Positions 1-64,000 of a stretch of 64,000 bases of DNA are shown here, piece by piece. The notes under the pieces are model-generated. The model was not told where the DNA came from, searched no databases, and saw only the letters and a list, made by a program, of their open reading frames with translations. The DNA is from Pseudomonas lundensis (GTDB lineage Bacteria > Pseudomonadota > Gammaproteobacteria > Pseudomonadales > Pseudomonadaceae), in the NCBI RefSeq assembly GCF_002269125.1, contig NZ_NQKI01000011.1:1-64000 (forward strand), written 5' to 3'. A program made the position numbers and the translations under genes. The stretch's first letter is position 1; each line of letters starts with the position of its first letter.

Positions 1-66
1 GAATCTCAAGGAGTTTTCCGTTTCGACTGCGCCGGAAGTGGGGCGAATTATAGGCCGATGGAATTC
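1..66. other. Window edge, no gene recognised
   Basis: These bases lie downstream of msrQ. I see no open reading frame, tRNA or clear terminator in them. They may be the flank of a gene or operon outside the window, but nothing here allows a call. Confidence 0.3.
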
Positions 67-91
67 TGAGTCAAGCCTTTATTTTGACTCA
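67..91 (-). terminator. Inverted repeat at the msrQ stop codon
   Basis: TGAGTCAA (67-74) and TTGACTCA (84-91) form an 8-bp stem with a 9-base loop. The stem overlaps the msrQ stop codon. No T-run follows on the minus strand, so this would be a weak terminator or an mRNA 3'-end stabiliser. Confidence 0.35.
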
Positions 92-703
92 AGAGGCAGA
101 TAGCGATTTCTTCTTATATAGACGTGGTAAGCGACGCATCACAAACGGTATACGCAGCACCATCAACCCCGCTCCTATCGCCGCATAAACTGACCACTCC
201 TTGAGGTCTGCACGAACGATCCACAGCATATGCACCAGCCCCAGCCCTAACACCACATAAATCAGGCGGTGCAGTTTTTTCCAGCGTGCGCCCAAGCGAC
301 GCTGACTGTAACGATTGGACGTTATGGCAAGTACGCACAACAGCAAGAAACCAAGGCTGCCCACAATAATGTAAGGGCGCTTTTGCAACTCCATCCCCAA
401 CTGTGACCAATCGAACCCCAATACAAAAGTGAGGTAAGCCAACAGATGCAGCATTACATAAGCAAAACACCACAAGCCGATTTGACGTCGAACAGCAACC
501 CAGCCAGCCCATCCTGTGACCTTGTGTAAAGGTGTCATGCAAAGCGTTATCAGCAATAAGATAAGCGTTCCTAACCCCAAGCGATCAACCAGAACTTTGC
601 CCGGATCAGGCCCGAGCATTGAGCTCCACGCCTGAAACACCCAGAGCAGCGGCCAAATAATCGCCAATACAAAAACAAACGAACGCCAATAAGGGAATCG
701 CAT
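89..703 (-). CDS. msrQ: MsrQ, haem-binding membrane subunit of the periplasmic methionine sulfoxide reductase
   Basis: MsrQ (YedZ family, ferric-reductase-like fold) passes electrons from the quinone pool or cytoplasmic flavin to MsrP, which repairs oxidised methionines in periplasmic proteins. The 204-residue product has about six hydrophobic segments (around 5-26, 44-59, 75-97, 111-128, 148-163 and 173-188). Histidines at 86, 145 and 158 lie in or beside membrane segments and are the likely haem ligands. Length is normal for the family. The start overlaps the msrP stop by one base (TGATG), so the two genes are translationally coupled in the order msrP-msrQ. Confidence 0.93.
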
Positions 704-1716
704 CAGTAGTTTTTCCGCAGATCTAGCCCACTGTATAAAGAGGCCACCTCTTCACCGTAACCGTTGAACATCTGAGTCTCGCGTACATTCGGACTGAACA
801 GGCCACTAGGCAGACGACGCTCACGCGCCTGACTCCATCGCGGATGGTCCACTTGCGGATTAACGTTGGCATAAAAGCCGTATTCATCTGCCGCAATACT
901 CTGCCAAGTCGTCTTCGGCTGATCTTCAACAAGGCTGATACGTACAATGGACTTCACGCTTTTAAAGCCGTATTTCCAAGGCACCACTAGCCGCAATGGC
1001 GCGCCGTTTTGATTAGGCAACTCTCGCCCGTACATCCCTACCGCCAGAATTGCCAATGGGTTCATCGCTTCATCCAACCGCAACCCCTCTACATAAGGCC
1101 AATCAATCAAAGCGAATCCAGAACGCTGCCCCGGCATGACCTTCGGATCCTGCAACGTCTCAAAACGGATGAACTTTGCTTTTGACGTAGGCTCTACCTG
1201 CTTAAGCAATGCTGAAAGCGGGAAACCCAACCAAGGAATCACCATTGACCATGCTTCTACACAGCGAAGCCGGTAAATCCGCTCTTCCAATTGATATGGC
1301 TTCATAAAGTCTTCAAGCGCATATCGGCCCGGCTTACCGACCTCACCATCAACAACCACGGTCCATGGCTCAGTCTTCAATGCACCAGCATTTTGCGCTG
1401 GATCGCCTTTGTCGGTGCCGAACTCATAGAAATTGTTGTAGTGAGTAGCATCTTTGAAGGGGGTGATTGCCTCTCCCTGGACGTTCACCGCTTGCCATTT
1501 AGTGTTGGGGAGCTTTTCGGAAAACCATGCGGGTGGCGCGCCAGCGTCGGCATCAGGATACATCCCGCCCTCCTGTGCGCTTGCTAAACGAGGAAGCGCA
1601 CTCACGGCAAGCCCGGCAAGCGAACTCCCCAGCAATGCACGGCGCGACAAATAGAAAGCTTCAGGCGTGACATCCGACTCTTTACTGGCGGACGCTTTGG
1701 GGAGCTTGATGAGCAT
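703..1716 (-). CDS. msrP: MsrP, catalytic molybdopterin subunit of periplasmic methionine sulfoxide reductase
   Basis: MsrP (YedY) reduces methionine sulfoxide in periplasmic proteins using a molybdopterin cofactor and belongs to the sulfite-oxidase fold family. The N-terminus carries a twin-arginine signal (SRRALLG, residues 24-30), a hydrophobic stretch and an ASA cleavage site near 48, so the protein should be exported folded by Tat. Cys152, in RCVEAWSM, is the expected Mo ligand. The 337-residue length is usual. The gene is the first of the msrPQ pair. No HOCl sensor pair such as MsrRS/YedVW is seen nearby. Confidence 0.95.
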
Positions 1717-1778
1717 GGCAACTCCGTAGTATTGGAAGACTGATGCCCAATAGACTACGGAGTATGCGAGAAATTACA

Positions 1779-2636
1779 TCACTCGGCGCTTTTGTTCCGA
1801 CGCAGATGCAACAGGTACTGAACGGGTCCGGATGCCGCATAAGCAAGAAAGACCAGCAGTAAAATACGCGGCGGATCACTGAAGACCACTGCAAAGACCA
1901 GCACCACAGCCAGAATGGCGACAAAAGGTACGCGACCTTTCAAGTCCAACTCTTTAAAGCTGTTGTACTTAATATTGCTGACCATCAACATGCCCGCAGC
2001 AGCGACAAGTAACGCTACCAGAAACGACATCTTGGAGCCCTGGATACCGTAATCGCTGAATGCCCACACGATCCCCGCCACAACACCCGCTGCAGCGGGG
2101 CTCGCCAAGCCGATGAAGTACCGCTTATCCGCTGTGCCTACTTGAGTGTTGAAACGCGCCAGACGCAATGCTGCACCAGCCACATAAATAAAGGCAACCA
2201 TCCAGCCGACCTTGCCCATATCCCCCAGCGCCCAACCAAATGCCAACAAAGCGGGGGCAACGCCAAAGGCAACCATGTCAGACAAGGAATCGTATTCAGC
2301 ACCAAAGGCACTTTGGGTATTGGTCATGCGTGCAACCCGACCATCAAGACCGTCAAGCACCATGGCCACAAAGATCGCGATCGCGGCAAAAGCGAAGTAT
2401 TTGCTCGCTCCAGCAGCATCACCTGCACTCATGGCACTTTGCGCGCTCATCGAGTTGATGATCGAATAAAAACCCGCGAACAGGTTCGCCGTCGTGAAAA
2501 GGTTGGGTAGCAGATAGATACCACGATGCCGGACTTTACGGCCTTCGGCGTCATGTCCTTCTTCGACATGCTCATCGATAGGCAGCAGACTATCGGCGTC
2601 AGAGGCCTGTTTTGGCTCTTCGGGACGTTCGCTCAT
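1779..2636 (-). CDS. pssA: CDP-diacylglycerol-serine O-phosphatidyltransferase
   Basis: This inner-membrane enzyme makes phosphatidylserine from CDP-diacylglycerol and L-serine, the committed step towards phosphatidylethanolamine. The CDP-alcohol phosphotransferase motif D-G-x2-A-R-x8-G-x3-D-x3-D is present around residues 95-120 (DGLDGRVAR, then GAEYDSLSD). Several membrane segments follow. It is the multi-pass Bacillus/Pseudomonas type, not the soluble E. coli type. I place the start at the ATG of MSERPEE because AAGG lies 8 bases upstream; the ATG two codons earlier is too close to that site. A longer frame to 2696 exists but lacks a better ribosome site. Confidence 0.92.
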   Translation of the reverse strand: MSERPEEPKQASDADSLLPIDEHVEEGHDAEGRKVRHRGIYLLPNLFTTANLFAGFYSIINSMSAQSAMSAGDAAGASKYFAFAAIAIFVAMVLDGLDGRVARMTNTQSAFGAEYDSLSDMVAFGVAPALLAFGWALGDMGKVGWMVAFIYVAGAALRLARFNTQVGTADKRYFIGLASPAAAGVVAGIVWAFSDYGIQGSKMSFLVALLVAAAGMLMVSNIKYNSFKELDLKGRVPFVAILAVVLVFAVVFSDPPRILLLVFLAYAASGPVQYLLHLRRNKSAE

Positions 2637-2739
2637 GGACATTACCTTGCAACGATATGGAAAGTTTCGATAAAGGTTCACGGCCAACACTGACACGCAA
2701 ACAGTGATGCTTTATACCAGAAGCCACCCTTTAAACGAA

Positions 2740-2763
2740 AAAACGCGGCCGAAGCCGCGTTTT
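2740..2763 (-). terminator. Rho-independent terminator of the ilv operon
   Basis: AAAACGCGGC and GCCGCGTTTT form a 10-bp stem with a CGAA tetraloop, flanked by A and T runs. It sits between ilvC and pssA, so it should end ilvINC transcription and separate it from pssA. Confidence 0.85.
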
Positions 2764-2779
2764 TCTTCACGCTACAAAC

Positions 2780-3805
<1,026 letters not shown>

Positions 3806-3844
3806 TTATATCCAGGCCATTCAGGCCATTAGCACTTATTAGTT

Positions 3845-4336
3845 TTAGATGCTGAGTACTTTGTCGCCACGGGCAATCCCGGTGACACCGCTGCGAACTG
3901 TTTCCAGGATCGAAGCGGTTCCAATCGACTGAATGAAGCTGTCGAGCTTGTCACTGGTACCCGTCAATTGCACGGTATAAACACTGGCGCTCACATCAAC
4001 GATCTGGCCACGGAAGATGTCCGTCGTTCGTTTGATCTCTGCGCGCTGCGCTCCCGTTGCCTTGACCTTAACCAACATCAGTTCACGCTCAATGTGAGCA
4101 CTCTCCGACAGGTCGACCAGCTTGACCACTTCAATCAGCTTGTTCAGGTTTTTGGTGATCTGCTCGATGATCTCATCGTGCCCCACGGTCGTCAGCGTCA
4201 GACGCGATAAAGTCGGGTCTTCGGTGGGCGCTACCGTCAGGCTTTCAATGTTGTAGTTACGTTGCGAAAAAAGCCCTACAACGCGAGACAAGGCACCCGG
4301 TTCGTTTTCAAGAAGCAAAGAAATAATGTGCCGCAT
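3845..4336 (-). CDS. ilvN: Acetolactate synthase small (regulatory) subunit
   Basis: This is the valine-sensing regulatory subunit of acetohydroxyacid synthase (also named ilvH), needed for full activity of the large subunit. An ACT domain fills the first 75 residues (RHIISLLLENEPGALSRV), followed by the ALS_ss C-terminal domain. I choose the ATG at 4336, giving 163 residues, the family length. It lies two bases after the ilvI stop, which implies coupling. A longer frame would start inside ilvI. Confidence 0.95.
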   Translation of the reverse strand: MRHIISLLLENEPGALSRVVGLFSQRNYNIESLTVAPTEDPTLSRLTLTTVGHDEIIEQITKNLNKLIEVVKLVDLSESAHIERELMLVKVKATGAQRAEIKRTTDIFRGQIVDVSASVYTVQLTGTSDKLDSFIQSIGTASILETVRSGVTGIARGDKVLSI

Positions 4337-4338
4337 GA

Positions 4339-6063
4339 TTAAGTACGCTCCGTCTTGCTCAGCCACATGTCTCGCATGGAGCCATCTTTGATCTGCATCG
4401 GGTATACGTGCTCGCTGGTGTCGACCTGAATATCCAGGAACACCAAACGGTCTTTCATGGCGAACGCTTCTTCCATTTTTGGCTTCAGGTCTTTCAGGTC
4501 CGTGATCCGAATGCCTACATGGCCATAAGCCTCTGCCAGCTTCACGAAGTCAGGCAGCGACTCCATGTAGGAATGCGAGTGACGGCTGCCGTAGTTCATG
4601 TCCTGCCATTGGCGCACCATTCCCAGTACGCCGTTATTGAGACTGATGATCTTCACGGGCAAGTCGTACTGCAAACACGTCGACAATTCCTGAATGTTCA
4701 TCTGAATACTGCCCTCACCTGTCACACAGGCTACATCAGCATCCGGGAAGCTTAATTTGACCCCCATGGCAGCCGGGAACCCAAAGCCCATCGTGCCCAG
4801 ACCACCTGAGTTGATCCAGCGATTAGGCTTGTTGAAGCGGTAATACTGAGCCGCAAACATCTGGTGCTGACCCACATCGGACGTCACATACGCGTCGCCC
4901 TTGGTCACTTCGCAAAGCATCTCGATTACGGCTTGCGGCTTGATTTTGCTACCGTCGCCCTTGTCGTACGGGAACAAACCGCGATCACCGCGCCACTCAT
5001 CGATCTGCTTCCACCACGTAGCGACCGCTTCAGCATTGGGTGTTTCGCCAATGTCCTTGAGGATCGAGACCATTTCGGTCATCACGCTTTCGACCGGACC
5101 GACGATGGGTACATCCGCCTTGATGGTCTTGGAAATAGACGCAGGGTCGATATCCACATGGATGATCTTGGCATTGGGGCAGAACTTGGACGGGCCATTG
5201 ATCACGCGATCATCAAAGCGCGCCCCGACTGCCAGGATCACGTCTGCGTTATGCATGGTCATGTTGGCCGTAAAGCTGCCATGCATACCCAGCATGCCGA
5301 TGAACTGACGGTCTGTGCCAGGGTAAGCCCCCAAGCCCATCAACGTGTTAGTGACTGGCACGTTGAGCATTTTCGCCAACTCGGTCAACGGAGCAGAGCC
5401 GCCGCCCAAAATGACGCCGCCGCCTGCGTAAACCACCGGACGCTTGGCCGCCAGCAGCATTTCCACCGCTTTGCGGATCTGGCCGGAGTGACCACGAACC
5501 GCCGGGCTGTAGGAACGCAGCTTGGCTTTTTTCGGGAAAACGTATTCGAACTTTTCAGCCGGGTTGGTCATGTCCTTGGGAACATCCACCACCACAGGGC
5601 CAGGACGACCGGACTGTGCCAGGTAGAACGCCTTTTTCATGACCTCCGGGATCTCCGAAGCATGCTTGATCATGAAACTGTGCTTAACGATGGGCCGGGA
5701 GATACCGATCATGTCGGTCTCCTGGAAAGCATCGGTCCCGACCATTGTGCTAGGCACCTGACCGGAGATGATGACCATCGGAATAGAGTCCATGTAGGCG
5801 GTCGCAATACCCGTAATGGCATTGGTAGCACCGGGGCCGGACGTGACCAGTACTACACCGGCTTTACCGGTGGCACGGGCATAACCGTCAGCCATATGAG
5901 TAGCAGCTTGTTCGTGACGAACCAGGATGTGTGACACTTCCGGCTCTTTGAACAGTGCGTCGTAGACATGCAGGAGAGCACCACCAGGGTACCCGTAGAT
6001 ATGTTTGACACCTTCGTCGCGCAAAAAGCGGACGAGCATCTCACCGCCAGATAAAAGCTCCAC
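4339..6063 (-). CDS. ilvI: Acetolactate synthase large (catalytic) subunit
   Basis: This thiamine-diphosphate enzyme condenses two pyruvates, or pyruvate and 2-oxobutyrate, in the first common step of Val/Leu/Ile synthesis. The catalytic Glu is in VRHEQAATH (about residue 51), and the ThDP/Mg motif begins at GEGS and ends at LNN near residues 440-465. GEGS replaces the commoner GDGS. I place the start at the GTG encoding MELLSGG because GAGGTG lies six bases upstream. A GTG three codons earlier lies inside that ribosome site. The product is 574 residues. A promoter and long leader precede it. Confidence 0.94.
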
Positions 6064-6161
6064 GTTGTTCACCTCTAAAACGCCAGAATACCGATCGCAA
6101 AAAACGAACGGGTCTTAATAGGTTTACTTTTCAGCAGAGCATGAGCGACGGTGGTCGCCGA

Positions 6162-6278
6162 CTACGTCAGCACTGACTGAGCAAGTATTGGGAGCTCCCC
6201 AAGTATTGCGGGGGTTTCCCACCCAGCGCGAGGTAACGCGTTGCGGGTGTAGCAGGTCGGCGCGGGTGTGCGCCTCAT
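6162..6278 (-). other. Candidate leader reading frame upstream of ilvI
   Basis: A 38-codon frame in the ilvI leader ends in TAG, 98 bases before the ilvI start. Its last 14 codons encode ILGELPILAQSVLT, rich in branched-chain residues and including two ATA and two CTT codons, which are rare in Pseudomonas. That is the composition expected of an attenuation leader peptide. No good ribosome site precedes the ATG and no classical terminator follows, so this is tentative. Confidence 0.3.
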
Positions 6279-6328
6279 GATCTGCTGAGAGAGTCTGCTT
6301 CTGGCAGTCCCTCTACAGCGGACTTTCG

Positions 6329-6357
6329 ATTCTTCTCATTCACCCCACCCAAGTCAA
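6329..6357 (-). promoter_or_regulatory. Candidate sigma-70 promoter of ilvINC
   Basis: TTGACT (6352-6357) and AAGAAT (6329-6334) on the minus strand are 17 bases apart. Transcription would start near 6322, giving a leader of about 260 bases before ilvI. The stretch from 6064 to 6494 holds no recognised gene. It contains this promoter, the leader frame at 6162-6278 with a repeated CAATACTTG, and the yqcC hairpin. Confidence 0.5.
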
Positions 6358-6467
6358 GCAATAATTGCGCTTTTTTCCAACTACGCGCATCTGAACACAA
6401 AAGAAACGGGCTTGATGAGGGATAAAACTCGCCTGAATGGCGCAAAGCGGTAGAAATATGCGCACGA

Positions 6468-6486
6468 CTGCCGGAAAAACCGGCAG
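6468..6486 (-). terminator. Hairpin just downstream of yqcC
   Basis: CTGCCGG and CCGGCAG flank a five-base loop, a few bases past the yqcC stop. On the minus strand only scattered T bases follow, so it is a weak terminator candidate for the mrcB-side genes. Confidence 0.45.
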
Positions 6487-6494
6487 CCAGGCAA

Positions 6495-6824
6495 TTAACG
6501 AGCGTCGACGATCAGTTGGTCGAACTTTTTCAGCGCATTACGCAGGCTAAGACTCTCTAAAGGCCTATCGGCATACACCATTTCAGCCATTTCAAGAATG
6601 CCCGACGCATTGGGCAGCGGCAGATCCTGCTCGAGGATGTGTTTCATCCTCACCAGAAAGATCCATTGCAACCATTGATGGAAGTCGAGCGTATCCACTG
6701 AAAAGGGCTCAACACTGCTCAACGCCTCGGCGGAGGGCGACACGTCGTCCCACCAGCCCTGCACACGCAATTCGCGCTCAATCAGCAATAACTGTTCGGC
6801 AATAGCCGGGAAGCGTGTATCCAT
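6495..6824 (-). CDS. YqcC family protein
   Basis: A 109-residue soluble, helix-rich acidic protein that resembles the YqcC family, of unknown molecular function. In enterics yqcC lies beside the tRNA pseudouridine synthase truC; that neighbour is absent here. The features seen are the N-terminal RFPAIAEQLLLIE and the central aromatic stretch FHQWLQWIFLVRM. The start codon overlaps the stop of the upstream TPR lipoprotein gene by one base (TAATG), so the two are probably co-translated. Confidence 0.75.
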   Translation of the reverse strand: MDTRFPAIAEQLLLIERELRVQGWWDDVSPSAEALSSVEPFSVDTLDFHQWLQWIFLVRMKHILEQDLPLPNASGILEMAEMVYADRPLESLSLRNALKKFDQLIVDAR

Positions 6825-7561
6825 TACAGACTCACCTTGGCTTTTTGACGTGCCGATGCAGCGCCAGCTGCATCACCTTGTTTCTCACGCGCCTGAGCAA
6901 TCAAACCCCACAGGCTGGCTTGAAGATCCGGACGGCCGCCAGCGAATGTCAGACCGCGACGTGCAAACTGTTCCGCTTGCGCAGCATCACCTTGGGCCAT
7001 GCGCACCTGCGCCAGACGATAGAGTACTTGTGGTTCACGGGGCGCTACACGCTGCGCTCGTTCAAGGCTGGACGATGCGCCATTCAAATCACCCGTTGCT
7101 TGCTGTTGCTGAGCGGTGGTCAGCAATGCCAGCACCGGGCCATCCAATTGCTCATCAGCCGCCAGTCCACCGCTGCTGGACGGAATACCGCTTGGCGTCA
7201 CCGGGGTCGGCGCACTGTAAGCAGCGCCCGGCGTATAGCTGCCAGTGCTGATTGGCGCAGCCGCCGGGCCTGGGGTAATCGGCCCCGGCGTGAACGGCTC
7301 GGCACTGATCGGTGTAGAGACTGCCGCCGCGCCACCCGGAATCATCACTACTACGCCAGAGTCTTGAGGAATGGCTTGAGCCTGCGCAGTGCGCGGAGCA
7401 GTCGCCTGCGGGTAATTACCCGCCGTACGCTGAGCAGAAACACGCTCGTTATTGGACACTGGAACACCTGCATCGACCACAGGAATAGAGCCCTGCGGAA
7501 CACTGGCGCAACCATTGAGCAAAGCCAAGGCTGTTACAGCCGGAACCCACCACTTATTCAC
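6824..7561 (-). CDS. TPR-repeat lipoprotein
   Basis: A 245-residue secreted protein. The N-terminal signal ends in the lipobox LNGC with Cys18, so it should be a lipoprotein. Asp is not at +2 (the mature start is CAS), which suggests outer-membrane sorting. A Pro/Ala/Gly-rich linker covers about 30-135, and tetratricopeptide repeats cover about 145-245 (AQQQQATGDLNGASSSLERA and following). It is 16 bases after mrcB and reads the same way. A role in assisting PBP1B, as lipoprotein activators do, is an inference from context and architecture only. Confidence 0.8.
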   Translation of the reverse strand: MNKWWVPAVTALALLNGCASVPQGSIPVVDAGVPVSNNERVSAQRTAGNYPQATAPRTAQAQAIPQDSGVVVMIPGGAAAVSTPISAEPFTPGPITPGPAAAPISTGSYTPGAAYSAPTPVTPSGIPSSSGGLAADEQLDGPVLALLTTAQQQQATGDLNGASSSLERAQRVAPREPQVLYRLAQVRMAQGDAAQAEQFARRGLTFAGGRPDLQASLWGLIAQAREKQGDAAGAASARQKAKVSL

Positions 7562-7577
7562 GTCAATTCCTCTTTGC

Positions 7578-9905
7578 TTAATTCAACCAGCCCTTGACCC
7601 AGTCCATCACCGCCTCACCGGTTGCAGGTGTTTCAGCTGCACAACTGGCTCCGGCGGGCGGCTCACTGCCGCGAATATACGGCATCTGCACCGCGCCCGG
7701 GCAGTTGGCATCTGAACCTTGCCCGGTATGCGGATCAATCCATGCCTGAACGATGTTATCCGGTTGCGGCATGTCGAGCGGTAGCGGGTCAGCCTTGTTC
7801 ATAAAACTGGTCCACACCTGCAAGGCACCCGTTGCACCCGTGAAAGGTGTTTTACCGTTGTCATCACGCCCCAGCCAGACGACAGCCAGCAGATCCTGGC
7901 TGAACCCGGCAAACCAGCTGTCGCGGGAATCGTTACTGGTACCGGTTTTACCAGCCAACGCCAAACTCTTGGGCAACACGTTGTAAACAGAACGACCTGT
8001 ACCCTCACGCATTACATGCTGCATGGCGTTTTGAATCAGGTAGATCGACCCTGGATCAAAGCGCTGCTGGATCTGGAACGGATAACGCTTGAGCGGCTCA
8101 CCTTCAGCCGTCAGCACGCTGCGAATCCCGCGCATCGGGGTATTGAAGCCGCCGTTGGCCAAGGTTTGATACATCGTCGCCACTTCCATCGGACTCAAGG
8201 CCCCTGCCCCCAGCAACATGGAAGGGAATGCCGGGAACTCACGTTCAACCCCCAGCCGCGCCAAGGTCTTGAGCACGTTGGGAACGCCCACTTCCTGCCC
8301 CAGTCGCACAGTGCCCAAGTTGTAGGAGTTCATCATCGACTGATACAGGAAGACGGTGCCGTGTGAACGGCGGTCATAGTTTTGCGGCCTCCAGATCTGG
8401 CCATCTGCTCCTTTGATCGACAAGGGTTCGTCTGACAGCCAACTGGTCAACGTGTACTGGCTTGGACGCTCCAGCGCGGTGAGATAAACCGCCGGTTTGA
8501 TCAGCGAGCCAATCGGCCGTACCGCATCCAGCGCCCGGTTGAAGCCGGCATAACCGGGCAAGCGGCTGCCAATCAGCGCCTGCACTTCGCCCGTTTCAGG
8601 GTTCGTCACCACCATCGCTGCTTCGACTTCATCGGAGCCTTTACGCCCGGCCAGACGCTTGAAGGTTTCTCCGACAGCGGCTTCGGACTTCATCTGCAAG
8701 ATCGGATCGAAGCTGGTGAAAATCCGCAGACCTTCTTCGGTCAAGTCTTCATCGCGATAGTCTTCACGCAACTGACGCTTCACCAAATCCAGGAAACCCG
8801 GGAACGAACTGTCTGCCAGACTCCCGCGCCTGGTCACGCCCAGCGGCATTTTTTTAGCTGCCGCCACTTGCTCGGAAGTGGCCACACCCTGCTGTTCAAG
8901 CAAGTCGAGGACCAGATTACGTCGTTCCAGCGCGCGCTCCGGGTAGCGCCGCGGATTATAAGCAGACGGCCCTTTGACCATCCCTACCAGTAAAGCCACT
9001 TGATGCAACTTGAGTTCAGACAATGGCTGGCTGAAGAAGAACTGGCTGGCCAGACCAAAACCATGCACAGCCCGTTGGCCGTCCTGCCCGACAAAAACCT
9101 CGTTGAGGTAAGCCTCAAGGATTTCGCGCTTGTCGTAATGCAATTCCAGCAGTACTGCCATCATCGCTTCGGTCAGCTTGCGGCTCAGACTGCGCTCGTT
9201 GGTCAGGTAGAAGTTTTTGACCAACTGCTGAGTCAGCGTACTGCCGCCCTGACGCATTTGCCCGGAAGACGAGTTGACCCAAATGGCACGGGCGATCGAC
9301 TTCGGCGACACCCCCAAGTGATGGTAAAAATCGCGATCTTCCACCGTTACCAGGGTTTCCAGCAGGAACGGAGGCACCTGATCAATGTTGATCAGAATGC
9401 GGTCTTCAAGATTTTTCGGGTAGAGACCACCGATCAGCAGTGGCTCAAGGCGCACTACGGGCAACTTGGCGCCATTGGAGGTCGACAGTTCGGCAACGTA
9501 ATCACCGGAGAAACGCACACGCACAGGCTGGGCTTTCTCGGCACCTTCATAAAACTGGAACCCCCTGGTATTGAGGTCAACCGTGTTGCCATTGACTGAC
9601 GCAGCGCCTGGGCCACTGACCGCACTTTCGCGGCGATAGCCCAAAGCATCGAGTTCAGTGAGAAAATCGTTCTTGCTCAGCTTTTGGCCGACGAACAGCT
9701 CAAGCGGCCGGGCGTAAACCTTGGCCGGGATGGTCCAGCGTTTGCCGGAGAACTTCTCCTGAACGATAGCGTCGAGGTAGACGGCGAAACCTGCCAGCAC
9801 AACCAGGCCGACCAGACTGAGCTTGAGCGCCCAGCCCAGCCATGGGCGAAGGCCGCCACCGGAGGGACGTTTGGAACGGGAACGGGGGGATCGGGTACGA
9901 GTCAT
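7578..9905 (-). CDS. mrcB: Penicillin-binding protein 1B, bifunctional peptidoglycan synthase
   Basis: PBP1B polymerises lipid II and cross-links peptides on the periplasmic face of the inner membrane. A short basic cytoplasmic tail is followed by one membrane segment (23-45), a UB2H-type region (about 60-150), the GT51 glycosyltransferase domain with catalytic Glu189 in TVEDRDFYHHLG and the GGSTLTQQL motif (221-229), and the transpeptidase domain. The transpeptidase has S467-x-x-K470, SYN at 527-529 and KTG at 653-655. Length (775) is normal. The outer-membrane activator (LpoP/LpoB type) is not identified here, although a lipoprotein gene follows directly. Confidence 0.96.
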   Translation of the reverse strand: MTRTRSPRSRSKRPSGGGLRPWLGWALKLSLVGLVVLAGFAVYLDAIVQEKFSGKRWTIPAKVYARPLELFVGQKLSKNDFLTELDALGYRRESAVSGPGAASVNGNTVDLNTRGFQFYEGAEKAQPVRVRFSGDYVAELSTSNGAKLPVVRLEPLLIGGLYPKNLEDRILINIDQVPPFLLETLVTVEDRDFYHHLGVSPKSIARAIWVNSSSGQMRQGGSTLTQQLVKNFYLTNERSLSRKLTEAMMAVLLELHYDKREILEAYLNEVFVGQDGQRAVHGFGLASQFFFSQPLSELKLHQVALLVGMVKGPSAYNPRRYPERALERRNLVLDLLEQQGVATSEQVAAAKKMPLGVTRRGSLADSSFPGFLDLVKRQLREDYRDEDLTEEGLRIFTSFDPILQMKSEAAVGETFKRLAGRKGSDEVEAAMVVTNPETGEVQALIGSRLPGYAGFNRALDAVRPIGSLIKPAVYLTALERPSQYTLTSWLSDEPLSIKGADGQIWRPQNYDRRSHGTVFLYQSMMNSYNLGTVRLGQEVGVPNVLKTLARLGVEREFPAFPSMLLGAGALSPMEVATMYQTLANGGFNTPMRGIRSVLTAEGEPLKRYPFQIQQRFDPGSIYLIQNAMQHVMREGTGRSVYNVLPKSLALAGKTGTSNDSRDSWFAGFSQDLLAVVWLGRDDNGKTPFTGATGALQVWTSFMNKADPLPLDMPQPDNIVQAWIDPHTGQGSDANCPGAVQMPYIRGSEPPAGASCAAETPATGEAVMDWVKGWLN

Positions 9906-10021
9906 GGCGGCGGATTATACGCACTTTGTTCACGATCATCATGCGCAGCCCGGCGGTTTGCAGTACCGCCGTCAGCAGCCATAATGGCGCATTGAATTTT
10001 CCCCGTCTTGAAGGACCAACC

Positions 10022-11578
10022 GTGAGCCAGAACCTGATCGCCGCGCTACAGAACCCGAGCCTATACCCGCATGACGTCGATGGGTTTCAGGTTATCGAAA
10101 CGCACATTTCCTGGGTAATCCTCACCGGCCCGTATGCCTACAAGCTGAAGAAACCGGTCAACTTCGGTTTTCTCGACTTTACCGACCTTGATCAGCGCAA
10201 ATTCTTTTGCAACGAAGAGCTGCGCTTGAACCAGCGCCTGACTGAAGGGCTGTACCTCGCCGTACTGCCGATCACTGGATCTCCAGATGCCCCGGTCTTG
10301 GGCGGCGACGGCTCTGTGATCGAATACGCGCTGAAAATGCGTCAGTTTCCGCAGAGCCAATTGCTCAGCACCCTGCAAGCCAACGGCGAGCTGAATGCCG
10401 CACACATTGATGAAATGGCGCAGCAAATCGCTCATTTCCACATTAATGCACCTCACGTACCGCTTGAGCACTACCAAGGCACGCCAGAAGCCGTCATGGA
10501 ACCCGTGCGTCAAAACTTCGACCAGATTCGGCCGTTTCTGACTGATAAAACAGACTTGCAGCAACTGGATGCCCTTCAAGCCTGGGCAGAAAGCAACTTC
10601 ACCCGCCTTGAACCCTTGCTCAAACAACGTAAAGCCGAAGGGTTCATTCGCGAATGCCATGGCGACATCCACTTGGGTAACGCCACGCTGATTGATGGCA
10701 AAGTGGTGATTTTCGACTGCATCGAATTTAACGAGCCCTTCCGCTTCACCGACGTCTATGGTGATGTCGGTTTCCTCGCCATGGACCTTGAAGACCGCGG
10801 GCTGAAATGCCTGGCCCGGCGCTTTGTCAGCCAGTATCTGGAATTGACCGGTGACTATCAGGGGCTAGAGCTGCTTAACTTCTACAAAGCCTACCGTGCG
10901 CTGGTACGCGCCAAAGTCAGCCTGTTCAGCATGCCCGCCGAAGCCAGTGGTGTTCAACGCGCTGCCACCCTGCGCCAATACCGCAATTACGCGAACCTTG
11001 CAGAAAGCTACAGCACCATTCCATCGCGCTTTCTGGCAATCACTCACGGTGTATCAGCCGTGGGTAAAAGCTCGGTTGCCATGCGTTTGGTCGAAGCACT
11101 GGGCGCCATCCGCCTGCGCTCCGATGTCATCCGTAAACAATTGTTCGGTGCACAGCAGCGTGAAAATGCTGTAGGTGAAGGTATCTACAGCACCGATGCC
11201 AGCGACAGCACCTACAAAAAGTTGCATGAGCTGGCCGCGACCGTGCTGCGTGCAGGCTTCCCGGTAATCATTGATGCCACGTACCTGAAACGCGAACAAC
11301 GTGACGCCGCTGCCAGTGTGGCCGAGTCCACCGGTGTGCCGTGCCTGATCATCGATTGCGATGCACCGGACGCCGTAATCGAAGGCTGGCTGGCTCATCG
11401 TCAGGCCCAAGGCACTGACCCGTCTGATGCCACCCTTGATGTGGTGCGCGCTCAACGTGCCCGTCGCGAGCCTCTGGGCGCCGACGAAGTGCTGCGCAGC
11501 AAGCATATTGAAACCAATAACAGTAAAAGTCTGGACACCTTGATCGCAGACATTCGTCAGCGACTGCCAGGGCTGTAA
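10022..11578 (+). CDS. Fused aminoglycoside-phosphotransferase-like / P-loop kinase protein
   Basis: A 518-residue two-domain protein. The N-terminal half has the phosphotransferase signature HGDIHLGN at about 213-220, followed by IFDCIEF, as in APH/choline-kinase folds. The C-terminal half is a P-loop kinase-like domain with Walker A GVSAVGKSS (343-351), like AAA_33 or zeta-toxin/gluconate kinases. The substrate is unknown. Pseudomonads commonly carry this fusion beside mrcB. I use the GTG start, preceded by GAAGGA at a good distance; the frame stays open back to 9842 but that part overlaps the divergent mrcB start region. Confidence 0.85.
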   Translation: MSQNLIAALQNPSLYPHDVDGFQVIETHISWVILTGPYAYKLKKPVNFGFLDFTDLDQRKFFCNEELRLNQRLTEGLYLAVLPITGSPDAPVLGGDGSVIEYALKMRQFPQSQLLSTLQANGELNAAHIDEMAQQIAHFHINAPHVPLEHYQGTPEAVMEPVRQNFDQIRPFLTDKTDLQQLDALQAWAESNFTRLEPLLKQRKAEGFIRECHGDIHLGNATLIDGKVVIFDCIEFNEPFRFTDVYGDVGFLAMDLEDRGLKCLARRFVSQYLELTGDYQGLELLNFYKAYRALVRAKVSLFSMPAEASGVQRAATLRQYRNYANLAESYSTIPSRFLAITHGVSAVGKSSVAMRLVEALGAIRLRSDVIRKQLFGAQQRENAVGEGIYSTDASDSTYKKLHELAATVLRAGFPVIIDATYLKREQRDAAASVAESTGVPCLIIDCDAPDAVIEGWLAHRQAQGTDPSDATLDVVRAQRARREPLGADEVLRSKHIETNNSKSLDTLIADIRQRLPGL

Positions 11579-11585
11579 CGCACCC

Positions 11586-11621
11586 GAGTGACCGTGAGGC
11601 GGCAAGGGTTCGCGGTCACTC
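11586..11621 (+). terminator. Hairpin after the APH/P-loop kinase gene
   Basis: GAGTGACCG (11586-11594) and CGGTCACTC (11613-11621) pair perfectly across an 18-base loop, starting eight bases past the stop. No T-run follows, so it may be a factor-dependent or weak terminator. Confidence 0.45.
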
Positions 11622-11626
11622 AATAG

Positions 11627-11640
11627 TGGCACTATAATGG
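11627..11640 (+). promoter_or_regulatory. Promoter candidate of the pentapeptide-repeat gene
   Basis: A perfect TATAAT lies at 11633-11638, about 30 bases before the gene, with only a weak -35. The same bases also read as GG-N10-GC (TGGCAC at 11626-11631, GGCA after), a sigma-54-like arrangement with an imperfect -12. Which sigma factor uses it cannot be told from sequence. Confidence 0.45.
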
Positions 11641-11667
11641 CATCATAAATCCAACAGGAGACGCCTC

Positions 11668-12009
11668 ATGAGCCGCCCACAATTGCTTGATTCGGCGCTG
11701 TACGCGCTGCTGCACAAGGACGATATCGCCGGTTTCAATCAAGAACGCCCGCAAGGGCCCATTGATATGCGCGGCGGGGATTTTCGAGGGCTGGATTTGC
11801 GTCAGTTGAATGCGCAGGACGTGGACTTCACCGATGGTTACTTTCGCTCTGCGGACCTTCGGGGGCTCGACCTGCGCACAGCGTGCATTGAAGGTGCCAG
11901 CCTGGCCCATGCTCAGATCTCAGGGGCTTACTTCCCTGTTGAATTGACGGCGGATGAGATTTTGATGTCGGTCAACTTCGGCACTCGACTGCGTTACCGC
12001 ACAAAGTAG
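11668..12009 (+). CDS. Pentapeptide-repeat protein
   Basis: A 113-residue soluble protein with a central run of A(D/N)LxG-type pentapeptide units (around 35-90: GGDFRGLDLRQLNAQDVDF and SADLRGLDLRTACIEGASL), which fold as a right-handed quadrilateral beta helix. Function is unknown. It is much shorter than gyrase-protecting Qnr/MfpA proteins, so I do not assign DNA-mimic activity. AGGAG precedes the ATG. It has its own promoter candidate and stands alone between neighbours. Confidence 0.8.
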   Translation: MSRPQLLDSALYALLHKDDIAGFNQERPQGPIDMRGGDFRGLDLRQLNAQDVDFTDGYFRSADLRGLDLRTACIEGASLAHAQISGAYFPVELTADEILMSVNFGTRLRYRTK

Positions 12010-12258
12010 CAAAATGCGACATCCGGGCACGCGCACCTGCGTCGGCGCAAACCCGGCTTGTCGATCCTGTCCAGCAGCTCTATTCCCATCGTTTCAATCC
12101 CCTCTGCGACCCTCTCCAACCTATAGATTTCGCCCTTAAATAGCCCTGCTTGTTCCAAAACCGACTAAAGAACGGCGGTTTTCCTACAGAGCGCTACACT
12201 CCTGAAAGACAGACTTGGTCCAGCAAACACTGCGCTTGCGCCGTCGCAAGGAGGCTTG

Positions 12259-12531
12259 ATGAACGATGAACTCCAGCATTTGAGAAATCTTGGAAAGACG
12301 TCGGCGCAATGGCTGCACGCTGTGGGTATTCATAACCTTTCGGACTTGAAACGGCTTGGCGCAGCTGATGCTTATCGTGCGGTGAAAGCCCGAGGGTTCA
12401 GAGCGTCCAAAGTCTTGCTCTATGCAATTGAGGGTGCCTTGCTGGATGTCCACTGGAACGATGTTCCCGCAGAGCGTAAAGAAGCACTCAACAAACAAGT
12501 TGAGAGCGCGTTGACGGCACGAAAAGTTTGA
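12259..12531 (+). CDS. TfoX/Sxy C-terminal domain protein
   Basis: A 90-residue protein matching only the C-terminal (helix-hairpin-helix-like) half of TfoX/Sxy, seen in LRNLGKTSAQWLHAVGIHNL and the following helices. Full TfoX regulates competence in Haemophilus and Vibrio. Stand-alone C-terminal domains are common in Pseudomonas and their role is unknown. I take the ATG at 12259 because AAGGAGG is at 12248-12254; the in-frame TTG just before it is too close to that site. Confidence 0.75.
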   Translation: MNDELQHLRNLGKTSAQWLHAVGIHNLSDLKRLGAADAYRAVKARGFRASKVLLYAIEGALLDVHWNDVPAERKEALNKQVESALTARKV

Positions 12532-12568
12532 AACTTTGCCCTGCTCTTAAAAAAGCGACAAACTGCTG

Positions 12569-12597
12569 TTGACTCGATAATGAGAATTGTTATTATT
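12569..12597 (+). promoter_or_regulatory. prrF promoter with Fur box
   Basis: TTGACT (12569-12574) and TATTAT (12591-12596) form a sigma-70 promoter. A Fur box overlaps it: GATAATGAGAATTGTTATT at 12576-12594 matches 15 of 19 bases of the consensus. Iron-loaded Fur would block the polymerase, so the sRNA should be made only under iron starvation. Confidence 0.85.
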
Positions 12598-12602
12598 ACA
12601 CC

Positions 12603-12717
12603 ATCTGGTCGCGAGGCCAGACGATCTTCTGAAAGGCCCTTGGTTCGGACTCTCAGAAAATCTCCTCATCAGGCTAATCACGGTTATTTGACCCGGCTTT
12701 TGCCGGGTCTTTTTTTT
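12603..12717 (+). ncRNA. prrF: PrrF iron-responsive small RNA
   Basis: PrrF RNAs are the Pseudomonas counterparts of RyhB: Hfq-binding RNAs that repress mRNAs for iron-using proteins when iron is low. The diagnostic antisense core TCTCCTCATCAGGCTAATCA is at 12661-12680, preceded by a 5' hairpin starting CTGGTCGCGAGGCCAG and followed by an intrinsic terminator. The transcript is about 115 nt. Only one copy is present here; P. aeruginosa has two in tandem beside phu (established knowledge). A second copy may lie elsewhere in this genome. The start is inferred from the promoter. Confidence 0.92.
12690..12717 (+). terminator. prrF intrinsic terminator
   Basis: GACCCGGC and GCCGGGTC form an 8-bp stem with a TTTT loop, followed by eight T bases. 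It ends the sRNA about 40 bases before the convergent phuV stop. Confidence 0.93.
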
Positions 12718-12756
12718 GCCTGCACAAAAGCGTCGGGCCTTTCAAAAGTCAGGAAT

Positions 12757-13524
12757 TCAACGCGCAATGATCAGCGGATGCCCCAGCTCAGGGTGCTGGT
12801 GTACCAATACCTCAAGCCCGAATACCGCCTGGAGCAACGCAGGCTGCAACACTGCCTGCGGACAATCCAGCGCACGCGGCCGACCGTTTTCCAGCAGTAA
12901 CAATCGGTCGCAATAGCGCGCGGCCAGATTAAGGTCATGCAGAATGATCAAGACCGCGGCGCCCCTGTCTGCGAACGCCCGGATAGCCTTTAACGTGGTG
13001 TGCTGATGCAACGGGTCCAGCATGGAGGTCGGCTCATCCAGCAACAGTGTTTGCCCACCCTGCCCCGGCCATAATTGCGCCAGCACGCGGGCAAGGTGGA
13101 CACGCTGACGCTCACCGCCCGATAACGCGAGGTAACTGCGACCTGCCAGGTGTTCAACATCCGCTGCGTGCAATGCCTCCTGAACAATTTCGGCATCGCG
13201 GGTTCGGCCTGTCTGATGAGGCAAGCGCCCCATGCCGACGACGTCCTCGACGCGGAACGCAAAATCAAGCGTTGACGTTTGTGGCAATACGGCCAGCCGT
13301 TGAGCGCGCTCCACGCCCTTCCATTGACTCAGCGGGCGCTGATCGAGCCAGACGTCGCCTTCGGTAGGCGCCAACTCTGCACACAAACCCGCCAATAAGG
13401 TGCTCTTACCTGCACCATTAGGCCCCAGCACACCGAGAACCTCGCCAGGGCGGACCTCAAGCGTAATACCCGACAACACGACTTTTTGCCCACGACGGAT
13501 CTGCAGATTTTCCGCTCGCAACAT
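12757..13524 (-). CDS. phuV: Haemin ABC transporter ATP-binding protein
   Basis: PhuV (HmuV) powers haem import across the inner membrane. Walker [10 protein letters not shown] is at 34-42, the ABC signature LSGGERQ at 134-140 and Walker B LLLDEP at 160-165, followed by an H-loop ([10 protein letters not shown]). Length (255) is typical of haem-type FecE-like ATPases. It overlaps the phuU stop by one base and is the last gene of phuT-phuU-phuV. The haem assignment rests on the family and on synteny with prrF; siderophore or B12 transporters are close relatives. Confidence 0.9.
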
Positions 13525-14561
13525 CAGTGGCGGCCTCGCAGCAGTAAATACAGGAAGAACGGAGCCCCCAGAAAGGCCGTCACAATACCGATGGGCAGCT
13601 CAGCGGGGGCAAGTGCCAAACGCGCAATCAGATCAGCAAACAGCAGTAAACTTGCCCCTGCCAAGACTGACGCGGGCAGTAAAACGCGATGATCTGGCCC
13701 CGCCAACAGCCGTACCAGATGCGGCACCACCAACCCTATAAAGCCAATCATCCCCGCCGCCGCTACAGCCGCACCGACGCCCAAAGCAGTACAAAACACC
13801 AGTTCACGCTTCAGACCCTCAACATTAACTCCCAAGTGATTGGCTTCCGATTCGCCCAGCAACAACGCATTCAACGCCGTTGCACGGCGTGGCAGCCACA
13901 GCGCAACACCGACAGTGACCAGCAGCAGTGGCCACAACCGTGCATAGCTGGCGCCATTTAAACTGCCCAGATTCCAGAACGTCAGCGTACGAAGCGTCGC
14001 GTCATCCGCCAGATAAGTAAAAAGCCCTACTGCGGAACCCGATAACGCCGTCAGTGCGATCCCCGCCAGCAACATCACGGCCACTTGGGTTTGGCCATTT
14101 TTCCGTCCTAGCCGGTAAACCAGCGCAGTCACTCCCAAGCCCCCCAAAAACGCACAGAGCGACAACAAGTACGGCCCGATAAAGTCCGGCAAACCACCCA
14201 ACGCAGCGCCGCCCACGATGGCAATTGCCGCGCCCAAGGCTGCACCGCTGGAGACACCGACCAGCCCGGGATCGGCCAACGGGTTGCGGAACAAGCCCTG
14301 CATTGCAACACCCGACAGCGCCAGCACACCACCCACTGCCAACCCCAGCAAGGTCCGCGGCAAACGGATCTGCCCCAGAATCAATTCCGCCTGTTCCAGT
14401 CCTTCGCCCTGCACAGGCAGCCCCATCAACCGCAAGGCAGCGCGCAATGTATCGAACAGAGGCAAACTCACCGGCCCAAGCGCCAGCGACAACCATGTTG
14501 CCAGCAGGCACAAGAGGCCCAGGCTCATAAACAAAGCACGGGGTTTTACCAGCGTTTTCAT
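13524..14561 (-). CDS. phuU: Haemin ABC transporter permease
   Basis: A 345-residue FecCD/BtuC-type permease with roughly ten membrane helices. It forms the homodimeric channel through which periplasmic haem, delivered by PhuT, crosses the inner membrane. The [17 protein letters not shown] region near residue 280 is typical of the family. The start overlaps the phuT 3' end by four bases and the end overlaps phuV, so the three genes are translationally linked. Confidence 0.9.
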
Positions 14562-15433
14562 TGAGTGCCCGCAGCCTCGGGGTAGAACTCAGCCGTGAGC
14601 TGCTTGAGACGCTCCGGCAACCGTGGTCCCAGCCCGCCAACCAGCAGGGTCGGGTCCACTTCATAGACCTGACCTGCTTTGACTGCACGAATCGATGCCA
14701 GCACCGGGTTTTCTTTCAACAGTGCGGCGCGGGCGGCCTCACCGCTCAGGCTGCGATCAGCAAATACCAGAACCTGCGGGTTCAAGCCCGCCAATGCCTC
14801 AACCGAAAACGGTTTGTAGCCCGAATGTGTGGCAAGATTTCGTCCGCCGGCCTGCTGGATCAGCCAGTCCGCAGCCGTTTCTTTACCCGCAATCATCGGC
14901 TTGCCACCCGCATGCCCCAGTAACAAAAGAACGCCCGGCACCTTGTGCGTTGCTTGTATTTGCTTGACCTGAACACGCTGGCGATCCATTTGCTGCTTAA
15001 AACGGTCAAAAACGCCCTTGGCGTTCACGTCATCCCCAAGTAACTGCCCTAAATGCAAAAGCGTCGCCTGCAGCGTCGCCAGATCAGCCTGTGCCGAGAA
15101 CAGTTCAACCGGCACTCCAGCCCCCTGAATCTGCTTTAAGACCTCCGCTGGCCCCATCTCTTGCGTACCAATCAACACATCAGGCTTGAGGCTCAAGATG
15201 CCCTCGGCCGAGAGTTGACGCTGATAGCCGATACTGGGCAGGGATTTAAGTGATTCAGGATGTTGGCTAGTGGTATCGACCCCAACCAATTTAGACTCCG
15301 CCCCCAGCGCACTGACCCATTCAGAGAGCGCCCCTCCGGCACTGACCCAACGTTGTGGCAATTCGGCAGCCGAGCTGACGTGACTGACCAAAAGGCCCGC
15401 AAAGAGCGTAATCAGGCGGAGTCTCAAGCGCAT
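14558..15433 (-). CDS. phuT: Haemin ABC transporter periplasmic binding protein
   Basis: A 291-residue class III binding protein (helical backbone, BtuF/PhuT/ShuT type) that carries haem to PhuUV. A cleavable signal peptide (basic MRLRLR, hydrophobic core, cleavage near SSA-AEL) precedes the mature domain. I use the ATG encoding MRLRLR, because the 20 codons before it do not look like a signal peptide and AAGGAA lies about nine bases upstream of this ATG. The outer-membrane receptor and cytoplasmic haem chaperone (phuR, phuS) that often accompany these genes are absent. Confidence 0.9.
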   Translation of the reverse strand: MRLRLRLITLFAGLLVSHVSSAAELPQRWVSAGGALSEWVSALGAESKLVGVDTTSQHPESLKSLPSIGYQRQLSAEGILSLKPDVLIGTQEMGPAEVLKQIQGAGVPVELFSAQADLATLQATLLHLGQLLGDDVNAKGVFDRFKQQMDRQRVQVKQIQATHKVPGVLLLLGHAGGKPMIAGKETAADWLIQQAGGRNLATHSGYKPFSVEALAGLNPQVLVFADRSLSGEAARAALLKENPVLASIRAVKAGQVYEVDPTLLVGGLGPRLPERLKQLTAEFYPEAAGTQ

Positions 15434-15520
15434 ACAGAGGCGTTCCTTAGTAAGTGGGTCGGCGGGAACCGTAACATCCAGCACCGTGTACACAGCGCAT
15501 CGCGGAGCAGCCAGCTATTT

Positions 15521-15539
15521 GATAATTGTTTGCATTTGC
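15521..15539 (-). promoter_or_regulatory. Possible Fur box upstream of phuT
   Basis: GATAATTGTTTGCATTTGC matches 12 of 19 Fur-consensus positions, including both outer GATAAT and CATT parts. It lies about 90 bases upstream of phuT in the region shared with the divergent Rieske gene. Iron control of haem uptake makes it plausible, but the match is modest. Confidence 0.4.
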
Positions 15540-15607
15540 ACGTCAACCTATTAACACCCTGCCACCTGCGTCATCAACGCGAGTATCAGCAGCCATTAAG
15601 GAATGCC

Positions 15608-15946
15608 ATGAAGTGGTTATGCCCATCTGAGGACCTGAAGGAAGGCAACAGTCGCGGCTTTCAAATAGACGAATCAGACCTGCTTGTCGTGCGACGTGAG
15701 GGCCGGGTCTATGCCTACAAGAACCGCTGCCCGCACCGGGGTGTCCGGCTGGAATGGCAGCCCGACCGGTTTCTCGACGACAGCGCCAGCCTGATTAAAT
15801 GCGCCACCCACGCGGCCCTATTTTTGATCGAGTCCGGCGAGTGCGTTGCCGGGCCTTGCGCCGGGCAATTCCTGACTCGCCTTGACTGCCATGAAGACAG
15901 CCAAGGCATCTGGCTACGCATTGGAACGTCAGAGGATGACCTCTAA
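15608..15946 (+). CDS. Rieske [2Fe-2S] domain protein
   Basis: A 112-residue single-domain Rieske protein. The cluster ligands are seen as CPHRG (about 38-42) and CATHAAL (about 62-68), giving the C-x-H...C-x2-H pattern. It may act as a small soluble ferredoxin-like electron carrier; its partner is unknown. AAGGA precedes the ATG. The last 18 bases overlap the 3' end of the convergent sfsA gene. Iron-sulfur proteins are typical PrrF targets, but nothing here shows that for this gene. Confidence 0.85.
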
Positions 15947-16636
15947 ACGGCGGTCCACTACCACAGCAGTCGATGCCAGGTGTACGCCATACGCCAACAC
16001 CTGTACGCCCGCAGCGACCGCTTCTTTTAAAGCTGCGGCATAGCCGGGATCAATCTCCGCGGCCGGCCTTACGGCATCAATACCGGTGAGATTGACGCAA
16101 TACAGCTGCACCGCACGTACGCCGTCGCGGGCCAAACTCGCAAGTTCTCGTAAGTGTTTGGCGCCGCGTTGCGTCACCGCATCGGGAAAGGCAGCAATGG
16201 GCGAGTCGTCAAACCCCAGCGTCACACTTTTGACTTCAATAAAGGCAAACCCGTCGGGGTACTCCAGTCGAAAATCAATCCGGCTGTTTTCCTGACCATA
16301 AGCCACCTCACGTTTGAGCGCCGTGAAGCCATTGAGCTCAGTGATAACCCCTGCCAGCAAGGCTTCTTCGATCAGACGATTGGCGCGGCCAGTGTTGACG
16401 CAAGCCAGCCGACCTTGCGGGGTTTCACTGATCTCCCACGTCCCCGGCAACTTGCGCTTGGGGTCATTGGAACGACTGAACCAAACCTGTCCGCCTTCGA
16501 CCATGCAATTGAGCATGGACCCGGTGTTCGGGCAGTGAATGGTCATCAGCTCGCCACTGACTGTTTCGATGTCGGCCAAAAACCGTTTATAGCGTTTGAT
16601 CAAACGCCCTTCTTCCAGTGCGGGTGAAAACTGCAT
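15929..16636 (-). CDS. sfsA: SfsA family nuclease / sugar fermentation stimulation protein
   Basis: SfsA is a DNA-binding protein with an OB-like N-terminus and a restriction-endonuclease-like C-terminal domain. Nuclease activity has been reported for the family, while its original description was stimulation of maltose genes. Typical motifs are HCPNTGSM (about 34-41) and the active-site-like IDFRLE...FIEVKSVTL (about 118-140). Length 235 is usual. The start overlaps the aminotransferase stop by one base (TGATG), so the two form an operon. Confidence 0.9.
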
Positions 16637-17808
16637 CAGCGATTCCAGCTCTGCAGACCACGGGCAATGCGTCCTACCGCTTCCTGCAAACGCGGCAGGT
16701 TTTGCGTGTAGGCAAAGCGCACGTGATGCCCGGCTTGAAAGCGGCCGAAATCAAGACCCGGCGTGAAGGCAACATGCTCGGTTTCAAGGAAGTGCTGGCA
16801 AAAGGCGAAGGCATCGCCGCCAAACGCGCTGATGTCGGCATACAGATAAAACGCCCCTTCTGGCTCGACCGCGATCCCGAATCCCAGCTCGCGTAAAGCA
16901 GGCAGCAAGAAGTCGCGACGGCGGCCGAACTCGGCGCGGCGCGTTTCGAGAATGGTCAGTGTTTCGGGCTCGAAGCACGCCAGCGCGGCATATTGCGCCA
17001 TGCTCGGGGCGCTGATGTAGAGGTTTTGCGCCAGCTTTTCGAGATCCGCGACAGCTTCCTGCGGCGCCACCAGCCAACCCAGACGCCAGCCGGTCATGCC
17101 GAAGTATTTGGAAAAACTGTTGAGTACAAACGCGCTGTCATCCACTTCCAGCACGCTTGGCGCATCGCAGCCATACGTCAGGCCGTGATAAATCTCATCC
17201 ACCACCAGATGCCCGTTACGTGCCTTGATGGCGGCCGACAGTGAGGCCAGTTCGTCACGGCTCAACAGGGTGCCTGTCGGGTTGGCAGGCGAAGCCACCA
17301 GTGCACCGACACTGTCCTGATCCCAATAGCGATCCACCAGGTCAGCGGTCAGTTGGTAGCGCACATCTGGCCCCACCGGAACCAACTGTGCAGCGCCTTC
17401 CACCAGTCGCAGGAAGTGTCTGTTACAGGGGTAGCCCGGATCGGCAAGTAGCCAGTGTTTCCCCGGATCGACCAGTAGGCTTGTGGCTAAAAGCAGTGCA
17501 CCGGAACCGCCGGGAGTAATCAGAATGCGAGAAGGATCAATGCTCAGCCCGTAGCGTTGTCGATAAAAGCCTGAAATGGCTTCTCGCAGCTCGGGCAGCC
17601 CGCGGGCAGCGGTATAGCGGGTTTTGCCGGCGGCCAGCGCCGCCTGCCCGGCCGCGATAATAGGCTCGGCAGTGGTGAAGTCAGGCTCACCGATCTCCAG
17701 ATGAATCACATCGTGGCCCGCAGCTTGCAATTCGTTGGCACGCGCCAACAACGCCATGACGTGGAACGGTTCGATTGCGCGACTGCGCGCACTGTAAGAC
17801 TGAGCCAT
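16636..17808 (-). CDS. PLP-dependent class I/II aminotransferase
   Basis: A 390-residue fold-type I aminotransferase of the aspartate/alanine aminotransferase group. The PLP lysine is in [15 protein letters not shown], and DEIYHGL and the ASPANPTG motif (substrate and cofactor contacts) are present. The exact amino donor cannot be told from sequence. I start at [18 protein letters not shown], where family similarity begins and AGG precedes the ATG; the 28 upstream codons look non-coding. It is transcribed ahead of sfsA. Confidence 0.88.
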
Positions 17809-18130
17809 GAGCCTGCCTTCCTGGGTGAGCAAAAGGCCGATTCTACCGAAGCCCATGCAGGAGAGAGAGTTAATTAAGGTCTGAGCACTCATGCCGGTAG
17901 AACCAAACGGCGCAAGCCCCGGTCATAGCTCGACTAAAATTAATATTCAGCCATTAATCTCAAGCACTACAGGCTTTGTACACAACCACCGGCCACAGGC
18001 CAGACAACAGGGAGTAGCGCGGCCCGATTTGATCTGGTAAGTTCGGCCGCTTGCAGCCGCAGGGCCGGCAGGTGTCGGTGATGTTGCAATCCTGCGCAAT
18101 GGATTAGAAGAATGAGAGGCGGTCCATTTC

Positions 18131-18574
18131 ATGCCCACAGAAGCAAAGCAACAGAATACTCAAACGCTTAGCGGCTTCGAGCCCTACGTTGAAAAGAAGG
18201 GTGAAGAGTACATGGGCGAGCCCATGCGCAAACACTTCACCAAGATTCTGCAAAAGTGGAAACAGGACTTGATGCAGGAAGTTGACCGCACCGTTGATCA
18301 CATGAAAGACGAAGCGGCAAACTTTCCTGACCCGGCCGACCGCGCTAGCCAGGAAGAAGAATTCAGCCTGGAACTGCGTGCCCGCGACCGCGAGCGCAAG
18401 CTGATCAAGAAAATCGACAAGACGCTGCAATTGATCGAAGACGAAGAATACGGCTGGTGCGAGTCCTGCGGTGTCGAGATCGGTATTCGCCGTCTTGAGG
18501 CCCGCCCAACCGCCGACATGTGCGTAGACTGCAAAACCTTGGCTGAAATCAAGGAAAAACAAGTCGGCAAGTAA
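18131..18574 (+). CDS. dksA: RNA polymerase-binding transcription factor DksA
   Basis: DksA enters the secondary channel of RNA polymerase and, with ppGpp, represses rRNA and activates amino acid promoters in the stringent response. The coiled coil spans about 35-105 with the tip DxxDxA (D67, D70, A72). Four zinc cysteines are at 110, 113, 131 and 134, so this is the zinc-type DksA, not the Zn-free DksA2. Length 147 is standard. The upstream 320 bases (17809-18130) hold no gene. A terminator separates it from gluQ. Confidence 0.97.
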   Translation: MPTEAKQQNTQTLSGFEPYVEKKGEEYMGEPMRKHFTKILQKWKQDLMQEVDRTVDHMKDEAANFPDPADRASQEEEFSLELRARDRERKLIKKIDKTLQLIEDEEYGWCESCGVEIGIRRLEARPTADMCVDCKTLAEIKEKQVGK

Positions 18575-18591
18575 TCACCGGCTTGACCAGA

Positions 18592-18618
18592 TGGGGCGTG
18601 CTAACGCCCCATTTTCGT
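18592..18618 (+). terminator. Terminator between dksA and gluQ
   Basis: TGGGGCGT and ACGCCCCA form an 8-bp stem with a GCTA loop, then TTTTCGTTT. It should end most dksA transcripts; gluQ would depend on read-through or its own promoter, as described for enterics. Confidence 0.8.
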
Positions 18619-18739
18619 TTCTGAAATCAGGTCACGCGGCCTGTCGCCACTCAAGCTGCGACAAGGTCCGGACGGCCTGACAACACGAGCATGGCTGCTC
18701 ACCCACGCAGCTTGCGCCCGCGGTCACAGGATCCATGCC

Positions 18740-19636
18740 ATGACGGCTGTTTCAACCCCCTCGTACATCGGACGCTTCGCCCCTACTCCCAGCGGCCATT
18801 TGCACTTCGGCTCTCTGGTGGCGGCCCTTGCTTCTTATCTGGACGCCCGCTCGGTCGGTGGCCGCTGGCTGTTGCGCATGGAAGATCTTGATCCCCCGCG
18901 CGAGATGCCCGGCGCGCAGGCCGCGATTGTGGATGCGCTGGAGCGCTATGGCTTTGAGTGGGACGGGGAGTGGATCCGCCAGAGTGATCGACATGACGCC
19001 TACGCGCAGGTTGTGGATCGTTTGTTCAGTCAAGGCCTGGCCTATGCCTGTACCTGCTCGCGCAAACAGCTTGAAGGCTATAACGGGGTCTATCCCGGGT
19101 TTTGCCGCAACGCCGGTCACGCCATGGAAAACGCCGCCATACGCGTGCGGGTGCCCGAGCTGGAATACACCTTCACTGACCGTGTTCAGGGCGAGTACCG
19201 GCAGCACCTGGGCCGCGACGTAGGGGATTTCATCATCCGGCGCCGGGACGGGCTCTACGCCTATCAGTTGGCTGTGGTTCTCGATGATGCCGCCCAGGGT
19301 GTAACTGATATCGTGCGCGGCGCCGATTTGCTGGACTCCACGCCGCGCCAGCTTTACTTGCAAGAGTTACTGGGCCTGTCGCAACTGCGCTACTTACATG
19401 TGCCTCTGATCGTGCAGCCCGATGGCCATAAACTCGGCAAATCCTATCGTTCGCCACCGCTGACGCCCGAACAAGCCACGCCTTTGCTACTACGCGCCCT
19501 GCGCACGCTGGGCCAACCGACTGACGACAGCCTTGAACACGCGAGTCCGCGCGAGGTTCTAGACTGGGGAATAGCGCACTGGGACGCCGGGCTGATACCG
19601 CGCGTGCACACGCTGCAAGAAGCGCATTTACGCTGA
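18740..19636 (+). CDS. gluQ: Glutamyl-Q tRNA(Asp) synthetase
   Basis: GluQRS attaches glutamate to queuosine in the anticodon of tRNA(Asp). It is a truncated GluRS paralogue without the anticodon-binding domain (298 residues). The HIGH-like motif is in APTPSGHLHFGSL (about 13-25) and the KMSKS-like motif is KLGKS (about 234). A zinc site is suggested by CTCSRKQL and the following Tyr/Cys. The dksA-gluQ pairing is conserved across gammaproteobacteria. Confidence 0.93.
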   Translation: MTAVSTPSYIGRFAPTPSGHLHFGSLVAALASYLDARSVGGRWLLRMEDLDPPREMPGAQAAIVDALERYGFEWDGEWIRQSDRHDAYAQVVDRLFSQGLAYACTCSRKQLEGYNGVYPGFCRNAGHAMENAAIRVRVPELEYTFTDRVQGEYRQHLGRDVGDFIIRRRDGLYAYQLAVVLDDAAQGVTDIVRGADLLDSTPRQLYLQELLGLSQLRYLHVPLIVQPDGHKLGKSYRSPPLTPEQATPLLLRALRTLGQPTDDSLEHASPREVLDWGIAHWDAGLIPRVHTLQEAHLR

Positions 19637-19715
19637 CAGCCCTTGCAGGTTGCCAGCCATCCGTTACCATCGCCGCACGTTTTTTGGGGCATGCGGCCCA
19701 TAAAGTGAGGGCGGG

Positions 19716-19892
19716 ATGTACATCTATCGATTGGTCCTGTTGCTGGTTGTCGGGATCTACCTGTTTTCCCCCGCCATCATGGATTGGTGGATCAACGCGA
19801 CGGGCGCCTGGTACCGGCCTTATCTGCTCTGGCTGATTCTGATCGTGGTGACCTTTATTCTTCAGAGCCAAAAAGATGCCGATGAGCTTTAG
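19716..19892 (+). CDS. cbrX: Small membrane protein CbrX upstream of cbrA
   Basis: A 58-codon frame with GAGGGCGGG just before the ATG encodes a small protein with two hydrophobic segments (about 4-24 and 37-52) and a hydrophilic end (QSQKDADEL). Its stop lies 17 bases inside cbrA, so cbrA translation is likely coupled to it. A small coupled gene at this position has been named cbrX in P. putida (from memory). Its protein function is not known; it could mainly serve translation of cbrA. Confidence 0.8.
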   Translation: MYIYRLVLLLVVGIYLFSPAIMDWWINATGAWYRPYLLWLILIVVTFILQSQKDADEL

Positions 19893-22830
19893 CCTGACCC
19901 AGATGGTGCTCGTCAGCGCCGCTTACCTGTTGGTGCTGTTTGGTGTGGCGTGGATCAGCGAACGGGGCATGATCCCGCGTGCGATCATCCGTCACCCGCT
20001 GACCTACACCCTGTCACTGGGCGTTTACGCCAGCGCATGGGCCTTTTACGGCACCGTTGGCCTGGCCTACGAATACGGCTACGGTTTTCTCTCCAGTTAC
20101 CTCGGGGTTTCGGGAGCCTTTCTACTGGCCCCGGTGCTGCTTTACCCGATCCTGAAGATCACTCGCACCTACCAGCTTTCTTCCCTTGCCGACTTGTTTG
20201 CGTTTCGCTTCCGCAGCACGTGGGCGGGCGCCTTGACCACGATCTTCATGCTGATCGGCGTGTTACCGCTGCTGGCCTTGCAGATCCAGGCCGTGGCGGA
20301 CTCCATCAGCATTCTCACCCGCGAGCCCGTGCAACACCGTGTGGCCCTCAGCTTCTGCGCCATGATCACGCTGTTCACCATTTTCTTTGGCTCACGGCAT
20401 ATTGCGACCCGCGAGAAACATGAAGGACTGGTGTTCGCCATTGCCTTCGAATCCGTGATCAAGCTGGCCGCTATTGGTGGCGTGGGCCTTTACGCGCTGT
20501 ACGGCGTCTTCGACGGGCCGCAACAGCTCGAAGTGTGGTTGCAACAAAATCAGACGGCGCTTGCCTCGTTGCACACACCGCTTCAAGAAGGGCCGTGGCG
20601 CACATTATTACTGGTGTTTTTTGCCTCAGCCATCGTGATGCCGCACATGTATCACATGACCTTCACTGAAAACCTCAACCCGCGGGCTCTGGTCAGCGCC
20701 AGTTGGGGCCTGCCGCTGTTCTTGCTGCTGATGAGCCTCGCTGTGCCGCTGATTCTGTGGGCCGGGCTTAAACTTGGCGCCACCACCAACCCGGAATACT
20801 TCACGCTCGGAATCGGGATCGCGGCCAACAGTAAGTCCCTGGCCTTGCTGGCGTATATCGGTGGGCTGTCGGCGTCTAGCGGGCTCATCATCGTGACCAC
20901 GCTGGCACTGTCAGGCATGGCCTTGAACCATCTGGTATTGCCGCTTTATCAGCCACCGGCCGAAGGCAATATTTACCGCTGGCTGAAGTGGACCCGCCGC
21001 GCACTGATCGTTGCCATCATCATGGCCGGCTATGGCTTTTACCTGCTGCTGGGCGCCGAGCAGGATCTGGCTAACCTGGGCATCGTGGCGTTCGTGGCCA
21101 CGCTGCAATTTCTGCCGGGCGTGCTCTCCGTGCTGTACTGGCCTACCGCCAATCGCCGAGGCTTCATTGCCGGTTTGCTGGCCGGGATCGTGGTGTGGAT
21201 GATCAGCATGCTGTTTCCACTGATCGGCAACTTCCAGGGTTTCTACATCCCGTGGCTGGACATGATTTACGTGCTGGATGACACCAGTTGGCACATGGCA
21301 GCCATCGCGTCGCTGGCGGCCAACGTCCTGATGTTCACCCTGATTTCCCTGTTCACCAATGCCAGCACTGAAGAAGCCAGCGCTGCGGAAGCCTGCGCGG
21401 TGGACAATGTGCGTCGCCCGCAACGACGTGAACTGCACGCCGCCTCACCGCAAGAGTTCGCCACGCAACTGGCCAAACCCTTGGGGGCCAAGGCCGCGCA
21501 AAAGGAAGTCGAGCAAGCCTTGCGCGACCTCTACCTGCCCTTCGATGAACGCCGACCATACGCCCTGCGCCGCCTGCGCGATCGCATCGAAGCCAACCTC
21601 TCGGGCCTGATGGGCCCCAGTGTCGCCCAAGACATGGTTGAAACCTTTTTGCCCTACAAGTCTGGTGGCGAAAACTACGTCACCGAAGACATCCACTTCA
21701 TCGAAAGCCGGCTTGAGGACTACCACTCCCGCCTGACGGGGCTGGCAGCCGAACTTGATGCCCTGCGACGCTACCACCGCCAGACCCTGCAGGAACTTCC
21801 CATGGGCGTGTGCTCACTGGCCAAGGATCAAGAGATCCTGATGTGGAACAAAGCCATGGAAGAATTGACAGGCATCCCGGCGCAACGGGTCGTGGGCTCA
21901 CGCCTCAACACCCTGGGTGATCCGTGGCGCCAGCTGTTGCAAGGGTTTATCGAGCTGCCGGATGAACATTTGCACAAACAGCATCTGGCCCTGGACGGTC
22001 AGACGCGCTGGTTGAACCTGCACAAGGCCGCCATTGATGAGCCCTTGGCGCCCGGCAACAGTGGCCTCGTGCTGCTGGTGGAAGACCTGACCGAAACCCA
22101 GATGCTCGAAGACAAACTGGTCCACTCCGAGCGACTGGCCAGCATCGGTCGTCTTGCCGCTGGCGTGGCTCATGAGATCGGCAACCCGGTGACCGGCATT
22201 GCGTGTCTGGCGCAAAACCTGCGCGAAGAACGCGAAGACGACAGCGAGCTGACGGAAATCAGCAGCCAAATTCTCGAACAGACCAAACGCATCTCGCGCA
22301 TCGTGCAGTCCTTGATGAGTTTTGCCCACGCGGGCAGCCATCAACACAATGACGAACCTGTCTGTCTGGCCGAAGTCGCACAGGATGCCATCGGTCTGTT
22401 GGCCCTCAACCGTCGCAACTTTGAAGTGCAGTTTTATAACCTGTGCGACCCCGATCATTGGGTCGACGGTGATCCGCAGCGGCTGGCGCAAGTACTGATC
22501 AATTTGCTGTCCAACGCCCGTGACGCCTGCCCGGCCGGGAGTGCAGTACGGGTCAAGACGGAAGCCAGCGAGCACACCGTCGACTTGATCGTCGAGGACG
22601 AAGGCTCAGGTATTCCGAAGAACATCATGGACCGCCTGTTCGAACCTTTCTTCACCACCAAGGACCCCGGCGAAGGCACCGGTCTGGGCCTTGCACTGGT
22701 CTATTCCATCGTTGAAGAGCATTATGGACAAATCACCATCGACAGCCCGGCTGACATTCAAAGCCAGCGCGGAACCCGTATCCGGGTGACACTACCACGC
22801 CATGTCGAAGCGACGTCCGCTGTGAACTGA
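19876..22830 (+). CDS. cbrA: Sensor histidine kinase CbrA
   Basis: CbrA with CbrB controls use of amino acids and other carbon sources and catabolite repression through CrcZ. The N-terminal half (about 1-500) is a multi-pass sodium:solute symporter-like domain (SSF). It is followed by a linker/STAC-like region, a PAS domain (about 640-740), a HisKA domain with phospho-acceptor His766 in [10 protein letters not shown], and HATPase_c with [10 protein letters not shown] and the GTGLGL box. Length 984 is normal. It overlaps cbrX by 17 bases. MPMSF and MSF two codons later are both possible starts. Confidence 0.95.
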
Positions 22831-22852
22831 GACCGTCGAGAGAACCGAATCA

Positions 22853-24286
22853 ATGCCGCATATTTTGATCGTCGAAGACGAAACCATCATCCGCTCCGCG
22901 TTGCGCCGCTTGCTGGAGCGTAATCAGTACCAGGTCAGCGAAGCGGGCTCGGTGCAGGAAGCGCAAGAGCGTTTCAGCATTCCCTCGTTCGACCTGATTG
23001 TCAGCGACCTGCGCCTGCCAGGTGCTCCGGGCACCGAGCTGATCAAGCTCGGAGAAGGCAAACCGGTGCTGATCATGACCAGTTACGCCAGCCTGCGCTC
23101 GGCCGTCGACTCGATGAAAATGGGCGCGGTCGATTACATCGCCAAACCCTTCGATCACGACGAAATGCTGCAAGCCGTCGCGCGCATTTTGCGTGATCGT
23201 CAGAACGCCGAAAGCCAATCTGCCGAACGCCCGGCCAAAGCTGCCGCTGCCGACAAAAATGCTGTGGATAACAGCAACGGCGAAATCGGCATCATTGGCT
23301 CCTGCCCGCCCATGCAAGATCTGTACAGCAAGATCCGCAAAGTGGCGCCCACGGACTCCAACGTACTGATTCAAGGTGAATCGGGTACGGGTAAAGAACT
23401 GGTCGCCCGTGCCCTGCATAATTTGTCCAAACGCGCCAAGGCACCGATGATCTCGGTTAACTGTGCGGCGATTCCTGAATCTCTCATCGAGTCGGAACTG
23501 TTCGGCCACGAAAAAGGTGCCTTCACTGGCGCCAGCGCGGGCCGGGCCGGTTTGGTCGAGGCCGCGGATGGCGGCACCCTGTTCCTCGACGAAATCGGTG
23601 AGCTCCCCCTCGAAGCTCAGGCGCGTTTGCTGCGCGTGCTTCAGGAAGGCGAAATCCGCCGCGTTGGCTCAGTGCAATCGCAAAAGGTCGATGTGCGCCT
23701 GATTGCCGCGACTCACCGCGACCTTAAAAGCCTCGCCAAGATCGGCCAGTTCCGCGAAGACTTGTACTACCGCCTGCACGTGATTGCACTTAAGTTGCCC
23801 GCGCTGCGAGAGCGCGGCGCAGACGTCAACGAAATTGCCCACGCGTTCCTGGCCCGCCAAAGCGCTCGCGCGGGCCGCACAGACCTGAGATTTGGGCCGG
23901 ATGCTGAACAAGCCATTCGACATTATTCCTGGCCAGGTAACGTGCGTGAACTGGAAAACGCCGTAGAGCGTGCGGTGATTCTGTGTGAGAGCCCGGAGAT
24001 TTCCGCCGACTTGCTGGGCATCGATATCGAACTGGGTGATCTACAAGACGACGATTTTATGGGGCTTGCCCCACAACAGGGCATCAGCAGCGGTAACACC
24101 AGCCTGGATCCGACAGAAGATTTGTCGCTGGAAGACTATTTCCAGCACTTCGTGCTTGAGCACCAGGACCACATGACTGAAACCGAGCTGGCTCGCAAAC
24201 TGGGTGTCAGCCGCAAGTGCCTATGGGAACGCCGCCAGCGCCTGGGTATCCCTCGCAGAAAAACAGGGGTTGCGAGTGAGGGGTAA
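22853..24286 (+). CDS. cbrB: Sigma-54-dependent response regulator CbrB
   Basis: An NtrC-type activator: receiver domain (about 1-120, phospho-acceptor Asp52), AAA+ domain with Walker A GESGTGKE (175-182) and the sigma-54 contact loop GAFTGA (222-227), and a C-terminal Fis-type helix-turn-helix ([19 protein letters not shown]). Phosphorylated CbrB activates crcZ, whose binding site and sigma-54 promoter follow directly. The gene starts 22 bases after cbrA and ends before a strong terminator. Confidence 0.97.
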
Positions 24287-24319
24287 CGCTTCAGGTAACA
24301 CTGAAGCTTGTGAAAAAAC

Positions 24320-24345
24320 TGTTACCTCTCGCTAAACACGTAACA
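24320..24345 (+). promoter_or_regulatory. CbrB binding site (UAS) of crcZ
   Basis: TGTTAC (24320-24325), 14 bases, then GTAACA (24340-24345) is a perfect inverted pair. It agrees with the TGTTAC-N12-15-GTAACA pattern that I recall as the CbrB target. Extra half-sites GTAACG at 24283 and GTAACA at 24295 lie just upstream. The site is about 100 bases before the sigma-54 promoter, the usual enhancer distance. Confidence 0.8.
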
Positions 24346-24346
24346 A

Positions 24347-24385
24347 AAGCCGGGTCTTACGGTAACGAAGGCCCGGCTTTTTTTT
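24347..24385 (+). terminator. cbrB terminator
   Basis: AAGCCGGG (24347-24354) and CCCGGCTT (24372-24379) pair and are followed by a run of eight T. The terminator lies between the CbrB binding site and the crcZ promoter, so cbrB transcripts should not run into crcZ. Confidence 0.88.
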
Positions 24386-24443
24386 GGCCTTAAACTCGTC
24401 AAACCTGTGAAATAGCCCGTTTTTATTGGGCCTGACAAAAGTT

Positions 24444-24457
24444 GGCACGACACCTGC
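24444..24457 (+). promoter_or_regulatory. Sigma-54 promoter of crcZ
   Basis: TTGGCACG-acac-CTGCTA contains GG (24444-24445) and GC (24456-24457) separated by ten bases, the -24/-12 signature. The start of transcription should be about 12 bases on, near 24469. Confidence 0.9.
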
Positions 24458-24468
24458 TATATGTATTC

Positions 24469-24834
24469 GTACAAGAACAATAAGAATCACAGCAACACAC
24501 AATAAAAATAAGACGTATCGGCTCACGCATAACAAAAACAACACGGCGGAGGCGCAGCTAACTGATTCTTTTGGAGAGGTGTTGTCATTGGGGCTTGCCC
24601 CACGACTAGGCAGAGAACAACAAAAACTGCACTTAAAGCAGAGCCTGAACTAGTTGGATCACTGATCACATCAACACAGCGACCAAAGCAATCCGTTTGC
24701 TCTTATCTCCCGATTGGGAGGGTTACACCGGCAAAACCGGGTAACCAGGGCGATTAACAAAAACAAGAAGCCCGCAACCAATAATAAAAATAGAGCACGC
24801 AACTAATTCTGGGGGAGCTTCGGCTCCCCTTGTG
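24469..24834 (+). ncRNA. crcZ: CrcZ regulatory RNA
   Basis: CrcZ sequesters the Hfq-Crc repressor complex through several A-rich motifs and so relieves catabolite repression. Between cbrB and pcnB, its usual place, the sequence carries at least six A-rich motifs of the AAnAAnAA kind: near 24473 (AACAATAAGAA), 24500 (CAATAAAAATAA), 24531 (AACAAAAACAAC), 24616 (AACAACAAAAAC), 24754 (AACAAAAACAAG) and 24778 (CAATAATAAAAAT). It ends at a GGGGAGC hairpin. No convincing protein frame is present. Both ends are inferred; the length, about 366 nt, is a little under the roughly 400 nt known elsewhere. Confidence 0.9.
24812..24829 (+). terminator. crcZ 3' hairpin
   Basis: GGGGAGC and GCTCCCC enclose a TTCG tetraloop, a very stable stem. 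The tail TTGTGGTT is only partly T-rich, but the place and stability fit the crcZ terminator. Confidence 0.7.
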
Positions 24835-24947
24835 GTTCCTGCGATTCAATAAAATCCTTTAACCTCTCTAGCCCGGTATTCTTGCGCAGGTTCAGAGCGC
24901 CATGGGCAATCGACAGGTCAAGCGTCCTACACCATCCCCTGACTAAA

Positions 24948-24956
24948 TGCTAGAAT
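24948..24956 (+). promoter_or_regulatory. Extended -10 promoter candidate of pcnB
   Basis: TGCTAGAAT is an extended -10 element (TGn plus TAGAAT) about 60 bases before pcnB. No good -35 is visible, which such promoters tolerate. Confidence 0.45.
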
Positions 24957-25017
24957 CCCCGCCCATCATGCGGTCATTCTTCGTTTTGGCCGAACATTCC
25001 TTCAAACAGTGCATCCC

Positions 25018-26412
25018 ATGCTGAAGAAGCTGTTCCAGTCATTCCGTTCTCCCAAGCGTCGTACGCAACAACTGCGCAGCACCCCTGAAGTGCTCAACAG
25101 CAGCCAACATTCGCTGCAACGTGCCCAGTTCAGCCGTTACGCGGTCAACATTGTCGAGCGTCTGCAAAACGCCGGTTACCAGGCTTATCTGGTTGGCGGT
25201 TGCGTTCGTGACATGTTGCTCAACATCACCCCAAAAGACTTTGACGTCGCCACCAGCGCCACGCCTGAACAAGTGCGTGCGGAATTCCGTAATGCGCGCA
25301 TCATCGGCCGACGCTTCAAGTTGGTACACATCCACTTTGGTCGCGAGATCATTGAGGTCGCCACTTTCCGCGCTAATCACCCGCAAAATGACGAAGAGGA
25401 AGACAGCAACCAGTCCTCGCGTAACGAAAGCGGGCGCATTTTGCGCGACAACGTCTATGGCACGCTGGAAGAAGACGCCCAGCGTCGCGACTTCACGATC
25501 AATGCCCTGTATTACGATCCGGTCAGCGAGCGCATTCTCGACTACGCCAATGGTGTACACGACATCCGCAATCGCTTGCTGCGCCTGATCGGCGATCCGC
25601 AACAGCGCTATCAGGAAGACCCCGTCCGCATGCTGCGGGCCGTGCGTTTTGCCGCCAAGCTCGACTTCGGCATCGAGAAGCACACAGCGGCGCCGATCCG
25701 CGAACTGGCGCCAATGCTGCGTGAAATCCCGTCTGCGCGGCTGTTCGAAGAAGTGCTCAAGCTGTTCCTCTCGGGGAATGCTTCTGACACATTCGAAATG
25801 CTGGTTGACCTTGAGTTGTTCGATCCGCTGTTCCCGGCCAGCGCCGAAGCACTGGAACACAACCCAACGTACACCCATACCCTGATCAGCGAAGCCTTGC
25901 GCAACACAGACCTGCGGATCAAACAGGGGAAACCGGTGACCCCGGCGTTCCTGTTTGCTGCACTGCTGTGGCCGGCACTGCCCGCGCGGATTCTGCGCCT
26001 GCAAGACCAAGGTATGCCGCCTATCCCTGCCATGCAGGAAGCCGCGCACGAACTGATCAGCGAACAGTGCCAACGCATTGCCATTCCGAAACGCTTCACC
26101 CTGCCCATTCGCGAGATTTGGGACATGCAGGAGCGCTTGCCGCGTCGTAGCGGTAAACGCGCCGACATGCTGCTCGACAACCCGCGCTTCCGTGCCGGTT
26201 ACGACTTTTTGCTGTTGCGTGAAAGCGCAGGCGAACAGACGAACGGCCTGGGCGAGTGGTGGACGGAATATCAAGACGCCAACGACAGTGGCCGCCGCGA
26301 CATGATCCGCGACTTGAGCAACGCCAAGGAGGACGGCGCTGGCCCCGCGCCCCGCAAACGCCGTCGTACAGGCGCCAACAAACGTAAACGCAGCGCAGCT
26401 GCTGACGAGTAA
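25018..26412 (+). CDS. pcnB: Poly(A) polymerase I
   Basis: PcnB adds 3' A-tails to RNAs, promoting their decay by PNPase and other exonucleases. The nucleotidyltransferase core is seen as LVGGCVRDMLLN and DFDVATSA (about 60-85), followed by the RNA-binding domain with DPVRMLRAVRFAAKL and a basic C-terminal tail rich in Arg/Lys. I choose the ATG encoding MLKKLFQSF; a GTG three codons upstream is also possible, and neither has a strong ribosome site. The product is 464 residues. folK follows directly. Confidence 0.94.
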   Translation: MLKKLFQSFRSPKRRTQQLRSTPEVLNSSQHSLQRAQFSRYAVNIVERLQNAGYQAYLVGGCVRDMLLNITPKDFDVATSATPEQVRAEFRNARIIGRRFKLVHIHFGREIIEVATFRANHPQNDEEEDSNQSSRNESGRILRDNVYGTLEEDAQRRDFTINALYYDPVSERILDYANGVHDIRNRLLRLIGDPQQRYQEDPVRMLRAVRFAAKLDFGIEKHTAAPIRELAPMLREIPSARLFEEVLKLFLSGNASDTFEMLVDLELFDPLFPASAEALEHNPTYTHTLISEALRNTDLRIKQGKPVTPAFLFAALLWPALPARILRLQDQGMPPIPAMQEAAHELISEQCQRIAIPKRFTLPIREIWDMQERLPRRSGKRADMLLDNPRFRAGYDFLLLRESAGEQTNGLGEWWTEYQDANDSGRRDMIRDLSNAKEDGAGPAPRKRRRTGANKRKRSAAADE

Positions 26413-26415
26413 GTG

Positions 26416-26916
26416 ATGGACCGCGTCTACATTGGAATGGGCAGCAATCTGGCTGACCCGGCTGAACAACTGCGCAGCGCTGTCGAAGCGCTCGCGCACC
26501 TGCCCGACTCCCGCTGGGTCGGGGTGTCAGCCTTCTACCAAAGCGATTCGTTACTGCCGGGCCAACCGCGCTACACAAACGCTGTAGCCGCCATTGAGAC
26601 TGCGCTGGCGCCGCTTGAGCTGCTCGATACGCTGCAAGCCATCGAAAACGATCAGGGCCGCGAGCGCCTTGAACGTTGGGGCCCGCGTACGCTCGACCTC
26701 GACATCCTGTTGTTTGGCGAGCGTCTGATCGACGAGCCCCGCCTCAAGGTCCCGCATTACCACATGCAGGCCCGCCCTTTCGTACTGTATCCGCTCGCCG
26801 AGCTGGCCCCCGCATCGTTGGTGCTTGCCGATGGCCGCAGCCTGAAGCAGCTCTTGAACGACTGCCCGTATGTCGGTCTTGAGCGCCTGGTGCCCCCTGC
26901 TGAATCGAATCAATAA
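26416..26916 (+). CDS. folK: 6-hydroxymethyl-dihydropterin pyrophosphokinase
   Basis: HPPK transfers pyrophosphate from ATP to 6-hydroxymethyl-7,8-dihydropterin in folate synthesis; its product is the substrate of FolP, encoded at about 50 kb in this window. The signature is RWGPRTLDLDILLFG (about 93-107), and the N-terminus YIGMGSNLADP is typical. The gene begins three bases after the pcnB stop, with a GTG abutting that stop as the alternative start. Length is 166 residues. Confidence 0.93.
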   Translation: MDRVYIGMGSNLADPAEQLRSAVEALAHLPDSRWVGVSAFYQSDSLLPGQPRYTNAVAAIETALAPLELLDTLQAIENDQGRERLERWGPRTLDLDILLFGERLIDEPRLKVPHYHMQARPFVLYPLAELAPASLVLADGRSLKQLLNDCPYVGLERLVPPAESNQ

Positions 26917-26948
26917 CTGCGGTAACACACCCGCGGTAACACCTCTAA

Positions 26949-26977
26949 TTGACTTCCCGTGTCCTCGTCACGACTAT
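26949..26977 (+). promoter_or_regulatory. Candidate promoter of panBC
   Basis: TTGACT (26949-26954) and GACTAT (26972-26977) are 17 bases apart. Just upstream GTAACA occurs twice in direct orientation (26922 and 26936), the same hexamer as the CbrB half-site at crcZ. The leader to panB is about 135 bases. Confidence 0.45.
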
Positions 26978-27120
26978 AGGCATCCCGCTGCCGCCTACCC
27001 GGCGGCGCCCTGTGAAAAGCCGGCATTCAAAGCACCGCTATAAAGGTGCGCCTGCTTATAACGATGAATCACGCGCGTTGCTCGCAGTGGTTATCGCACT
27101 GCCTGACGAGGATCCTTTTC

Positions 27121-27921
27121 ATGCCAGCTATCACCCTGACCACCCTGCAAAGCCTTAAGCAAAAAGGTGAAAAAATCACCATGCTGACGTGCTATGACGC
27201 CACCTTCGCGCACGCCTGTAATCAGGCTGGCGTTGAGGTGTTACTGGTGGGCGACTCCCTGGGCATGGTCTTGCAAGGGCATGACAGCACACTGCCAGTT
27301 ACCAATGATGAGATGGCGTACCACGTGGCCTGTGTCAAACGTGGCAACCAGGACGCCCTGATTCTCGCTGACATGCCGTTCATGGCGAACGCGACCCTTG
27401 AACAAAGCTTGAACAACAGCGCCCAACTGATGAAAGCGGGTGCGCACATGGTTAAGGTCGAAGGCGCTGTCTGGTTGGCCGAATCCATTCGCCTGATGAC
27501 CGAGCGCGGTATTCCGGTGTGCGCGCACATGGGCCTGACGCCGCAAACAGTCAACGTATTGGGCGGTTACAAGGTTCAGGGCCGCAATGAAAACCAGGCG
27601 CGCCAGATGCGCGCTGATGCGATCGCCCTTGAGCAAGCGGGCGCCGCCATGCTGCTGCTTGAGTGCGTGCCAAGTGAACTGGCGAAAGAAATCACCCACG
27701 CCGTGAAGATCCCGGTTATCGGGATTGGCGCTGGCAGCGACACAGACGGTCAAGTGCTGGTACTGCATGACATGCTCGGCCTGTCCCTCACCGGACGCGT
27801 GCCCAAATTCGTGAAGAACTTCATGACAGGGCAACCGGACATCCAATCGGCACTCAGCACTTACGTCACTGAAGTCAAAGCCGTCAGCTTTCCTGGCCCT
27901 GAACACGGATTCTCCGCATGA
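27121..27921 (+). CDS. panB: Ketopantoate hydroxymethyltransferase
   Basis: PanB makes ketopantoate from 2-ketoisovalerate and methylene-tetrahydrofolate, the first step to pantothenate and CoA. Characteristic stretches are [30 protein letters not shown] (Mg and substrate site) and [16 protein letters not shown] start at [10 protein letters not shown], with GAGGA upstream, giving 266 residues; 25 further upstream codons are open but unlike the family. The end overlaps panC by four bases (ATGA). Confidence 0.96.
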
Positions 27922-28778
27922 ACACTGTTAAAACCGTCCGCGAGCTGCGTGCAGCCGTCGCCCGCGCACGCAGCGAAGGCAAGCAAGTCGGCCTGGTACC
28001 GACCATGGGCAACCTGCACAGCGGCCACGCGGCACTGGTGACCAAGGCAGCGCAACAAGTCGATTTCGTGGTCGCGAGTATCTTCGTCAACCCGTTGCAA
28101 TTCGGTGCCAACGAAGACCTGGACACCTACCCGCGCACGCTCGCTGCCGATCAGGAAAAACTCCTGCAAGCGGGTTGCAACCTGCTATTTGCACCGACTG
28201 TTGAAGAAATGTACCCCAACGGCATGACGGGCCTGACCCGCGTAACCGCTGCCGCCCTGAGCAACGAACTGTGCGGCAGCCGTCGTCCGGGGCACTTCGA
28301 CGGCGTGACCACTGTGGTCAGCAAGCTGTTCAACATGGTTCAGCCCGACCTGGCGATCTTTGGCCAGAAGGACTATCAACAGCTGGCGGTCATCCGGGCG
28401 ATGGTTCATGACCTGAACATGCCCATTCAAATCATCGGTGAGCCCACGGTGCGCGCCGAAGACGGCCTGGCGCTGTCGTCGCGCAATGGCTACCTGAGTG
28501 AGGAACAACGCGCTCTGGCCCCGGCCCTGTATCGCCATCTGTGCGAAATGGCCAATACCATTCAGAACGGCGAACGCAACTATCCAGCCTTGTCGAGCCT
28601 GCATGCGGCTCAGCTGGAAGCACTCGGGTTGCGCGTGGACTACCTTGAGGTGCGTCACGCCCTGACGTTGCTGCCAGCGCACGCCAGTGATCGTGACCTG
28701 GTGATTCTGGTCGCTGCCTTCCTGGGCACCACCCGCCTGATCGACAACGTGCATTTGAACCTTAATACCGCACTGTAA
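27918..28778 (+). CDS. panC: Pantothenate synthetase
   Basis: PanC condenses pantoate and beta-alanine with ATP via pantoyl-adenylate. The HIGH-like motif is in [14 protein letters not shown] (about 28-41), and the KMSKS-like region is LSSRNGYLS (about 185-193). Length 286 is normal. It is coupled to panB by an ATGA overlap. The aspartate decarboxylase gene panD, which lies between panC and pgi in P. aeruginosa, is absent here, so beta-alanine must come from elsewhere. Confidence 0.96.
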
Positions 28779-28817
28779 GCCGCAGGCGCTCCCTGCGTTG
28801 CAAGCGCTACAAAACAC

Positions 28818-28829
28818 TGAAACGTTTCA
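28818..28829 (+). promoter_or_regulatory. Cra/FruR-like operator upstream of pgi
   Basis: TGAAACGTTTCA is a perfect 12-bp palindrome of the LacI-family type and nearly the ideal Cra (FruR) site. It lies about 205 bases before the pgi start, in a 256-base region without a gene. Control of glucose-6-phosphate isomerase by Cra would fit its role, but this is inference. Confidence 0.5.
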
Positions 28830-29034
28830 CCTGGCGTCACGTAGCGGTGACAAAAGTTACCGTTACGTGTCAGACAAAGCCGAGACAGATGCAGGCACTA
28901 GGGTTAATGTGATCGCCCTGCTTGTGTCTGATGCGTTTAAGCAGGCGAACCGAGTTCCTCCCGTCATTAATGTGGAGGTTTCGGTGTATTCAGTGTCCAA
29001 CAGGCAGTTCAAGCAAAAAAGGATATCCGCAGCG

Positions 29035-30699
29035 ATGGCGTACTACCGCACTCCTCATGACGTTACCGCTCTGCCCGCTTGGCAAGCGTTGAAGCAACAC
29101 CGCGCAGGCATGCAAAATTTCAGCATGCGCGACGCGTTTAACAGCAACCCCAAACGTTTTGAAGATTTCACCCTGAGCAGCTGCGGGCTGTTCCTGGACT
29201 ACTCGAAAAACTTGATCACCAACGAAACCCGCTCGCTACTGGTCGATCTGGCCAACGAAGTCGACCTCAAGGGCGCAATCAAATCGTTGTTCTCTGGCGA
29301 GATTGTCAACGCCTCTGAAGGCCGGCCGGCTTTACACACGGCGCTGCGCCGCCCAGTGGCCGACAAGCTGATGGTGAATGGTGCGGACATCATGCCCGAG
29401 GTGCATAAAGTCCTGAACAAGATGACCGAACTGGTCGGGCGCATACATGAAGGCCTGTGGCGTGGTTATACCGAAAAGCCCATCACCGACATCGTGAATA
29501 TCGGTATCGGCGGCTCCTTCCTGGGCCCCGAACTGGTGTCTGAAGCGCTGTTGTCCTACGCACAAAAAGGTGTTCGCTGCCATTACCTGGCGAATATCGA
29601 CGGCAGTGAATTCCACGAGCTTTCGCACAAGATCCGCGCTGAAACCACCCTGTTCATTGTTTCGTCCAAATCTTTCAACACCCTCGAAACCCTGAAGAAC
29701 GCCCAAGCCTCCCGCGCCTGGTATCTGGCACAAGGCGGCTCTGAGGCCGAACTGCATCGCCACTTCATCGCCGTGTCGAGCAACAACGAGGCGGCAGTCG
29801 CGTTCGGGATTCGCGAAGAAAATATTTTCCCGATGTGGGACTGGGTCGGCGGTCGTTATTCGCTGTGGTCGGCTATCGGCTTGCCTATCGCGCTGGCCAT
29901 CGGTATGTCCAACTTCAAAGAATTGCTGTCCGGCGCCTACAGCATGGACCAGCACTTCCAGACCGCCCCGTTCGAGCAAAACATGCCTGTGCTGATGGCC
30001 GCGCTGGGCGTCTGGTACGGCAATTTCTGGGGTGCGCAGAGCCATGCAATCCTGCCGTACGACCACTACCTGCGTAACATCACCAAGCATTTGCAACAAT
30101 TGGACATGGAATCCAATGGCAAGAGCGTGCGCCAGGACGGCACCCCCGTGTCCACGGACACCGGCCCCGTGATCTGGGGCGGCGTGGGCTGCAATGGTCA
30201 GCACGCGTATCACCAGTTATTGCATCAGGGCACACAACTGATTCCGGCCGACTTTATCGTGCCGATTGTCAGCTTCAACCCAGTAGCCGACCACCATCAG
30301 TGGCTATATGCCAACTGCCTGTCCCAAAGCCAGGCTCTGATGCTGGGTAAAACCCGTGAAGAGGCCGAGGCCGAACTGCGCGAAAAAGGCATGCCCGAAG
30401 ACGAGGTGCAAAAGCTCGCACCGCACAAGGTGATCCCGGGCAACCGTCCGAGCAACACCTTGGTGGTCGAACGCATCAGCCCTCGCCGTCTCGGCGCGCT
30501 GGTGGCGCTGTACGAGCACAAAGTGTTCGTGCAAAGCGTGATCTGGGGCATCAACGCCTTCGATCAATGGGGCGTAGAGTTAGGCAAAGAGCTGGGCAAG
30601 GGCGTCTACTATCGCCTCACCGGCAGCTTGGAAGAGCCGGCCGATGATGCTTCGACCCAAGGCCTGATCAACTACTTCCGCGGTCGCCATCGCGGTTGA
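29035..30699 (+). CDS. pgi: Glucose-6-phosphate isomerase
   Basis: Pgi interconverts glucose-6-phosphate and fructose-6-phosphate. In pseudomonads, which lack 6-phosphofructokinase, it runs mainly towards glucose-6-phosphate for the Entner-Doudoroff cycle. Signatures are [14 protein letters not shown] (about 157-170) and [14 protein letters not shown] near 505-518. I start at [16 protein letters not shown], giving 554 residues, the family length. The frame is open for 79 more codons upstream, but that part is unrelated to Pgi. Confidence 0.96.
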
Positions 30700-30746
30700 T
30701 TGAGCGCCAGCCAGTCTCCCCGACTGGCTGGCACAACCGAGACAGC

Positions 30747-31619
30747 ATGGAAATCATTCGTCGCCCCATCGAACGCCAAATCATGAGCCTGACCGGGCTT
30801 TCACTCGGCCAGCTCGACCTCGAAAACCCAAAAGGCGATCCCGGCCTGTTCGGTCCCGACTCCATCAGTTGGCAAGTGCACGGTGATTTCACCAGCATGC
30901 TGATTGGCGGTATCAGCGCGTTGATGCTGCAAGCTTTACACCCGCTGGCACTGGCCGGGGTGTGGGATCATTCCAATTTCAGACAAGACATGCTCGGGCG
31001 GCTGCGTCGCACCGGGCAGTTCATTTCCGGCACCACGTTTGGCTCGACCGCAGACGCCAACTGGCTGATCGACAAGGTGCGCACCATTCACCTGCAGGTC
31101 ACCGGCACCGGCCTCGATGGCCGCCCTTATGTTGCCAGCGACCCCGAGTTGCTGACTTGGGTGCATGTCGCTGAGGTCAGCAATTTTCTGGCCGCACACT
31201 TACGCTATCGAAACCCCGATTTATCAGCCGCAGATCAAGACCGGTACTACGACGAAATTGCTGTTGTCGCTGAGCGACTGGGCGCGACTGATGTGCCGCG
31301 CTCGCGCCAGCAAATCGCTGATTACCTGCAACAGGTTCGTCCCCAGTTGTTATGTGACGAGCGCAGCCATGAAGTCATTCGCCTGCTGCTCAATGCGCCC
31401 TCCCCCAGCGTGCTGGCCAAACCGTTTGGCGCCCTGATGATGCAGGCCGGAATCGATTTGCTACCCGATTGGGCCAGCGATCATCTAGGGCTGTATCAAC
31501 GTCCTCTGACCCGTACGTTGATTCGCGCCAGCGTCAATCGCACGGCCCCCCTTTTGCGCTGGGCTGTGCGCAATGGCTCAGTACAAAGGGCGCGGCGGCG
31601 AATGGGATTAATGAATTAA
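30747..31619 (+). CDS. MpaB-family (DUF2236) oxygenase-like protein
   Basis: A 290-residue protein of the DUF2236/MpaB group, in which several members are haem-dependent oxygenases or latex-clearing-like enzymes. The conserved features are LMLQALHPLALAGVWDHS near 50-67 (the His is a probable ligand), the arginine-rich RLRRTGQFI and the later HVAEVSNFLA. Substrate is unknown. I choose the ATG encoding MEIIRRPIERQ. No export signal is visible. It follows pgi by 47 bases. Confidence 0.75.
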   Translation: MEIIRRPIERQIMSLTGLSLGQLDLENPKGDPGLFGPDSISWQVHGDFTSMLIGGISALMLQALHPLALAGVWDHSNFRQDMLGRLRRTGQFISGTTFGSTADANWLIDKVRTIHLQVTGTGLDGRPYVASDPELLTWVHVAEVSNFLAAHLRYRNPDLSAADQDRYYDEIAVVAERLGATDVPRSRQQIADYLQQVRPQLLCDERSHEVIRLLLNAPSPSVLAKPFGALMMQAGIDLLPDWASDHLGLYQRPLTRTLIRASVNRTAPLLRWAVRNGSVQRARRRMGLMN

Positions 31620-31767
31620 CACCGTTCCCGCGGGCGAGCGCTAAGGGTTGCAGTATAACTTGACCCTTTGCTGCCCTCGGCAGCGACTACACGAGGGAAG
31701 GATATTTGTGACACCATGCGCGCCTGATTCCGAGCGACAAACGCCAATAATAAAGAGGATTCGCGCC

Positions 31768-32949
31768 ATGCAAGACGTCGTCATCGTTGCTGCCACTCGC
31801 ACTGCCGTCGGCAGCTTCCAAGGTTCACTGGCCCACGTCCCCGCAGTTGATCTGGGGGCGGCGGTGATTCGTCAACTGCTTGAGCAGACCGGCCTGGACG
31901 GGGCTCAGGTCGATGAAGTCATCATGGGTCAGGTGCTGACCGCAGGCGCCGGTCAGAATCCGGCCCGTCAGGCCGCGATCAAGGCCGGCCTGCCATTTGC
32001 AGTGCCTGCGATGACCCTGAACAAGGTCTGCGGCTCTGGTCTCAAGGCGCTGCACCTTGCTGCGCAGGCCATTCGTTGCGGGGATGCTGATGTCATCATT
32101 GCCGGTGGTCAGGAGAACATGAGCCTGTCCAACTACATCGTGCCGGGCGCCCGTACCGGACTGCGCATGGGCCACAGTCAAATCGTCGACACCATGATCA
32201 GCGACGGCTTGTGGGATGCCTTCAACGATTACCACATGGGTATTACGGCCGAAAACCTGGTCGATAAGTACGGCATCAGCCGCGAAGCTCAAGACGCGTT
32301 TGCCGCCGCCTCTCAACTAAAGGCCATCGAAGCCATCGAAACCGGCCGCTTTGTCGATGAGATCACGCCAATTTTGATCCCGCAGCGCAAAGGTGATCCG
32401 ATTGCCTTTGCCACTGACGAGCAACCCCGCGCGGGGACCACGGAAGAATCGCTGGCAAAACTGCGCCCTGCATTCAAAAAAGACGGTTCTGTCACAGCAG
32501 GTAATGCATCCTCACTCAACGACGGCGCAGCAGCCGTGATGTTGATGAGTGCCGAAAAAGCTAAAACCTTGGGTTTGCCTGTGCTGGCAAAAATTGCCGC
32601 TTACGCTAACGCAGGGGTGGACCCGGCCATCATGGGCATCGGCCCGGTGAGTGCGACCCAACGCTGCCTGGCCAAAGCTGGCTGGACGCTGGCACAACTG
32701 GACTTGATCGAAGCCAACGAAGCCTTCGCCGCGCAAGCCTTGTCGGTCGGTAAAGAACTGGGCTGGGATGCGAGCAAGGTCAACGTAAATGGCGGCGCCA
32801 TTGCCATTGGTCACCCGATTGGCGCGTCAGGCTGCCGGATACTCGTCACCCTGCTCCACGAAATGCTCAAGCGCGATGTCAAAAAAGGCCTCGCGACCCT
32901 GTGTATCGGTGGCGGTCAGGGCGTAGCGTTGGCGATTGAGCGCGCGTAA
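31768..32949 (+). CDS. Acetyl-CoA C-acetyltransferase (thiolase)
   Basis: A 393-residue biosynthetic-type thiolase that condenses or cleaves acetoacetyl-CoA. The nucleophilic Cys is in [13 protein letters not shown] (about 88), the second Cys/His site is in [15 protein letters not shown] (about 349), and the C-terminal GGGQG loop is present. The gene could serve degradation of ketone bodies or amino acids, or a polyhydroxyalkanoate-type pathway; no neighbour decides. The ATG at 31768 is chosen with GAGG upstream; the 40 codons before it look non-coding. An AtoB/PhaA/BktB subtype cannot be told. Confidence 0.92.
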
Positions 32950-32962
32950 GAAACGTCGCATC

Positions 32963-32988
32963 GCAGGAGCGATCCGACTCGCTCCTGC
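32963..32988. repeat. REP-like palindrome after the thiolase gene
   Basis: GCAGGAGCGA and TCGCTCCTGC form a 10-bp stem with a six-base loop. The GGAGCGA core resembles the dispersed REP elements of Pseudomonas. It may also act as a transcript end. Confidence 0.6.
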
Positions 32989-33051
32989 ACAAAATCACCT
33001 GCGTTGTTCTGTTAAACTCCCGCGCCTTCTCTGTCCCCTAAGGCGCAACGC

Positions 33052-34065
33052 ATGTCTTCCTTGAATCAGGCGCTGCGCGCCGCCCTCGATAACCGTCACG
33101 ACCTGCTGGCCGAGCTGCACGCTCAGGGCACGGATTGCTATCGCCTGTTCCATGGCAGCCAGGAAGGCGCCGGCGGGCTGACCATCGACCGTTACGGCCC
33201 GCAGTTACTGGTGCAAAGCTTCCACCAGCGGCTTGAACGCAATGATTTGCTGCAACTGCATGACGCCATCAATCGTCATTTGGGGCTGGAACTGCTGCTG
33301 GTCTACAACGACCGTTCCCAGGGCAATTCCCGTATTGATCGAGAAGACACGGTCTACCGCGCTGACGAGGCTGCTCTTCAGGACATGATTGGCCACGAAT
33401 GGGGCCTTAACTACAGGGTGCGCGGGCGCCATGCGGGTCAAGACCCGCTGTTGTTTCTCGACCTGCGCAACGCGCGCGGCTGGGTCAAACAGCACAGTGC
33501 CGGCAAGCGCGTGCTCAACCTGTTCGCCTACACCTGCGGGGTTGGCCTGAGCGCTGCGGCAGGCGGAGCGAGTGAGGTTTGCAACCTGGATTTCGCAGAA
33601 GGCAATCTGGCAGTAGGTCGTGAAAACGGACTGTTGAACCCCGAATTGCCCACCATGACCTTCGTGCAGTCGGACTATTTCGCAGCGATTCGCCAGTTGG
33701 CCGGTTTGCCGATTATTCAGCGCCGCCACAAGCTGCCGGCTTACCCGCGCATGGAGCAACGCGAATACGATCTGGTCTTGCTGGACCCGCCCGCGTGGGC
33801 CAAAAGTGCTTTTGGCACGGTGGACCTGCTGCGTGACTATCAAAGCCTGCTAAAACCCGCCGTGTTAACCACCGCGCCGGACGGCGTGCTGATTTGCTGC
33901 AACAACCTGGCGAAAGTCAACATGGACGACTGGCGTGAAAGCGTGTTGCGTTGTGCCGAAAAAGCGGGACGCCCGGTACGTGACTGGCAGGTGCTGGCTC
34001 CGGCCAGCGATTTCCCGTCAATGGACCGCCAACCACCGCTCAAGACGTTGGTTTTGCAGTTCTAA
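33052..34065 (+). CDS. Class I SAM-dependent methyltransferase, RlmI/RlmK-like
   Basis: A 337-residue methyltransferase close to the rRNA m5C/m7G enzymes RlmI and RlmKL. It shows FLDLRNARGWVKQH, the SAM site VLNLFAYTCGVGLSAA (about 163-178) and YDLVLLDPPAWAKS (about 241-254). It lacks the N-terminal PUA domain of RlmI, and the target nucleotide is not certain. It stands alone between the REP-like repeat and the DUF748 gene. Confidence 0.82.
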   Translation: MSSLNQALRAALDNRHDLLAELHAQGTDCYRLFHGSQEGAGGLTIDRYGPQLLVQSFHQRLERNDLLQLHDAINRHLGLELLLVYNDRSQGNSRIDREDTVYRADEAALQDMIGHEWGLNYRVRGRHAGQDPLLFLDLRNARGWVKQHSAGKRVLNLFAYTCGVGLSAAAGGASEVCNLDFAEGNLAVGRENGLLNPELPTMTFVQSDYFAAIRQLAGLPIIQRRHKLPAYPRMEQREYDLVLLDPPAWAKSAFGTVDLLRDYQSLLKPAVLTTAPDGVLICCNNLAKVNMDDWRESVLRCAEKAGRPVRDWQVLAPASDFPSMDRQPPLKTLVLQF

Positions 34066-34176
34066 GTCCCTCATCCTGCTCGGTAAAACCCTGATCAAAT
34101 ATAAGGCGATCGTCTCGGAACCAGAATCGCGTGCCATACTCCAAGGCACCTCCGACTGTAATAGACGACGCCTCAC

Positions 34177-37104
34177 ATGCCCAAAGGATTGATTCGCGCC
34201 ATTGGCGCCGTGCTGACTGCCCTCGCACTTTATAGCTTGCTCGGCTTTTTGATCGTACCCGGCATCGGCTTGCGCATCATCAACCAGCAGTTGGCCAACT
34301 ATGCCACTGTCCCCGCCCGCCTTGATCGCCTTGAGTTCAACCCCTTCAGCCTTGAGTTGACGCTGTGGGGACTCAAGATCGGCGAGCCGGGCAAGGAACA
34401 GGTTGGGTTTGAACGTTTGTACACCAATTTGCAGGCGGACAGCCTGTGGACCAAAGCCTTGCACCTTGCCGACGTGCAACTGGACAAGCCCAAGACAGAA
34501 CTGGTGTTCAGCAAGGAGGGAGCGCTCAATCTGACGCAGCTGTTCAAACTCCCCGCCAGCGAACCGACGCCTCCCGCCCCTGACAGCAAGCCTTTCCCGC
34601 TGCGCATAGATCGCATCAAGCTGGCGGACGGCTATCTGCATTTTGCTGACGTGCGGCCTAGCGAGCCGATCGAGTTTTTGTATGACTCGATGAATCTGGA
34701 ATTGAAGAACCTCAGCACACTCCCCGACGACAATGCTGACATGACCTTGGTCGCAGCAGGACCCGAAGGCGGCCGGATCGACTGGACCGGGACCTTGAGC
34801 ATCGTGCCGATTGCGTCCGAAGGCACTCTCAAAGTCACCGATGGCAAAATGAAAGTCTGGTGGCCTTACGTCCGTGATGCTTTGCCGCTGGTGCTGGAAG
34901 ACGGCGTACTCAATTTCAGTACCGACTATAAATTGAACCTGGCTAAAGAAACCGAGATGGTGCTGAGCAATGCCTCGGCCAGTATTGCGCCGTTCAAGCT
35001 CAACGCGCCCGACGGCCGCCCATTGGCGCGCCTTGAACGCCTGGATGTCAGTAACACCACGGTCGATCTCGCCAAACAGCAAGTCGTGGTAGGCAAGATC
35101 AACAGTAAGAACCTTGAAACCTGGGCTACCCGCGAAGCAGACGGCCAATTGGACTGGCAAAAACTGTTCGCCAGCCAGCCCGCTTCGCGGGCCAAGCCAA
35201 AAGCCAACGACCCGGTGACGGTTGAAGCCCCTAAGCCCGGCCCGGTCGCGCCGAGCAAACCCTGGCAAGTGCTGCTTAAGGACGTTGAGCTGCGCGATTA
35301 TCGCTTACACCTGGCCGACAAAGAGCCCAAAACACCTGTCGCACTTGAAGTCGGCCCGCTGAATCTGAACCTGAAGAATTTCGACAGCCTGAACCAGTCG
35401 CCCTTCAACCTGAAGCTCGATACCGGCATCGGCAAACAAGGCAAGCTCACCGCCAGCGGTGACGTGAACCTGAACCCGGTCAGCGCCAAATTGAAGGTCA
35501 CCACCAAAGACATAGACCTGCGTGTGGCACAGGCTTACATCGACCCGTTTATCCGCCTGGAGCTGCGCAGCGGCATGCTGGACAGCGACCTTGCTGTCGA
35601 CCTTAAACGCATCGACCCGCTGACCTTCACTGTGCAGGGCAACGTGCAGATAGCTCAGTTACATACCCTCGATACCATGAAAAGCCGCGATTTCCTGAAG
35701 TGGCAGCGTCTGGAACTGGAGAAGCTGAACTATCAACACGGCGACAGCCTGTCGATTGCCAAGGTCAACTTTGCGCAGCCGTATGTGCGCTTCATGATCA
35801 ACGATGATCGCACCACCAACATTGACGACCTGCTGATTCCGCAACCCGCTGGCAGCGCCAGTAAAAGCAACGCCAAGCCCGCTGCTGGCAAAGAGAAGCC
35901 CTTGGGCATTCACGTGGGCGGCATCGCAATCAATGACGGCTCGGCTAACTTTGCCGACTTCAGCCTGACCCCTAACTTTGCCACAGCGATTCAGCAGCTA
36001 AATGGTCAGATTGGCACCATCGATAGCCGACAGGCCAAACCCGCGAGCGTCAACGTGGCCGGTAAGGTGGACCGCTATGCGCCCGTCACCATTAAGGGCA
36101 GCGTCAACCCTTTCGACCCGATGGCGAGTCTGGACATCGCAACCAGCTTCAAACGCGTAGAGCTGACCACGTTAACGCCCTACTCGGGCAAGTTCGCGGG
36201 CTATCGCATTCGCAAAGGACGTTTGAATCTGGATTTGCATTACTTGATCACCAAAGGCCAACTCAAGGCCGAAAACAAACTGGTGGTTGAGCAGTTGCAG
36301 CTTGGCGAGAAAGTCGACAGCCCTGATGCCGTGGATCTGCCCATTAAACTGGCCATCGCGTTGCTTAAAGACACCGACGGCAAGATCTCCATCGAGCTTC
36401 CGGTAACAGGTGACCTGAACAACCCGCAGTTCAGCGTGATGCCGATTGTGTGGCAAACCTTGCGCAATCTTGTGTTACGCGCCGCACAAGCGCCCTTCAA
36501 GTTCATTGGCGGGCTGATCAGCGGCGGTGGTGCCGAAGACCTCGGCACGGTGTCCTTCGCGCCAGGCTCCAGCGAGCTGAACGCTGATGCACAGAAGGCT
36601 CTGACAACCCTCGCAGCGGCTCTCAAGGAGCGCCCTGCCCTGCGCCTGGAGATTGAAGGCACGGCGGCGCAAAGCAGCGATGGACCTTTCATTGCAAAAG
36701 AGCGGCTGGAGCGTGAGTTCCAATACAACTACTACAAAATCTTGCAACGCCGGGGCGACAAAGTGCCTGCGCAAGCGTCACTGCTTAACGTCCCTGATGA
36801 CGAGAAAGGCCCGTTACTGGAAGGTATTTATCGCACCCGACTCAAACAGCAGCCTCCCGCCGAGTGGGCGAAATTGAGCCGTGATGAACGTGCGCAAAAA
36901 ATGAGCGATGCGCTGATCGACTTCTGGAGCAAAAGTGAGGTGCTGTTACGTCAGCTGGGGCAGGAGCGCGCCAGCAGCATCAAGGACTTCCTGGTGGACA
37001 AAGGCCAGCTGGCTGATGAGCGCGTGTACTTTGTGGACGCTACGCTCGGTCAAGCAGAAAGCGATGGTCGCGTGATTTCACCTCTGCATCTGGACAGTGA
37101 ATAA
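34177..37104 (+). CDS. AsmA-like / DUF748 envelope protein
   Basis: A 975-residue protein with one N-terminal membrane segment (about 5-27) and a long periplasmic beta-rich part with repeated DUF748 units, similar to AsmA/TamB bridge-like proteins. The last part (about 785-975) starts GTVSFAPGSSELNADAQKAL and looks like a degenerate OmpA-type domain. AsmA-like proteins are implicated in phospholipid transport between membranes; that role here is inference. It is a single gene between hairpins. Confidence 0.82.
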   Translation: MPKGLIRAIGAVLTALALYSLLGFLIVPGIGLRIINQQLANYATVPARLDRLEFNPFSLELTLWGLKIGEPGKEQVGFERLYTNLQADSLWTKALHLADVQLDKPKTELVFSKEGALNLTQLFKLPASEPTPPAPDSKPFPLRIDRIKLADGYLHFADVRPSEPIEFLYDSMNLELKNLSTLPDDNADMTLVAAGPEGGRIDWTGTLSIVPIASEGTLKVTDGKMKVWWPYVRDALPLVLEDGVLNFSTDYKLNLAKETEMVLSNASASIAPFKLNAPDGRPLARLERLDVSNTTVDLAKQQVVVGKINSKNLETWATREADGQLDWQKLFASQPASRAKPKANDPVTVEAPKPGPVAPSKPWQVLLKDVELRDYRLHLADKEPKTPVALEVGPLNLNLKNFDSLNQSPFNLKLDTGIGKQGKLTASGDVNLNPVSAKLKVTTKDIDLRVAQAYIDPFIRLELRSGMLDSDLAVDLKRIDPLTFTVQGNVQIAQLHTLDTMKSRDFLKWQRLELEKLNYQHGDSLSIAKVNFAQPYVRFMINDDRTTNIDDLLIPQPAGSASKSNAKPAAGKEKPLGIHVGGIAINDGSANFADFSLTPNFATAIQQLNGQIGTIDSRQAKPASVNVAGKVDRYAPVTIKGSVNPFDPMASLDIATSFKRVELTTLTPYSGKFAGYRIRKGRLNLDLHYLITKGQLKAENKLVVEQLQLGEKVDSPDAVDLPIKLAIALLKDTDGKISIELPVTGDLNNPQFSVMPIVWQTLRNLVLRAAQAPFKFIGGLISGGGAEDLGTVSFAPGSSELNADAQKALTTLAAALKERPALRLEIEGTAAQSSDGPFIAKERLEREFQYNYYKILQRRGDKVPAQASLLNVPDDEKGPLLEGIYRTRLKQQPPAEWAKLSRDERAQKMSDALIDFWSKSEVLLRQLGQERASSIKDFLVDKGQLADERVYFVDATLGQAESDGRVISPLHLDSE

Positions 37105-37208
37105 TCGTTGCTCAGCCATGAAAACAAATGCGAGGCAGGCTTTGAGCGGCTTGCCCGTTGAGCTTGATGGGTGACCAAACTTCACCGAAGTTACCCCGCC
37201 CAAATAGA

Positions 37209-37238
37209 ACAGCCCCCGACGCAAGCGTCGAGGGCTGT
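37209..37238. terminator. Long hairpin after the DUF748 gene
   Basis: ACAGCCC...GGGCTGT with inner CGACGC/GCGTCG form a 30-base near-perfect stem (one mismatch) about 100 bases past the stop. No T-run follows on the plus strand. It may stop transcription from both sides, as a convergent gene follows. Confidence 0.6.
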
Positions 37239-37284
37239 AATGACCACATCCATGTGGCCGTCGCATGAACCAATTTTGAAAGCT

Positions 37285-37309
37285 GCAGATGATCGGTCAG
37301 ATCATCTGC
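37285..37309 (-). terminator. Terminator candidate of the BON-domain gene
   Basis: GCAGATGATC and GATCATCTGC form a perfect 10-bp stem with a five-base loop, 35 bases past the BON gene stop. The tail AGCTTTCAAAATT is weak in T. Confidence 0.6.
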
Positions 37310-37343
37310 TCCGGCTTTCCCCCGGTTCTACGAGAAAATAATC

Positions 37344-37697
37344 TTACTCAGCTTTCAAGCCGTCAGCCGATACGGCTTTTACGCCTTTGACATTCTTGGC
37401 GATGTTTACGGCAGTTGTTTTCTGCGCGTCAGTTACAGCAACCGTGGAGGACAAAGATACGACACCCTTGTTGGTCTCTACTTTAATGTCAGTGCCTGGA
37501 ATGCCTTTTTCGGTCAGCAGGTCTGATTTAACTTTGGTGGTGATCCAGGTATCAGAAGTAGCTTCTTTGGCTTTAGTAACTTCGCCAGCAGCGACGACCA
37601 TAGGCGCCTGAGCAGTGGATTGAGCAGCAAATGCTGCGTTGGCCATAGTCAGGGTCAGAGCGGTGGCAGTTGCAGCAGCGATAGCGAACTTCTTCAT
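37344..37697 (-). CDS. BON-domain periplasmic protein (OsmY-like)
   Basis: A 117-residue exported protein: a signal peptide with cleavage after NAAFA (about residue 24), a short linker and one BON domain (about 48-115: DTWITTKVKSDLL...GVVSLSSTV...NVKGVKAV). BON domains bind membranes or phospholipids, and OsmY-type proteins respond to osmotic or envelope stress. AGGAG precedes the ATG. A good sigma-54 promoter lies about 65 bases upstream, unusual for this family. Confidence 0.88.
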   Translation of the reverse strand: MKKFAIAAATATALTLTMANAAFAAQSTAQAPMVVAAGEVTKAKEATSDTWITTKVKSDLLTEKGIPGTDIKVETNKGVVSLSSTVAVTDAQKTTAVNIAKNVKGVKAVSADGLKAE

Positions 37698-37761
37698 ACG
37701 AGTTACTCCTGTCTTCTTTAAAATCTGCGCCGGCGTGCGGCTGCAGGGTTATCAGTACTAT

Positions 37762-37778
37762 TGCAGGCGCTGTGCCAA
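37762..37778 (-). promoter_or_regulatory. Sigma-54 promoter candidate of the BON gene
   Basis: On the minus strand TTGGCACAGCGCCTGCAATA contains GG (37776-37775), ten bases, then GC (37764-37763). It differs from the crcZ promoter in only a few spacer bases. Transcription would start near 37751, about 54 bases before the ATG. The activator site was not found; the 290-base stretch 37698-37988 holds AT-rich DNA and short palindromes. Confidence 0.7.
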
Positions 37779-37938
37779 CTTTTTAAAAAAATAAAACCCT
37801 TTAAAATCAATAGCTTATAAGTTATGTCAACTTCCTCCTTCGTGCAAAATGCATGGCCGGCCTGTTTGATTGCATGCAAGTTGCAGCTTTTCTCTCATGG
37901 CCTTTAGCCCACTGCGACCCTGCTTTTGAGGCGCGCAT

Positions 37939-37967
37939 AAAAAAAGGATCCCGAAGGATCCTTTTTT
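37939..37967 (-). terminator. pnp operon terminator
   Basis: AAAAAAGGATCC and GGATCCTTTTTT form a 12-bp stem with a CGAA loop, about 20 bases after pnp. It is symmetrical and could work from either strand. Confidence 0.88.
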
Positions 37968-37988
37968 CAACAGACGCTCAGGCCGCGA

Positions 37989-40094
37989 TTAAGCGTCCGA
38001 AGCCTTGGCGGCAGCTACGTCCTTGATGGACAGTTTGATACGGCCGCGGTTGTCCACGTCCAGTACCAGCACTTCCACTTCCTGACCTTCTTTCAAAATG
38101 TCAGTCACTTTCTCAACGCGGGCATCGCTCAACATCGAGATGTGAACCAGGCCGTCTTTGCCTGGCAGGATGTTCACGAATGCGCCGAAGTCGACGATGC
38201 GCTCAACCTTACCGATGTAGATCTTGCCGATCTCGGCCTCAGCCGTGATGCCCAGAACGCGCTGACGCGCTGCTTCTGCTGCTTCCTTGGTCTCACCGAA
38301 GATCTTGATCGAACCGTCGTCTTCGATATCGATCGAAGCTTTGGTTTCTTCACAGATCGCACGGATGGTTGCGCCACCTTTACCGATGACATCACGGATT
38401 TTGTCGGTGTCGATTTTCATCGCAATCATGGTTGGCGCATTGGCCGACAATTCGTTACGCGACTGACCAATGATCTGGTTCATCTGACCCAAGATGTTCA
38501 GACGAGCGTCCAGGGCCTGGCCCAGGGCGATCTCCATGATCTCTTCGGTGATGCCTTTGATCTTGATGTCCATCTGCAGCGCGGTCACACCTTTGGAGGT
38601 ACCGGCTACTTTGAAGTCCATGTCGCCCAGGTGGTCTTCGTCACCCAGGATGTCGGTCAGTACAGCAAACTTCTCGCCTTCTTTAACCAGACCCATGGCG
38701 ATACCGGCAACAGGTGCCTTCATCGGTACACCGGCGTCCATCAGTGCCAGGGAAGCACCGCACACCGATGCCATCGAGCTGGAACCGTTGGATTCGGTGA
38801 TTTCCGATACAACACGAATGGTGTACGGGAACACGTCTGCAGCAGGCAGCATGGCCTGAACGGAACGACGGGCCAGACGGCCGTGACCGATTTCGCGGCG
38901 GCCTGCACCCCCCATGCGACCACACTCGCCTACCGAGAACGGAGGGAAGTTGTAGTGCAGCATGAACGGGTCTTTCTTTTCGCCTTCCAGCGTGTCCAGC
39001 AGCTGTGCGTCACGGGCAGTACCCAATGTCGCGACAACCAGCGCCTGGGTCTCGCCACGGGTGAACAATGCAGAACCGTGAGTCTTCGGCAGAACGCCCA
39101 CTTCGATGTTCAGAGGACGAACAGTCTTGGTGTCACGACCATCGATACGCGGCTTGCCATTCACGATGTTTTCGCGAACGGTGCGGTATTCGATTTCGCC
39201 GAAAGCGGCTTTGACTTCAGACGCCGAAGGCTGGCCTTCTTCGCCCGACAGCTTGGCAACAACCTGGTCACGCAACTCGCCCAGACGCGCATAACGCTCG
39301 TGCTTGACGGTGATGGTGTAAGCCTGGGAGATCGCTTCACCGAACTCGGCACGAATCGCGCCCAGCAGTTCGGTAGCTTCAGGAGCAGCAGACCAGTCCC
39401 ACGTCGGCTTGGCAGCTTCGGCAGCCAGCTCTTTAACAGCCTGGATGACAACCTGGAATTCATCGTGAGCGAACAGTACTGCGCCCAGCATCTGGTCTTC
39501 GGTCAGCTCTTTGGCTTCAGACTCAACCATCAAGACAGCTTCCGAAGTACCGGCAACCACCATGTCCAAGCTGGATGCAGCCAGTTGCTCATAAGTCGGG
39601 TTCAGCAGGTAACCGGTGCTCTCGTGGAATGCAACGCGGGCAGCGCCGATCGGGCCATCGAAAGGAATACCGGAGATGGCCAGCGCAGCCGACGTACCAA
39701 TCATTGCAGCTACATCAGGATCGGTTTTCTTGCTGGTGGACAGAACGGTGCAGACAACCTGCACTTCGTTCATGAAGCCTTCCGGGAACAGCGGACGGAT
39801 CGGACGATCGATCAGGCGCGAGGTCAGGGTTTCTTTCTCGGAAGGGCGACCTTCACGCTTGAAGAAACCGCCCGGGATTTTACCTGCGGCGTAGGTTTTT
39901 TCCTGATAGTGAACCGACAGAGGGAAAAAGCCCTTGCCTGGATCAGCTTGCTTGGCGCCGACGACAGTCACCAACACGCTGACGTCGTCGTCAACGGTGA
40001 CCAATACTGCGCCGGAGGCCTGACGGGCGATACGGCCAGTCTCGAGGGTTACGGTCGACTGACCGAACTGAAATTTTTTGATAACCGGGTTCAC
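37989..40094 (-). CDS. pnp: Polynucleotide phosphorylase
   Basis: PNPase degrades RNA 3' to 5' using phosphate and is part of the degradosome. Two RNase PH-like domains (about 1-230 and 300-545) are followed by KH (about 553-620) and S1 (about 620-692) RNA-binding domains; [10 protein letters not shown] marks KH. Length 701 is standard. It is the last gene after rpsO. A long stem in its leader is the likely RNase III site for autocontrol. Confidence 0.97.
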
Positions 40095-40182
40095 GGTGTC
40101 CTACCTTCTCTTTGTGGCTCTTGGGGAACGGGTTTCTTGCGAAATACGTGTGCAATGCCGGGCATTGGCCCGATCAAGATGC

Positions 40183-40216
40183 TTACGAAAACGGCCGACT
40201 GCGTGCGTTTTCGTAA
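40183..40216 (-). promoter_or_regulatory. pnp leader stem, candidate RNase III site
   Basis: TTACGAAAACG and CGTTTTCGTAA form a perfect 11-bp stem about 90 bases upstream of pnp. In E. coli RNase III cuts such a leader stem and PNPase then represses its own mRNA (established there). The same scheme here is inference. Confidence 0.6.
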
Positions 40217-40242
40217 ATATCCGGTTAGTCCAGATAAAACTT

Positions 40243-40305
40243 GAGGCTGGAAGCCCGCCGCCCACCCGCGAGAAACGCGCAGGTGGACGACAAACAACCA
40301 GCCTC
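40243..40305 (-). terminator. Branched hairpin after rpsO
   Basis: GAGGCTGG and CCAGCCTC close a 63-base structure that also holds an inner CACC...GGTG / GCG...CGC stem. The minus-strand tail AAGTTTTATC is partly T-rich, so it may end part of the rpsO transcripts ahead of pnp. Confidence 0.55.
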
Positions 40306-40319
40306 CAGCAACATCGCTA

Positions 40320-40589
40320 TTAGCGACGCAGACCCAGGCGAGCGATCAGCGCAGCGTAACGGCTGATGTCTTTGCCTTTCAGGTAGTCCAGCAGCTTACG
40401 ACGCTGGTTTACCATGCGGATCAGACCACGACGGGAGTGGTGATCTTTACCGTTGGCCTTGAAGTGACCCTGCAGCGTGTTGATGTTGAAGGTCAGCAGT
40501 GCAACTTGCACTTCTGGAGAACCTGTATCACCTGGAGCACGCTGGTAGTCAGCTACGATTTCTGCTTTGTGTTCAACTGTAAGTGCCAT
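40320..40589 (-). CDS. rpsO: 30S ribosomal protein S15
   Basis: S15 is a primary 16S rRNA-binding protein of the platform and also represses its own mRNA in E. coli. The 89 residues match the family throughout: [43 protein letters not shown] and the C-terminal LIARLGLRR. It lies between truB and pnp. The 155-base leader contains short stems (for example GAGGACAAATCCTC) that might serve autocontrol. Confidence 0.98.
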
Positions 40590-40744
40590 GTGGCTTTCCT
40601 TTCTTCAGGGGTCTGTCTGCAAGCAAACAGATCCAATAGGCCGAGGACAAATCCTCGTATTTAAATGTGAGATGTGACCGTGCCTAATAACAGCCACCCT
40701 CGTTCCAGTCCTCGCAGGCAATAGCCGGCTTGGCCTGGCTCCGG

Positions 40745-41662
40745 TCATTCCGACCGAATCAGTCGACGCGGCGCAATGCGCCCGTCTTCGCTCACTTCAC
40801 CGATACCGATGAAGCGACCATTGTGATCTTGTACCCGCACCATGCCAAACTTAGGCGCATCGGGAGCACGAACCGGCTGGCCATTGAGCCAATAGAACGC
40901 GCTGTGCTCCGAAAAGTGCAGCAAAGGCCAGTCAAGCAAGCCGCTGTCCGATGGCATCAGGAAGCGGTCTACTGCTTCGTTGCCACCTTCAGCATGCACG
41001 GCTTCCAGCTCTTCCAGCGTGACCGTCTGGGCCAGACTGAAAGGACCGGCCTGGGTGCGGCGCAATTCAGCAACATAGGCTCCGCAGCCCAGTTCTTCAC
41101 CGATATCTTCCACGAGGGTACGGATATAGGTGCCTTTGGTGCAATCCACGGCCAAGCGTGCAGTGTCGCCTTCGCTGGCCAGTAATTCGAGTCGTGTAAT
41201 AGTAACAGAACGTGGTTCGCGCTCCACCACCTCACCCGCACGGGCGAGCTTATAAAGCGGTTGGCCATCACGCTTGAGCGCTGAGTACATCGGCGGTATC
41301 TGACTGATTTGTCCGCGAAACTTCGGCAAGACCGCCTCAATATCGGCGCGACCAACGGTCACCGGACGGGTCTTTAAAACCTCGCCTTCAGCATCAGCAG
41401 TCGTGGTGGTCTTGCCCAATTGCATCAAGGTTTCATAACCCTTGTCAGAATCGAGCAGGTATTGCGAAAACTTGGTGGCTTCGCCAAAGCACAGCGGCAG
41501 GACGCCGCTGGCCAATGGGTCGAGGCTACCGGTGTGCCCGGCCTTCTCGGCATTGAGCAGCCAGCGGACTTTCTGCAAAGCCGCGTTGGAGGTGAACCCC
41601 AACGGTTTGTCCAGCAGGATGATGCCGCTGACGTTACGACGGATACGCTTGACCTGAGCCAC
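40745..41662 (-). CDS. truB: tRNA pseudouridine(55) synthase
   Basis: TruB makes pseudouridine 55 in the T-loop of tRNAs and helps tRNA fold. The catalytic Asp is in [16 protein letters not shown] (about Asp48). A C-terminal PUA-like domain covers about 250-305. Length 305 is normal. The gene starts three bases after rbfA ends, within the nusA-infB operon. Confidence 0.96.
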
Positions 41663-41665
41663 CGG

Positions 41666-42067
41666 TTACTCCTTGGTGTCTTCGGGAGCAGTCGCATCTG
41701 GATGCTGATTGTCTTCAGCCACTGCACGCTCAATCAACGCAGACAGGTGCGCGCCACGTACAACACTTTCATCGTAGTGGAAGTGCAGCTGAGGAACACT
41801 GCGCAGCTTCATCTCACGCGCCAGTTGCATGCGCAGGAAGCCGGCTGCCGAGTTCAGTACCTTGATGGTCTGAGCAATATCTTCAGCGTTGTCCTGCCCC
41901 ATCACGGTGATGAAGATCTTGGCGTGACCAACGTCACGGCTGACTTCAACAGCAGTGATGGTGACCAGTCCCACACGTGGATCTTTGACTTCACGACGGA
42001 TCAGCTGTGCAAGCTCTCGCTGCATCTGATCGCCGATACGTTGGGTACGGCTGTATTCTTTTGCCAT
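41666..42067 (-). CDS. rbfA: 30S ribosome-binding factor RbfA
   Basis: RbfA is a KH-like factor needed for late 16S maturation and growth in the cold. The 133-residue sequence has the typical start ([27 protein letters not shown]) and the [22 protein letters not shown] region, here cited by position 90-115. It lies between infB and truB. The 158-base gap to infB contains a strong hairpin. Confidence 0.95.
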
Positions 42068-42120
42068 GTCTTGTTACCTGTTACTCACCCATGGGAAACC
42101 CATGCGTTCTGAAAGCGGCA

Positions 42121-42154
42121 AACGCCCGGCCAGACAGAAGCCGGACCGGGCGTT
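42121..42154 (-). terminator. Hairpin between infB and rbfA
   Basis: AACGCCCGG and CCGGGCGTT form a 9-bp stem with a 16-base loop that can itself pair in part. There is no T-run on the minus strand, so it is more likely an mRNA-stability or processing element than a full terminator. Confidence 0.5.
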
Positions 42155-42225
42155 GCGTTTAGAGTCCGGGACGGGCCACGTGCATTTGCATGCCGCGGGA
42201 CGTCCTGGCTCTTGAGGCTCGCGAT

Positions 42226-44718
42226 TTAGAGGCTGCGAGCAACCTGGACCTTCTCGAACACTTCGATCTTGTCGCCGACTTTAACGTCGTTGTAGCTCTT
42301 GACGCCGATACCGCACTCCATGCCGGCACGCACTTCGGCAGCGTCATCCTTGAAGCGGCGCAGGGATTCCAGCTCGCCTTCAAAAATAACGATGTCGTCA
42401 CGCAGCACACGGATTGGACGGTTACGGTGAACAACACCTTCAAGCACCATGCAACCTGCGATCGCACCAAACTTCGGCGAACGGAACACGTCACGAACTT
42501 CGGCAATACCCAGGATGTTCTCACGGACGTCGCTGCCAAGCATGCCGGTAAGGGCTTTCTTGACGTCTTCGATGATGTCGTAGATGACGTTGTAGTAACG
42601 CATGTCCAGGCCTTCCTGCTCGACAATCTTGCGAGCGCCAGCATCAGCACGCACGTTGAAGCCGAACAATACAGCGTTGGAGGCCAGTGCCAGGTTTGCG
42701 TCGCTTTCGGTGATACCACCGACGCCGCCGCCCACTACACGCACTTGTACTTCGTCGTTACCCAGGCCGCTCAGTGCGCCCTGCAGAGCTTCCAGCGAAC
42801 CACGGACGTCAGATTTGAGGACGATGTTAAGCGTCTTCTTCTCTTCCTGCCCCATGTTCTCGAAGATGTTTTCCAGCTTGCCTGCGTGAGCACGCGCCAG
42901 TTTCACTTCGCGGAACTTGCCTTGACGGAACAGGGCAACTTCACGTGCCTTCTTCTCGTCAGTCATCACGCTCATCTCGTCGCCAGCGTCTGGCGTACCG
43001 TCCAGGCCGAGAATCTCGACAGGGATGGATGGACCGGCTTCCTTGATGGCCTTGCCGTTCTCGTCAAGCATGGCGCGGATACGGCCATAGTTAGAGCCCA
43101 CCAGAACCATATCGCCTTGACGCAGGGTACCGTCTTGGACCAGTACGGTCGCAACAGGGCCACGGCCTTTGTCCAGACGGGACTCGACAACTACACCACG
43201 ACCTGGAGCCGATGGAGTGGCTTTGAGTTCCAGGACTTCAGCTTGCAGCAATACGGCTTCGAGCAACTCGTCAACGCCAGTACCCATTTTCGCCGAGACC
43301 GAAACAAACGGAGTGTCACCACCCCACTCTTCCGACGTCACGCCGTGGACGGACAACTCGCTGCGGATGCGATCGAGATCAGCACCGGGCTTGTCGATTT
43401 TGTTCACAGCAACCACCAGCGGCACGCCAGCTGCTTTCGCATGCTGAACAGCTTCGATGGTTTGCGGCATAACTCCATCGTCTGCAGCCACAACCAGAAT
43501 CACGATGTCTGTTGCCTTGGCACCACGTGCACGCATTGCGGTAAACGCAGCGTGACCCGGGGTATCAAGGAAAGTGACCATGCCGCGTTCTGTTTCAACG
43601 TGGTATGCACCGATGTGCTGAGTAATACCACCGGCTTCGCCAGCGGCTACCTTGGCACGACGGATGTAATCGAGCAGGGACGTTTTACCGTGGTCAACGT
43701 GACCCATTACGGTCACTACCGGAGCACGGGAGAACGACTCGCCTTCAAACTTCAGGGACTCGGCCAGGGAATCTTCCAGGGCGTTATCGCTGACCAGTGT
43801 CACTTTATGGCCCAGTTCTTCAGCAACCAGTTGGGCAGTTTCCTGATCCAGTACCTGGTTGATGGTTGCCGGAGTACCCAGCTTGAACATGAACTTGATG
43901 ACTTCAGCAGCCTTGACCGACATCTGCGCAGCCAAATCGCCGACAGTGATGGTCTCGCCGATCTGTACGTCACGCACAACTGGACCGGTAGGGCTCTGGA
44001 AGCCGTGAGCATTGCGTTTTTTCAGCTTGCCCTTGCCACGACCGCCACGGCGGAAGCTATCGCTTTCTTCGTCAGAAGTGCGCGGTGCTACACGTGGCGT
44101 CGGCGCTTTTTCTTTAACCGATGCACGATGTGGCGCGTTTTTACGCTCGCCATCACCACTGCCGCGACGATTGTTGTCGTCTGCGCGTGGTTTGTCCGGA
44201 CGACGCTGCTCATCACGCTTGCGTGCATCGGCGGCTGGCGCTGCTGCTGGAGCAGCTTGCGCTGGAGCAGGTGCGGCAGGTGCTGCGGCGGCCGGAGTCG
44301 AGGCAGGCTGACGGCGCGCTTCTTCTTCGGCGCGACGCTTGGATTCTTCTTCAGCCTTTTGACGTGCAGCATTTTCTACTGCGCGGCGCTCATCCAGCTC
44401 ACGCTTGCGCTCAGCTTCGATTTCTTCCGGGCTGCGCTGTACGAAGACTTTCTTCTTGCGTACTTCAACGCTGATGCTTTTGCTGCCAGCTACACGCAGG
44501 GTGCTGGTGGTTTTGCGCTGCAAAGTGATCTTGCGCGGTTCTTCCACTTTCGCCTTGTGGCTGCTTTTCAAGTGAGTCAGCAGAGCTTGCTTCTCACTGT
44601 CGGTTACATTCTGCTCGGCGGCGGTGTGCGGCAGACCTGCCTCACGCATCTGCTGCAACAGGCGCTCAACCGGTGTTTTGACCTCATCGGCCAGTTGTTT
44701 CACCGTGACTTGCGTCAT
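42226..44718 (-). CDS. infB: Translation initiation factor IF-2
   Basis: IF-2 is the GTPase that places fMet-tRNA on the 30S subunit. The first 300 residues hold the IF2_N modules and a low-complexity Ala/Arg/Glu-rich linker. The G domain begins with [12 protein letters not shown] (about 340), and DTPGH and NKIDKP follow. The C-terminal domains end at about 830. The initiator tRNA gene lies at the head of the same cluster. Internal starts giving shorter forms, known in E. coli, are possible. Confidence 0.97.
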
Positions 44719-44745
44719 GCATTTCTCTCCTCAGGCCGCGCCTAA

Positions 44746-46227
44746 TTACTCGAACCAATGGGCTCGGGCGGCCATGATCAACTTGCCGGCACGATCATCG
44801 TCAATGCCGTCGATGTCGAGCAGGTCGTCAATAGACTGCTCGGCCAGGTCTTCGCGGGTAATTACGCCGCGCACCGCCAGTTCCATCGCCAAATCCTTGT
44901 CCATACCCTCAAGCGAGAGCAGGTCTTCGGCCGGATGGGCGTCTGCCAGCTTTTCCTCAGTAGCGATGGCTTTGGTCAACAAACGATCCTTGGCCCGAGC
45001 GCGAAGCTCGTTGACGATATCCTCGTCAAAGCCGTCGATGTTGAGCATCTCCTCCACCGGTACGTAGGCAATCTCTTCCAGGCTGGTGAAGCCTTCATCA
45101 ACCAGCACCTGCGCCAACTCTTCATCAACTTCGAGTTCTTCGATGAAGTTGCGCAGAATGTCACCGGTCTCTGCTTGCTGTTTAGCCTGGATGTCCGATT
45201 CGGTCATCACGTTCAGGGTCCAACCAGTCAACTGGCTAGCCAAACGTACGTTCTGACCGCCGCGACCAATCGCCTGGGCCAGATTGTCTGCGCCAACGGC
45301 GATGTCCATTGCATGGGCATCTTCGTCGACAATAATTGCCGCCACTTCTGCAGGCGACATTGCGTTGATCACGAACTGCGCCGGATTCTCATCCCACAGA
45401 ACGATATCCACTCGCTCCCCACCCAATTCGCCGGACACTGCCTGGACACGCGAGCCGCGCATACCAATGCAAGCACCTTGCGGATCAATGCGTTTGTCTT
45501 TGGAGCGAACAGCTATTTTAGCGCGAGATCCAGGATCGCGGGAGGCCGCCATCACTTCGATCAGGCCTTCGGAAATCTCAGGAACTTCGATCCGGAACAG
45601 TTCGATCAGCATTTCAGGCGCGGTGCGCGACAGGATCAACTGAGGACCACGGTTCTCGGTGCGAATCTCTTTCAACAACGCACGAAGTCTTACGCCGACA
45701 CGGAAAGTTTCACGCGGAATGATGTCTTCACGAGCCAGCAACGCTTCTGCGTTATTGCCCAGATCGACGATCACATTGTCACGCGTTACTTTCTTGACAG
45801 TGCCGGAAATGATTTCGCCCAAACGCTCGCGATAGGCATCAACGACTTGAGCACGTTCAGCTTCGCGGACCTTTTGCACAATTACCTGTTTGGCAGTTTG
45901 TGCAGCAATCCGGCCGAATTCGATGGAATCGATTTTTTCTTCGATGATGTCACCGGCCACCGCGCCTGGCTGTTTCGCCTGCGCCTGGTCAACCGCTAAC
46001 TCGATTGCTGGATCATCCAGATCTTCGTCTTCGACCACGGTCCAGCGACGGAACGTCTCATAGTTACCGGTGTGGCGATTGATCTCCACACGCAGTTCGA
46101 CTTCGTCTTCAAAACGCTTTTTGGTAGCAGTGGCAAGAGCCAGCTCCAGCGCTTCAAAAATAACGTTTGCCGGTACGCCCTTTTCATTGGACACCGACTC
46201 AACAACCAGCAGTACTTCTTTGCTCAT
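44746..46227 (-). CDS. nusA: Transcription termination/antitermination factor NusA
   Basis: NusA binds RNA polymerase and RNA and affects pausing, termination and antitermination. The order is N-terminal RNAP-binding domain, S1 (about 135-200), two KH domains (about 200-345; [20 protein letters not shown]) and two C-terminal acidic repeats (about 365-490; [12 protein letters not shown] type). I choose the ATG encoding [10 protein letters not shown], giving 493 residues, the family length; seven earlier codons are open but unsupported. Confidence 0.97.
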
Positions 46228-46274
46228 CGTACGCCTCGCCTTTCGCAAGCCATTGGATCCGCGGGATCCGCGTC

Positions 46275-46733
46275 TCAGTCAAAACTGGGAATAATGTTGG
46301 CCTTGTCGATCATATCGATCGGCAGCAGGAACTCATGGTCTTCAACTTGCACCACGATATCCTGATCCTCTACGCCGCGCAGAAGGCCCTGAAAGTTGCG
46401 ACGCCCTTCGAATGGCGACCGCAGCTTGATCTTCACTTGCTCACCGACATACTTGGCAAACTGTTCAAGCGTGAACAGAGGGCGTTCCATGCCAGGAGAG
46501 GAAACTTCAAGGGTGTATTCAACAGCGATAGGATCTTCAACATCCAATACGCCACTGATCTGACGGCTCACGATGGCGCAATCGTCCACCAATACACCGC
46601 CTTCCTTGTCGATATACACACGCAACATTGAATGGCGGCCTTGAGCCGAAAATTCAATACCCCAGCATTCATAGCCAAGGGCCACGACCACCGGGGCCAA
46701 CAAGGCCTGCAACTGTTCTAGCTTGCTCGACAC
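46275..46733 (-). CDS. rimP: Ribosome maturation factor RimP
   Basis: RimP assists 30S assembly. The 152-residue protein has the N-terminal alpha/beta domain with [18 protein letters not shown] and the C-terminal SH3-like domain. The start is a GTG preceded by a GGGGG run. It leads the rimP-nusA-infB-rbfA-truB-rpsO-pnp cluster, behind tRNA-fMet, an arrangement conserved in gammaproteobacteria (the metY-nusA operon). Confidence 0.95.
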
Positions 46734-46773
46734 CTGAACCCCCTAGTGCATGTTTGTGCATGCTATGCAGAAT

Positions 46774-46796
46774 GAAAAAATGGGCGAAGCGCCCAT
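46774..46796 (-). terminator. Terminator upstream of rimP
   Basis: ATGGGCG and CGCCCAT pair over an AAG loop and are followed on the minus strand by TTTTTT. It is the last of three hairpins between tRNA-fMet and rimP. Confidence 0.8.
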
Positions 46797-46802
46797 CCCT
46801 GA

Positions 46803-46824
46803 AACGCCGTTGAATACCGGCGTT
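46803..46824 (-). terminator. Middle hairpin between tRNA-fMet and rimP
   Basis: AACGCCG and CGGCGTT form a 7-bp stem with an eight-base loop and no T-run. It could be a processing or pausing element between two real terminators. Confidence 0.45.
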
Positions 46825-46842
46825 ATAAAGTGTCCAGTTAAC

Positions 46843-46865
46843 AAAAAGCCCCTGAATTAGGGGCT
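46843..46865 (-). terminator. tRNA-fMet terminator
   Basis: AGCCCCT and AGGGGCT form a 7-bp stem, followed on the minus strand by TTTTTG. It lies ten bases after the encoded CCA end. Confidence 0.85.
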
Positions 46866-46875
46866 CCGCTAAAAC

Positions 46876-46952
<77 letters not shown>

Positions 46953-47020
46953 ACAAAGCTGGAGCGGAAGTATACGGTTGATCCCTTTCAGGGTCAATCC
47001 AACCTTCCACATACAAGAAA

Positions 47021-47036
47021 GCCCGCTATTGCGGGC
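47021..47036 (-). terminator. Hairpin after tRNA-Leu
   Basis: GCCCGC and GCGGGC form a 6-bp stem with a four-base loop. The minus-strand tail TTTCTTG is T-rich. It separates tRNA-Leu from tRNA-fMet. Confidence 0.7.
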
Positions 47037-47048
47037 ATTCCTGATAAT

Positions 47049-47134
47049 TGGTACCGAGAAGGGGACTCGAACCCCTACACCCTATGGGCACAACCACCTC
47101 AAGGTTGCGTGTCTACCAATTCCACCACCTCGGC
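47049..47134 (-). tRNA. tRNA-Leu (GAG)
   Basis: An 86-base class II tRNA with a long variable arm and an encoded CCA end. The anticodon loop TTGAGGT gives GAG, reading CTC and CTT. It is nearly identical to the enteric tRNA-Leu(GAG). It follows secG by 28 bases and is probably processed from the tpiA-secG transcript or a local one. Confidence 0.97.
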
Positions 47135-47162
47135 AATACTACATTACAACATGAAACCCGTT

Positions 47163-47546
47163 TTACTTTTGCTCTTGAGCTGGAGGTACGTCAGTCGCTG
47201 GAGTAGCCGACTTTTGCTCTTGAAGCACCGGCACATCATCTGAAGCCGGTTGTTGCTTTGGCGCTTCCAAAACTGCTGGATCTGGTAAACCTACCTGAGT
47301 TAGCTCTTGAGCTTTCTCTTTAGCAAAGTAACCTAACCCTAAGCTGGTTATGAAAAAACCTGCGGCAAGTATAGCAGTAAACTTACTAAGAAAGGTAGAG
47401 GAACCTTGGCTTCCGAACACAGTATTTGAAGCACCTGCTCCGAAAGATGCTCCAGCATCCGCACCCTTACCCTGTTGCAGCAATACGAGAGCAATTACGC
47501 CCAATGCACCCAACAGATGAAAAACGACTACGACTGTTTCCAGCAT
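47163..47546 (-). CDS. secG: Preprotein translocase subunit SecG
   Basis: SecG supports the SecYEG channel. The 127-residue product has two membrane helices (about 1-20 and 50-72) joined by the conserved [19 protein letters not shown] loop, then a Pro/Gln/Glu-rich cytoplasmic tail. I choose the ATG encoding [13 protein letters not shown]; earlier codons fall inside tpiA. It starts four bases after the tpiA stop. Confidence 0.95.
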
Positions 47547-47550
47547 TTTC

Positions 47551-48306
47551 TCAGTTTCCCGCGGCGCGACAGATCGCACCGAACTCATCTGCATTCAGGG
47601 AAGCCCCACCAATGAGCCCCCCATCGATATCCGGCATGCTGAACAGTTCGACCGCATTGGCCGCCTTCACGCTGCCGCCGTATAGAAGCTGCACACCTTG
47701 TGCTACTTCAGAATTCTTCTGCGCCAGCTGTGCGCGAATGGCCGCATGCACATCTTGCGCTTGCTGCGGTGTTGCAGTCAGCCCGGTACCAATAGCCCAG
47801 ACCGGCTCGTATGCAATCACTGCTGCCGCAAACACATCAATACCGAACTCATCAATCACAGCGTTCAGTTGACGCCCTACAACCTCAAGGGTTTGCCCCG
47901 CTTCGCGCTGCTCCAGGGTCTCCCCAACACACAACACCGGCTTTAAGCCCGAAGCTTGAGCGGCTGCAAACTTGCGATTGAGCGTCTCGTTCGATTCACC
48001 CAGAATCAGGCGTCGCTCCGAATGCCCCACCAAGACCAGTCTGCAACCTGCATCTGCTAGCTGGGCAGAAGATATCTCACCAGTCAGCGCACCCTGCTCC
48101 GCCTCTACCGCTGCATCCTGAGCACCAACCATTATTGGCGTATCTTTCAAGCCATTGATTACTCGATCAATAAACAAGTCAGATGGGAATACTGCAATCT
48201 CGACATCGCTCTGCAAGCCCAGCTTACACAGACCTTCGATCAGCTCAGCGACGCTGGCGCGGGTACCGTGCATTTTCCAGTTACCAGCTACCATCTTGCG
48301 GCGCAT
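47551..48306 (-). CDS. tpiA: Triosephosphate isomerase
   Basis: TpiA interconverts dihydroxyacetone phosphate and glyceraldehyde-3-phosphate. Lys in GNWKMHG (about 12), His in VGHSERR (about 95) and the catalytic Glu in [11 protein letters not shown] (about 167) are all present. Length 251 is standard. It is flanked by glmM and secG, the usual Pseudomonas order. Confidence 0.97.
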
Positions 48307-48372
48307 GCTTTACCTCGTCGGTCAAAGTGGGCGCAGATGTTACCCAACCACATCCGCGCTGGCAAGCCGAAT

Positions 48373-49710
48373 TCAAGCACAAACTTCACTTACAAGTTTT
48401 GCCAGTTCTTCTGCATACCCACGGACCATGGTTTCGTCATCACCTTCGACCATGACACGCACCAAAGGCTCTGTACCCGACTTACGCAAAAGCACACGAC
48501 CACGACCCTGCATCGCTTGCGTAACTTGCGCGCACGCGTCCTTGACGGCCGGATGCTCAACAGGGTTAACACCTCCCGAGAATCGAACATTCAGCAGAAC
48601 CTGAGGACATTTGCGGACCGCCTGACGGGACTGGGCAAGGCTTTCTTCACGACGACGCAAAGACAGCAATACCTGAAGCGCAGCAATGATCGCATCACCG
48701 GTAGTTGTGTGCTGAAAGCAGACAATATGGCCCGAGTTTTCGCCACCAACTTGCCAATCGCGCTCTTGTAGACCCGCTATGACGTAACGGTCCCCAACAT
48801 TGGCGCGCACAAATGGAATACCCAGATCAGCCAAGGCAAGCTCAAGCCCGAGATTACTCATTAGCGTCCCGACCACACCGCCTTGCAACTTGCCGCGCTC
48901 ATGCAGATCGCGAGCAATGATGAATAGCAGCTCATCACCATCCACTATCGCCCCCGTATGATCGACCATCAGCACCCGGTCGCCATCACCATCAAAGGCG
49001 ATACCCAAGTCAGCGTGCTCAGCAAGTACAGCCGCTTGCAATTGACCCATATGGGTCGAGCCGCAATTGTCATTGATATTGAGGCCGTTCGGTTGTGCCG
49101 ATAGCACCGTCACCTCGGCACCCAACTCTTTAAAGACACTTGGCGCAACCTTATAGGTCGCACCATGCGCGCAGTCGACAACGATCTTCAGGCCATTGAA
49201 ATTGGTGCTGCTCGGGACACTGCTTTTACAAAATTCGATATAGCGACCAGATGCGTCATTGATGCGCGAGACCTTACCCAACTTGCCGGAGTCAACGACT
49301 GTCATCGGTGCATCCAGCAACTCTTCGATCATCAGCTCGACTTCATCCGGGAGCTTGGTGCCCTCACCAGAGAAGAACTTGATGCCATTATCATCATGAG
49401 GATTGTGTGATGCACTGATCACGATCCCTGCCTGCGCATGAAAAGTCCGTGTCAGGTAGGCAATCGCAGGGGTTGGCATTGGACCCAGCAACATGACATC
49501 CGCCCCTGCAGCAGACAACCCGGCCTCCAGGGCGGACTCAAACATGTAACCTGAGATTCGGGTGTCCTTACCAACCAGAATCCGGCAAGCGCCCATGCTA
49601 CGAAACGCCATACCCGCAGCCCAGCCCAGCTTGAGCATGAAGTCAGGGGTAATGGGATAAACGCCGACCCGACCGCGAATGCCGTCGGTGCCAAAATACT
49701 TCTTCGTCAT
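48373..49710 (-). CDS. glmM: Phosphoglucosamine mutase
   Basis: GlmM converts glucosamine-6-phosphate to glucosamine-1-phosphate for UDP-GlcNAc, peptidoglycan and lipopolysaccharide. The phosphoserine loop is [14 protein letters not shown] (Ser about 101), the Mg site is DGDGDR (about 242) and the sugar-binding GGENSGH is about 325. Length 445 is usual. It is 10 bases after folP. Confidence 0.97.
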
Positions 49711-49720
49711 ACTTGCTCCA

Positions 49721-50578
49721 TCATTCTTGGTCGGCAGACTCTACCGCTGCGATCATCCGTACCACATCAACCGTTTCGGCAACATCATGGACACGCAAGA
49801 TACGCGCACCTTTGGTCACTGCCAATGCTGCCAGTGCCAGACTGCCGGACAGACGATCAGTAACTGGCTTGTTCAGGACCTGACCGATCATGCTTTTGCG
49901 CGAGACACCCACTAACAATGGTTGCCCCAACGCATGCAAGGCTTCCATATGCTTGAACAGGCTCAAATTGTGCTGAAGGGTTTTGGCGAAGCCAAATCCC
50001 GGATCAAGAATGATCCGTTCAGGCTCAATCCCGGCAGCAGCGCAAACCATCATTCGATTCGCAAGAAACGCTGAGACTTCACCCAGGAGATCCCGATACT
50101 GCGGATCATTTTGCATGTCGCCGGGCTCGCCCAGCATATGCATCAGACAGACAGGCAATCCACTTGCTGCTGCCGCTTGTAGAGCACCCTCACGACGTAG
50201 TGAACGCACATCATTGATCAAGCCAGCACCCAGCCGCGCTGACTCTGTCATCACCAGTGGCGTAGAAGTATCGACAGAAATAATGACATCAAGCTCACGA
50301 TTGATGAGCTCAACAACAGGCGCAACGCGTTCCAGCTCTTCCTGCGCAGTCACTGCACGCGCACCGGGCCGAGTTGACTCGCCCCCAACATCGATTAACG
50401 TTGCCCCCGCCTGAACCATTGCCTGCGCATGACGCAAGGCCTCTTCCAGGCGAGCAAACCGGCCACCGTCCGAGAAAGAATCCGGGGTTACGTTGAGAAT
50501 GCCCATCACATGCGTGTGAGCCAAATCAAGAACCCGGTTGCCACAAGGCAACCGGGTCGAGGACTGAACAGAAGTCAT
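49721..50578 (-). CDS. folP: Dihydropteroate synthase
   Basis: FolP joins p-aminobenzoate to dihydropterin pyrophosphate, the sulfonamide-target step after FolK. Motifs are [16 protein letters not shown] (about 27-42), [11 protein letters not shown] (about 62-72) and the later [13 protein letters not shown]. Length 285 is normal. It lies eight bases after ftsH and ten before glmM, the conserved ftsH-folP-glmM operon. Confidence 0.96.
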
Positions 50579-50586
50579 TTCAAGCC

Positions 50587-52494
50587 TTAGTGATCTGCTG
50601 CCGGACCACCGATAGGTGTTTCCGGTCGCTCGGTCTTATCCAGCGTCGGTGCTGTCGGTGTCCCCGAACCATCACCCCAGTCGCGCGGCTCACGCGGAGG
50701 GCGACCCGCCATGATGTCGTCAATCTGATCGGCATCGATCGTCTCGTATTTCATCAGGGCATCAGCCATGGCTTCCAGCTTGTCCCGATTGTCGGTCAGA
50801 ATCTGCTTGGCCGTGCCATAACATTGATCAATGATGCTGCGCACTTCCGAATCGATCAACTTGGCGGTTTCACCCGAAACATTAGCGCCTTGACCGCCGC
50901 CGCCACGCCCCAGGTAGGACTCATCGTCTTCGGCATACATCAATGGACCCAGCTTTTCGGAAAGACCCCATTTGGTAACCATGTTCCGGGCAATCTGGCT
51001 GGCACGCATGATGTCGTTGGACGCGCCGGTAGTGACACCGTCAAAACCCAACGTCATTTCTTCTGCGATACGACCGCCATAGAGAGAGCAAATCTGGCTG
51101 ATCAACGCCCGCTTGGAAAGGCTATAACGATCCTCTTCAGGCAGGAACATAGTCACACCCAACGCGCGACCGCGAGGAATGATCGAAACCTTGTACACAG
51201 GGTCATGCTCAGGCACTACACGGCCGACAATAGCGTGACCCGCTTCGTGATACGCCGTATTACGCTTCTCCTTGTCCGACATAACCATGGATTTGCGCTC
51301 AGCGCCCATCATGATTTTGTCTTTGGCCAACTCAAACTCTTTCATCTCAACAACACGCTTACCGGTGCGCGCCGCAAACAAAGAGGCCTCGTTCACCAGG
51401 TTGGCCAAGTCAGCACCTGAAAAGCCGGGTGTACCACGTGCAATGACTGCAGGCTGAACATCATCACCAATAGGCACTTTACGCATGTGGACTTTGAGGA
51501 TTTGTTCACGGCCGCGGATATCCGGCAGCCCTACTACAACCTGACGGTCAAAACGACCGGGACGCAGCAAGGCCGGATCGAGAACGTCAGGACGGTTGGT
51601 CGCGGCGATCACGATGATGCCATCGTTCATTTCGAAACCGTCCATCTCAACCAGCAACTGGTTAAGCGTCTGCTCACGTTCGTCGTGACCACCACCCATG
51701 CCCGCGCCACGATGGCGGCCCACTGCATCGATTTCGTCAATAAAGATAATGCAAGGTGCATGCTTTTTAGCCTGCTCGAACATGTCGCGAACACGACTTG
51801 CACCAACACCCACAAACATTTCGACAAAGTCCGAGCCCGAAATCGTAAAGAACGGAACCTTGGCTTCACCGGCGATCGCTTTGGCGATCAGCGTTTTACC
51901 AGTACCTGGAGGACCAACCATCAGCACACCGCGAGGAATTCGGCCACCTAAACGCTGGAATTTCCCCGGATCGCGCAGGAACTCGACCAGTTCACCCACT
52001 TCTTCCTTGGCTTCGTCACAACCCGCTACGTCAGCCAACGTGGTTTTGACTTGATCTTCGGACAACAGCCGCGCCTTGCTCTTGCCAAAGCTCATCGGGC
52101 CGCCTTTACCGCCGGCACCGCCTTGCATCTGGCGCATGAAGAACATGAAGACCGCAATAATCACAAGAATCGGGAAGCTTGCAACCAGGAGCTGCGTCCA
52201 GATGCTTTGTTGCTCGGGCAGCTTGCCTTCAACGGTGACGTGGTTATCCACCAGATCACCGATCAAACCATTGTCCTGAATCGCCGGACGAATGGTCTTG
52301 AAGGTATCGCCATCGCTGCGCTTGCCGGTAATCACGTAGCCATCAACCGCTACGCGCTCGACCTTGCCATCCTTAACTTGCTGGATGAAGTCGGAATAGT
52401 TGAGGGTTTGTGGCTCGTTTGGACTGGAGAAGTTGTTCATCACGGTCACAAGGACAGCTGCGATGATCAACCACAGGATCAGATTCTTTGCCAT
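50587..52494 (-). CDS. ftsH: ATP-dependent zinc metalloprotease FtsH
   Basis: FtsH is a membrane-anchored hexameric protease that removes misfolded membrane proteins and short-lived regulators (in E. coli sigma-32 and LpxC). Two membrane segments (about 4-22 and 100-120) are followed by the AAA+ domain (GPPGTGKT about 195) and the zinc site HEAGH (about 415). I list the ATG of MAKNLILW (635 residues). A TTG three codons upstream (52503) has a better-spaced GAGGG and may be used; the same doubt exists in E. coli. Confidence 0.95.
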
Positions 52495-52686
52495 ATCGTT
52501 CAATTAGCTACCCTCTGAAGCAAGCTCCGCTACTGAAAGCGTGCTTCGCATGATATTCACCGGCATAACTTACTACATTGCCTACAAGGCTTGCAGGCTC
52601 CGTCTGTAACCCTTTGTGAAACTTTGACTACACAATATTCGTTATGCCAGATCTGTAAAGCGATACAAATAAAACTATCGCCCTGG

Positions 52687-53337
52687 TCAGAGACGCTCAT
52701 CGCTGGCAGAACCTTCGATACCGCGGAAGCCACGGCCCAGCAAATACTGCTCACGGGACCTGTCACGCGACGACAATGGCTTACGCATCTGTACTTTTTC
52801 GAACAGCTTTCGGATGTCTTTGTGGTACTGGTCGAAGCCTTCCCCCTGGAAGACCTTAATCAGAAAATCACCACCCGGACGCAGTACGCGCCCTGCCAGA
52901 TCCAGTGCCAACTCACACAGGAACATAGCGCGAGGCATATCAACAGCTGCCAATCCACTCATATTGGGGGCCATATCTGAAATCACAAGGTCTACCTGCG
53001 TATTTCCGACGGCCTCAAGTATTTGGGCAAGCACATCGTCTTGAGTGAAGTCACCCTGAATAAAGGTCACATCAGGGATGCTGTCCATTTCAAGAATATC
53101 TGATGCGATCAAGCGCCCCTGACCGCCTATCAGACGACTGGTCACTTGTGACCATCCCCCTGGAGCTGCGCCCAGATCAATCACCGTCATACCAGGACGA
53201 ATCAACCGATCCCGCTCCTGGATTTCCAGCAATTTATAGCTGGCGCGCGAACGGTATCCGTCTTTCTGCGCCATTTTTACGTAAGGATCGTTGAAATGTT
53301 CTTTCAGCCAATTCAGGCTAGTTTTGGAACGGGCCAC
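52687..53337 (-). CDS. rlmE: 23S rRNA (uridine-2'-O)-methyltransferase RlmE
   Basis: RlmE (FtsJ/RrmJ) methylates U2552 in the A-loop of 23S rRNA, a heat-shock-linked 50S maturation step. The SAM motif is [11 protein letters not shown] (about 54-64), and the K-D-K-E catalytic residues fit ([19 protein letters not shown]). The start is a GTG ([10 protein letters not shown]) with GAGG six to seven bases upstream, giving 216 residues. It reads towards ftsH and is divergent from yhbY. Confidence 0.94.
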
Positions 53338-53444
53338 GGGCCACCTCAAAAAATATAAACGGGTCGTGATTAACTGGGCGGTCTGGGACTCGCTCGGGTA
53401 AACTGGCCGCCGCTTTTTACAAGATCAGACACAGGGGTCAGATT

Positions 53445-53753
53445 ATGCCGCTCACTCAAGAGCAGAAGAAACAGTACAAATCCATTGGCCACCATCTGAA
53501 ACCAGTATTGACTGTGGCTGACAATGGTTTGACTGAAGGTGTTTTAGCCGAACTCGAACGCGCATTGGGCGATCACGAGCTGATTAAAATCAAAGTCAAC
53601 ATCCTGGATCGCGAATCTCGCCTGGCTGCCATTGCAGAACTCTGCAAAAGCGGCAAGGCAGAGCTGGTTCAGGTAATTGGCAAAATGGCGCTTCTGTACC
53701 GCAAGAATGCCAATGTAAACAAGCAACTGTCGAACATCCATCGCTTTAAGTGA
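53445..53753 (+). CDS. yhbY: YhbY family RNA-binding protein
   Basis: A 102-residue CRM-domain protein that binds pre-50S particles; the fold is IF3-C-like, with the GxxG-type loop in the middle. The sequence LKPVLTVADNGLTEGVLAELERAL and the C-terminal ALLYRKN are typical. It is the only plus-strand gene in this part of the window and is divergent from rlmE. Confidence 0.93.
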   Translation: MPLTQEQKKQYKSIGHHLKPVLTVADNGLTEGVLAELERALGDHELIKIKVNILDRESRLAAIAELCKSGKAELVQVIGKMALLYRKNANVNKQLSNIHRFK

Positions 53754-53765
53754 TGCCGACAAGGG

Positions 53766-54233
53766 TCAAGGGCGTGCAACGCGCGCCCTGATACTCTTGC
53801 CCGGAACAGGCTGCAGCACCAGAATCAAACCCGAAAAACCCACCACCCAGTAAAAAAACGATTGCCAGCGCAATGCCTCAGGCAGCCATAAATATCCTGC
53901 CAAGTAAAACGCGCAACCGAGCAATACCATCAGTAATAATTGCCCACGCAAGTCGCGCCACACACTTTCTACGCCTTCCACCCCGGCCAATACCAACGCC
54001 TGCACGATTGCACAGACAGCTGCAAATATCACCAGCAGCACTCCCAGCGTATTGCCGATCTCCTCGACCAGCAGCGGTGCCAATCCGATTCGGATCAGCA
54101 CCGGCAATAATCCTAAATGCATCAACCACAAGCCGCCAACCCAGAATACCTGGGCTAGCTGCCAAACCAGTGCGCCCGCTTGAAGCGGGCGCCTGTTTTC
54201 AGATGTGGCGTACTTCAACAATCTCGTACTCAA
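53766..54233 (-). CDS. DUF4149-like small membrane protein
   Basis: A protein of up to 155 residues with four hydrophobic segments (about 23-47, 62-83, 98-116, 122-141), starting with [23 protein letters not shown], which resembles DUF4149/TMEM205-like proteins. Function is unknown. The longest frame begins with TTG at 54233, 35 bases inside greA, and the start is uncertain. The frame runs through a perfect hairpin (54172-54192) that also looks like the greA 3' end. It is convergent with yhbY. Confidence 0.7.
54172..54192 (-). terminator. Perfect hairpin after greA, inside the next frame
   Basis: GCGCCCGCTT and AAGCGGGCGC form a 10-bp stem with a single-base loop, starting six bases past the greA stop. 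No T-run follows. It also overlaps the early codons of the membrane-protein gene, so it may limit both transcription and translation there. Confidence 0.5.
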
Positions 54234-54677
54234 TCACACCGCTTGGTGTCTTTACAGCCACCACATCCCCCTCCTCCTTGGCGATCAAGGCGCGAGCAAG
54301 CGGCGACCCGACAGAGATTTTTCCGAGTTTGAAGTCAGCTTCATCTTCGCCAACGATCTGGTAGGTCACGCTTTCATCAGTTTCAACGTTAGCAATCTCC
54401 ACCGTCGTACCGAAAATCACCTTCCCGGTATGCGGAATAGTCGTCACATCGATGATGACCGCGTTCTGCATGCGGCCTTCGATGTCACGAATACGCGCCT
54501 CAACCATACCTTGCTGCTCACGAGCAGCATGGTATTCAGCATTTTCCTTCAGGTCGCCCAGCTCACGCGCCGTGCCAATATCCTGGCTCAGCTTGGGACG
54601 AACAACCTTGGTGAGGTGCGCATGCTCTTCTTCCAGAGCCTTAGCGCCCTGAACCGTCATTGGGTACTTGGTTATGC

Positions 54678-54681
<4 letters not shown>
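54199..54681 (-). CDS. greA: Transcription elongation factor GreA
   Basis: GreA stimulates transcript cleavage by backtracked RNA polymerase through the secondary channel. It has the N-terminal coiled coil with the acidic tip ([20 protein letters not shown], about 39-58) and a C-terminal FKBP-like domain. Length 160 is typical. The start overlaps the carB stop by four bases (ATGA), so it is coupled to carAB. DksA at 18 kb competes for the same channel. Confidence 0.96.
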
Positions 54682-57899
<3,218 letters not shown>

Positions 57900-58015
57900 G
57901 GGTTTGTCACTCAAATCCGCAGGTCAGTGGGCAAGCCGGTAATCTTTTCCCTGAAGCCCCCAAGGGCCGCCGGTGCTCGGGGCCGCCTTGGGCGACTTCA
58001 TTCACAGGAAACGGA

Positions 58016-59152
58016 TTAGCGGCGCTTGGCCATCTCGTTGATGAAACGGTCGAACAGCGGTGCTACGTCGTTCGGGCCCGGGCTCGCTTCAGGGTGACCC
58101 TGGAAGCTGAATGCGCTCTTGTCGGTCAGCTCAATACCCTGCAGCGTGCCATCAAAAAGCGACTTGTGAATCGCACGCACGTTGGCAGGCAAAGTGGCTT
58201 CATCCACCGCAAAACCGTGGTTCTGACTGGTGATCATCACAACACCCGTATCCAGATCCTGAACCGGGTGGTTGGCGCCATGGTGACCATGACCCATTTT
58301 CACGGTCTTGGCACCGGAGGCCAACGCCAGCAGCTGATGACCCAGGCAGATACCGAAAACCGGAATCTCGGTGGTCAGCACCTCTTGAATGGCCTTGATT
58401 GCATAGTCACAAGGCTCTGGATCGCCTGGGCCGTTGGACAGGAACACCCCATCCGGATTCAACGCCAGAACATCGCTGGCCGGGGTCTGAGCGGGCACGA
58501 CCGTCACGCGGCAACCGCGCTCCACCAGCATGCGCAGGATGTTCCACTTCACGCCATAGTCGTAGGCAACGACGTGGTAAGGAAGCTCAGAGGCATCCAG
58601 GGTCGGGTGGCTGTCGGTCGCAAGATTCCAGACGCTGGAGCGCCACTCGTAGGCCTTCTCGGTGCTGACGACTTTCGCCAGGTCCATGCCCTTCAGGCCC
58701 GGGAAACCTCGTGCTGCTGCAATGGCAGCTTCGTCCGAAATATTGTCACCCGCCATGATGCAACCGTTCTGCGAGCCTTTCTCACGCAGAATACGGGTCA
58801 GGCGACGTGTATCAATGCCTGCAATCGCCACAACGTTGTTGGCTTTCAGGTAATCCGACAACGACATCGTGTTGCGCCAGTTGCTAGCAACCAAAGGCAA
58901 ATCACGAATAACCAGACCTGCGGACCAGACACGATCAGACTCGGCATCCTCCGGTGTAGTACCGGTATTGCCTACATGCGGGTAAGTCAGGGTAACAATT
59001 TGCTGAGCGTAGGAAGGATCGGTAAGGATTTCCTGATAGCCGGTCATTGCGGTGTTAAAAACGACCTCACCAACGGTTTGACCGTCAGCTCCAATGGCTT
59101 CGCCGCGAAAAATGCTGCCATCAGCAAGGGCGAGTATGGCTTGCTTAGTCAA
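58016..59152 (-). CDS. carA: Carbamoyl-phosphate synthase small subunit
   Basis: CarA is the glutamine amidotransferase subunit. The class I GATase domain (about 190-375) has the nucleophile in [12 protein letters not shown] (about Cys269) and the HPE end of the catalytic triad (about 353-355). The start is a TTG with GGGAGG six bases upstream, and 378 residues is normal. The TTG overlaps the stop of a 30-codon leader frame (TTGA). A terminator-like hairpin stands in the leader. Confidence 0.96.
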
Positions 59153-59241
59153 GAAGACCTCCCGTAAATAAAACCTGAAAGGGCGATCGCAGGTTGTAAA
59201 AAAGCGGAGTGACGTATGGACACGTCACCCCGCTTTTTCAT
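59149..59241 (-). other. Leader reading frame overlapping the carA start
   Basis: A 30-codon frame begins at the ATG in front of the carA leader hairpin, runs through the whole hairpin and its T-run (read as TTT TTA), and stops in TGA overlapping the carA TTG. Translation of it would open the hairpin and could couple to carA. No good ribosome site is visible before the ATG. Confidence 0.35.
59199..59238 (-). terminator. Attenuator-like terminator in the carA leader
   Basis: AAAAAGCGG with GTGACGT pairs to ACGTCAC with CCGCTTTTT, interrupted by one mismatch. On the minus strand it is followed by six T bases, about 46 bases before carA. It has the form of an intrinsic terminator placed between promoter and gene, as in pyrimidine attenuation. 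Confidence 0.7.
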
Positions 59242-59258
59242 CGAATAATCTGCGCGCT

Positions 59259-59276
59259 TTTAGTGGACACACTAAA
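59259..59276 (-). promoter_or_regulatory. Inverted repeat in the carA leader/promoter region
   Basis: TTTAGTG and CACTAAA are separated by four bases, upstream of the attenuator. It may be an operator or a competing RNA stem. No clear -35/-10 pair was identified nearby. Confidence 0.35.
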
Positions 59277-59364
59277 GCTGTAGGTTACAGAAAAATGCTT
59301 TTTTGGTCTACCGCTAAAACGCCTAAAAGGCTCGAGATTGCGACAGGACATCGCTTAGCAGTTA

Positions 59365-59400
59365 AAAATCCGGCGGCGGACGCACCAGCCGCCGGATTTT
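59365..59400 (-). terminator. dapB terminator
   Basis: AAAATCCGGCGGC and GCCGCCGGATTTT form a perfect 13-bp stem with a ten-base loop, flanked by A and T runs, 12 bases past dapB. It separates the dnaKJ-dapB transcript from carA. Confidence 0.92.
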
Positions 59401-59411
59401 ACAGGGAGCGA

Positions 59412-61353
<1,942 letters not shown>

Positions 61354-61674
61354 AATTCTTTGCACTCTCAAGGACGTTCGGCAAAACCCTCCCGAGCCTC
61401 ACCAAACCCGCCAAGCCCGATAGAGATCAGTCTCGACTCACGTCTTTTTCAACGATTTTGGTTTCTGATTAACAGCCAATGCGTTGGCCGACAGGAGCGG
61501 TAACTACAGGCCGAAATACAAGAAGGTTTCGAGCCAGACCGCCAGCACCCGACCTTGTCGCATGCTGTAAAAATTCTTCAACTCCAGACACGCCAACGCG
61601 GGAGCTAGCTCCCGCGCGGCGACATCCTACCAGTCACCGCATGTGCACGGTCAACCGGCCGACAAACAAGCTAA
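61354..61674. other. dnaK-dnaJ intergenic region
   Basis: This 321-base stretch holds no convincing gene. It contains a REP-like palindrome (61597-61616) about 60 bases past dnaK and no clear second heat-shock promoter. dnaJ is probably reached by read-through from dnaK, with the palindrome possibly marking a processing or partial termination point. Confidence 0.5.
61597..61616. repeat. REP-like perfect palindrome
   Basis: A 20-bp perfect palindrome, CGCGGGAGCTAGCTCCCGCG. Its GGGAGC core is like the REP elements dispersed in fluorescent pseudomonads and like the one at 32963-32988. Confidence 0.6.
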
Positions 61675-63591
61675 TTACTTGTTGTCTTTTACTTCTTCAA
61701 ACTCAGCGTCGACAACGTCGTCAGCTTTTTCAGCCGAGTCAGCTGGCTTGGACGCAGCGTCCGCAGGGTTCGCTTGCTCGGCGTACATCTTCTGAGCAAC
61801 CGGAGCCGACACCTTGGACAGCTCTTCAACCTTGGCGTCGATAGCGGCTTTGTCATCGCCCTTAACAGCAGCTTCAAGAGCAACTACAGCGGCTTCGATC
61901 GCTGCTTTCTCTTCCTCGGTAACCTTGTCGCCAGCATCAGCGATCATTTTACGAGTCGAGTGAACCAGCGCGTCGCCCTGGTTACGTGCAGCGGCCAGCT
62001 CTTCGAACTTGCGGTCTTCTTCAGCGTTGACCTCAGCATCACGCACCATCTGAGCAATCTCTTCCTCGGACAGACCCGAGTTAGCCTTGATCACGATGGA
62101 CTGAGACTTGCCAGTCGCCTTGTCTTTCGCACTTACGTTCAAAATGCCGTTGGCATCGATATCGAAAGTCACTTCGATCTGAGGCACGCCACGTGGAGCT
62201 GGTGGAATGTCAGCCAGGTCGAATTTACCCAACGACTTGTTCTGAGCCGCTTGCTTACGCTCACCTTGAAGCACGTGAATGGTTACCGCGCCCTGGTTAT
62301 CGTCTGCAGTCGAGAACACTTGCGATTTCTTGGTAGGAATCGTGGTGTTTTTCTCGATCAGAGGCGTCATCACGCCGCCCATGGTTTCGATACCCAACGT
62401 CAGCGGGCTTACGTCCAGCAACAGTACGTCTTTAACATCACCCGCCAAAACCGCGCCCTGAATAGCAGCACCCATGGCAACCGCTTCGTCCGGGTTCACG
62501 TCTTTACGTGCTTCTTTGCCAAAGAACTCAGTTACCAGCTTCTGCACCAATGGCATACGGGTCTGACCACCAACCAGAATGACATCGTTGATAGCACCCA
62601 CATCAATGCCGGCATCTTTCAACGCCAGACGGCAAGGCTCGATTGTGCGCTGAACCAGATCTTCAACCAGCGATTCCAACTTGGCGCGAGAGATCTTCAC
62701 GTTCAAGTGCTTAGGACCAGTGGCATCTGCAGTGATGTAAGGCAGATTCACGTCAGTCGACTGGCTCGAAGACAGTTCGATTTTGGCTTTTTCAGCAGCT
62801 TCTTTCAGACGCTGCATCGCCAGCGGGTCACCTTTGAGGTTCATGCCGCTTTCTTTCTTGAACTCGTCAACCAGGTAGTCGATCAGACGGATATCGAAGT
62901 CTTCACCACCCAGGAACGTGTCACCATTGGTTGCCAGCACTTCAAACTGATGCTCGCCATCAACTTCAGCAATTTCAATTACCGACACGTCGAATGTACC
63001 GCCACCCAAGTCATAAACGATGACAGTGTGGTCGCCCTTCGCTTTGTCCATACCGTAAGCCAGAGCAGCTGCGGTAGGTTCGTTGATGATGCGTTTTACG
63101 TCCAGACCAGCAATACGGCCCGCGTCTTTGGTTGCCTGACGCTGGCTGTCGTTGAAGTAAGCCGGAACGGTAATAACCGCTTCAGTCACTGGCTCGCCGA
63201 GGTAGTCTTCGGCGGTTTTCTTCATTTTTTTCAGAATTTCAGCCGAAATTTGTGGCGGAGCCATTTTTTGGCCGTTCACTTCAACCCAAGCATCGCCATT
63301 GTCTGCCTTGACGATTTTGTAAGGCACCATCTGGATGTCTTTCTGTACAACTTCTTCATCAAAACGACGACCGATCAGACGCTTCACCGCGTACAGGGTG
63401 TTATGCGGATTGGTCACTGCCTGACGCTTGGCCGACTGGCCAACCAAAATTTCGCCGTCGTTGGCGTACGCAATGATCGAAGGCGTAGTACGCGCGCCTT
63501 CTGCGTTTTCAATCACTTTGGCCTTGCCGTTTTCCAGAACAGACACACACGAGTTGGTGGTGCCCAAGTCAATACCGATAATTCTGCCCAT
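61675..63591 (-). CDS. dnaK: Molecular chaperone DnaK
   Basis: DnaK is the Hsp70 chaperone. The nucleotide-binding domain (about 1-385) starts [11 protein letters not shown] and includes [12 protein letters not shown]; the substrate domain (about 390-500) and helical lid follow, and the C-terminal motif ends [11 protein letters not shown]. Length 638 is normal. A sigma-32 promoter lies upstream, overlapping the end of grpE, so dnaK can be induced apart from grpE. Confidence 0.98.
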
Positions 63592-63620
63592 GTTAACTCT
63601 CCCTAAATTTGAATTTTTTT

Positions 63621-63647
63621 GCCGCAGCAGTAATGACCAACTGCGGC
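63621..63647 (-). promoter_or_regulatory. Stem in the dnaK leader
   Basis: GCCGCAG and CTGCGGC pair across a 13-base loop in the dnaK 5' UTR, followed on the minus strand by seven A bases, not T, so it is not a terminator. It may protect the 5' end or tune translation. Confidence 0.4.
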
Positions 63648-63669
63648 ATTACTTAAACGCTTGACTTCT

Positions 63670-63697
63670 AAATGGGGGCCTTGCGACCGATTTCAAG
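63670..63697 (-). promoter_or_regulatory. Sigma-32 heat-shock promoter of dnaK
   Basis: On the minus strand CTTGAAA (63697-63691), 13 bases, then CCCCATTT (63677-63670) matches the sigma-32 consensus CTTGAAA-N11-16-CCCCATnT exactly in the conserved bases. The -35 overlaps the grpE stop codon. The leader to dnaK is about 70 bases. Confidence 0.92.
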
Positions 63698-64000
63698 CCT
63701 GCTCATCAATTGAAGGCGAAACCGGTGCCGGCGCCGGCGCCTTGCTTACCACGACCATCGCCGGGCGCAACAAGCGGCCATTGAGTTGATAACCCTTTTG
63801 GAACACCTTAAGAACGCTATTGGGCTCAACGTCAGCACTTTCTTGCATGGCCATCGCCTGATGATGCTCGGCATTGAACGGTTCGCCGTGCGGATCAATG
63901 GCCTCCAGCTGATAACGCTTCAGGGTGTCCTGGAACATTTTGAGCGTCAGCTCGATACCTTCACGCATCGGTCGAATGCTCTCGTCATCAGGGCTCGACA
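63693..64000 (-). CDS. grpE: Nucleotide exchange factor GrpE (C-terminal part)
   Basis: GrpE releases ADP from DnaK. Only the last 102 codons are in the window; the frame stays open to base 64000 and the N-terminus lies beyond. The visible part covers the end of the long dimer helix ([17 protein letters not shown]) and the C-terminal beta domain ([13 protein letters not shown]...[24 protein letters not shown]). It precedes dnaK and dnaJ in the usual heat-shock order. Confidence 0.95.

Follow-up and report, generated by a model that had tools for sequence, protein, structure and literature searches.

The Fur-repressed RNA RyhB acts in iron sparing in Escherichia coli and counts sodB among its targets. 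In pseudomonads, the PrrF RNAs have been presented as the analogue of RyhB (PMC2851614, PMC4211561), to which they bear no sequence homology according to the accessible text of the latter paper (PMC4211561). A further RNA of Pseudomonas aeruginosa, PrrH, is described in available passages as the product of read-through of prrF1 into prrF2 (PMC2851614), and its control by haem is reported to be lost in strain PAO1 when PhuS is absent (PMC7948967). Pseudomonads other than P. aeruginosa are said in the accessible portions of two papers to have kept two distal prrF copies (PMC2851614, PMC4211561), and for Pseudomonas fluorescens Pf0-1, in which the copies are separate and divergent, the available text reports a decrease of both PrrF RNAs upon addition of iron (PMC13104616).

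The stretch of Pseudomonas lundensis DNA analyzed here, called the window in the following, is 64 kb long and carries a prrF gene at positions 12569-12717 on the plus strand. With a probability of about 0.93, we read this gene as the PrrF orthologue of a site which we call locus A, encoding a Fur-repressed, iron-sparing RNA of approximately 115 nt that shares its work with a copy at another site, locus B, and that gives rise to no PrrH. The assignment to the Rfam family RF00444 by cmscan reaches 148.4 bits compared to a gathering score of 90 (E 7.2e-27), and the score above the cut-off is obtained over the whole model (positions 1-150 of 150). The gene starts with a sigma-70-like promoter, TTGACT-16-TATTAT, at 12569-12596 on the plus strand, which agrees with the consensus at 10 of 12 positions and is the sole promoter of this type found in 12400-12900, where 0.1 are expected by chance on average. 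Within this promoter lies a predicted Fur box, GATAATGAGAATTGTTATT, at 12576-12594 on the same strand, and it matches 15 of the 19 positions of the sequence used for scoring, GATAATGATAATCATTATC, which we take to be the Fur-box consensus. This is the top-scoring site of the window, and 40 copies of the window generated by a first-order Markov model reach at most 14; since the window holds no site with three or fewer mismatches, the box is to be called good, not near-perfect. The predicted RNA spans 12603-12717 on the plus strand, its start being placed from the promoter and the family, and it folds with a z-score of -2.74 (3 of 200 shuffles were equal or better). It contains the conserved core that is predicted to pair with target mRNAs as an exact 20-nt match at 12661-12680, a segment written in upper case (at least 90% conserved) in the consensus built from an alignment of 125 copies, and it closes with an intrinsic terminator, recovered by a terminator scan, with an 8-bp stem at 12690-12709 followed by T8 and ending at 12717, the only terminator-like site on the plus strand in 12400-12900. 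Apart from 12661-12680 the 64 kb contain no core at up to three mismatches (chance mean 0.01). The main elements of the gene, the core and the Fur box, exceed chance expectation, and all the elements that the original prediction had described, i.e., the core, the 15/19 Fur box over the promoter and the intrinsic terminator, are present, as is its single PrrF at the locus. Using a motif which we presume to be that of AlgR, no site with two or fewer mismatches was found upstream of prrF in 12400-12600; in the whole window 76 such sites occur versus 55.6 expected. Elsewhere the window contains two known Pseudomonas small RNAs, CrcZ at 24471-24865 (332.3 bits) and P31 at 59152-59233 (106.5 bits), and a ribosomal S15 leader at 40533-40635 on the minus strand (50.6 bits), all scoring over their cut-offs.

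A further property of the family is a core complementary to iron-protein mRNAs, and such complementarity was found for the sodB leader and for one of four ferritin-family leaders. Among 277 candidate start regions, taken from selected stretches of the P. lundensis genome rather than from the whole of it and ranked by ungapped complementarity to the core, the start region of sodB (L211) takes the first place with a score of 29, which is reached by 18 of 5978 random 80-nt pieces of the window; the pairing spans the Shine-Dalgarno sequence and stops 6 nt before the ATG. A ferritin-like gene at 1504-2031 on the minus strand of its stretch (L215, on contig C24 of the same genome; PF00210, 100.3 bits) scores 26, a value reached by 78 of the 5978 pieces, with an unbroken run of 10 pairs over the Shine-Dalgarno sequence. 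This gene is a candidate for BrnD; it matches the bacterioferritin and the Dps models, both below their cut-offs, as the published target BrnD may do too. The other three of the four ferritin-family genes score only 12-20 at their in-frame starts, so pairing with PrrF is not general to iron-storage genes. In a search of all starts of the genome, the sodB match and the ferritin-like one would both not exceed chance; they count because genes of these kinds had been named beforehand as targets, and the predicted pairing agrees with what has been published on the action of PrrF towards sodB and brnD. When the whole RNA was used for a ranking with RNAduplex, sodB did not stand out (35th of 130); this ranking was dominated by long looped duplexes and uninformative, and the ungapped core score was used in its place. 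In the mechanism that we propose, Fur-Fe(II) would occupy the prrF promoter of P. lundensis when iron is plentiful, and when iron is scarce the RNA of approximately 115 nt would be transcribed and end at its own terminator. The core, presumably with the help of Hfq, would then pair with mRNAs that encode dispensable iron proteins, at their ribosome-binding sites, and thereby lower translation and stability of sodB and ferritin-like mRNAs, a task that the copy at locus A would share with its distant sibling at locus B.

The gene lies next to a haem transporter operon. Upstream lie two genes that serve as synteny markers, both on the plus strand, encoding a pentapeptide-repeat protein (11668-12009; PF00805, 25.8 bits, cut-off 20.2) and a protein with a TfoX C-terminal domain (12259-12531; PF04994, 106.7 bits). 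Downstream, on the minus strand, follow hmuV (also phuV) for the ATPase of a haem ABC transporter at 12757-13524 (NF010068, 342.7 bits, cut-off 261), hmuU/phuU for a FecCD-type permease at 13524-14561 (PF01032, 293.1 bits) and hmuT/phuT for a periplasmic binding protein at 14558-15493 (PF01497, 116.1 bits). Of these three only hmuV passes a haem-specific model; for hmuU and hmuT no NCBIfam model was over its cut-off, and their probable role in haem transport is read from the operon context. The adjacent haem transporter gene was thus named correctly in the original prediction, and its orientation was not: prrF and hmuV had been described as back to back, and the 3′ end of hmuV faces the prrF terminator at a distance of approximately 40 nt, which makes the arrangement tail to tail. 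In P. aeruginosa PA7 (L096), the same locus reads pentapeptide-tfoX-[cbpA]-prrF-[phuW]-hmuVU, with phuS at the operon's distant 5′ end; the P. lundensis locus leaves no space for cbpA or phuW. The P. lundensis genome contains two haem oxygenase-family genes. Upstream of hmuT, at 15521-15539 on the minus strand, a Fur-like box is predicted, GCAAATGCAAACAATTATC, which matches 13 of 19 positions and is unexceptional by score, as 26 sites of the window reach 12 or more. A site of near-identical sequence, scoring 12-14 of 19, is found upstream of hmuT in all 14 relatives examined, and this conservation suggests that the haem transporter may be iron-regulated together with prrF.

The facing ends give rise to a different explanation of the locus, by which the transcript of hmuTUV enters prrF as antisense, or read-through from prrF runs antisense to hmuV, so that haem uptake and iron sparing are coupled. 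Some features of the locus would allow this. In 15 loci, chosen for an hmuV that directly faces prrF, the gap between both genes is approximately 21-72 nt, and a terminator-like site on the plus strand occurs in 15 of 15, whereas on the minus strand none is found from the hmuV stop through prrF in 14 of the 15, the remaining one (L191) having such a site in the gap; moreover, the box kept upstream of hmuT in all 14 relatives would let both transcripts rise together. However, Rho could terminate the hmuV transcript, a promoter search of 12400-12900 gave none on the minus strand, and in the window itself a weaker terminator-like site on the minus strand follows just past prrF at 12504-12487 (0.7 terminator-like sites are expected by chance). 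Adjacency is furthermore not obligatory, as 12 of 52 locus-A copies have no HmuV match in the stretch examined, and overlap of transcripts arranged tail to tail is common in bacteria and needs no function. The open-access literature search returned no paper containing both prrF and hmuV, and the only mention of antisense transcription at prrF that it yielded is an orphan 5′ end antisense to prrF2, recorded once for Pseudomonas syringae DC3000 in Table 4 of PMC3247240; the accessible part of that paper names only the flanking genes, and the end may belong to the other prrF locus. The available portions of PMC7857532, PMC3377617, PMC3460626, PMC10597452 and PMC6298776 hold nothing on a single-copy locus or on antisense transcription there. 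Taken together, we judge this coupling improbable, and slightly less probable again is its specific form, in which overlapping transcription of hmuTUV and prrF would make an antisense RNA with a tuning effect on PrrF (or hmuV) during haem uptake. If it were true, it would provide a link between haem and iron without PrrH and PhuS, and many species of the genus could make use of it. We continue with the reading of an iron-controlled PrrF gene that ends at its own terminator.

The original prediction had seen only one copy, which stands for the locus and is incomplete for the genome. The whole-genome search for a second PrrF that it had proposed detected one on a separate contig (C18, 68670-68819) with 142.7 bits, located between genes for an Lrp/AsnC-type regulator and an M14 carboxypeptidase, the site here called locus B. 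A third match on contig C20 (23.9 bits, E 0.16) lies far below the cut-off, has no core at up to four substitutions and was set aside as chance; the assembly has a rated completeness of 100% and a contamination of 2.8%. A read-through of the PrrH type, which had been predicted to be precluded here, is indeed so, with one core in the window and the other copy on another contig. Moreover, no gene with a HemS domain (PhuS) was matched in the P. lundensis genome, in a search whose E. coli control was positive. P. lundensis therefore lacks both the two tandem prrF genes and the PhuS match that belong to PrrH; a PrrH of the P. aeruginosa type cannot form at this locus, and its haem control is likewise inapplicable.

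PrrF was found in 298 of 298 genomes of the genus and in 243 of 248 genomes of the family (235 of 235 of the near-complete ones). The distribution over the loci was determined in a sample of 51 genomes, comprising P. lundensis itself and every sixth of the genus genomes, by calling loci from neighboring genes. All 51 possess the copy at locus A; one A and one B copy are present in 36, A only in nine, including an assembly of 1150 contigs (G205), A together with a copy lacking any marker gene in five, and two tandem A copies in a single genome (G247). Three of the five marker-less copies fall by sequence into the clade of the B copies. The marker-less copies of G001 and G163 (L207, L209) cluster with the second copy of G308 (L120), a genome of another genus, and these three, which all lack marker genes nearby and stand apart from loci A and B, may represent a possible third home of prrF. 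A single copy beside the haem transporter with a distant sibling is the usual and already published state, and in this respect P. lundensis is ordinary.

In a tree with midpoint root, the B copies form one clade (support 0.97) that contains no A copy. The mean identity between A and B copies within a genome is 0.735 (38 pairs), nearly the same as the 0.728 between genomes, and the mean identities among A copies and among B copies are 0.816 and 0.850. Because A and B copies of one genome resemble each other no more than those of different genomes, and because the B clade is free of A copies, both look like old paralogues without mutual homogenization, as far as the compared sequences tell. In P. 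lundensis itself, A and B are 69% identical over the aligned stretch from promoter to terminator; for the Pf0-1 RNAs 80% is given in the accessible text of PMC13104616, for a stretch that differs from the one compared here. Regarding the fold, pairing in helix 1 of clade A is kept through two-sided changes in four of six pairs, a figure that counts cells and not events and that uses a structure derived from the same alignment. RNAalifold, applied to the 78 distinct rows of clade A, returned a consensus without the terminator stem; the consensus of clade B includes it.

The single copy at locus A could also be thought of as the remnant of a tandem pair like that of P. aeruginosa, which would be the ancestral state and of which one member was recently lost. 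Tandem copies occupy the same locus in at least 11 genomes of two genera, and some of them have their partner in the tree in a different genome (G463 with G041), so that some tandem pairs predate a single species. However, the tandem pattern is seen in only 2 of 398 genomes of the genus (a lower bound, obtained with exact 13-mers and limited spacing), both tandem copies are mutually nearest in the tree for G470, G438 and G467, which suggests repeated local duplication, and the window holds no second core. We consider a recent loss very improbable and retain the reading of a single A copy with an old paralogue at locus B.

Tandem arrays were further surveyed in one genome per species, again with exact 13-mers and limited spacing and hence as a lower bound. 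Of nine stretches returned, six are true PrrF pairs, belonging to Pseudomonas sp. 30_B, a Pseudomonas mendocina strain, Pseudomonas khazarica, Pseudomonas yangonensis, P. aeruginosa PA7 and Pseudomonas segetis; the matches in Reinekea, 'Bacillus sp. EAC' and a Phycisphaerae MAG (L097, L099, L100) contained no PrrF by cmscan and were dismissed as repeats or chance, the 13-mer match in L100 lying within a repeated coding stretch. Tandem prrF in a mendocina and a denitrificans strain is already named in the available text of PMC4211561. Larger arrays exist in a genus other than that of the window. The genome G446, a single-contig assembly without HemS match, has four prrF genes in a row with a spacing of 207-208 nt (L101, 3145-3915) that directly face hmuV; copies 2-4 are 94-97% identical to each other and copy 1 is 78-82% identical to them. 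In G462, three prrF genes with a spacing of 221-222 nt (L102, 2240-2833) face phuW. Every copy in both arrays scores above the family cut-off, and none of the open-access papers listed in the literature search indicates arrays of three or four prrF genes.

Tandem prrF pairs with HemS alongside were observed in five stretches (L103, L104, L105, L106, L111) from the genus of the window and outside P. aeruginosa. A HemS score above the cut-off is reached in 9 of 11 tandem genomes versus 9 of 54 others (Fisher p = 6e-5), and HemS stands beside prrF, with adjacency read by eye from the coordinates, in 9 of the 11 versus 5 of the 54 (Fisher p = 3e-6); these p values carry little weight, as the 11 genomes (at least 11 exist) were hand-picked among the matches listed and are related members of two genera, the 54 include four hand-picked ones (G131, G228, G063, G308), many genomes of genus g9 with two PrrF matches are left out, and a sub-threshold HemS hit in G031 is uncounted. 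Within the sample of 51 genomes only, HemS is present in the one tandem genome and in 6 of the 50 others. Tandem copies without HemS occur in G446 and G305, and HemS lies beside a single prrF in G063, G228, G265, G283 and G308. According to the accessible text of PMC7948967, prrF duplication and phuS occur in conjunction and in P. aeruginosa alone; that statement, as it stands there, is too strict, because tandem copies with HemS occur outside P. aeruginosa and exceptions exist in both directions, yet a tendency is visible in the genomes compared.

Compared to the known systems, the P. lundensis gene agrees with PrrF1 and PrrF2 of P. aeruginosa in Rfam family, core, terminator, length and, as in PA7, the place beside the haem uptake operon. 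It differs in that P. aeruginosa has two copies in tandem and P. lundensis one, with neither cbpA nor phuW at the locus and no PhuS match. An RNA like PrrH would start at the same promoter, but it needs the two tandem copies that are absent in P. lundensis. This species therefore offers a clean comparison, with PrrF present and the tandem pair, a PhuS match and PrrH missing, in which haem control of the PrrF regulon could be studied apart from those parts; the arrays of tandem copies and the haem operon converging on prrF are of modest side interest. With the pairs of P. fluorescens and other pseudomonads outside P. aeruginosa, P. lundensis shares the copy at locus A and the usually distal, divergent sibling, with no difference beyond sequence drift found. 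The locus holds an ordinary PrrF that is well conserved and arranged in the usual way.
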